A DNA stretch of 35,671 nt from Thermotogae bacterium. Lineage in GTDB: Bacteria; Hydrothermota; Hydrothermia; LBFQ01. The notes beneath the pieces were generated by a model that saw only the letters and a list, made by a program, of their open reading frames with translations, made no database searches and was not told where the DNA came from. The DNA lies in contig JAADCS010000061.1 of the NCBI GenBank assembly GCA_013154295.1, positions 1 to 35,671 on the forward strand, given 5' to 3'. How positions within the stretch are numbered: position 1 is the first letter of the stretch; the number at the start of each line of letters is the position of its first letter. The translations under genes and the position numbers were made by a program. This document shows, in pieces, positions 1 through 35,671 of the stretch.

Positions 1-100
1 AAGATACACCCCCGCCGGCAGACTCACCCTCCCCTTGCCAGCGTGCTTTAAATGATTTGTTTATCCTCGTGGCGAAAAAGGAAAGCAGCAGAACTACCAT
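1..100 (-). CDS. Partial secreted or membrane-anchored protein, N-terminus only
   Basis: An open frame starts at the ATG at 98-100 and runs off the left edge after 33 codons. It begins MVVLLLSFFATRINKSFK, a short hydrophobic stretch followed by basic residues, so it is a signal peptide or membrane anchor. A strong Shine-Dalgarno GGAGG lies at 107-111, six bases before the ATG, and it abuts the TAG stop of the upstream gene, so the two are probably co-transcribed and translationally coupled. Too little is visible to assign a function. Confidence 0.6.
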   Translation of the reverse strand, partial: MVVLLLSFFATRINKSFKARWQGEGESAGGGVS

Positions 101-105
101 GGAGC

Positions 106-112
106 ACCTCCT
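106..112 (-). promoter_or_regulatory. Shine-Dalgarno site for the partial gene at the left edge
   Basis: Minus strand reads AGGAGGTG six bases before the ATG at 100, overlapping the stop codon of the upstream gene. It is one of the canonical SD sites that mark genes inside operons, in contrast to the leaderless first genes. Confidence 0.7.
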
Positions 113-752
113 ACCTCACCAGATACACAGGGCTCAACTCTATCTCGTACTCGTAGGTCCCAAAGGTGTCGGCGAGGGGGGTTATGCCCATAGAGAGCGG
201 GTAAAACTTACCACGGTAAGTGCAGGGAGAACTGGGGTTTAGATATTTATCATAGAACCACGATGGGGGATTGTGGATGTTATAAACACCTTCCAAGGTG
301 TCCATCGGTAGGGTGTCCATGAGAACCCTTATCTCTTTCCAAGTGCTATCAAGCTCCACCTTAAGGAACCATCCGGTACACCAACCCTTGTAAATCAGGT
401 TTGACCCTATATAGTACCTTCCCTTTCCCCTAACGTAGAGCACCAAGTACCTGCCCCAGTCCAGCAGGTCAGGGGGGTAGTCGTAGAGATGGCTACCCAA
501 AAGCGGTTTAAACTCGTAGGTCTTCCAATCTCTTTTGTAGTACTCCCACTTTCCCTTAACATGCATGGGTTGATAACCGTTTAAAACCTTCCACTCTCCC
601 ATCGGTACGGGAATGGAATCGCTAACGGGCAGGGTGTCAAAGTTCTTTACATCCCATCCCGCATATTTGTACTCCACCACACCCCAAGACTTGACTATGC
701 TGTCAGCCATCCTGCTCTCATTAAGTTTGGAAAGGACAAAACAGAATAGCAT
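111..752 (-). CDS. Hypothetical protein, probably exported
   Basis: 213 residues, rich in Tyr and Trp, with no motif I recognise. The N-terminus MLFCFVLSKLNESRMADS has a very short hydrophobic stretch and could be a weak signal peptide. The rest is soluble, with regularly spaced aromatic residues that would suit a beta-rich extracytoplasmic domain. The ATG at 752 lies 8 bases behind a perfect TATAAT, which supports this start. A second gene follows immediately on the same strand. Function unknown. Confidence 0.65.
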   Translation of the reverse strand: MLFCFVLSKLNESRMADSIVKSWGVVEYKYAGWDVKNFDTLPVSDSIPVPMGEWKVLNGYQPMHVKGKWEYYKRDWKTYEFKPLLGSHLYDYPPDLLDWGRYLVLYVRGKGRYYIGSNLIYKGWCTGWFLKVELDSTWKEIRVLMDTLPMDTLEGVYNIHNPPSWFYDKYLNPSSPCTYRGKFYPLSMGITPLADTFGTYEYEIELSPVYLVR

Positions 753-760
753 TAGGCAAA

Positions 761-766
761 ATTATA
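761..766 (-). promoter_or_regulatory. -10 element TATAAT, leaderless start
   Basis: Perfect TATAAT on the minus strand, 8 bases before the ATG at 752. Transcription 6-8 bases past a -10 box would begin at or next to the start codon. No clear -35 box; a weak TTCTCA sits about 18 bases upstream. Confidence 0.65.
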
Positions 767-860
767 CGGCAGAAATGGAAAATGTGAGAAAGATGTTATC
801 CAGACTATTCCGGGGGTAATGCGGTACTGCCCTTGGCCTCTTCCGTGCAGCTACTGTGAT

Positions 861-1736
861 TTACCACCACCTAAAAAAGGACAGATCCAATTTTAAGAAG
901 CTTAAGAGAATTATCAACACGTAGATTAATCCGCTCAAAAGGATATACGGATCACTTAAAAGATCATCCGAAGGCTCACCCTTCCGCAAGTTATGAGTGA
1001 TATGGTAGTACCTAAAGATACCAAAAACCACTACAGGGACCGTTAAAACCATAACCATATCCCTTTTCTCTATCGTGTAGAGCGTATAGACAACCAGTGT
1101 CAGCGTAGCGGAAATATTCATTATCTGGTCAAGATAGTAGATGCTGTAATATCTTAAAGAATCTCTGTGAACACTCCCTTTCTTTCCCAAAAGAAGAAGC
1201 TCATATCTTCGTTTGCCTATGGCCAGAAAAAGCGCTAGGAAAAAAACGGTGAGAAAAAGGTAGATCGAGACCGGAACGCCCACAGCTACAGCCCCAGCTA
1301 CGACCCTCAACACGAAACCGATGGATATGGAGAACACATCAAAGAGCTGTAACCTCTTCAAGAAAAGAGTATAGGCGATATTGTTCAAAACATAAAGTAA
1401 AATAACCCCTCCAAACATCCATCCCAAAGGCCAACTCAAAACCAAAGCCAAAAGCAACAGCGTTACACCCACGGAAATTGCAAAACGTATATCAACCTTC
1501 CCTGAAGGGAGCGGTCGGAAACGTTTTATGGGATGTTCCTTGTCTCTTTCAAGATCCCTTATATCGTTGAAAATGTATATGGCCGAGGATACTACGCAAA
1601 AGGCTAAAAAGGCTATAAGGGCGTTCCATATATTGGTCAAAAGCCATTCCGTAGAACGGGCTGCAAAAAGAAAAGGCACAAAAACGAGGACGTTCTTAAC
1701 CCACTGATGGAGACGTAGAAGACGCAAAATAGACAT
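861..1736 (-). CDS. UbiA-family prenyltransferase, decaprenyl-phosphate phosphoribosyltransferase-like
   Basis: A 292-residue integral membrane protein with about eight hydrophobic segments. It begins MSILRLLRLHQWVKNVLVF, and the RxHQWxKN opening is typical of the phosphoribosyl-polyprenol (DPPR synthase, Rv3806c-like) branch of UbiA. The first Asp-rich motif NDIRDLERDKEHPIKRFRP follows at about residues 64-82 and binds Mg2+ and diphosphate. In that branch a phosphoribosyl group from PRPP is transferred to polyprenyl phosphate, giving a lipid-linked pentose donor for surface polysaccharide. A longer frame opens upstream to 1874, but it overlaps the divergent nuoL start and adds non-hydrophobic sequence, so the ATG at 1736 is preferred. 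A weak -10 (TAAACT, 1744-1749) sits 7 bases ahead. Other UbiA substrates, including archaeal-lipid DGGGP synthase, cannot be excluded from sequence alone. Confidence 0.8.
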   Translation of the reverse strand: MSILRLLRLHQWVKNVLVFVPFLFAARSTEWLLTNIWNALIAFLAFCVVSSAIYIFNDIRDLERDKEHPIKRFRPLPSGKVDIRFAISVGVTLLLLALVLSWPLGWMFGGVILLYVLNNIAYTLFLKRLQLFDVFSISIGFVLRVVAGAVAVGVPVSIYLFLTVFFLALFLAIGKRRYELLLLGKKGSVHRDSLRYYSIYYLDQIMNISATLTLVVYTLYTIEKRDMVMVLTVPVVVFGIFRYYHITHNLRKGEPSDDLLSDPYILLSGLIYVLIILLSFLKLDLSFFRWW

Positions 1737-1815
1737 GGTGCGGAGTTTAAGGTGGTACAGGCTGCATAAGGGAGCGTGTTTCATCACTTTCTTAAGTTGT
1801 CTAGCACATCTCCTG

Positions 1816-1821
1816 TAGAAT
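1816..1821 (+). promoter_or_regulatory. -10 element TAGAAT, leaderless start of nuoL
   Basis: TAGAAT 7 bases before the nuoL ATG at 1829. There is no SD sequence in the gap and no clear -35 at 16-18 bases. Confidence 0.6.
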
Positions 1822-1828
1822 ATCGGCC

Positions 1829-3736
1829 ATGACCACGATAGACCTGTTGGTTTACGTAACCGTGGGAGCACCACTCCTGGGCTTTATTATCAATGGGCTG
1901 TTTGGAAGAAATTTGGGTAAGCTGCCCGGCTGGATAGCTACGCTGATGTTAGCCATCTCTGCCACATCCGGAGGTTATTTAGCCTACAAAGCTCTGTTTG
2001 AGCATCTACACATCAGCAGAGATATATACACGTGGGTGGCCGTGGGTGACCTACACATTCCCGTAGGCTACCTGATAGATCCCCTAACTGGTGTGATGCT
2101 TTTCGTAGTTACTTTTGTCTCCCTTTGGATACATCTGTATTCCATAGGTTATATGGCCCACGATAAGGGATACTGGCGTTACTTCGCCTATCTCAACATG
2201 TTCGTATTCTTCATGCTGTTGCTGGTTTTGGGAAACAACTTCCTCATGACCTTCGTGGGGTGGGAGGGTGTAGGTTTGGCCTCCTACCTCCTCATAGGTT
2301 TCTGGTACTTCAACGATGCCCCCCGTCAGGCGGGTATGAAGGCTTTTGTAGTCAACCGTATAGGAGACGCCGGTTTCCTATTGGGCATGTTTCTCATTTT
2401 CACCCTCTTTGGCTCTCTCAAGTACGAGGAAGTTTTTGCGGCTGTCCTTCAAAATAAGGAAGTGATGGCCTTCTTTATAGCTTTAGCCGGTGTGTTGTTT
2501 TTCATCGCTGCCACCGGTAAATCGGCCCAGATACCGCTCTACGTGTGGTTGCCCGACGCCATGGAGGGTCCCACCCCAGTATCCGCCCTAATACACGCCG
2601 CCACGATGGTGACCGCCGGTGTCTATCTCGTCGCCCGCGCCTCGGCCATTTATTCCTCCGTCGTAGACGTCCCCATCATCTTTGGCCTCTCTGCTCCCAT
2701 GCTGGTTGCTCTCATAGGAGCCTTAACAGCCTTCTTCGCTGCAACAATGGCCCTGGTCAATAACGACCTGAAACGCATACTGGCTTTCTCCACCATCTCT
2801 CAGCTAGGGTACATGTTCGCGGCAGCTGGCATGCTAGGGTACGCCGCCGCCGTTTTCCACCTTTACACACACGCCTTCTTCAAAGCTCTCCTGTTCCTGA
2901 CGGCTGGCTCCGTGATGCACGCTATGCATGACGTTCTAGATATCCAGAGGATGGGAGGGCTGTGGAAGAAACTCCCCTGGACGGGTCTTTTTATGCTTAT
3001 AGGTGGTTTAGCCTTGGCTGCCATCCCTCCGTTCTCCGGCTTTTTCTCCAAGGATGAGATCCTCATAGCTGTGATGAAGAATCAGTTCATCTTCTGGTTG
3101 TTGGTTATAACCGCTTTTATGACCGCCTTCTACATGTTCCGTATGTTCTTTATGGTCTTTTTGGGCAACCCCCGTGACGAACATCTCTACGAACATGCCC
3201 ATGAGAGTCCTCCGATAATGCTCATACCCATGGGAATTTTGGCCATAGGTTCGGTGGTAGTAGGTTTAGTGGGATTGGGTGGTGAGCATAGCCTCTGGGC
3301 CAAAATGCTCCATGGAGTCTTCGTCCTACCGGAGCACGGCCATCATGCTGTCCACTCCTCTTTACCCATGATATTGGGCATAGTGGCTGGTGTCTTAGGT
3401 ATAGGCTTGGCCTACGTAATGTACGTCACCCTTTGGCCCTCCCTACCCTTCATCATGGCCCGCGTCTTCAGGCCCATATATGTGGTCCTATACAACCGCT
3501 ATTGGGTTGATGAGATATACGAGGCCCTCATAGTCAAACCTCTCTGGATCATATCCCGCTGGATCCTCTTCGTGGGGGTAGATAGGGTTCTGATAGATGG
3601 AAGCGTCAACGCCTTGGCTTGGATCTCCTACGGTTTTGGAACCTTCTTCCGTAAATTGCAAACCGGTAACGTACGCACCTACGCCCTCTGGATGGTCCTT
3701 GGCCTTCTAATACTGGTGGGAGTTTTGGCCCTTTAA
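1829..3736 (+). CDS. nuoL: NADH-quinone oxidoreductase subunit L
   Basis: A 635-residue multipass subunit of complex I, in the distal proton-pumping antiporter-like arm. The family signature is complete: MTFVGWEGVGLASYLLIGFW, the helix with VWLPDAMEGPTPVSALIHAA, LKRILAFSTISQLGYMF, then IPPFSGFFSKDEIL before the lateral helix region and the final membrane helix. Length is normal for NuoL. It is the first gene of a unit with tmk, which starts one base after its TAA, and thiC. No other nuo gene adjoins it; nuoD is 20 kb away with its own promoter. Confidence 0.95.
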   Translation: MTTIDLLVYVTVGAPLLGFIINGLFGRNLGKLPGWIATLMLAISATSGGYLAYKALFEHLHISRDIYTWVAVGDLHIPVGYLIDPLTGVMLFVVTFVSLWIHLYSIGYMAHDKGYWRYFAYLNMFVFFMLLLVLGNNFLMTFVGWEGVGLASYLLIGFWYFNDAPRQAGMKAFVVNRIGDAGFLLGMFLIFTLFGSLKYEEVFAAVLQNKEVMAFFIALAGVLFFIAATGKSAQIPLYVWLPDAMEGPTPVSALIHAATMVTAGVYLVARASAIYSSVVDVPIIFGLSAPMLVALIGALTAFFAATMALVNNDLKRILAFSTISQLGYMFAAAGMLGYAAAVFHLYTHAFFKALLFLTAGSVMHAMHDVLDIQRMGGLWKKLPWTGLFMLIGGLALAAIPPFSGFFSKDEILIAVMKNQFIFWLLVITAFMTAFYMFRMFFMVFLGNPRDEHLYEHAHESPPIMLIPMGILAIGSVVVGLVGLGGEHSLWAKMLHGVFVLPEHGHHAVHSSLPMILGIVAGVLGIGLAYVMYVTLWPSLPFIMARVFRPIYVVLYNRYWVDEIYEALIVKPLWIISRWILFVGVDRVLIDGSVNALAWISYGFGTFFRKLQTGNVRTYALWMVLGLLILVGVLAL

Positions 3737-4378
3737 GTGGCACGTTGGGGAAAGTTCATAACCTTTGAAGGGATAGATGGAAGCGGTAAAAGTACCCTTG
3801 CAGGTGGGATATATAGACGTCTATTGGAGTCCTTACCGAAAGAGAGAATCATCCTAACGCACGAACCAGGAGGAACGCCCTTTGCCAACAGCTTGAGGGA
3901 AACCCTATCCAAAAACGTGGATAGGGAACCCATGGCAGAGCTCTTTACTCTCCTGGCCTCCCGGTACGATCACACGAAACGGCTCATAATCCCCGCCTTG
4001 CAGAATGGAAAGGTAGTTCTGTGTGACAGATACAGCGATTCCACCTTCGCTTATCAGGTTTTTGGTAAGGGTCTTGAGTATCACACCGTAGCGCGTTTAA
4101 ACAAGATAGCCACTTTGGGTATCAAACCCAAGCTCACGCTCCTTATAGATATTCCCGTGGAGATCGCCCTCGATCGGCTGGCCGAGAAAGGTAAGCTGGA
4201 TCACTACGAGAGTTTAGATGTCCATTTTTTTGAGAGGGTGAGGTACGGCTATCTCGCTTTGGCTAAGAGGGCCAAAAGACGTATAAAGGTATTAGACGGA
4301 ACCCAATCCAAAGAGAAAATTTTGGACGAAGCGTGGGGGTACGTGTTTGAAGTGGTATTTCCCCAAGGGAGCGTCTGA
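3737..4378 (+). CDS. tmk: dTMP kinase (thymidylate kinase)
   Basis: 213 residues. It phosphorylates dTMP to dTDP with ATP in the cytoplasm. The P-loop GIDGSGKST is at residues 12-20, the substrate motif THEPGGTPF follows, and [11 protein letters not shown] is at about 97-107. The C-terminal half has the LID and helical region of the family. The GTG start directly follows the nuoL stop with no SD visible, so translation is probably coupled to nuoL termination. The pairing with nuoL has no obvious metabolic logic. Confidence 0.93.
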
Positions 4379-4385
4379 ACCTCCT

Positions 4386-4391
4386 TAGAAT
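4386..4391 (+). promoter_or_regulatory. -10 element TAGAAT, leaderless start of thiC
   Basis: TAGAAT 10 bases before the thiC ATG, inside the 23-base gap after tmk. The gap is far too short to hold a TPP riboswitch. Confidence 0.55.
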
Positions 4392-4401
4392 TAACATCGC
4401 C

Positions 4402-5748
4402 ATGACACAGCTTGAAGCCGCAAGAAAGGGGAAAATAACCCCTGAAATAGAGAAGGTTGCAAAGGAAGAGGGTCTCCATCCGGAGATCCTCCGCCAAAAG
4501 GTTGCCGAAGGTACCGTTGTAATACCAGCCAACAGGGTGCATCTTTCAAAGAATCTCAAAAGGATAGTTGGGATAGGCGAAGGGCTTCGCACCAAAGTAA
4601 ACGCCAACTTAGGTACGTCCTACGACTACGTCAACGTGGCCGAAGAGGTTCAAAAACTGAAGGTAGCCATGGAAGTCGGTGCTGATACCGTTATGGATCT
4701 ATCCACCGGTGGGAATCTGCGCGCCATACGTCAAACCCTCATGGCCTTGGCCGAAGTACCCTTAGGCAGCGTGCCGGTTTACGAGGCCGAGTTTGAAGCC
4801 GCACGCAAGAAAGGTTCGGTCTTTCACCTGGACGTGGATGACTTTTTACAGGCTATAGAAACCCATGCCAAGGATGGTGTTGACTTTATGACCATACACG
4901 CCGGTATAACTCTTGAGGGCCTACGTTTCATGAAAGAGCAAGGCCGCACCACGTGGATCGTCTCTCGTGGTGGAGGTCTTTTAGCCGCCTGGATGATGTA
5001 TCACAACCGGGAAAATCCCCTCTATGAACACTTTGACGATGTTTTAGACATAATGAAAACCTACGATGTTACAGTCAGCTTAGGCGACTCCCTTCGACCT
5101 GGAAGCATAGCCGACAGTTTCGACAGACCCCAGATACATGAGCTTTTGGTTCTGGGGGAGTTGGTAGACCGAGCACGTAAGGCTGGCGTCCAGGTTATGG
5201 TTGAAGGTCCGGGCCATGTACCCCTCGATGAGATAGAGGCTCAGGTTCTGGCCGAGAAGAAGATATGCAAAGGAGCGCCCTTCTACGTCCTGGGACCTCT
5301 CCCCACCGATGTGGGCGCCGGATGGGATCACATAACCGGAGCCATCGGTGGAGCCTTGGCGGCGGCTTCCGGAGTAGATTTTCTGTGCTACGTTACACCA
5401 GCCGAACACTTAGGCCTGCCTACACCTGAACACGTACGCACTGGCGTGATAGCCTTCCGCATAGCGGCTCACATCGGTGACATAGTTAAAGGTGTGAAAG
5501 GAGCCAAGGAATGGGATCTGGCCATGTCGCGAGCGCGCTATGCTTTAGACTGGGAAGCCCAGCTACGTTTGGCTTTAGATCCGGTTAGAGCCAGAGAGAT
5601 ATTCGAGCAAAGGTCTTCTAAAACCGAAGCATGTTCCATGTGTGGGCCTTTCTGCCCGATGAACCTGATTGAAAAGTTCTTAAAAGATGCTCAAAAGGCA
5701 CGCGAAGAGGTACGCCAAGTCCTTCAGGAGATGGCCCTACGGGAATAG
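4402..5748 (+). CDS. thiC: Phosphomethylpyrimidine synthase
   Basis: 448 residues, the short bacterial form of this radical-SAM-type enzyme, which converts aminoimidazole ribotide to HMP phosphate in thiamine synthesis. The family blocks are clear: [73 protein letters not shown]. The C-terminal [4Fe-4S] Cys motif CSMCGPFC is at about 412-419. Its spacing is C-x2-C-x3-C, one residue shorter than the C-x2-C-x4-C of E. coli and Caulobacter ThiC. Its 3' end overlaps the convergent glycosyltransferase gene by 12 bases. Confidence 0.95.
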
Positions 5749-6609
5749 ATAAGCGTAAAGACGTTTGAGGTGCTCCTGTAACAGAAAGGACGGGTGAGGG
5801 ATCTTGAGGATGAAGTTCCGTTGGGGAAGTTGCATAAGGTATTTTTTTAAATCCTCTCTTGTGTTGAAGACCCTTCCCAACCCTACCTTCTCCACTAACT
5901 CCGCTGCTCCCCCTGCCCTCTTAAGAACCAGAACCGGTGTTCCGGAGGACATGGCCTCCAGGGTAACATAGGAGAATGATTCATAGCGGGAAGTTACGAG
6001 AAGGAAAGTACTGTCACGATAGAGACGTTTTAGAGCAACCCAGCTCAACCGCCCTAAATACTCCACCCTCCGGGATTTTCCGGAAGTCACCCCTACAACC
6101 ACGAACCTCCACCCTGATAACTCCTCCGCCAACCCCTCAAACGTATCCAAGCCTTTTATCCATGCTTCTCTTCCAACCCACAGTAAAGTCCTGCCTTCAA
6201 CTCGCACTTTTTGAGGAAACCCCTCTTCAAAAGGAAGGTAGATGACCTTTCCCTTCACACCGTAGAGCCTACGGGCAGTTTCAGCCATTGAAAAACTTGG
6301 AAACAGTATTTTTTCAAAATTTTGTAAATATCTTCCAAATTGGATAAATTTTACTAAATATTTTGGATTAAATTCAATTTTACCCTCAAGCATCCTTCTG
6401 CTGACAGATCTAAGACCGTGCATGAAGAAAAACTTTCGGTTGGGAAGCTTCACGACCTCCGGTACAACAGCGTGTAAGAGCAAACTCCACCCTTTTGGGG
6501 GAAGGCCATCTCTCTCAACTTCCCACACTTTTTCACCCACCGACTCAAGTAGATCCAAGTAGCGACCTATACCCCCTGCCCTTCGCTTTACCACATGAAG
6601 GAGTTTCAC
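5737..6609 (-). CDS. Family 4-type glycosyltransferase
   Basis: 290 residues. The C-terminal Rossmann domain has the GT4 signature: [15 protein letters not shown], then [20 protein letters not shown] and a following GGAAELVE, the donor-binding E-x7-E region. The N-terminal half is short for a GT4. It is the last gene of the six-gene minus-strand operon; its GTG start overlaps the lptB stop (GTGA). Together with lptB and the acyltransferase upstream, this suggests assembly of a surface glycolipid, but the sugar donor and acceptor cannot be read from the sequence. A low-GC patch lies at about 6300-6390. Confidence 0.85.
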
Positions 6610-7385
6610 ATCCTAAACTTCTCACCCAAATAGAGTTTGCGAGCCTCCGGGTTGTTTATGAGGAATTCGGTGGTACCTTCAAGGAGTATGCGACCCTCGT
6701 AAATGATATAGGCCCTGTCGGTGATCTCCAGCGTTTCACGGACGTTGTGGTCGGTTATTATCACACCGATGTTCATATCCTTGAGTCTTAGAACCATCTC
6801 TTGAATCTCCTCGCGGGTTTTGGGATCAACGGCAGCGAAGGGTTCATCTAAGAGTAGAAACTTCGGTTCTAACACTATCGCCCTGGCCACTTCCACCCTC
6901 CTCCTTTCACCTCCCGAAAGCTGTATACCCAAACTCTTAACCACCTTTTTCAGGTTCAACATATCTACCACCTCTTCGGTTCTCCTTCGCGCCTCCTTGC
7001 GTGGATATCCTCTCATTTCCAAAACACCGTATATGTTGTCCCAAACCGAAAGATACCTAAAAACAGAAGGTTCTTGGGGTAGATAGCCTATACCCATCCT
7101 GGCTCTCTTAAACATCGGAAGCTTAGTTATCTCCTTATCGTCGAGGAACACCTTACCGGAGTTGGGACGTATGGCGCCCACGATCATGTAAAAGGTAGTG
7201 GTCTTGCCAGCACCGTTAGGGCCTAAAAGTCCTACTATCTCACCCTGTCTAACCTCCAAACTGACTTCATTCACCACTCTGCGCTTGCGGTAGATCTTTA
7301 CCAGCTTGTCCGTCCTAAGTACGGAAGACACGGGAGTGATTTTACGGTGGATCTCAAACGTCCAGATAGTGAAAGGCTCTATCAT
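6606..7385 (-). CDS. lptB: LPS export ABC transporter ATP-binding protein
   Basis: A 259-residue ABC ATPase that powers LptFG extraction of lipopolysaccharide from the inner membrane. Walker A is GPNGAGKTT, the signature is LSGGERRRVEVARA, and Walker B is FLLLDEPFAAVDP. The LptB-typical stretches TTTFYMIVGAIRP and YLPQEPSVFRYLSVWDNIYG are present. The start is uncertain: the ATG at 7385 adds about 20 residues before the usual LptB beginning and overlaps the upstream gene by 32 bases, while an in-frame GTG near 7331 would give a canonical N-terminus. No lptA, lptC, lptF or lptG is in the window. Confidence 0.92.
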   Translation of the reverse strand: MIEPFTIWTFEIHRKITPVSSVLRTDKLVKIYRKRRVVNEVSLEVRQGEIVGLLGPNGAGKTTTFYMIVGAIRPNSGKVFLDDKEITKLPMFKRARMGIGYLPQEPSVFRYLSVWDNIYGVLEMRGYPRKEARRRTEEVVDMLNLKKVVKSLGIQLSGGERRRVEVARAIVLEPKFLLLDEPFAAVDPKTREEIQEMVLRLKDMNIGVIITDHNVRETLEITDRAYIIYEGRILLEGTTEFLINNPEARKLYLGEKFRM

Positions 7386-7941
7386 CCAGATCCTTCAAAA
7401 TCTCGGAGGCCTCCTCCGGTGACGAGGGATAGGCCTCTTCAACCAAAACTGCGATTGCTGAAAAGGGCATGGGAACCCGCATCTCATCCCACGAAGGCAA
7501 ATGGTAGGATGAAGAAAAGGCCACACCTACGAAGACCGTACGTACGTTGGCCCTTCTCATGAGTTCAAAGGTTCCTCTTTTAAAATGGAGTTTCGGCCCC
7601 CTTGGACCGTCGGGTGTTATGGCCACATTCCATCCTCCGCGCAAAGCACGCATAGCCTCCACTACTCCTCTAAGGGGTGACTTATACTGTGAAGACCATA
7701 TAACCTCTAACCCCTTGCGACGTACGACTTCTCCTATGAGCTGGCCGTCTCCACTGGGTGACACCATTACTTTTATAGGTGAGTTGCGAAAGATATGGGG
7801 AAGAGGAATAAGATTGCGGTGCCAGAAAAAGAAAAGTGTGGGCCTTCCAACCACGAAAACTTCACCTATTACCTTCACCCGTAGGGAGAGGCAAAGGGTG
7901 TCATATAAGCTAAAGAGGATCTTCCCCACACTAACGTCCAA
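7354..7941 (-). CDS. DUF374-type lysophospholipid/lipid A acyltransferase-like protein
   Basis: 195 residues, resembling the DUF374 acyltransferases often found beside Kdo/lipid A genes. Seen: LFFFWHRNLIPL, SPSGDGQLIGEVVRRKGLEV, the glycerolipid-binding block AITPDGPRGP, and the C-terminal WDEMRVPMPFS typical of the family. It probably transfers an acyl chain to a lipid A-like or phospholipid acceptor at the inner membrane. The TTG start overlaps the end of the upstream DUF4388-like gene, and its own end overlaps lptB, so the genes are co-translated. Confidence 0.82.
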   Translation of the reverse strand: MDVSVGKILFSLYDTLCLSLRVKVIGEVFVVGRPTLFFFWHRNLIPLPHIFRNSPIKVMVSPSGDGQLIGEVVRRKGLEVIWSSQYKSPLRGVVEAMRALRGGWNVAITPDGPRGPKLHFKRGTFELMRRANVRTVFVGVAFSSSYHLPSWDEMRVPMPFSAIAVLVEEAYPSSPEEASEILKDLDDRAFHYLDV

Positions 7942-9031
7942 ATAGAACCGCTATATGTTCCGGTACTCCCTCAAGAACCTTACGTTTGATCTCATCCCAC
8001 CTCCTACCGGTGAAGGAAGCTATTTCATCCTCATACTGCTTGTAAACGTTTTTGGTGAATTCGGCATACTCGTCCGGATAAGGGTTGGTGGGATGGGCGA
8101 AGTTGAGTACTCTATCACTTGCCATTTTAAAGATCATCTCACCGACCAACTTACGGGACTCACCTATAAGTTCGTTGAAGACTTTACGGATGATAGATAT
8201 ATCCTCAAACTTGTACTTGAATACGGGTTCGAGATCTATAACAGGATAGGCATCCACCAACCTACTTCTCTTCTGGAAGTCCTTGAGAAGTTTAGGAGAA
8301 AGTATGGGAGGAATTGCTGGTTTTAAAACCAAGAGTAGCTCTTTTCCATCGGACACCGTGAGTATCCTACCTCCAATCCCATGGGATTCCAAAACTCCCT
8401 CATGCTGCGTTATTCTTTCCAAGTTCCATGCTCCCGCAGGTGTATCTATGGCCACCTTGGAGAGGACGAAATACCCACCCATATAGGGTACGAACTCACC
8501 TTCCAGGAGGTGAAAATGGGCTCTGTGGGTTCTAAGATCATCCAGAAGATCTGTTATAGAGAAATTCTCCCGTAGGGTCCTCAACCCTATAAGGTGTCCA
8601 TCGACCAGTCCTGCCAATACTATCTCTCCCTCTCTGGAAGCGAAGACGCTTAGAAGAGTCCGACCTTCTCTTTCCATCTTAAGTAGGAAATCGTAGAAGT
8701 TATCGAATATCACTTGCGATTTGAGATCCCCACAAACGACCTTGACGTTTATGCTCTCCAAACTGGATACCGGGATTCGTCGTGAGGACGGAACCTCTCC
8801 TTCGTATATTTTCACCTCGTAAGTTATAATATCGTACTTCATAAGCTCTTGCAGAGCATCCAGACCGTGTAGATCTCCGAACTCCACAAATAGTATAGTA
8901 TCCCCTTGAGTGATCAAACGTCCCGTGTCGGTACCCGCGCTTACTCTAAACTCCCACATGAAATCACCCCCGATGTTAGCGCTGGCCTTTATTGCGTTTA
9001 AAAGTGACTCGAAACTTCCCGATTTTTTCAT
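7931..9031 (-). CDS. DUF4388/PATAN-like domain protein of unknown function
   Basis: 366 residues, soluble. The N-terminus (about 5-80) follows the DUF4388 pattern: a short helix, then [19 protein letters not shown], and an [15 protein letters not shown] segment corresponding to the G-x-A-LxxLLxW-x-G-x-F part. A second, looser copy may lie at about 110-190 ([19 protein letters not shown]). The C-terminal 100 residues are helical and unrecognised. DUF4388 proteins often accompany Roadblock proteins and small GTPases in signalling or motility, and a Roadblock gene is at 19862. Its ATG overlaps the yjbQ stop (ATGA). The DUF4388 match is by eye. Confidence 0.55.
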
Positions 9032-9441
9032 TCACCTATGATTTTAATCACGACACGTTTGGGCCGTTGGCCGTCATACTCAAAGTAGAAGATCTCCTGC
9101 CAGGGACCCAAATCCAGATCCCCGCTGGTTATGGGGAGAACGACCTGTAAGTGGGTTAGAAGGTTCTTTAGATGAGCATCGGCGTTGTCCTCCCCCGTTC
9201 TATGGTGTTTGTAGTCGGGACGATAGGGAGCCAACCTTTCCAACCAGGCCCACATATCCTCATGAAGGCCCGCCTCGTTATCTTGAATGAGGACGGAGGC
9301 TGTGAGGTGCATGGCCGAGACCAGGCATAAACCCTCCTTTACCCCTGACTCCCTCACAGCCTCCCTGACCTGTTCGGTTATATGTACAATAGCCCTCCGA
9401 GTAGGCGTGTTAAACCAGAGATATTTGGTGTAGGTCTTCAT
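9028..9441 (-). CDS. yjbQ: YjbQ family (UPF0047) protein
   Basis: 137 residues from the ATG at 9441, two bases after the ilvE stop; a longer frame to 9489 would run into ilvE. Family hallmarks: [18 protein letters not shown], then [11 protein letters not shown] and the C-terminal [19 protein letters not shown]. YjbQ proteins have a secondary thiamine-phosphate synthase activity in vitro, and their main role is not settled. The three conserved His residues (MHLT, KHH, AHL) are present. thiC in the same window makes the pyrimidine half of thiamine, but the genes are not in one operon. Confidence 0.9.
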
Positions 9442-9442
9442 T

Positions 9443-10612
9443 TCAACACTCCACGAAATCCACCCAACCGTATTTGTCAGGTCTTTCACCTCTCGCTATC
9501 TCGGTGTAAAGCCTACGAAGGTGCAACGTGACTCGTCCGGGTTTACCCTTGCCAACGGGTATTCCATCGACTGTACTTATAGGGGTGACTTCGGCGGCTG
9601 TCCCGGTAAAGAACACCTCATCGGCTATGTAAAGAAGCTCTCTGGGGATCATGGTTTCTATCACCTCGTACCCCTCGTCCTTAGCTAGACGGATTATGGA
9701 ATCGCGTGTTATTCCAGGTAGTATGGAAGCGGATATGGGCGGTGTGTAAATTTTGACCTTTTTGGGGTCCTCTGGATCACCGGGATCTCCATTCTCATAC
9801 ATAACCACGAAGATATTTTCACCGGTGCCCTCGGCAACGTACCCGGATGTGGTTAGTTGTACGCTTTCTATGGCCAAGAACAGATCCTCTTTGGTTATAG
9901 GCTGACCCTTCTTTACACGTTCAAGCACGTCATAATCCTTAAAGAAGGCTGAAAGAACACTCTCCATCTTGGCCAGCTGGCCGGTAGCGTAGTTGGAAGC
10001 CCCCTTGGCCATGAAGGGGGTGGTGCTTGGGGAGTTCTTGGCCCATGCGGAGGTTATAACGTTTGCCCCGTTCTCTATGGCCTCTTTGCCCAGATAATCA
10101 TCCCATAGGAAGGTAGCTATGAACCACTCAACTGGGTTGCCCAAGGGGTTGACGCCCAAGGGTGGCTTAAGGATGGGATCGTCCTTAACGTCGTACCCTC
10201 TGTATATAACGGGGCGGATGTACACGAACGGGTTGTTCATTTTGCCCTCGTCCTTCACCTCCTTGGCTTTTCTACAGAGGTCGTTCTTGCGGATAAGCTC
10301 TTTGGTCAGCTTCATAAAGTGGGAGACCAAATCCTTCTGTGAAACCTTGCCCCTCTCCCTTAGCTCCCTGGGAGCGTAATGTTCGGGAAACATACGGTAA
10401 ATCTTGGCAGAACGCACCAGACGGCGGTAGTGATCCCTACCCCGGAATATGGCAACCCCACCCCTCGTCAAGTACCCCCTTATACCCTCAAACACGCCGC
10501 TACTGTAGTGTATCACGTGCGAAAGAACGTGTATCTTGGCATCGTCCCAAGGAACGTAACCGCTAACCTCTTCACCCTTCTCTTTGCGGTGCATGTATAT
10601 GTATCCGGCCAT
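9443..10612 (-). CDS. ilvE: Branched-chain amino acid aminotransferase
   Basis: 389 residues, PLP fold type IV. It transaminates Leu, Ile and Val with 2-oxoglutarate. Seen: [26 protein letters not shown] (the region of the PLP lysine), [18 protein letters not shown] and the C-terminal [14 protein letters not shown]. It is about 80 residues longer than the usual 300. The extra length is mainly a charged insertion at about 95-165 and a [11 protein letters not shown] loop near 285. It is the first gene of the operon running down to 5737, with a TAGAAT 9 bases ahead of the ATG. Confidence 0.93.
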
Positions 10613-10621
10613 CCGTTTTAT

Positions 10622-10627
10622 ATTCTA
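10622..10627 (-). promoter_or_regulatory. -10 element TAGAAT, leaderless start of ilvE operon
   Basis: TTAGAAT on the minus strand, 9 bases before the ilvE ATG, with no SD between. It is back to back with the dpm1-like promoter at 10680. Confidence 0.6.
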
Positions 10628-10679
10628 AGGTCGCACTGGAAGTGGTCACCGGTTCAAATTCGCAAGCGTAGGTCTTCTT

Positions 10680-10685
10680 TATAAT
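10680..10685 (+). promoter_or_regulatory. -10 element TATAAT, leaderless start of dpm1-like gene
   Basis: Perfect TATAAT 7 bases before the TTG start at 10693. No SD in the gap. Confidence 0.65.
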
Positions 10686-10692
10686 CACCGTC

Positions 10693-11406
10693 TTGAGGGC
10701 AATAGTCGTAGTTCCCACCTACAATGAGGCTGAGAACATCTCGGATCTCATAGAAAGGTTGAGATCACTCAAGGTTTCGCCGGATGTTCTGGTTGTGGAT
10801 GACAACTCTCCAGATGGGACCTGGCGCATCGTTGGAGACATCTCCAAAAAGGATCCCCACGTGCATCTTTTAAGACGTCCCCAGAAGATGGGGTTGGGGT
10901 CAGCCTATGTGGAAGGTTTCAAATGGGCCTTAAAGGAAGGATACGATGTTGTGGTACAGATGGATGCGGATTTCTCTCACAATCCTGAAGACGTTCAAAA
11001 ACTCATAGATGCCCTTAAAGATTGTGACGTCGCCATAGGATCCAGGTACAGTAACGGTGTAAGCGTGGTCAACTGGCCTATAGGTCGCCTGTGTCTTTCC
11101 TATCTGGCCAACAGATATGCTCGCGCTTTCACAGGTGTCAAGATAAACGATCTTACAGGAGGCTTTAAAGCTTTTAGAAGGGAGGCACTGGAATCCTTGA
11201 ACCTGGATGAGATAAAATCCGACGGGTACGCCTTTCAGATAGAGGTCAACTTCTACCTGTGGATGAGAAGGTTCAAGATGTGTGAGATTCCCATAATCTT
11301 CGTGGAACGCCGTGCGGGCAAATCCAAGTTGAGCAAGAGTATAATTTGGGAGGCTTTCTGGTTAGTCTTGCGGTTGGCGGTCAGGAGGCTCGTGGGAAGG
11401 GTATGA
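10693..11406 (+). CDS. Dolichol/polyprenol-phosphate mannosyltransferase-like GT2
   Basis: 237 residues, GT2 family, Dpm1-like. Seen: VVPTYNEAENI at the start, VDDNSPDGTW (UDP/GDP-sugar binding), the DxD-type MDADFSH, GSRY, and the acceptor-loop region with GKSKLS. Such enzymes transfer a sugar from a nucleotide sugar to polyprenyl phosphate, giving a lipid-linked sugar donor. There is no C-terminal membrane segment, so it is the short soluble/peripheral Dpm1 form. The TTG start is chosen because MRAIVVVPTYNE is the natural N-terminus and a TATAAT precedes it by 7 bases. Its stop overlaps the start of the G1PDH gene (ATGA). Confidence 0.9.
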   Translation: MRAIVVVPTYNEAENISDLIERLRSLKVSPDVLVVDDNSPDGTWRIVGDISKKDPHVHLLRRPQKMGLGSAYVEGFKWALKEGYDVVVQMDADFSHNPEDVQKLIDALKDCDVAIGSRYSNGVSVVNWPIGRLCLSYLANRYARAFTGVKINDLTGGFKAFRREALESLNLDEIKSDGYAFQIEVNFYLWMRRFKMCEIPIIFVERRAGKSKLSKSIIWEAFWLVLRLAVRRLVGRV

Positions 11407-12353
11407 AGTTTTATAGGATCCTCAAGGTGGGTAGTGGTATCTTGGGGGAAGCTTTGAAAGAGCTCAAAAGTGAGTTTTTAGGGGGAAAATTCCTGGTATT
11501 TACGGGAGATGAAGGTTCCTTGAGGTATGGCGAAAAGGTAGCAGAAGTCTTAGATGGAGATCTGGTTATCGGCGATTCTCTTCCGCCTGATACACCCTAC
11601 GACGCCATAGTGGGTGTGGGGGGAGGTAGTGTTATAGATAGAGCCAAGGAGTGGGCCTTCATACGAAGTCTACCGTTCATCTCGATCCCAACTCTCATCT
11701 CCAGCGATGGGATAGCTTCGCCGGTAGCGGTCTTGGACGGTAAAAGTAGATTTCTAAGACTTCCGTTTGGTATAATAGTTGAACTGGAGATTATAGCTCT
11801 GGCTCCTCGCTGGAGTTTTTTGGCGGGTGTGGGCGACTTGGTTTCCAACCTTTCCGCCTCTTACGATTGGGATAGATTCCGTAGCTTCTCCAAGGAACCG
11901 TACGTCGCCGAGGCTTCCATGTTGGCCAAGGTTTCGGCGATGTCGGTTGTAGGCGTCGATCCCCTCCACAACCCCGCTCCCCTCACCTGGGGTCTGATAT
12001 TGAGCGGTGTAGCTATGAACCTAGCCGGCTCGTCCCGTCCGGCCAGTGGGCCAGAACACAAGATAAGTCACGCCCTGGACCGCATAGGTTACGGTCAAAA
12101 ACATGGGATTCAGGTGGGTATATTCACCCCTCTCTTTTTGAAACTCAACGGTTATCCCAACTGGCACAAGGTCAGGGAGTATTTGATAGGGATAGGTCTT
12201 CCTCCATCGGTGCGCTTAAAAGAGGAGAAAGCCGTAGAAGTGTTTCGCTCCGCTTCTTTAACCCGACCCCATCGTTACACCGTATTGGAGAGGTTGGGTT
12301 GGGAGAGGGTTCTGCGCGAGGCTGTGGAGTTAGGTTTCGTAGAACTGGTTTAG
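11403..12353 (+). CDS. sn-glycerol-1-phosphate dehydrogenase (archaeal type)
   Basis: 316 residues from the ATG at 11403, which overlaps the upstream TGA. It reduces dihydroxyacetone phosphate to sn-glycerol-1-phosphate with NAD(P)H, the step that sets archaeal lipid stereochemistry. Seen: the nucleotide motif VGVGGGSVID, the G1PDH hallmark ISIPTLISSDGIASP at about residues 98-112, and candidate metal ligands in GDLVSN, GPEHKISHALD and QKHGIQVG. Related glycerol dehydrogenase and dehydroquinate synthase lack the SSDGIASP block. The bacterial AraM branch shares it, so the product is G1P but the lipid made from it is unknown. The TAG stop doubles as part of the -10 for the next gene. Confidence 0.88.
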   Translation: MKFYRILKVGSGILGEALKELKSEFLGGKFLVFTGDEGSLRYGEKVAEVLDGDLVIGDSLPPDTPYDAIVGVGGGSVIDRAKEWAFIRSLPFISIPTLISSDGIASPVAVLDGKSRFLRLPFGIIVELEIIALAPRWSFLAGVGDLVSNLSASYDWDRFRSFSKEPYVAEASMLAKVSAMSVVGVDPLHNPAPLTWGLILSGVAMNLAGSSRPASGPEHKISHALDRIGYGQKHGIQVGIFTPLFLKLNGYPNWHKVREYLIGIGLPPSVRLKEEKAVEVFRSASLTRPHRYTVLERLGWERVLREAVELGFVELV

Positions 12354-12356
12354 AAT
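12351..12356 (+). promoter_or_regulatory. -10 element TAGAAT overlapping the G1PDH stop codon
   Basis: The first three bases are the TAG stop of the G1PDH gene. The hexamer is 6 bases before the TTG start at 12363. Confidence 0.45.
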
Positions 12357-12362
12357 CGGCTC

Positions 12363-13427
12363 TTGAAGGGAAGTTTCAAACTCCCTTACTTCATGACGAT
12401 GTGGTGGGCACGGCTCTTTGCAATTCTCTCGCTAACGTTTTTGCCGCTAGTCTCTTTGGGGGAGAGTTTGGAGAAGAGATACGTGCTGTTTCTGCTGGGA
12501 TTTGTAATGCCCTACATCCTTTCGGTTCAGCACGGTAGCATTACCTTTCCACGGAATCGGGGTGGCATCTACAAGTTGGCAGCCGACGTATCTTGGTTCT
12601 CGTTTTTTGCGTTCTTGCTTCTTTTTCTTATATCGAACTGGAACGTTGTAACCGTGACCCTGTATCGTTTCGCCTTCTTTCTCTTTTTGACCCTCCAATT
12701 TCTTCCTCTAATTCGCTACCGGCTACTTACACGTAAGCGTAACTACGATACCGTCTCCGTCCTCTTTTTTACGTCGGCTTTCGTTTGGGGAATAGTCTCC
12801 CTGCTCCCACTTTCCTATAGACCTTTTCTCCACTCTACTTTCTTGGGGTTCCAATTGGCCATATTTTTGGGGTGCATGTACTTCATGCTCCCAAGGTTTT
12901 CCCGCAAAGTAAAAAGAGATATTTCCTTAAGCGTTGGCCTTTTGGTAATTCTTCTTCACGGTGGAGCCGTCCTTTTAAATATATTGGGTTTCTACCACGA
13001 TTGGTGGCTTCTCAGGTGGGCAGCTATCCTTCTTACGTCCTCTCTCCTCATCTTCACTCTGCAGATGTGGAGGTTCTTTTTCAACTACCCTATCCCTGGA
13101 GGCATCATCATCTTTCTGATCGCCCTTTGGTTCGCGTGGCAATACGACCGCGCCCACCATGTTCCTCTCATGCTTCTGGGAATGGGGAGTTTTGCCTTCG
13201 GTATGGGGAAGCGTTGGTACATGCTCAACTTCGGTAGAGGAAATTCGGAGTATGATGTGCTATACCATCTCGCTTACGTGTTTCTACTACTTTCGTTCTT
13301 CAGCCGTTGGTTTTTCGCCCTGTCGGGAATAACGCTTATTCTGTGGGTATTTTTAAACGTCCGCGAGATAAAGACCCTCAAGGAGGAGATGCGTTTGAGT
13401 ATCCTCAACTGGTGGAAAGCCTTTTAA
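12363..13427 (+). CDS. Multipass membrane protein, possibly NnrS/heme-copper-oxidase-subunit-I-like
   Basis: 354 residues with about ten to eleven hydrophobic segments. The stretch HSTFLGFQLAIFLGCMYFML followed by PRF resembles the H-x-x-x-xGF...G-x-Y-x-MLPR pattern of NnrS and related heme-copper-like membrane proteins. Further candidate haem-ligand histidines are in LLHGGAVL and AHHVPLML. This is a by-eye resemblance and I cannot name a substrate. The start is TTG at 12363 behind a TAGAAT; an internal ATG at 12393 is possible. Its 3' end overlaps the convergent purC gene by 23 bases. Position after G1PDH does not by itself imply a lipid role. Confidence 0.7.
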   Translation: MKGSFKLPYFMTMWWARLFAILSLTFLPLVSLGESLEKRYVLFLLGFVMPYILSVQHGSITFPRNRGGIYKLAADVSWFSFFAFLLLFLISNWNVVTVTLYRFAFFLFLTLQFLPLIRYRLLTRKRNYDTVSVLFFTSAFVWGIVSLLPLSYRPFLHSTFLGFQLAIFLGCMYFMLPRFSRKVKRDISLSVGLLVILLHGGAVLLNILGFYHDWWLLRWAAILLTSSLLIFTLQMWRFFFNYPIPGGIIIFLIALWFAWQYDRAHHVPLMLLGMGSFAFGMGKRWYMLNFGRGNSEYDVLYHLAYVFLLLSFFSRWFFALSGITLILWVFLNVREIKTLKEEMRLSILNWWKAF

Positions 13428-14118
13428 GGGCCTCCTCTAACCTCCTCAAGACCTCCTTGTAAGTTTCAACCACGTCTCCGAGGTCTTTACGGAAGACGTC
13501 TTTATCGTAAGGTCTTCCCTCTTCATCCCAAAGGCGGAAGGTATCCGGACTTATCTCGTCAGCTAAAAGGAGCTGCCCGGATTCGTCGTAACCGAACTCG
13601 TACTTTATATCCACCAAACGTAGGCCTGCTAGAGCCAAGAGATCGGTTAAAAGCTGGGTAGCCTTAAGAGCGAGATCCTTCATTCTACTTAGTTCCTCCT
13701 CGTTAGCCCAACCGAAGTATATGATGTGGTTCTCACACACCATGGGATCGCCAAGAAGGTCGCTCTTATAGAAGTATTCTACCAAGGGTGGTTCAAATCG
13801 TGATCCTTTCTCAATTCCGAGGCGACTGACGATGCTTCCCGTGGCTACGTTCCGTACTACCAGTTCAACAGGTAGGATCTTCACCTTCCTGGCATAGAAC
13901 CCCCTCTCACCTCGGTGTAGATAATGGGTAGGTATACCGTTCGTTTGTAGGTATTCAAAGAGAATAGACGAGATTTTTGCTGTTATCTTACCTTTGTTTG
14001 GAGGCGAGGCTTTCTTTTCCCCGTTAAATGCTGTTATATCATCTTTAAACTCAACAAAAACTTTATCCCCGCCAACATCGTATATCTTTTTGGATTTACC
14101 TTCATAGAGAAGCCGCAT
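13405..14118 (-). CDS. purC: Phosphoribosylaminoimidazole-succinocarboxamide synthase (SAICAR synthetase)
   Basis: 237 residues from the ATG at 14118. It joins aspartate to CAIR with ATP in purine synthesis. Seen: the opening MRLLYEGKSKKIY, VEFKDDITAFNGEKK, VVRNVATGSIVSRLG, the substrate block LVDIKYEFGYDESGQLLLADE, and EISPDTFRLWD. A longer frame from a GTG at 14157 exists, but MxLLYEGKxK is the normal family start and a TAGAAT sits just 5 bases before the ATG at 14118. It is convergent with the membrane protein gene, overlapping by 23 bases. Confidence 0.95.
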   Translation of the reverse strand: MRLLYEGKSKKIYDVGGDKVFVEFKDDITAFNGEKKASPPNKGKITAKISSILFEYLQTNGIPTHYLHRGERGFYARKVKILPVELVVRNVATGSIVSRLGIEKGSRFEPPLVEYFYKSDLLGDPMVCENHIIYFGWANEEELSRMKDLALKATQLLTDLLALAGLRLVDIKYEFGYDESGQLLLADEISPDTFRLWDEEGRPYDKDVFRKDLGDVVETYKEVLRRLEEALKRLSTS

Positions 14119-14123
14119 AGGGA

Positions 14124-14129
14124 ATTCTA
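14124..14129 (-). promoter_or_regulatory. -10 element TAGAAT, leaderless start of purC
   Basis: TTAGAAT 5 bases before the ATG at 14118 on the minus strand. It lies inside the longer reading frame, so it argues against the upstream GTG start. Confidence 0.55.
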
Positions 14130-14363
14130 AAGACGAAGCATCGTTTGATACTTTCACATGATAACGTTACGATCCCTCCCCGTACTTCTCCATCGTCCTC
14201 CGTTAGGTCGTGATGGAGTATTCTTTACATGCAGTATTTACACTTTTAACCGGCAACTCACACGAGGAAGAGACAGGCGACCGTACGGACTGGTATTATA
14301 AATCAGAGATGGGATTTTGTAAAGGAGCCAAACATCAAGCTAAAAATTTCCAACTTTCGTAGC
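14130..14363. other. Divergent intergenic region between purC and the porin gene
   Basis: About 230 bases with no recognised RNA gene. It holds one short plus-strand frame, 14213-14362 (49 codons, starting MEYSLHAVFTLLTGNS), with no SD and no family resemblance, so it is probably chance. A TATTATAAAT stretch near 14291 could be a further -10. No strong hairpin is seen. Confidence 0.4.
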
Positions 14364-14392
14364 TTTACAAATATGTGTTACCCCCGTATAAT
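14364..14392 (+). promoter_or_regulatory. Sigma-70-type promoter of the porin gene
   Basis: TTTACA at 14364-14369, a 17-base spacer, and a perfect TATAAT at 14387-14392. The ATG follows 9 bases later at 14402, so the predicted transcript starts within a few bases of the ATG. It is the clearest complete promoter in the window. Confidence 0.8.
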
Positions 14393-14401
14393 ATCTTCGT
14401 C

Positions 14402-17137
14402 ATGTTAGGCTTAGCAACTTTGTTAATTGGATATGGGCCCTCGCACTACACCCTGCAAGGGGCAAGGCGCACCATAAATGCCTTGGGGCCCAACTACTAC
14501 AACGGCGCATACCAGGGAGATTTCGGTTTCATAATCAACTTCTTCAGCATAAACGGCTTTATCAACACCAACATCACGTACGAAGATGTCTCCGCAGGCA
14601 ACCAGCAATACCAGGACGGTTACTTCTCCTTCGTAGATCACTTCGGTTTGGGCATAGGCTTCAAGTACCTTGAGATGGCCATAGGTGGCTCCTACTTCTT
14701 TGAAGCTTGGGACAAAGTGGCATATGCGGGTCGCCAGTACACCGACAACGTTCACTCCCATGGTCCCGGTGATGCCTACGTGGCCGGTAAGATAATGCTC
14801 CCCTTCCACGGTGAGAAGATGTCCGTAAGCTTAGGAGGATCCTTCATATACACCTTCCCACGTGTCTTCGATATCCAGATAGCCCATGAGCGAGATGTGA
14901 CCAAAGACAACTACGTATCCGATTCACGTGGTTGGTATCAGAAAGGTGGAGTATTTCGTACCTTCACCTACGGTGGCCCTTCTTGGGACGCTAGGTTTCT
15001 CTTTACGTTCCTACCCAACAACAAGTACATAGAGCTTAACGTAAACGTTGGTTACTCCCCTCGTAACCCCGACGATCAGGACGATGACGTTACACTGCTG
15101 GGATCCTCGCTGCTCTTCCATCTGAACTCCTTCCATCCCTTCTTTGAGGTAATGCTTGAGGACTGGAGTAAAGGAAGGGACAAGTACGGGGATTCTCCTC
15201 TCTACCTGACCGGTGGTTTTAACATAGAGACTGGCAGGGGAGTGATGTGGTCCTTCGGAATTGAGAAACTGCTGTGGTACGACGGCTCCACCATCCGATC
15301 CCAGCGGGAAGGGGCTCCTGACCTTCCAGAGTATGTAAAGGTCGATCCCGATGCGCCGGCGGAACACAGTACCAACATCCTGACCAAACCCAACTGGTGG
15401 TTCATAACGTGGAACCCACAGGTAGGAGTATGGCTCGCTTTGAGCTACACCTTTGTACCTCCCTACGAGAAGAAACCGGAGAAGGAAAAACCCAAGGTTA
15501 AACCTACCTACATAGCGGGTGTCGTTATGGATGCCCAAACCCAAAAGATGATAGGCGGAGCCAAGGTAACCCTCAAGGAGAAGGACATATCGGTAGTAAC
15601 AGGCGACGATGGGGCCTACAAGTTCGAGAACCTTGAGCCTGGCTCTTATACTATCAGGGTCGAGGCTCCGGGCTACACTTCCCAGAGTCAGGTAATAGAT
15701 TTGAAAGCAGGTCAGCCGGTTATAAAGAACTTTGAGCTTGTACCAGCCAAGGCTTATGCCATCATAGGTGTGGTATACGATAAAGCCACCAACGCTCCCA
15801 TAGGTGGTGCCAAGGTGCGTATAAAGGAGACGGGTGATTCCACCATAACTCAGGACGATGGAGCCTACCGTTTCTCGAACGTTCCTCCAGGCACCTACAC
15901 CTTGATCTTCACGGCTCCCGGTTATGAGGCTATCTCCATCGCGGTGAGCGTTGAAAGTGGTTCCACCGTCAAGAATGCATACCTTTCCAAAGCTGAACAG
16001 GCCCAAAAGGTCCAGAAGGTCGAAAAGCCCAAAGTAGGTTCCATAATAGGTGTAGTACAAGATGCAAAGACCAACATGCCCCTATCCGACGTCCAGATAA
16101 TCGTTAAGGAAAAGGGTATCACCTACACCACCGATCAGACCGGTGCCTTCAGGTTCGACAGCCTCCCAGAGGGTAGCTATACCCTGTCCTTCTCTAAAGA
16201 CGGTTACGTGGCGCGTACCAGGATAGTTACCGTCAAAGCTGGATCCCCTACCAACCTTAACATCTCCCTATCCCCCGTGGAGAAGAAGGTGGGAACCCTT
16301 TTGGGTAAGGTCATAGATAAGGAGAGCGGAAACCCCATCGCTGGAGCTGTGGTGTCCGTTGACGATATGGGTTCAACTCAAACCGATCAGAGCGGTCTAT
16401 ATCGTCTTGAGAACATTCCAGTAGGAGCCAGAACTGTAAAGGTGGCCGCACCAGGTTATAAGGAGGTGGTAGAGATCATAAAGATAGCTAAGGGTGACAA
16501 CGTGCGTAACTTCGCCTTAGAACCTATGGTCGTTAAAGGAAGCATCCTCATAACCGTTATAGATAAGGAGAAAAAGACACCCATAAGTGGAGCAACCATA
16601 ACCTTCGTAAATGGAAACTTCGGTCCTTATCAGACCGACGCCAACGGAACGGTGATGATCAAAGATATTCCCGCAGGTACCTATACCATAAAGGTCAGCT
16701 ACGGCAAGTATGCCCCTCAACAGAAGACAGTAGTGGTTGAGAAGGGTAAGGTTAAGGAAGTAGTCTTTGAGCTGGTCAAGAAGGGAACCGAGATTACGTT
16801 CCGTAACATATACTTTGATTTGAACAAAGCCACCTTGAGGCCCGATGCCGAACCCGCACTGAAGCAGATATGCCAGTTCCTCAAGGAAAACCCCACTGTG
16901 GTTATAGAGATACAGGGACATACGGATGAGCGCGGTCCTGCTTCCTACAACCTGCGACTCTCCCAGGCTCGTGCGGAAGCTGTACGTCAGTGGCTCATAA
17001 ACAACGGTTGTGCCACACCTGATCGTCTGATAGCCAAGGGCTACGGTGAGAGTATGCCCGTTATAAAGAACGCTAAGACCGAAGCCGAACACCAGCTCAA
17101 CCGTCGTGTCGTTATAAAGGTCATCGGAGAGAAGTAG
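14402..17137 (+). CDS. Outer-membrane porin-like protein with five CarboxypepD-type repeats and OmpA C-domain
   Basis: 911 residues. N-terminal about 345 residues: alternating aromatic strands like an outer-membrane beta-barrel. A Lys/Pro/Glu linker follows near 350-365. Then come five carboxypeptidase-regulatory-like beta-sandwich repeats of about 80 residues, beginning near bases 15509, 15758, 16039, 16297 and 16539. Each has a [GD]DGAYxFxNxxPGxYTxxxxAPGY-like core. The C-terminal OmpA domain (about 16795-17130) has IYFDLNKATLRPDA, IEIQGHTDERG, NLRLSQARAEAVRQWL and NRRV, so it should bind peptidoglycan. The signal peptide is very short and uncharged (MLGLATLLIGYG). A frame extends to 14375, but the promoter places the start at 14402. 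Probably an abundant envelope-linking protein, with its own promoter and terminator. Confidence 0.9.
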   Translation: MLGLATLLIGYGPSHYTLQGARRTINALGPNYYNGAYQGDFGFIINFFSINGFINTNITYEDVSAGNQQYQDGYFSFVDHFGLGIGFKYLEMAIGGSYFFEAWDKVAYAGRQYTDNVHSHGPGDAYVAGKIMLPFHGEKMSVSLGGSFIYTFPRVFDIQIAHERDVTKDNYVSDSRGWYQKGGVFRTFTYGGPSWDARFLFTFLPNNKYIELNVNVGYSPRNPDDQDDDVTLLGSSLLFHLNSFHPFFEVMLEDWSKGRDKYGDSPLYLTGGFNIETGRGVMWSFGIEKLLWYDGSTIRSQREGAPDLPEYVKVDPDAPAEHSTNILTKPNWWFITWNPQVGVWLALSYTFVPPYEKKPEKEKPKVKPTYIAGVVMDAQTQKMIGGAKVTLKEKDISVVTGDDGAYKFENLEPGSYTIRVEAPGYTSQSQVIDLKAGQPVIKNFELVPAKAYAIIGVVYDKATNAPIGGAKVRIKETGDSTITQDDGAYRFSNVPPGTYTLIFTAPGYEAISIAVSVESGSTVKNAYLSKAEQAQKVQKVEKPKVGSIIGVVQDAKTNMPLSDVQIIVKEKGITYTTDQTGAFRFDSLPEGSYTLSFSKDGYVARTRIVTVKAGSPTNLNISLSPVEKKVGTLLGKVIDKESGNPIAGAVVSVDDMGSTQTDQSGLYRLENIPVGARTVKVAAPGYKEVVEIIKIAKGDNVRNFALEPMVVKGSILITVIDKEKKTPISGATITFVNGNFGPYQTDANGTVMIKDIPAGTYTIKVSYGKYAPQQKTVVVEKGKVKEVVFELVKKGTEITFRNIYFDLNKATLRPDAEPALKQICQFLKENPTVVIEIQGHTDERGPASYNLRLSQARAEAVRQWLINNGCATPDRLIAKGYGESMPVIKNAKTEAEHQLNRRVVIKVIGEK

Positions 17138-17152
17138 GCTTCAAAAGCCTAC
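17134..17152 (+). other. Hairpin at the end of the porin gene
   Basis: GTAGGCTT / AAGCCTAC with a CAA loop, containing the TAG stop of the porin gene. It sits directly before the main terminator and may add mRNA 3' stability. Confidence 0.5.
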
Positions 17153-17155
17153 GTT

Positions 17156-17183
17156 ATGGGGGGCCAAAGGCCCCCCATTTTTT
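17156..17183 (+). terminator. Intrinsic terminator after the porin gene
   Basis: Perfect 10-bp stem ATGGGGGGCC / GGCCCCCCAT with an AAA loop, followed by six T. A strong rho-independent terminator. Confidence 0.92.
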
Positions 17184-17184
17184 G

Positions 17185-17478
17185 TGAGAGAACTTACGTC
17201 CAATAGCACACACGAGCGATCCGAATTTCAAAGAGCATGGTGGTAAATGGTGGTTTCACTTGGAGGCCATTTAGCCTCACAGTGATACCAATTCATATAC
17301 GGCCATCTTTTCATTTCTCCAATGAAATGGGGTAAAATAGAGTGGGCTCTTTCCTATGTGAAAAAATACCACCTTTCATGTACTACCCAACGAAGAAGCA
17401 AGAGGATGATATACTTTTGGCCTTATCTTTAAAATAACGCTCCTTCAACCGTTTATTTCAGGAAATCTTTAAGGAATA
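17185..17478. other. Intergenic region without a supported gene
   Basis: About 290 bases, AT-richer than its surroundings. It contains small inverted repeats: GAGGC/GCCTC around 17266-17281 and CATTTC/GAAATG around 17311-17328. Two short frames are visible: 17237-17335 (32 aa), and 17322-17432 (36 aa, starting MKWGKIEWALSYVKKYHLSC). Neither has an SD or leaderless motif. No tRNA or known riboswitch is recognised. It could hold a small RNA or a decayed gene. Confidence 0.4.
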
Positions 17479-18096
17479 TTATTTCGTCAGTTTGGTGAGC
17501 CCGAACAATCTTACGAGAATAGCTAGAAGCAGAAAAAACAACAGTTCCCACCTATACCTCACACCTCTGCCAGGTATTACCAAGCGAAATACGGCTATAT
17601 CACCTTGTCTGAGAGGCGACGTAGAAAAGAATCTTACCGTGTTGAAAGCTTTTACATCAAGACGTTCGAACTTTCCCCTACCTGATGGAATAATCTCAAG
17701 ACTTCTATAGAGATCGGAATTGAACGCTACTATAACCATTTCGCCATAGAGAGTATTAAGTGGAAACCCCTTTAATCTAAAGGGAAATAGAAACGTATCC
17801 CCCCTCCAACGGGGCATGAAGTCGTACATTAGGGTTACACGATGGATGCCAGGTGCCAAGGGGCCCACAACGACCTCCGAAGTATCCGCACTTAGGTTCA
17901 ATGAAAAATTCACAACCCTACCGAAATCGTAGGCCTTATTCATGCGCCACCTACCGAAGGCTTCGGGCATTTTCCTCACGAAGGAGACGGGTCTTTTGGC
18001 ATGCAAACTAACGTCCTCCCTCACTCTGATGGAGTTCCCTACAAAGAGTATAACCCGGTGGTATTCTATCGAAACCTGCACTACCAACGGCAACAC
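17479..18096 (-). CDS. Hypothetical protein with C-terminal membrane anchor
   Basis: 205 residues from a GTG at 18096; an in-frame stop lies just upstream. The body is beta-rich, without a clear signal peptide (VQVSIEYHRVILFVGNSIRV). The C-terminus ends in a basic-flanked membrane helix, ELLFFLLLAILVRLFGL. The layout suggests an extracytoplasmic domain held by a C-terminal anchor, but no family is recognised. It is the third gene of the lpd unit, 8 bases after the membrane protein gene. Confidence 0.6.
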   Translation of the reverse strand: MLPLVVQVSIEYHRVILFVGNSIRVREDVSLHAKRPVSFVRKMPEAFGRWRMNKAYDFGRVVNFSLNLSADTSEVVVGPLAPGIHRVTLMYDFMPRWRGDTFLFPFRLKGFPLNTLYGEMVIVAFNSDLYRSLEIIPSGRGKFERLDVKAFNTVRFFSTSPLRQGDIAVFRLVIPGRGVRYRWELLFFLLLAILVRLFGLTKLTK

Positions 18097-18104
18097 GTAT
18101 CATT

Positions 18105-18431
18105 TTAGAGCCGCTTGGAGGATCGATAGAAAGCCCAAGAAGACATTAAGAAGAACGGAAAAGCCAAAAGGGGATCCGCCAACTTGTAGTACGTATAAAG
18201 TCCCAAAAATATCCCCACGAAACCTACTGCCTTCAGGGCCAAAACCAGAAAGGGATGTTTTACCAACCGCCCCATCCAACTGAGCGTTAAGACGGCGAAC
18301 AACACCAACAGCATGAACTGAAGTGCCACCACATCTGCACCCTTCGGAGAGGTTTTATCGGAACCAAAAGAAAACAGAACCAGACCAATACCGATAGGTA
18401 AAAATATGATAAAAAAGCGTTTGAAATTCAA
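18105..18431 (-). CDS. Small four-helix membrane protein of unknown function
   Basis: 108 residues from a TTG at 18431 whose TTGA overlaps the lpd stop; the longer frame to 18518 only adds sequence antisense-free of any motif and buried in lpd. Four hydrophobic segments: FFIIFLPIGIGLVLFSF, FMLLVLFAVLTLSW, a long LVLALKAVGFVGIFLGLYTYY, and LLAFPFFLMSSWAFY. No motif is recognised. Translational coupling with lpd is likely. Confidence 0.55.
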   Translation of the reverse strand: MNFKRFFIIFLPIGIGLVLFSFGSDKTSPKGADVVALQFMLLVLFAVLTLSWMGRLVKHPFLVLALKAVGFVGIFLGLYTYYKLADPLLAFPFFLMSSWAFYRSSKRL

Positions 18432-19804
18432 TTCAATATGTGGATAGCGCGACCTAAAACGTTGGCGGCGGCTTCCATCAAACTCTCGGATATGGTGGGA
18501 TGAGGATGTACCGCCCACTCCACGTCTTCAACCGTGAGCCCCTTCTCAAGGGATAAGACGGCTTCACCTATCAACGAGGAGGATTCGGGTGCCAACATAT
18601 GTACCCCCAACAGTTTCCCGGTTTTTTCTTCAGCCACTACCTTTATCAATCCCTCAACACCACCCAAAGTTTGCGCTCTGCCGGAGGCACTTAAAGGAAA
18701 ACGCCCAACAGCCACATCGTACCCTCTGGCCCTAGCTGCATCCTCCGTAAGGCCCACGGTAGCGAACTCCGGGTAGGTATAGACCACGGCCGGAATAAAC
18801 TTCCAGGGTTTCCTGACATTCAGACCAGCCGAGACCTCTGCGGCCAGGATACCTTCCTTCTCTGCCTTATGGGCGAGCATCGGATTACCCGTTATATCAC
18901 CCACCGCCAGGACACCAGGCAAGTTGGTCTCCATCCGGTCGTTGACTTTTACGAAACCCTTTTCGTCCAACTCCACCCCCACCTCTACAAACTCTTCGGT
19001 GTTGGGAGAACGTCCAATCGCTACCAACACTTTATCGAAGAACTCCTCCACTTCTCCTTTGGGCGTATTTAGGAGTACCTTGCCATCCGATCTAAGTTCG
19101 GTAACTGTGGTGCTCAAGGAAAAATCAATGCCTTCCCGTTTAAGTACCCTAAGGTACATCTCCGCCAACTCTGAATCACTTCCTGGAAGCACCTGATCCA
19201 TAATATCCACTACCAACACCCTCTCGGTTCCCAAGCGACGGTATATTTGAGCAAATTCAAGTCCCACAGCTCCAGCTCCCACCACCAGGAGACTCATAGG
19301 AACCTCCCGTAGAGCGATGGCGTCATCGCTACTCCAAACTCTTTGGCCATCCCTTTTCAGGTTGGGCAGAAACTTGGGTTTTGAGCCGGTTGCCAAAATA
19401 ACGTAACGACTCTCGAGAGATAGAGTCTCTCCGGTAGTCTCAACCTCCACCCTTCCGGGTTCTAGAAGGTGACCTTTGCCTCTAATTATCTCTACCCCGT
19501 TCCTGCGCAACAGAAACTCAACCCCCTTGACCAGCTTAAGAACGACCCTCTCCTTCCATCTATTTAAAGATCGCAGGTCTAATCGGATCTCGGCCGACAG
19601 ACCGAATCTTTTGGCCCTCTCCATCTCACCCACTAAGAAGGCAGCATGTAGAAGAGCCTTGGTAGGGATGCAACCTACGTTTAGGCAAACTCCCCCTATA
19701 CTGTTGCGTTCCACTATAGCCGTTTTTAAACCCAACTGGCCTGCCCTGATAGCAGCTACATAACCTCCTGGTCCTGATCCTATAACGATCACATCATATT
19801 TCAT
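18428..19804 (-). CDS. lpd: Dihydrolipoyl dehydrogenase (E3)
   Basis: 458 residues, the FAD flavoprotein that reoxidises dihydrolipoamide in 2-oxoacid dehydrogenase or glycine-cleavage complexes. Seen: the FAD-binding VIGSGPGGYVAAI at 8-20, the redox disulfide GGVCLNVGCIPTKALLHA at about 37-54, the NAD-binding GAGAVGLEFA, the second FAD motif LAVGDITG, and the C-terminal catalytic HPHPTISE (usually HAHPTLSE). No E1 or E2 genes are nearby. The first gene of its unit, behind a TAGAAT. Confidence 0.95.
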   Translation of the reverse strand: MKYDVIVIGSGPGGYVAAIRAGQLGLKTAIVERNSIGGVCLNVGCIPTKALLHAAFLVGEMERAKRFGLSAEIRLDLRSLNRWKERVVLKLVKGVEFLLRRNGVEIIRGKGHLLEPGRVEVETTGETLSLESRYVILATGSKPKFLPNLKRDGQRVWSSDDAIALREVPMSLLVVGAGAVGLEFAQIYRRLGTERVLVVDIMDQVLPGSDSELAEMYLRVLKREGIDFSLSTTVTELRSDGKVLLNTPKGEVEEFFDKVLVAIGRSPNTEEFVEVGVELDEKGFVKVNDRMETNLPGVLAVGDITGNPMLAHKAEKEGILAAEVSAGLNVRKPWKFIPAVVYTYPEFATVGLTEDAARARGYDVAVGRFPLSASGRAQTLGGVEGLIKVVAEEKTGKLLGVHMLAPESSSLIGEAVLSLEKGLTVEDVEWAVHPHPTISESLMEAAANVLGRAIHILN

Positions 19805-19813
19805 GGAGTTTGC

Positions 19814-19819
19814 ATTCTA
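19814..19819 (-). promoter_or_regulatory. -10 element TAGAAT, leaderless start of lpd
   Basis: TTAGAAT 9 bases before the lpd ATG on the minus strand. It shares a 57-base divergent gap with the Roadblock promoter. Confidence 0.6.
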
Positions 19820-19846
19820 ACGCGGAAAATTTCTGTATGGCCCCCT

Positions 19847-19852
19847 TATAAT
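19847..19852 (+). promoter_or_regulatory. -10 element TATAAT, leaderless start of the Roadblock gene
   Basis: Perfect TATAAT 9 bases before the ATG at 19862. The context CCCCCTTATAAT closely matches the porin promoter CCCCCGTATAAT. Confidence 0.65.
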
Positions 19853-19861
19853 AGTTGTCTA

Positions 19862-20233
19862 ATGGTGGAAGAACTGCAAGGCATCGTTGAAGAAGTGAGA
19901 AGATTCGTTCCTACCCTGTTAGGGGTAGTGGTGATAAGTGAAGACGGTTTGCCGTTGAGTTATCATTTCTCCAGAGCTTGGAACGTTGAAGATCCGATAG
20001 TAATAAGCGGTCTACTCTCCTCCGCTACATCCATGATAGAGAATGTACTTAGAGAGTTCGGTGACAGTGAGGCACAGCTACTTTACAGCCAAGGTAAGGA
20101 GTACTCAATTATGGTAGGTCGCGCAGGCAACGTCTTTGTCGCCTTTTTAGCTACTGCCGATACCAAGTTAGGCCCTCTCTTCATGGAGATGCGCCGCCAA
20201 AGCGATCGGATAAAAAAGCTCTTTCAGGAATAG
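19862..20233 (+). CDS. Roadblock/LC7 domain protein (MglB-like)
   Basis: 123 residues, a single Roadblock/LC7 fold. It starts with a helix (MVEELQGIVEEVRRFVP), then the hallmark LLGVVVISEDGLPLSY strand-turn-strand, a long helix (LLSSATSMIENVLREFG), three strands including SIMVGRAGNVFVAFLA, and the C-terminal MEMRRQSDRIKKLF helix. Bacterial homologues such as MglB act as GAPs or scaffolds for small Ras-like GTPases that control polarity or motility. No GTPase gene is in the window. It leads a three-gene unit with a V4R-like protein and a DUF4159 protein. Confidence 0.87.
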   Translation: MVEELQGIVEEVRRFVPTLLGVVVISEDGLPLSYHFSRAWNVEDPIVISGLLSSATSMIENVLREFGDSEAQLLYSQGKEYSIMVGRAGNVFVAFLATADTKLGPLFMEMRRQSDRIKKLFQE

Positions 20234-20240
20234 GAGGTGA
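20231..20240 (+). promoter_or_regulatory. Shine-Dalgarno site that decides the V4R-like start
   Basis: TAGGAGGTGA, nearly fully complementary to the 16S tail, ends two bases before the ATG at 20243. The GTG at 20237 lies inside it and so should not be the start. Confidence 0.8.
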
Positions 20241-20242
20241 AG

Positions 20243-20680
20243 ATGTTGGAGAGCCTAGACGAATATTTACAGAAGGAAGGTGTTATCCTTCCCAAGGGCT
20301 TCGTAGTGGAGGTCTATGCCCAGATATTACGGTTCGCCGGTGGGCTTTCAGGTCTTTTGCAGGTAGGATCTAAAAAGGCTGGTATTTCTGCCGCCAAAAC
20401 CTTGGCACCCTACATCAATCATTCCGACGCTGCCAAAAATCTAAAGGAACTTATAGAAGAATTTTTCAAAAGGGCTGGGTTCGGTAGCATAAAGGCCGAA
20501 GTTTTCGACGATAAACTCGTACTTGAGGTAGAGGATAGCTTCCTCCTACGCGCTCATAAAAAACCGGAGGTAGCCCTAAAACCGTTGGTAGGTGCTGCCG
20601 AAGGTTTCATAGGTGAGATACTCAAACGTAAAACCAAAGCTAAGGTAGAAGGTACTCGGATAACCATAGAGCTGAAATGA
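20243..20680 (+). CDS. V4R/TRAPP-like domain protein
   Basis: 145 residues. It resembles the V4R (Bet3/TRAPP-related) fold by layout: an N-terminal helical part with RFAGGLSGLLQVGSKKAG, then NLKELIEEFFKRAGFGSIKA, a strand VFDDKLVLEVEDS, and a final PLVGAAEGFIGEILKRKTKA helix followed by VEGTRITIEL. The cysteines seen in metal-binding V4R proteins are absent. It sits 9 bases after the Roadblock gene and overlaps DUF4159 (ATGA). Prokaryotic V4R domains are regarded as relatives of TRAPP subunits. The call is by eye and moderate. Confidence 0.5.
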   Translation: MLESLDEYLQKEGVILPKGFVVEVYAQILRFAGGLSGLLQVGSKKAGISAAKTLAPYINHSDAAKNLKELIEEFFKRAGFGSIKAEVFDDKLVLEVEDSFLLRAHKKPEVALKPLVGAAEGFIGEILKRKTKAKVEGTRITIELK

Positions 20681-21276
20681 TATACCTCCTGGCCTCGGTC
20701 CAGATAGCACGTCTCCAGTATGATGGTGGTGGAGATTGGTACAACGATCCGGAGTTGATACCCAACATCACCAAAGCCTTCAACGGACGGGTCGGCCCCA
20801 CCTTTGATACGGTCCAGGCGGTGGTGAAACCCTCTTCCTTTGAGATCTTCAACCATCCTATGCTTTTCATGACAGGTCACGGTAACGTTAGATTTAGCGA
20901 AGCTGACGCCAAGAACCTACGGCAATACCTTCTAAACGGAGGCTTTCTGTACGTGGATGATGATTACGGACTTGATGAGCACTTCCGTCGAGAGATAAAG
21001 AAGGTGTTTCCAGATTACGAACTGGTTGAACTTCCTCCGGACCACCCTATCTTTCACATCTTTTACGACATTCCGCTTCCCAAGGTGCATGAACACTATC
21101 CAGGTCCCCCAAAAGCCTATGGTATAGTCGTTCGGGGACGCCTCGTGTTACTCTACACGTGGAATTCCAACGTTTCGGATGGCTGGACCGACCGCTATGG
21201 CGATCCCCCTGAAATAAGGGAGAAGGCTATAAGAATGGGCATAAACATACTCATGTATGCTCTTGCAGGTATTTAG
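20677..21276 (+). CDS. DUF4159 protein, probably exported
   Basis: 199 residues. The family opening ARLQYDGGGDWYNDP follows a very short hydrophobic start (MIYLLASVQI), a possible minimal signal peptide. Further DUF4159 blocks: FMTGHGNVRFSEADAKNLRQ, GGFLYVDDDYG, FRREIKKVFPDYELVELPPD, HPIFHIFYDI, and LVLLYTWNSNVSDGW. In other bacteria DUF4159 often lies with MoxR/VWA or gliding-type gene clusters; its biochemical role is unknown. It overlaps the V4R-like gene by 4 bases and the convergent fabG by 4 bases. Confidence 0.82.
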   Translation: MIYLLASVQIARLQYDGGGDWYNDPELIPNITKAFNGRVGPTFDTVQAVVKPSSFEIFNHPMLFMTGHGNVRFSEADAKNLRQYLLNGGFLYVDDDYGLDEHFRREIKKVFPDYELVELPPDHPIFHIFYDIPLPKVHEHYPGPPKAYGIVVRGRLVLLYTWNSNVSDGWTDRYGDPPEIREKAIRMGINILMYALAGI

Positions 21277-21974
21277 ATCATTCCACCATCCACCACTATA
21301 ACCTGGCCGGTTATATAGGAGGCTCTATCTGACACCAAAAAGGCTATCACCTCAGCTACCTCCTCCGGTCTACCTGGTCGTTTTAAAGCTGTGGTTTCCA
21401 CGTACTTTTTCTTTATCTCCTCCGGTAGAGTCTCCGTCATCCTGGTCTCTATAAAGCCGGGAGCTACAGCGACCACCCTAAGGTTTCGGCTGCCCATCTC
21501 CTTGGCGAGAGACTTGGTAAAGGCCAGTAGGGCGGCCTTGGTCGAGGCGTAAGCCGTTTGCCAAGCGTTACCCACTATGCCGACGACTGAGGATACATTC
21601 ACTATAACGCCTCCTCTTCTCATGTACCGCATGGCCGCGCGGGAAAAATGAAAGGCAGAAAAAAGATTTACCCGGAAGATCCTCTCAAGGTCGGCTTCGG
21701 TGATACGTAATAGAGGTTTATCTAACGTCATACCGGCGTTGTTTACCAGAGCGTCGAGGCGTCCAAATCTATCGTAAGTCTCTTTCACTACCCGTGTGGC
21801 TACCTCTGGTGAGGATACATCCCCGGCTACTATGAGATCATCGGGAAACTCCCGTTTTAGATCCTCTCCTGGTTTGCGACTGACTAGAGTCAGTTCCCAC
21901 CCATCCCTCTTGAGAACCCGTGCGGTAGCCAGACCTATACCTCTACTTCCGCCCGTTATGATGCAAACTTTCAT
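21273..21974 (-). CDS. fabG: 3-oxoacyl-ACP reductase (short-chain dehydrogenase)
   Basis: 233 residues, classical SDR. It reduces 3-oxoacyl-ACP with NADPH in fatty-acid elongation. Seen: TGGSRGIGLATA at 7-18, NNAGMT, the catalytic Ser in VNVSSVVG, and YASTKAA with the Tyr-x-x-x-Lys pair. C-terminal SDRASYITGQVIVVDGG matches FabG. Other SDR substrates are possible, as it stands alone without fab genes. The ATG lies 6 bases after a TAGAAT. Confidence 0.88.
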   Translation of the reverse strand: MKVCIITGGSRGIGLATARVLKRDGWELTLVSRKPGEDLKREFPDDLIVAGDVSSPEVATRVVKETYDRFGRLDALVNNAGMTLDKPLLRITEADLERIFRVNLFSAFHFSRAAMRYMRRGGVIVNVSSVVGIVGNAWQTAYASTKAALLAFTKSLAKEMGSRNLRVVAVAPGFIETRMTETLPEEIKKKYVETTALKRPGRPEEVAEVIAFLVSDRASYITGQVIVVDGGMI

Positions 21975-21980
21975 GCCTCC

Positions 21981-21986
21981 ATTCTA
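21981..21986 (-). promoter_or_regulatory. -10 element TAGAAT, leaderless start of fabG
   Basis: TAGAAT 6 bases before the ATG. The gap reads GGAGGC, but the GGAGG is only one base from the ATG, too near to act as an SD. Confidence 0.5.
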
Positions 21987-21995
21987 TAGACGATT

Positions 21996-24218
21996 CTATT
22001 TGGCCACCACCATCAGCGGCTTTACTACTCTCATGCTACCATCGTTGGTGTGAACGATGACGACCAAAGCGTATATACCCGGAGGCATGAGCCGACCGGC
22101 TTCGTTGGTACCATCCCACTCGTATATACCAGCACCTCCCCCTTCCACTATGGTCTTAACTAGGCGCCCCATGCCGTCGTATATTCTCACGGAATAGCTT
22201 CCCACAGGCCCATAAACCTCGATGCGGGCAGTTTCCTTACCTCCTATGAAAACGTTCTTACTTATCTGGACATCCAGCTCCGGGGACTCATATACATCTC
22301 CGGGTACCGCCATCAAATCGGCCGCTTTCCTGGGTAACAACTGATAGCCAGACGTATAAGGAGGGCTGTTGTCATATTGACCTACCACACCTATAACGCT
22401 CACGTACGTACCCGGTTCAATCTCGTTCAAGTTTATACCCGTGTTGGGGTATACATAGACCGTTACTGGAGCCGTACCGTTATACACGGTGAAAGATTTG
22501 CCTATACCTGCATAGGATGGGAGTGACGTGACTATAACCGTATCTAACTTGACCAAGGATCCCTCTAAATCCTCCGAAAGCGAGATCCCCCTCTCAAGTT
22601 TAAATGGTGCCGGTACGTGGCCTTGACCCAACACCTTAACCGACGAAAACACTACCTCTGTAAGACCGTTATACTCGGCCACCGTTCCAAGTGCAACTAC
22701 TATCATTCCCTCTTTCAGTCCCAAAAAATTGGAAGAGAACAGATTCACCCCACCTGTACCATCATATATGTAGGTAGAAGTATTACTGGTGCTAAAAGAT
22801 GATGCATCGGCCAGAATCACACCACCCACCAAAACACTTTGGCCTACCATCTCAGAGGTGTTATCCGGACCGTAAGCTTGGATACGCTCTATCGGTACCG
22901 TGAAGTAGAGACGCGGGGAAAAAACCGATCTCTTGAAAACGCCGAGCGTATCCAACGAAGAGTAAAGCAGAATGGTTATAGAGTCGAGATCCTTGGCACC
23001 TAGATTCAAAAATAGGGTATCTTCGGTGAAAGAGGGATTCCAAAAGATGGCACAGGAGGTGTCGGCCAGGGTTAGGAGGCTGTCAGGAGGACGACTACCC
23101 AAGCGACTTTCGAGCAGCTCGCCAGTGGATATACCGGAGGCACACGCTTTAAATTTGGCCACGGGGTTGAAGGAGCGGAGAGCTATCTTCCAGCTGGAAG
23201 CCTTACCTCTAACGGCGAAGTAAGGCTGTACCCCAGTTACCATAACGGAGTTATAGAATATCAGATCCGAAGGTCGCCTTGGAACTATACGATAGATGTT
23301 GCCGGAGCTTCCGCTATCTTCATCTATCACTCCAACGAGGTCGAAGATGGTATCGGGAGGTGGGAAGGATTCCACTTCGGAGTACCTGTCAATGTAAAGA
23401 TTACCAGAGTTTGCGTAGCGATCAACTATGGGGATGTTTTGACCCACAGGTACATAAAGTAAGTTGGTATCGAACCGTACGCTATCTATACGCACCAGAA
23501 CACCAGAGTATCTTTCTCTGGCCCGGTTTAAACCATCCACGATCGTAGGATCGGGTACACCTACGAACTCCCTATGTAGTATATTCGGGTAGGAGATTTC
23601 TTCAAGACCCCTGTAAGGTGCAAATTCACCTTCGGCTATGAGAAGTTCGCCAGGATACGCTCCCACACCTCCGTACAGAACCAAACCCGCAACTGTATCC
23701 CTAAAGGTGTCTTGAATGTAAGTTTTGTTTCCCAAAACAGCACTCACCAAACCCTTAACTCTCACCCTCTCACCCACCAAAACCGGTCTTTCAGTTAGGA
23801 TGTTGTGGAAAAATTTGAGAGGTACTGTGGTATCCGACCTCACCACTACCACGGGAACGTTTAAATCTAAAGTATCGGTGCCATTGGCCAATCTTAAGTT
23901 CAGATTTCTCAAACCCTCTGATGAAGAGAAGACGATATCCCTGAACGAGACCTGAGCGCTTCCGCCGGCGGGAAAACTGAAGGATGAGAAACTTATGGAA
24001 TTGGATGTGGTCGATACCAGGGCGTAGTTAAAGGCACCATCAGTAGTATAAGATGAGAAAGTGGCACTGTCTCCGAGATCTATCTCTATGTAATTCACAG
24101 GGTCGGATGTGGAAGTCAAAGAAAAGCTCAAGGTTAAAACCCAAGGTGTGGATCTCGGAATGACTTTCCCCTCTGCCACAACAGAAACCTCTATGGCACC
24201 CAAAACAAACAGGAACAT
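21996..24218 (-). CDS. Large secreted protein with OB-fold-like repeats and FlgD/T9SS-like C-terminus
   Basis: 740 residues from the ATG at 24218. The start is fixed by a TAGAAT 8 bases upstream; the open frame to 24365 runs into the divergent nuoD. A short uncharged signal peptide (MFLFVLGAIEVSVVAEG) is followed by an Ig-like N-terminal region. Paired OB-fold-like modules follow, e.g. VRVKGLVSAVLGNKTYIQD at about residue 160 and a later set with TYIYDGTGGVNLF and VSVIGVVGQYDNSPPY. The last 85 residues (YSVRIYDGMGRLVKTIVEGG, then GIYEWDGTNEAGRLMPPGIY) match the FlgD Ig-like/T9SS sorting-domain style. Probably a cell-surface protein; substrate unknown. Confidence 0.75.
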   Translation of the reverse strand: MFLFVLGAIEVSVVAEGKVIPRSTPWVLTLSFSLTSTSDPVNYIEIDLGDSATFSSYTTDGAFNYALVSTTSNSISFSSFSFPAGGSAQVSFRDIVFSSSEGLRNLNLRLANGTDTLDLNVPVVVVRSDTTVPLKFFHNILTERPVLVGERVRVKGLVSAVLGNKTYIQDTFRDTVAGLVLYGGVGAYPGELLIAEGEFAPYRGLEEISYPNILHREFVGVPDPTIVDGLNRARERYSGVLVRIDSVRFDTNLLYVPVGQNIPIVDRYANSGNLYIDRYSEVESFPPPDTIFDLVGVIDEDSGSSGNIYRIVPRRPSDLIFYNSVMVTGVQPYFAVRGKASSWKIALRSFNPVAKFKACASGISTGELLESRLGSRPPDSLLTLADTSCAIFWNPSFTEDTLFLNLGAKDLDSITILLYSSLDTLGVFKRSVFSPRLYFTVPIERIQAYGPDNTSEMVGQSVLVGGVILADASSFSTSNTSTYIYDGTGGVNLFSSNFLGLKEGMIVVALGTVAEYNGLTEVVFSSVKVLGQGHVPAPFKLERGISLSEDLEGSLVKLDTVIVTSLPSYAGIGKSFTVYNGTAPVTVYVYPNTGINLNEIEPGTYVSVIGVVGQYDNSPPYTSGYQLLPRKAADLMAVPGDVYESPELDVQISKNVFIGGKETARIEVYGPVGSYSVRIYDGMGRLVKTIVEGGGAGIYEWDGTNEAGRLMPPGIYALVVIVHTNDGSMRVVKPLMVVAK

Positions 24219-24226
24219 ACTACGGT

Positions 24227-24232
24227 ATTCTA
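24227..24232 (-). promoter_or_regulatory. -10 element TAGAAT, leaderless start of the OB-fold secreted protein
   Basis: TAGAAT 8 bases before the ATG at 24218 on the minus strand. It sits back to back with the nuoD promoter within 78 bases. Confidence 0.55.
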
Positions 24233-24282
24233 CGGCCGGAACCGATCGGAAATTCAAGGAGGTTGAAGCGTGTTTCCGGCCA

Positions 24283-24288
24283 TATAAT
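24283..24288 (+). promoter_or_regulatory. -10 element TATAAT, leaderless start of nuoD
   Basis: Perfect TATAAT 8 bases before the nuoD ATG at 24297. A TTGAAG lies 14 bases upstream of it, too near for a standard -35. Confidence 0.65.
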
Positions 24289-24296
24289 ACCTCTCC

Positions 24297-25487
24297 ATGG
24301 CAACCGCTGGTGTAAAGACGGAAACTTTCGTTTTGAATATGGGACCACAACATCCAGCTACACACGGGGTTCTACGTGTGGAGTTGGAACTCGATGGTGA
24401 GACCGTTGTTAGGGCCAAATGCCGTATAGGATACCTCCATAGGGGAACGGAAAAAACGGCCGAATATAAGAGCTATTTACAGATAATTCCCTACACCGAT
24501 CGCCTCGACTATCTGGCCCCACTCTATTACAATTGGGCCTACGTACTAACGGTAGAGAGGCTCTTGGGCATAGACAAGGAAATACCTGAAAGAGCCGAGT
24601 ATCTTAGGGTTATCTTGGGAGAACTCTCCCGTATAGCCAGTCACCTGGTGTGGTTTGGCACCCACGTTATGGACGTTGGGGCTTGGACGCCTTTTCTCTA
24701 CGCTTTCCGTGAGAGGGAGAAGATTTATGACCTCCTTGAAGAACTCACGGGCCAAAGGATGAACAACTCCTTCCTCCGGATAGGGGGCGTGGCTGCCGAT
24801 ACTCCTGAGGGTTGGCTTAAAAAAGTCGCCGATTTTCTGGATGAGTTTGAGAAGGCCTTCGTGGAGATGGATAGGCTAATAACGAAGAACCCCATCCTCA
24901 TAGCCCGTTTGAAGGACGTGGGAATTCTCTCGCCGGAGGACGCTCTGAACTTAGGAGCCACTGGGCCCATGCTGCGAGGATCGGGGATAAAGAGGGACAT
25001 CCGCAAGGATGAACCTTACTCTATATACGATCGGTTTGAGTTCGAGATACCCGTGGGTGAAAAGGGTGACTCCTACGACAGGTACATCGTGCGAATGGAG
25101 GAGATAAGGCAGTCGGTTCGCATACTCCGCCAGGCCCTTCGTGACATACCCGAAGGTGACGTTCTCCACAACAACTACAAGTTCGTGCCCCCCCCCAAAT
25201 CCCGCATATACGCCTCCATAGAGGAACTGATACACCACTTTAAGTTGGTGACCGAAGGTGTTAAGGTACCTCCGGGTGAAGCTTACTTCCCGGTTGAGGC
25301 TCCAAAGGGAGAGTTAGGGTTTTATATAGTATCCGACGGTAGTGCCCGTCCTTGGAGGATGGGGATAAGGGCCCCGTCCTTTACGAACTTACAGACCTTG
25401 GAACACATGGCTCCTGGGCTGTTGGTGGCCGATATCATAGTTCTCATTGGAACGATAGATATAGTGTTGGGAGACGTGGATAGGTAA
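24297..25487 (+). CDS. nuoD: NADH-quinone oxidoreductase subunit D
   Basis: 396 residues, the 49-kDa subunit of complex I, which forms the quinone pocket with NuoB. Seen: NMGPQHPATHGVLRVELELD with the conserved quinone-site His, IGYLHRGTEKTAE, the NNSFLRIGGVAAD block, GATGPMLRGSG, and the C-terminal APSFTNLQTLEHMAPG with DIVLGDVDR. The length is normal, with no fusion to NuoC. It is transcribed alone, with its own promoter and a terminator right after it. Confidence 0.96.
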   Translation: MATAGVKTETFVLNMGPQHPATHGVLRVELELDGETVVRAKCRIGYLHRGTEKTAEYKSYLQIIPYTDRLDYLAPLYYNWAYVLTVERLLGIDKEIPERAEYLRVILGELSRIASHLVWFGTHVMDVGAWTPFLYAFREREKIYDLLEELTGQRMNNSFLRIGGVAADTPEGWLKKVADFLDEFEKAFVEMDRLITKNPILIARLKDVGILSPEDALNLGATGPMLRGSGIKRDIRKDEPYSIYDRFEFEIPVGEKGDSYDRYIVRMEEIRQSVRILRQALRDIPEGDVLHNNYKFVPPPKSRIYASIEELIHHFKLVTEGVKVPPGEAYFPVEAPKGELGFYIVSDGSARPWRMGIRAPSFTNLQTLEHMAPGLLVADIIVLIGTIDIVLGDVDR

Positions 25488-25499
25488 CCCAGCAACGTG

Positions 25500-25537
25500 A
25501 TAACAAAAAGGGGGGCGTACGCCCCCCTTTTTGTTAT
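25500..25537. terminator. Bidirectional terminator, perfect 38-base palindrome
   Basis: Two perfect 19-base arms meet without a gap at the CGTACG centre. An A-tract lies on the left and a T-tract on the right of a G6/C6 core, so it can end transcription in both directions. It lies between the convergent nuoD and lipoprotein genes. Confidence 0.93.
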
Positions 25538-25545
25538 GTTATCCG

Positions 25546-26370
25546 TTAGCGCGTTATCCAAACGCCCTCGTCAGCGTAGGTGGGAAGCTTCTCAAAGATT
25601 CTCTTGAGGTCCTTTTGGACATCGAACCTATGCGAGACGGGCTTGCCTTTGAAGGTGGTACCTATCCAAGTGGCAGTATCGACCTTGTAAGCACCAGTGT
25701 AGAACTGACCCTTTATACCCTTGATGTTATCTTTAGCCCCACTCCAAGGCCCATTCATGTTCATAATACCACCCGTAACGCTAATATACACAGGATCGCC
25801 TATACCTGCGCAGAGGCTGGAGACACTCTTGCTAACGGAGGTTATGTTTTTAACATCCACTATCGTAGTATCCCAAACGGTGTCAGCCGTATTGTAGGAG
25901 TTATCTATACAGGATATGGAGATAAGAGCGTTTATGAAATTCACATCGTTGGGAGCGCTCCAGGAGATGGTCACGGTACTGCTGTTTACGGAGAGATTCA
26001 TACCCGCAGGCTCCGGAGGAACTTTCTGTTTGGCGGAGGCGGTTTGCTCCTTCTCGTTGAGGTCGTAATAGGTAACCTTCAACTCAAGATCGTTACCAGG
26101 TGATATACTGGGCTGCTCATCCGATCCACTGAAGTCTCCCATGTTACCACTTATGTTCTCGGAGGGTACAGTGTAACCGTTCAGGGTAACTGTGGGAACG
26201 TGGTAGGGGCTAACCGAAAGGATGTAAAAGTAATGGGAGGAGCCACTTGATCCAGGAACGGTGTAATATACACTTAGGTCCTTCATGAAAGACGTGGGAG
26301 CGGCCTTCTTGCAGCCAAAGGAAAAGGCTGCAAGGAACCCTAGAACGGAGATTATAGCGATTCTCCTCAT
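25546..26370 (-). CDS. Hypothetical lipoprotein
   Basis: 274 residues. MRRIAIISVLGFLAAFSFGC is a lipoprotein signal peptide with the lipobox Cys at 20, followed by KK. The mature part is Ser/Thr/Val-rich and beta-stranded, with a fibronectin-type-III-like segment near residues 125-155 (LSVNSSTVTISWSAPNDVNF). No catalytic motif is seen. It has its own TAGAAT-type start and the palindromic terminator, so it is probably monocistronic. Surface-exposed or periplasmic; function unknown. Confidence 0.75.
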   Translation of the reverse strand: MRRIAIISVLGFLAAFSFGCKKAAPTSFMKDLSVYYTVPGSSGSSHYFYILSVSPYHVPTVTLNGYTVPSENISGNMGDFSGSDEQPSISPGNDLELKVTYYDLNEKEQTASAKQKVPPEPAGMNLSVNSSTVTISWSAPNDVNFINALISISCIDNSYNTADTVWDTTIVDVKNITSVSKSVSSLCAGIGDPVYISVTGGIMNMNGPWSGAKDNIKGIKGQFYTGAYKVDTATWIGTTFKGKPVSHRFDVQKDLKRIFEKLPTYADEGVWITR

Positions 26371-26379
26371 GACACCGAT

Positions 26380-26385
26380 ATTCTA
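26380..26385 (-). promoter_or_regulatory. -10 element TAGAAT, leaderless start of the lipoprotein gene
   Basis: TTAGAAT 9 bases before the ATG at 26370, in the 35-base gap after folE. Confidence 0.55.
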
Positions 26386-26405
26386 AAGTCGCGGATGTGG
26401 AAAAA

Positions 26406-26972
26406 TCAAGTGGTACCTTTACCAATTATCTGCAGGAACTCATTGCGCGTGCGGATATCCTTCCGAAAAATACCCAGCATAGCGCTGGTAATCATGCGAT
26501 TTTTTGGTTTTTTTACGCCTCGCATTACCGAACAGAGATGAGTAGCCTCAACTATCACAGCCACACCCAGAGGATCCAAGAGTTCTTGGAGGGTCTGGGC
26601 TATCTGAACGGTCATCTTCTCCTGTATTTGAAGTCTTCGAGCAAAGGCATCCACTATGCGTGGTATCTTAGAAAGTCCCACCACCTTGTCCTTCGGTATG
26701 TATGCCACATGTACCACACCGAAAAAGGGCAACATATGATGCTCACACATTGAGTAAAAGTCGATGTCTTTGACCACTACCATCTCATCATAGGGTTCAT
26801 GGAATATAGCACTCCCGATGATTTCCTTGGGATCTTGGGAGTAGCCAGCGAAGATCTCCTCGTACATACGAGCTATACGTCTGGGTGTCTCTCGCAAACC
26901 TTCGCGATCTGGATCCTCACCTATTTCAATTAGAAGTTCTCTTATCAGGTGCGCTATTCTATCCCGGTTCAA
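26406..26972 (-). CDS. folE: GTP cyclohydrolase I
   Basis: 188 residues. It opens the GTP ring to 7,8-dihydroneopterin triphosphate for folate or queuosine precursors. Seen: [18 protein letters not shown], the zinc-site [31 protein letters not shown], and [12 protein letters not shown] carrying the second zinc Cys. The TTG start is supported by an SD (GGAGGAGGTG, 26977-26986). It follows rlmB after a 3-base gap, so the two are co-transcribed. Confidence 0.96.
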
Positions 26973-26975
26973 GTC

Positions 26976-27683
26976 TCACCTCCTCCCGGCGAACAGTCTT
27001 ATCCAGAACATACCTATACCTCCGGCAACGGAGGCGTTTAGAGATTGGACACGACCAAACATGGGTATCTTTAAAAGTAAATCTACACTCCTACGCACCA
27101 GGTCCGAGAGCCCTTTGCCCTCACTTCCTACCACCAGGGCTACCGGTGAGGGGATCCTAGTGGTCGTTATATCCTTACCGGTCATATCAAGCCCGACGGT
27201 GAAACCACCTTTCTTTTTGTATTCGGATAGGAACTTGGCGGCATTATAGATAGTTACTGGGATGTGAAATATGGCACCGGCGGAGGTCTTCACTACGGCA
27301 GGGGTTATGGAAGCAGTGCGGCGACGAGGTATCACGACCCCTGCGAAACCGAAGGCCTCGGCACTTCTTATAAGCGCGCCCAAATTTCGTACGTCTTGGA
27401 TCCTATCTACGACCAGAACGGGTCTATTCGTCTTCAGCGAAGTGGTTATGATCCTACTACGGTCATAGGTTTTAAACTCTCCTATATCGGCCGCTATACC
27501 TTGATGGTCACGCACACTGGTCAACCGGTTGATCTCCTTGGACGGAACCAGAAGCGTTCTGTGGCCACTGATCAATTCCAAAAGTTCGTCCTCAAAGCGA
27601 CTACCCCTCTGCAGGTATATGACCTTAGGACGACCACCAGCTTTCAGGTACTCGGCGACCGGCCGCCTTCCGTAAATGATCAT
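26976..27683 (-). CDS. rlmB: 23S rRNA (guanosine-2'-O-)-methyltransferase RlmB (TrmH/SpoU family)
   Basis: 235 residues. The N-terminal substrate-binding domain (about 1-75) opens IIYGRRPVAEYL, and a SPOUT domain follows. Motif 1 is NLGALIRSAEAFGF, motif 2 LVVGSEGKGLSDLVRR, and motif 3 IPMFGRVQSLNASVAGGIGM, which build the SAM-binding knot. It methylates a 23S rRNA guanosine 2'-OH (G2251 in E. coli). The ATG lies 8 bases after TAGAAT. It leads an operon with folE. Confidence 0.94.
   Translation of the reverse strand: MIIYGRRPVAEYLKAGGRPKVIYLQRGSRFEDELLELISGHRTLLVPSKEINRLTSVRDHQGIAADIGEFKTYDRSRIITTSLKTNRPVLVVDRIQDVRNLGALIRSAEAFGFAGVVIPRRRTASITPAVVKTSAGAIFHIPVTIYNAAKFLSEYKKKGGFTVGLDMTGKDITTTRIPSPVALVVGSEGKGLSDLVRRSVDLLLKIPMFGRVQSLNASVAGGIGMFWIRLFAGRR
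26977..26986 (-). promoter_or_regulatory. Shine-Dalgarno site of folE
   Basis: GGAGGAGGTG on the minus strand, inside the end of rlmB and just before the folE TTG start. It is a canonical SD for an operon-internal gene. Confidence 0.75.
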
Positions 27684-27691
27684 GGGGGGCT

Positions 27692-27697
27692 ATTCTA
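27692..27697 (-). promoter_or_regulatory. -10 element TAGAAT, leaderless start of rlmB
   Basis: TAGAAT 8 bases before the ATG at 27683. The gap is AGCCCCCC on the sense strand, with no SD. Confidence 0.55.
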
Positions 27698-27703
27698 TAG
27701 CCA

Positions 27704-29242
27704 TCATCTAACCACAGTTACCTTCTGGAGGTTCCTTCCCTCCACTTTAACCACATAGATACCGGAAGGTAAGCTTAAGGTCACATCACCGTTTTCGGTG
27801 TAGGTCCTCCTCACCAGTCTTCCGTCGGATGAGTAAATTCTTATCCAGGCTGCGTTCAGGGTGCTTATCTTCAAACCCCCAGGGATAACCATAACTTCCA
27901 AGGAAGTTCTTACGTTGGACCTCTCCTCGTAATAAGTGGGATCGTCGTACCCTATTATATCGCAGTCGCTGATGGGGGTGGAGGAGTCAAACACCCTGAG
28001 ACCACCACCGGAGGTCCAATCCGGTACCACCAGAACTTCCATACAGTTGTCGTTATCCACATCCCCTATGGCAGCTCCCTCGGTGCCATCTCCGGCTACG
28101 TCGTAGGTCCACTCTGGCGTTCCGGTTACGGCGTTGAGTATTACGAACATAGGAGAACTTCCAACTCTACTTCCGTAACTGGTTATGACCATCTCAATCT
28201 CCCCATCACCGTCTATATCACCCATCTTGCGAGCTAGGGACTGTTCATAACTGTAGGTCCTAGAATAGGACCATACCGTAGCACCATCGGTTCCTCGGAG
28301 AGCATAGACCATGTTGCCGCTGGCATCACCAATAACCACCTCCTTAACCCCATCACCGTTTATATCAAATACGGAAGGGGTCCCTCGATTGTTTCCACCT
28401 ACGCCTACGTTCCATAGGACGGTCCCAGAGGGTCCGTCTATCGCCACCACCCGACCGCTGGACGTTCCTATTACTATATCGGCATCGCCATCGCCGTCCA
28501 AGTCAGCTACGGTAGGGGAACCATCCGTACTCCCTATGGAGACGCTGTATTCAAGACTTCCGGTTTGGGCATCCAGTACGACCAGAGTTGACCCATAAGC
28601 AGCCACGACCTCGTATAGACCATCGCCATCTACGTCGTATATGGCAGGTGAGTTGTACCTGTGGGAAGCTCCGGTTATGGATCTGGACCAGATGGTGGAT
28701 CCATCGTTACCCCTAAGGGCATAAAGGTTGCTCGTGGCCTCCACAAAGACCTCTCCTGCACCGTCCCCATCCACGTCCATTATGGCCACCGAACTCTGCA
28801 GGAAGGAACCGTCCAGAGATCTATTCCATATGATCGATCCATCGGTTCCGCGCAAAGCATAGACGTTCCCATTCCACGCGGTGGCCACAATCTCAAGACC
28901 GGAAGAGGAAGGGAGCAACTCACCTATGGCAGCTGTACCCCAAGAGGTAGTGGATATGCTCGTGTTCCAAAGGAGGGTACAATCGCTTCCACGAAAGGCC
29001 CAAACCCTGGCGGGGCTGTAAGAGGAAAAGACTATCTCGTTGAAACCGTCACCGTTTATGTCTGCCACCAAGGGATCGCCCTCCCCCGTCAAACCACCAT
29101 AGGAGCAACGTAAATCCGGCCCCGTAACGGCCCCACTGAGGGCTTGCACACCGGAATGAGAAAGGGAACCGTTGCGCATGTACCACGTACCTATCGCGTA
29201 GTCTTCAGGAGCGAAGCTCTGGGAAAGTAAAACCACTATCAT
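27704..29242 (-). CDS. Secreted FG-GAP/beta-propeller protein with T9SS-like sorting domain
   Basis: 512 residues. It has a very short uncharged signal peptide (MIVVLLSQSFA). Seven FG-GAP/Ca2+-binding blades follow, with cores such as VADINGDGFNEIVFSS, IMDVDGDGAGEVFV, VADLDGDGDADIVIG, VFDINGDGVKEVVIG and MGDIDGDGEIEMVI. They alternate with PQQ-like strands (VYALRGTDGSIIW). The last about 75 residues (IRIYSSDGRLVRRTY, then LPSGIYVVKVEG) look like a type IX secretion type A sorting domain. It is probably exported and anchored at the cell surface. Ligand unknown. The ATG is 6 bases after a TAGAAT. Confidence 0.87.
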   Translation of the reverse strand: MIVVLLSQSFAPEDYAIGTWYMRNGSLSHSGVQALSGAVTGPDLRCSYGGLTGEGDPLVADINGDGFNEIVFSSYSPARVWAFRGSDCTLLWNTSISTTSWGTAAIGELLPSSSGLEIVATAWNGNVYALRGTDGSIIWNRSLDGSFLQSSVAIMDVDGDGAGEVFVEATSNLYALRGNDGSTIWSRSITGASHRYNSPAIYDVDGDGLYEVVAAYGSTLVVLDAQTGSLEYSVSIGSTDGSPTVADLDGDGDADIVIGTSSGRVVAIDGPSGTVLWNVGVGGNNRGTPSVFDINGDGVKEVVIGDASGNMVYALRGTDGATVWSYSRTYSYEQSLARKMGDIDGDGEIEMVITSYGSRVGSSPMFVILNAVTGTPEWTYDVAGDGTEGAAIGDVDNDNCMEVLVVPDWTSGGGLRVFDSSTPISDCDIIGYDDPTYYEERSNVRTSLEVMVIPGGLKISTLNAAWIRIYSSDGRLVRRTYTENGDVTLSLPSGIYVVKVEGRNLQKVTVVR

Positions 29243-29248
29243 GTTTTC

Positions 29249-29254
29249 ATTCTA
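29249..29254 (-). promoter_or_regulatory. -10 element TAGAAT, leaderless start of the FG-GAP protein
   Basis: TTAGAAT 6 bases before the ATG at 29242 on the minus strand. Confidence 0.55.
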
Positions 29255-29284
29255 AGGCCGGAAATTCAGGATGGATAGCGGAGA

Positions 29285-29290
29285 TAGAAT
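29285..29290 (+). promoter_or_regulatory. -10 element TAGAAT before the TTG start at 29298
   Basis: TAGAAT 7 bases before an in-frame TTG, inside a longer frame that begins with ATG at 29271. It matches the spacing of the other leaderless starts. Confidence 0.45.
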
Positions 29291-29297
29291 AGGGACC

Positions 29298-30002
29298 TTG
29301 GTCAATTTGAACGAAGTAGGCGCCCTGTTAACAGGTGGAAAGCCAGAAAACGTGGAAGGATTTTGGGGTATACGGAGGCAGAAGCTCATTTTCAGTGAGT
29401 TCCTTTCCTACCCTTACACTTTGGCATCAAACCAAAGTCTCACTCCGAAAACTTTAAAGCTCATAAAAAGTCTCTATCGCAGGGGGGAAATAGCTCTGAC
29501 CTACCCCACTCCTCTGGCTAGCCTATCGTTTCCGTCACCGATTATCAGGGGTATGCCTAAGTATCATCCTGAAAGAAGACGGCTGATACGTCGGGCCGAA
29601 GAAAGGGTCACGGTGGTAGAACCGGCTTTTGATGGATTCTACGATCTGTATCGTAAAACCCTGTTATCTCATGGTAGAAAGCCCATACCTTACAAAAATT
29701 TCAAAAAGCTATATGGAATGATAGATAAAATAGGCATAGATAGCGGCGGAGAACTCGTGGGAGCGCTCACCTGCCTTCCATTGGATGATCGTTACCTTAT
29801 ATGGCAAATAGGTTGGAGAAGAGAATTCCCCTTCGCTCCTACCTACTTACTCCACCTGGCTATAGAAAGGGGGTTGAGCATGGGTTACGACATCGTAGAC
29901 TTGGGCATAAGCCCAAGCCCCAAAAGCATGAAGATAAAGGTAGAGATGGGAGGAGATCCCGCCCGAAACATATTCGTAGTGCGTTGGAAAAAGTTCTTTT
30001 AA
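29298..30002 (+). CDS. GNAT/FemAB-like acyltransferase
   Basis: 234 residues from the TTG at 29298 (243 from the ATG at 29271). The C-terminal half has the FemAB/GNAT layout: FYDLYRKTLLSHGRKPIPYK, then LVGALTCLPLDDRYLIWQIG, a helix with TYLLHLAIERGLSMGYDIVDLG, and a final KIKVEMGGDP loop. Members transfer acyl or aminoacyl groups onto cell-wall or lipid-linked acceptors, but the acceptor cannot be inferred here. The start is chosen by the TAGAAT 7 bases upstream. rimP follows after 39 bases with its own -10. Confidence 0.68.
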   Translation: MVNLNEVGALLTGGKPENVEGFWGIRRQKLIFSEFLSYPYTLASNQSLTPKTLKLIKSLYRRGEIALTYPTPLASLSFPSPIIRGMPKYHPERRRLIRRAEERVTVVEPAFDGFYDLYRKTLLSHGRKPIPYKNFKKLYGMIDKIGIDSGGELVGALTCLPLDDRYLIWQIGWRREFPFAPTYLLHLAIERGLSMGYDIVDLGISPSPKSMKIKVEMGGDPARNIFVVRWKKFF

Positions 30003-30024
30003 ATCCGTTCCCGTCTCTCCGCCT

Positions 30025-30030
30025 TACAAT
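30025..30030 (+). promoter_or_regulatory. -10-like element TACAAT before rimP
   Basis: TACAAT 11 bases before the rimP ATG. It is the weakest and most distant of the set; no SD lies between it and the ATG. Confidence 0.4.
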
Positions 30031-30041
30031 AAGCGGTTGTT

Positions 30042-30488
30042 ATGAGAGAGGAGAGAGCTAAAGAGATAGAACGAAAGGCTGAGGAAATGGCAGAGAAACT
30101 GGCGAACGAGATGAACTTTACCTTGGTCGATGTGGAGTGGAAGGATGGTAGATACAGAACTCTGCGTATTTTCTTAGATAAGGAAGGGGGGATAACCATA
30201 AGGGATACGGAGAGATTCTTGCGGATTTACTCCGACATGTTGGACGCCGAGGACTTCATAGAACAATCCTACGAACTTGAGGTATCATCACCTGGCTTGG
30301 ATAGGAAACTCTCCAAACCGAGGGAGATAAACTGGGCCTTAGGTAAGAAGGTGATACTCATTCTAAAGGATGGTAGAACCTATCGAGGAGTCCTTGACTA
30401 CTACAACGAGGAGGAAGGTACCGTGGGAGTAAGTGGTCACTTCTTCAAGCAGGAAGATGTGGCCCTTCTGCGGTTAGATGAGGTTTAA
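30042..30488 (+). CDS. rimP: Ribosome maturation factor RimP
   Basis: 148 residues. It assists 30S subunit maturation. The N-terminal alpha/beta domain contains TLVDVEWKDGRYRTLRIFLD and the family signature YELEVSSPGLDRKL at about 78-91. The Sm-like C-terminal domain has KVILILKDGRTYRGVLDYY. The gene order rimP-nusA-infB is the common bacterial arrangement. Start supported by the TACAAT at 30025. Confidence 0.95.
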   Translation: MREERAKEIERKAEEMAEKLANEMNFTLVDVEWKDGRYRTLRIFLDKEGGITIRDTERFLRIYSDMLDAEDFIEQSYELEVSSPGLDRKLSKPREINWALGKKVILILKDGRTYRGVLDYYNEEEGTVGVSGHFFKQEDVALLRLDEV

Positions 30489-30490
30489 AA

Positions 30491-30496
30491 AGGAGG
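30491..30496 (+). promoter_or_regulatory. Shine-Dalgarno site of nusA
   Basis: AGGAGG six bases before the nusA ATG, in the 14-base gap after rimP. It shows that the ribosome of this organism does use SD pairing inside operons. Confidence 0.8.
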
Positions 30497-30502
30497 ATAG
30501 AG

Positions 30503-31753
30503 ATGGAAACGAGGATAAGATTTGATCAATTGAGACTTGCCCTTGAGGAGTTTGCCAAAGATCACGGTGTGGACTCCAAGAGGGTTGAAAAGGTTTTGGA
30601 GGCGGCACTCAAACGCACCTTTGAACATAAGTACAAGTACGCCCATCCTAAACCAGAGATAACAGCCGAGGTTAGCTTGGACAAAGGGCTTGTGCGAGTC
30701 ATTCTTAAGTTTCCCGATGGACAATCGCAAATAATTCACCCTACGGATCTTAGCATAGACGACGTGCATACTCTCAAAAACTACTTCGTTCAGATGATAA
30801 AGTACGATATACTACGCTCAAAACTCTCTAAATTGTCCGGTTACGTGGGCAAAATCGTCACAGGTAAGATACAAAAGGTTGATCGCAGGAGGGGAGTACT
30901 TTTAGGGGTCACCATAGATGAGATCAGTGTTGAGGGTCGCATAGAACCCTCCGGTATGGTGAAGGACGAGGTGTACCACCCTGGTAAGGAGATCGAGGCT
31001 GTAGTTTTGAGCATAGAGGAGCGCAGTAGCTATCCCTTGGTGCTATCTCGTGCACATCCCAACTTCGTAAGGGCGCTTTTGGAACGCCAGATACCGGAAA
31101 TATCCGATGGTACGGTTCAGATAAAGGCTATAGCGCGGGAGGCTGGTGTCCTAACGAAGGTGGCTGTGGCTTCGGTAGATCCATTCGTTTCGCCGGTAAC
31201 TGCACTGATAGGTCGGAAAGGAACGAGAATATACGACCTACGTCGTTCTCTCCCTAGAGGGGAATCGGTGGAAGTGGTTAACTACGACCCCGATAAGGTG
31301 AGGTTTGCCGTTCTGGCCCTATCGCCAGCGGAGAACGCTGTTGCCGCCTATGAAACAGACGATGAGATAAGAGTCTTCTACGAGGATGAGGATAATTTAG
31401 GTAAAGCGAAAGGCAAAGAGGGAATAAACGTTATCCTAGCCTCTCGCCTCGTAGGTAAGAAGATAATGGCTCTACCTCTGTCCGAATATGAACCCCCTAA
31501 AGAGGGTGTCACGCTTTACGACCTGAAGGATCACCTGCCCAACCAGATATACGAGAAGATGAAAAAGGCGGCTCTCATATACTTCCGTAAATTGGTGCCG
31601 CTGGTACATATTCAGAGGATGCTTGATGTAGATGAGGCAACGGCGATAAGAGTGCTGGATATAATAGAGGAAGCTCTAAGACAGAAAGAGGAGGCCAGCA
31701 CCAGAGAGAATGACAGGGAAAGCAACAAAGAGGAGTCCGTGAAAGATGCGTAG
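30503..31753 (+). CDS. nusA: Transcription termination/antitermination factor NusA
   Basis: 416 residues. The N-terminal RNAP-binding domain begins IRFDQLRLALEEFAKDHGVD. The S1 domain is at about 110-180 (GYVGKIVTGKIQKVDRRRGV). Two KH domains follow. KH1 has REAGVLTKVAVASVDPFVSP then IGRKGTRI. The usual IVKELxGEKIDVVxW strand is replaced by a diverged YDLRRSLPRGESVEVVNY, though the GRKG loop is kept. KH2 has LASRLVGKKI. The tail after 380 is acidic and charged. Its end overlaps the infB start by 8 bases. Confidence 0.93.
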   Translation: METRIRFDQLRLALEEFAKDHGVDSKRVEKVLEAALKRTFEHKYKYAHPKPEITAEVSLDKGLVRVILKFPDGQSQIIHPTDLSIDDVHTLKNYFVQMIKYDILRSKLSKLSGYVGKIVTGKIQKVDRRRGVLLGVTIDEISVEGRIEPSGMVKDEVYHPGKEIEAVVLSIEERSSYPLVLSRAHPNFVRALLERQIPEISDGTVQIKAIAREAGVLTKVAVASVDPFVSPVTALIGRKGTRIYDLRRSLPRGESVEVVNYDPDKVRFAVLALSPAENAVAAYETDDEIRVFYEDEDNLGKAKGKEGINVILASRLVGKKIMALPLSEYEPPKEGVTLYDLKDHLPNQIYEKMKKAALIYFRKLVPLVHIQRMLDVDEATAIRVLDIIEEALRQKEEASTRENDRESNKEESVKDA

Positions 31754-33872
31754 AAAAGGACCTATACCTCTTCAGGAGTTGGCCGAAGAGTTGAAGGTTG
31801 ATCCGAAGGTGATCATCCAGATATTACGGGAGAACGGTTATCGTCATGTGCGCAGTAAAACTCACAATTTAAATCGCGATATGGAGATGTTGGTGCGACG
31901 TAAGATAGAGGAACAGCGCCGCCAGATTTCACAGGACTTGCAGGTAAAGAAACAGATATACCAGCCCCAAAGGCCCTCCCAAGCTCAAGGTCAGCGTAGG
32001 CCCAAGAGGAGGGATGAGAGGCGTCGTATAGAGCGGCAACCCCGTCATACCAAAAAACTCACCAAGAGTCGAACAAAGCCAAAGCCCAAGAGAAAAGAGG
32101 AACCTCAAAAGCAAGTAGAAAAGATTATAGTTAGCGGCCCTATGTCCCTCAGGGAATTTGCGGATGCTCTCGGTAGGGAGCCAGAGGAAATAATTCAGAA
32201 AGCCTTTATGATGGGTGTCCTCCTAACGATAAACCACATACTGGATCCGGACATGATCACCGCTTTGGCCTCCGAATTCGGCGTGGAGGTTGAATTCTCG
32301 GAAGCCGTTGAAGAACTCGTTGAGGAGGAAGAGGATCTTTACTCCGACTGGAGGACCAGGCCTCCGATCGTCACCGTGATGGGCCATGTGGATCACGGTA
32401 AAACTACCCTCTTGGACGCTATACGGGGTACGAGCGTAGCCTCCCAGGAGGCCGGTGGTATAACCCAAAGTATAGGTGCCTGGAGGGTGAAAAAGGGAGA
32501 CTACGAGATAATATTCATAGATACCCCTGGTCACGAGGCCTTCACGGCCATGAGGGCTCGTGGGGCCCAGGTTACGGACATCGTTATTCTGGTGGTGGCT
32601 GCCAACGAAGGTGTGAAACCTCAAACTGTAGAGGCTATAAACCATGCCAAAACTGCCGGCGTTCCTATAATCGTTGCCATAAACAAGATAGATGTACCCG
32701 GAGCTGATCCCATGAGGGTGAAAAACGATCTCATGCGATATAACCTAGTTCCCGAAGAGTACGGAGGCGACACCATATTCGTAGAAGTCTCAGCTCTAAA
32801 GAAGATCGGCATAGACGACCTGCTAGATGCTATCATTCTCAAGGCAGAAGAGCTTGACCTCAAGGCACCCTACAAGGGTCCGGCTCGCGCCGTCGTTATA
32901 GAATCGCAAATGGATACGAGAGGGAGAGGCCCCCTTGGAAGCGTGATAGTTCAAAAGGGTACCCTAAAGGTCGGTGATGCTTTCTGGTGCGGTCCTACCT
33001 ATGGGAAGGTCCGCGCCTTATATGACCAGAGTGGCAAGAGAGTTCAAGGGGCAACGCCCTCCATGCCCGTGGTGGTTCAGGGATTCGAAGAGGTGCCGAG
33101 AGCCGGCGATATACTGGTAGTGGTAGAGAATGTCCAAGATGCTAAGGAGAGGGCCGAGGAGTACCGCAAAACCATGAAATACCAGATAGAAAAACGCATA
33201 GACGTGAAGCTGATGAGACGCATCCAGGAGAAACTTCAGGCCGGAGAAAAGCTAAAGGTGCCTGTAGTGATAAAGGCGGATACCCAAGGCTCTGTAGAGG
33301 CACTTTCGCAAGCGGTCAGTAAGATGAAGTACAAAGAGATAGAGCCGGAGGTTATCCATAGCGGGGTCGGTCCAGTTACACCCACTGACGTCGATCTGGC
33401 TACAGCTTCGGAGGGGGTTATACTCGCCTTTAACACCAGGGTTCAAAGCGATGCCCGCAAACTGGCCGAGGCCCGCGGAGTAATAATCCGAACCGATAAG
33501 GTAATCTACCGCCTTCTGGAGGAACTGGAGAATATCTTGGCCAGTAACTTGGAACCGGAGATTGAGGAGGTAAAGATAGGCGAGGCAGAGGTGCGGGCTA
33601 CCTTTAACACCAGAGCCGGTACGGTAGCGGGCTGTTATGTAAGATCTGGCAAGATAGTCAGGGATGCCCTGGTAAAGGTGATCAGAGATGGAGAGGTCAT
33701 AGCTCAAAGTCGTATAGCCTCCCTTAAGCGATTCAAGGATGATGTGCGTGAGGTAACTGAAGGTTACGAATGTGGAGTAAGGTTGGAGAGCTTTAACAAG
33801 TTCAAACCCGGTGACCTGTTTGAGATATACATACGCACCGAAAGGCAGCGTACACTTACCAAAGAGGAGTAA
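31746..33872 (+). CDS. infB: Translation initiation factor IF-2
   Basis: 708 residues, a GTPase that places initiator tRNA on the ribosome. The N-terminus (1-130) is a short IF2N-like helix (LQELAEELKVDPKVIIQIL) and a basic linker. A second IF2N follows near 133. G domain: G1 GHVDHGKTT at about residue 214, G2 GGITQSIGAW (usually GGITQHIGAY), G3 DTPGHEAFT, G4 NKID, G5 SALKK (usually SAK/SAKT). Domains II, III and IV follow, ending with the fMet-tRNA-binding part containing GYECGVRLESFNKFKPGD. Overlaps nusA. The switch-I His to Ser change is noted. Confidence 0.96.
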   Translation: MRRKGPIPLQELAEELKVDPKVIIQILRENGYRHVRSKTHNLNRDMEMLVRRKIEEQRRQISQDLQVKKQIYQPQRPSQAQGQRRPKRRDERRRIERQPRHTKKLTKSRTKPKPKRKEEPQKQVEKIIVSGPMSLREFADALGREPEEIIQKAFMMGVLLTINHILDPDMITALASEFGVEVEFSEAVEELVEEEEDLYSDWRTRPPIVTVMGHVDHGKTTLLDAIRGTSVASQEAGGITQSIGAWRVKKGDYEIIFIDTPGHEAFTAMRARGAQVTDIVILVVAANEGVKPQTVEAINHAKTAGVPIIVAINKIDVPGADPMRVKNDLMRYNLVPEEYGGDTIFVEVSALKKIGIDDLLDAIILKAEELDLKAPYKGPARAVVIESQMDTRGRGPLGSVIVQKGTLKVGDAFWCGPTYGKVRALYDQSGKRVQGATPSMPVVVQGFEEVPRAGDILVVVENVQDAKERAEEYRKTMKYQIEKRIDVKLMRRIQEKLQAGEKLKVPVVIKADTQGSVEALSQAVSKMKYKEIEPEVIHSGVGPVTPTDVDLATASEGVILAFNTRVQSDARKLAEARGVIIRTDKVIYRLLEELENILASNLEPEIEEVKIGEAEVRATFNTRAGTVAGCYVRSGKIVRDALVKVIRDGEVIAQSRIASLKRFKDDVREVTEGYECGVRLESFNKFKPGDLFEIYIRTERQRTLTKEE

Positions 33873-33883
33873 GGGGACGAACC

Positions 33884-34636
33884 GTGAAGGCGGCCGTGAT
33901 CGTTCTCTTCCCCAAATATTTGGAATGTGCCTTTGAATACGCGCCGCTTAAAAAAGCGGTTGAAGGAGGTAAACTGGAAGTTCGTTTCTTTTCGCCGATA
34001 GACTTCGCTTCTGGTCCCAAGGATGTGGAGGACTACCAATACGGTGGAGGAAACGGCATGCTCCTGAAGGTAGATTGCGTAGCTAAAGCTATCCTTAAGG
34101 CCAAGGAGTGGCTTCCGGGTGCTCCAGTCCTCCTCCTCTCTCCCGCTGGCAAACCCCTAAGGCAAGATACGGTAATAGAGCTTTCACATCTCCCATCTCT
34201 GATATTGGTTGGAGGCCACTACAAGGGAATAGATGCACGAATATTAGATCTGGTAGATATGGAGATTTCAATTGGTGATTTTGTAGTATCTTCAGGAGAA
34301 CTGGCAGCCTTAGTGCTCTTGGACGCCGTTGTACGTCTCATTCCTGGAGTTTTAACCCACAGAAGATCCGCCGAAACCGATTCTCTGCACTCCGGTCTTT
34401 TGGAGCCCCCTCTCTACACTCGGCCCCGAAAGTATAAGGACCGAGAGGTTCCAAACGTGTTACTTTCGGGCCACCATGGGAAGGTCGAGCGTTGGAGGCG
34501 GGAATATGCTTTGAAAAGGACCCTTCTTTTTAGGCCGGATCTTTTGCAAAATGAAGATCTCACATCGGAGGATCGAGAGATCCTCTCCCAGATGGTTGAA
34601 ACCTTAAATAAGCTTCTTGATAATTCTGCCGAATGA
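33884..34636 (+). CDS. trmD: tRNA (guanine37-N1)-methyltransferase
   Basis: 250 residues. It methylates G37 next to the anticodon to prevent frameshifting. The SPOUT knot is complete: LLLSPAGKPLRQD, LILVGGHYKGIDARIL, SIGDFVVSSGELAALVLLDA, and the C-terminal domain LLEPPLYTRPRKYKDREVPN with LLSGHHGKVERWRR. The N-terminal start (MKAAVIVLFPKYLE) and QYGGGNGMLLK are typical. GTG start, with AAGGGG ahead. It follows infB by 11 bases, replacing the usual rbfA-truB. Confidence 0.95.
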   Translation: MKAAVIVLFPKYLECAFEYAPLKKAVEGGKLEVRFFSPIDFASGPKDVEDYQYGGGNGMLLKVDCVAKAILKAKEWLPGAPVLLLSPAGKPLRQDTVIELSHLPSLILVGGHYKGIDARILDLVDMEISIGDFVVSSGELAALVLLDAVVRLIPGVLTHRRSAETDSLHSGLLEPPLYTRPRKYKDREVPNVLLSGHHGKVERWRREYALKRTLLFRPDLLQNEDLTSEDREILSQMVETLNKLLDNSAE

Positions 34637-35514
34637 AAAAGTATTTCGTTTTTGATAGACCGGATATACGCAAAACTCTTTTAGAGTACATTAAAAAGAG
34701 ATATGCTATCGTCGAGGTGGGAGGAAACCTCATCCTCAGAAAAGTGGGAAAGGTGGTTCGCCTGGAATATGCTATCCAGGATGTGATAGACTGGTGGGAT
34801 ATGAATCTGGAAAAGGATGAGCTATTGAACATCCTTGAGAAAAACATATATTTTCGTGTTGTTTTAAAAAACCTATTAGAGTTCGGTCGCCTCCCTTCAA
34901 CCTTGAACGATCTACCAATAAGGTGGAGGAAAACTTGCAGTAAAGTATTCTATGTTCCCCTGAGGATTTTTCCGGATTTTTATACACTAAGAAAATCCTT
35001 TTCGAAGAACGTATGGAAGAATGTGCGTAATTCAAAGAATCGTCTTAAAAGACTGTACGGTTCTTGGAGGATTGAAAGGTGCCATCCGGTAGATAGCTTT
35101 TCCAGGTTGGCCTTGGAAATACTTGTAAACCATCCAACCAGCAAGTTCAAAGATCCCCTCTTCGTCAAGACCATGGCCAAGGTGATCGAGATACTCTATG
35201 AGAACAACCTTCTAACATGTTGGAAACTCTACGGTGGTGAAGAAACCTTGGCAACCAACTACATCATAGAGAGCGAAGATCTCGCTTTATCCTTTCTTGC
35301 TTCCTATATTAGGAAGGCGGGAGATGTATATCGTCTTTTGATATTCAACTTAATACGACATTACCACACCGAAGGATTCTCCGAGTTTAACTTCATGAAG
35401 GGAGAGAGCCCCTATAAGAAGCAGTGGACGGATCACTTTTACAGACTCTACAGGTATGAGGCCTTTCATCCTAATCCGTTAAAAAGGGTACTTGGTGTCA
35501 TCCCAATACTTTGA
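34633..35514 (+). CDS. GNAT/BcsL-CelD-like acyltransferase
   Basis: 293 residues. The C-terminal half follows the CelD/BcsL type of GNAT: SFSKNVWKNVRNSKNRLKRL, then FVKTMAKVIEILYENNLLTCW, a KLYGGEETLATNYIIES strand pair, and the signature NFMKGESPYKKQWTDHFYRL (family pattern DFxxGxExYKxxW). Such enzymes acylate polysaccharide or related polymers; the acceptor here is unknown. ATGA overlap with trmD indicates coupling. It is the second GNAT-fold protein in this unit, distinct from the one at 29298. Confidence 0.8.
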   Translation: MKKYFVFDRPDIRKTLLEYIKKRYAIVEVGGNLILRKVGKVVRLEYAIQDVIDWWDMNLEKDELLNILEKNIYFRVVLKNLLEFGRLPSTLNDLPIRWRKTCSKVFYVPLRIFPDFYTLRKSFSKNVWKNVRNSKNRLKRLYGSWRIERCHPVDSFSRLALEILVNHPTSKFKDPLFVKTMAKVIEILYENNLLTCWKLYGGEETLATNYIIESEDLALSFLASYIRKAGDVYRLLIFNLIRHYHTEGFSEFNFMKGESPYKKQWTDHFYRLYRYEAFHPNPLKRVLGVIPIL

Positions 35515-35517
35515 ACC

Positions 35518-35671
35518 TTGATTCGGATCGTCCATCTCCCGGTGAGTAGGTACTACGTAGTTCCTTTATCGCAAGGTGAAATAATACTGTTTAACCTAAA
35601 CGATGGCTTCAAATGGGTAGTTGAAAGAGGATGGGAATTTGAGACACAAAAGGATAATACCCTTCTTGCAT
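35518..35671 (+). CDS. Partial hypothetical protein at the right edge
   Basis: An open frame from a TTG 3 bases after the acyltransferase stop runs to the edge without a stop (51 codons). It begins MIRIVHLPVSRYYVVPL and contains GEIILFNLNDGFKW. A GTG at 35542 is an alternative start. The segment faintly recalls PqqD-type proteins (strand, then LN-x-x-G-x-x-W), but too little is visible to call it. Confidence 0.4.
   Translation, partial: MIRIVHLPVSRYYVVPLSQGEIILFNLNDGFKWVVERGWEFETQKDNTLLA

Follow-up and report, generated by a model that had tools for sequence, protein, structure and literature searches.

A glycerol-1-phosphate dehydrogenase-clade gene and candidate archaeal-type ether-lipid genes in a family of WOR-3 bacteria

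We describe, in a family of WOR-3 bacteria (here f1), a gene for an sn-glycerol-1-phosphate dehydrogenase (G1PDH; EgsA/AraM)-clade protein that co-occurs with genes for GGGP synthase (GGGPS), a DGGGP synthase (DGGGPS)-type UbiA protein and geranylgeranyl reductase (GGR), alongside genes of the bacterial glycerol-3-phosphate (G3P) ester pathway. We put at about 70% the probability that the role of this G1PDH is to provide the glycerol-1-phosphate (G1P) from which archaeal-type ether lipids are built, in a cell where G3P ester lipids are formed as well. The membrane lipids of bacteria and archaea are generally regarded as differing in handedness, and an f1 bacterium may have the capacity for both. 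The best-studied candidates for mixed-membrane bacteria, the Cloacimonetes, are without a G1P-making enzyme. Family f1 has G1PDH together with two to three enzymes of the steps that follow and stands beside a sister family without most of them, offering a concrete gene set for testing mixed, mirror-image membranes.

Results

The gene lies in a stretch of 35,671 nucleotides (contig 158, hereafter the window) from the MAG of an uncultured WOR-3 bacterium (1.97 Mb, 92.9% complete, 6.1% contamination); coordinates are collected in Table 1. An earlier note on the window had reported a G1PDH hallmark in this gene, and both the exact reading frame and the motif ISIPTLISSDGIASP were recovered. The protein matches Pfam Fe-ADH_2 (1.6e-18), and its top NCBIfam model is that of G1PDH (PRK00843, 183 bits), compared with 43 bits for the glycerol dehydrogenase model; the PRK00843 cut-off of 413 is not reached, marking the protein as a clade member and not as an equivalog of archaeal EgsA. 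Sequence comparison with the PDB gave 3ce9, 5fb3 and 4rgq as the top entries. In an alignment of 28 G1PDHs including archaeal ones, the three predicted metal ligands are invariant, and the SRPASG.EH motif is conserved in the window protein. The ligands align by sequence to chain residues 181, 259 and 280 of 4rgq, which, once a tag that we take to be 33 residues long is subtracted, presumably are D148, H226 and H247, the zinc ligands of Methanocaldococcus jannaschii G1PDH. An AlphaFold model (pLDDT 95.2, pTM 0.92) is closest to the G1PDH structures 4rgq and 5fb3 (E about 1e-23 to 1e-22), with that of M. jannaschii nearest, ahead of Bacillus AraM (9h4x, E 3e-16) and glycerol dehydrogenases (E 1e-15).

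In a tree of 86 rows with GldA as outgroup, GldA split from the G1PDHs, the window protein included, at 100/100 support. The f1 proteins group together at 100/100, on a long branch that arises among poorly resolved bacterial G1PDHs and not within the supported archaeal clade, and the tree holds no experimentally tested G1PDH close to the window protein. The earlier label "archaeal-type" is therefore correct for the enzyme family, but not as a placement inside the archaeal clade. Joining all WOR-3 G1PDHs into a single clade was weakly rejected (p-AU 0.028), so we claim neither single inheritance nor one transfer. Motif, metal ligands, modelled fold and tree together confirm the gene product as a G1PDH-clade enzyme with predicted catalysis, while the long branch and the score of 183 bits against a cut-off of 413 make some drift in substrate possible.

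All eight f1 genomes carry G1PDH, the copies of the seven relatives being 54-75% identical to that of the window over matched stretches; one of them (G003) ends at a contig edge. In another relative (G007, contig 47; L136:7140-8321 and downstream), what looks like a frameshift or an in-frame TGA breaks the gene, which may reflect an assembly error or gene decay. Contamination as the origin of the window gene was rejected given the orthologues in 8/8 genomes and a similar G+C, and the key pathway genes can be regarded as safe despite the contamination of the MAG because relatives carry them.

Table 1. Coordinates of the genes and gene pairs discussed in the text (positions without a prefix refer to the window; C, contigs of the source genome; L, loci of the surveyed genomes).
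Feature	Position	Strand	Details
UbiA-family protein, decaprenyl-phosphate phosphoribosyltransferase type	861..1874	-	NF008977 242 bits, cut-off 234
lptB, LPS export ATPase	6606..7385	-	TIGR04406 341 bits, cut-off 240
DUF374 protein, putative acyltransferase-like	7354..7941	-	PF04028 5e-20
Dpm1-like family-2 glycosyltransferase (polyprenyl-phosphate sugar synthase type)	10693..11406	+	237 aa, TTG start, Pfam GT2 2.7e-34
Glycosyltransferase/G1PDH stop/start overlap	11403..11406	+	ATGA, 4 bases
G1PDH (EgsA/AraM)-clade protein	11403..12353	+	316 aa, ATG start, predicted metal ligands D145, H219, H234
FabG-like short-chain reductase (SDR)	21273..21974	-	TIGR01830 251 bits, below cut-off 298
GGGPS	C54:6839-7525		228 aa, 4.4e-32, above Pfam cut-off
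DGGGPS-type UbiA (putative activity)	C115:6469-7260
GGR	C43:435-1649
GGR-GGGPS pairs	L197:5981-7877, L198:5018-6960, L199:1169-3065, L200:5052-6976, L202:5713-7609, L201:4702-6709
Nucleotidyltransferase/G1PDH-like pairs	L217:3611-5373, L218:5491-7217, L224:525-2266, L227:5667-7404, L243:3003-4804, L115, L068, L070, L044		adjacent or overlapping

The earlier note had proposed looking in the same genome for a prenylglyceryl synthase and for G3P genes, and GGGPS, a DGGGPS-type UbiA, gpsA and plsY were all found; the absence of a prenylglyceryl synthase, which the note would have taken as a refutation, is thus not what the genome shows. The GGGPS gene sits between nuoN and trxB (neighbours read by eye). 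Its product retains the YLEAGSG and GGG phosphate-binding motifs and is nearest in the PDB to a GGGPS (4jej, 4e-48), as against 2e-6 for heptaprenylglyceryl phosphate synthase/PcrB. Among the six UbiA genes of the source genome, the one on contig 115 has DGGGP synthase 6m31 as its nearest PDB entry (9e-18) and orthologues in 8/8 f1 genomes. With a DGGGPS profile built from WOR-3 sequences only, archaeal DGGGPS genes scored 140-151 bits, and no other UbiA of the source genome exceeded 54 bits. The contig-115 protein falls below the NCBIfam prenyltransferase cut-offs, and a UbiA tree with paralogues, whose branches were too long, left it and them unseparated. On the strength of the sequence match to 6m31 and the profile, we assign it to the DGGGPS type, with putative activity. 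Two other UbiAs were rejected for this role: the top-scoring one in the genome (contig 25) is heme O synthase-like, and that of the window, which scores only 49 bits with the DGGGPS profile, belongs to the phosphoribosyltransferase type. Decaprenyl-phosphate phosphoribosyltransferase, an enzyme of polyprenyl-phosphate ribose formation, is best known from actinobacteria.

GGR exceeds the TIGR02032 cut-off in 7/8 f1 genomes and is split over two contigs in the eighth; the catalytic domain is present in the f1 protein. No CarS scored above cut-off in f1, where matches were sub-threshold only. The candidate in the source genome was discarded as sub-threshold and located on a 3.3-kb contig with foreign-looking proteins. 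This contig (contig 123; L193) carries cdsA-like and dxr-like genes, its proteins are unlike those of the lineage as judged by eye, and it is perhaps part of the 6% contamination. A CdsA-type gene (PF01148) was found in the f1 genome G007. The archaeal-pathway genes of f1 are not clustered together.

On the bacterial side, gpsA and plsY are each present in 7/8 f1 genomes, both gaps falling in incomplete MAGs, and both are kept in the source genome. The bacterial setting that the earlier note had drawn from fabG, lptB and a DUF374 gene holds as well, with the first of these being a FabG-like SDR, and lptB leads one to expect an outer membrane. The window additionally encodes (14375-17137, + strand) a protein of 920 aa that has five or more carboxypeptidase-regulatory repeats and an OmpA domain at its C terminus; one resembling it is found near plsY in the sister genomes G002 and G004.

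We then surveyed presence and absence across 60 WOR-3 genomes, 29 of which have G1PDH. GGGPS was found in 29/29 genomes with G1PDH and in 16/31 without it (Fisher p = 6e-6). DGGGPS, called at 130 bits or more (a cut set after inspecting the scores, which are bimodal), was found in 28/29 and 17/31, respectively (p = 1.5e-4). By family, the figures are 12/12 versus 7/13 for GGGPS and DGGGPS each (p = 0.01), a safer comparison because related genomes are not independent. GGGPS and DGGGPS also occur without G1PDH in several WOR-3 families, from which it follows that the synthases do not strictly depend on a G1PDH gene. In the four genomes of the sister family f2, neither G1PDH nor DGGGPS nor GGR was found, and a weak GGGPS is kept in two of the four. 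In six other WOR-3 genomes, drawn from several families, GGR adjoins GGGPS, often with an overlap.

Discussion

The leading reading of these data, a mixed membrane as the earlier note had suggested, draws on a genome that combines GGGPS, a DGGGPS-type UbiA and GGR with gpsA and plsY. In such a cell, the metal- and NAD(P)H-dependent G1PDH would convert dihydroxyacetone phosphate to G1P, GGGP synthase would form the first ether bond between G1P and geranylgeranyl diphosphate, and the UbiA-type DGGGP synthase would add the second. GGR could then saturate the chains, and the bacterial CdsA might make the CDP-activated lipid in place of CarS, a step we propose because CarS is missing. At the same time, gpsA would provide G3P and plsY would lead it into ester lipids, so that the membrane, should the predicted activities and stereochemistry apply and the products reach it, could be mixed. 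PlsY and PlsC are reported to accept both glycerol phosphate forms (Rieche et al., PMC13400652), and G1P could therefore also enter ester lipids in f1.

An alternative that we consider unlikely is that G1P serves a glycan or phosphodiester, either after activation as CDP-sn-1-glycerol or a similar nucleotide-linked glycerol or by way of a polyprenyl-linked glycan, with the Dpm1-like enzyme of f1 taking part. This glycosyltransferase, whose best PDB match is dolichol monophosphate mannose synthase (5mlz, 5.7e-37; activity predicted), shares with G1PDH a 4-bp overlap that is kept in seven f1 genomes, as ATGA in the source genome and four of the same genus and as GTGA in two of a sister genus. 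The overlap reported by the earlier note is thus real. The suggestion that it ties G1P to a lipid-linked sugar pathway found no support, however: a Dpm1-like match occurs in 60/60 WOR-3 genomes irrespective of G1PDH, nearly all being full-length orthologues at 50-66% identity, and in unrelated neighbourhoods, for instance beside hflX (read by eye) in families f7 and f8. Since the gene is phylum-wide and placed differently elsewhere, the overlap is weak evidence for a shared pathway, and the simplest view is that of an operon layout specific to f1.

Further indications of such a use of G1P come from other lineages. In families f8, f10 and f11, the upstream gene overlapping G1PDH encodes a CTP-type nucleotidyltransferase of 236-239 aa, with LicC (1jyk) and inositol-phosphate cytidylyltransferase (IPCT, 2xme) as nearest PDB entries. 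The same pairing, usually overlapping, recurs in Clostridium sulfidigenes, another Clostridia MAG, a Melainabacteria MAG, a Bacillota MAG and a Streptomyces plasmid, where a CDP-alcohol phosphatidyltransferase also adjoins the pair. Some further G1PDHs of WOR-3 have glycosyltransferase or polysaccharide genes around them, as read from sequence. The pairing points to G1P being activated for polymer synthesis in the lineages that have it, possibly through a CDP-sn-1-glycerol pathway, and there may be a second use of G1P in WOR-3. For f1 itself, no nucleotidyltransferase of the paired type was found beside G1PDH, and matches elsewhere in its genomes were absent or no better than E 2e-6. The nesting of G1PDH within carriers of GGGPS and DGGGPS also argues against a glycan as its main outlet.

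Less probable again is a monoprenyl pathway as in Bacillus, where AraM and PcrB act together (PMC9179154, PMC6431249): G1PDH and GGGPS would yield a prenylglycerol that is dephosphorylated (cf. heptaprenylglycerol in Bacillales), UbiA and GGR would serve quinones or dolichol-like carriers, and no archaeal-type phospholipid would arise. The source genome does have five other UbiAs to choose from. GGR-family enzymes are moreover known to reduce other isoprenoids too. Nevertheless, the contig-115 UbiA is nearest archaeal DGGGP synthase among proteins of solved structure and by profile, the GGGPS resembles the Flavobacterium/archaeal type and not Bacillus PcrB, and DGGGPS, GGR and G1PDH are jointly absent from sister family f2.

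The same joint absence, namely that f2 is without G1PDH and likewise without the biosynthetic DGGGPS and GGR, weighs against a catabolic role, in which G1PDH would run in reverse and oxidise G1P scavenged from archaeal lipids. G1P-importing bacteria are known (PMC12718374), and a part in breaking down archaeal lipids has been suggested for the synthases of FCB bacteria (PMC6431249), but no transporter or lipase was recognised by eye beside the f1 gene, and we judge this role very improbable. That the window gene encodes a glycerol dehydrogenase or another Fe-ADH member unrelated to G1P is scarcely credible: the score below the archaeal equivalog cut-off and the deposition of the nearest PDB chain by sequence, 3ce9, as a "glycerol dehydrogenase" are outweighed by the tree split from GldA, the structure ranking and the conserved SRPASG.EH motif, and 3ce9 itself has the same G1PDH motifs.

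Returning to ether-lipid synthesis as the preferred role in f1, WOR-3 as a whole might offer a natural set of cases on which to examine the lipid divide: among closely related families, the archaeal pathway would accompany the bacterial one in full, in part (with synthases but no G1PDH) or not at all. In this broader and more speculative picture, which we would sooner doubt than adopt, complete families would have heterochiral G1P/G3P membranes, and in several families G1PDH would also have been recruited to a different pathway, with G1P activated by a CTP-type nucleotidyltransferase (as CDP-sn-1-glycerol) for a surface polymer.

Comparison with known systems

Our literature search, in which coverage of subscription papers was mostly absent, returned no paper on archaeal-type lipids in WOR-3; candidate division WOR-3 is an entry in the survey table of Coleman et al. 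2019 (PMC6431249), and the main text of Villanueva et al. 2020 (PMC7852524) does not mention it. At the level of the enzyme, the window G1PDH shares fold, metal-ligand residues and substrate-side motif with archaeal EgsA (M. jannaschii G1PDH, 4rgq), yet is only about 30% identical to it, shorter and not part of the archaeal clade. With Bacillus AraM/PcrB of the heptaprenylglyceryl phosphate pathway, f1 has in common a bacterial G1P enzyme and a GGGPS-family synthase. Bacillus AraM is, however, structurally more distant from the window protein, and f1 differs further in a synthase that similarity assigns to the C20 GGGPS type and in having a DGGGPS-type gene as well.

G1PDH, GGGPS and DGGGPS have been listed together for a few bacterial groups, including Fibrobacteres (Chitinispirillum), Firmicutes and Streptomyces (Coleman et al. 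2019, PMC6431249), which are like f1 in holding all three core genes in one bacterium. The Fibrobacteres belong to a different phylum, and their G1PDHs fall in another part of our tree. Similar in gene content are FCB bacteria with GGGPS and DGGGPS, for which the missing G1PDH of Cloacimonetes was named an open point (Villanueva et al. 2020, PMC7852524). Candidatus Cloacimonetes and other FCB members resemble f1 in combining GGGPS, DGGGPS and GGR with gpsA and pls genes, and CdsA is assumed to stand in for the absent CarS (PMC7852524). In contrast to f1, the Cloacimonetes MAGs are without G1PDH, and their GGGPS adjoins DGGGPS, whereas the two are unlinked in f1 (PMC7852524). Archaeal lipid genes in bacteria are hence already known from Cloacimonetes and Fibrobacteres, and what f1 adds is the G1P-making step that Cloacimonetes lack.
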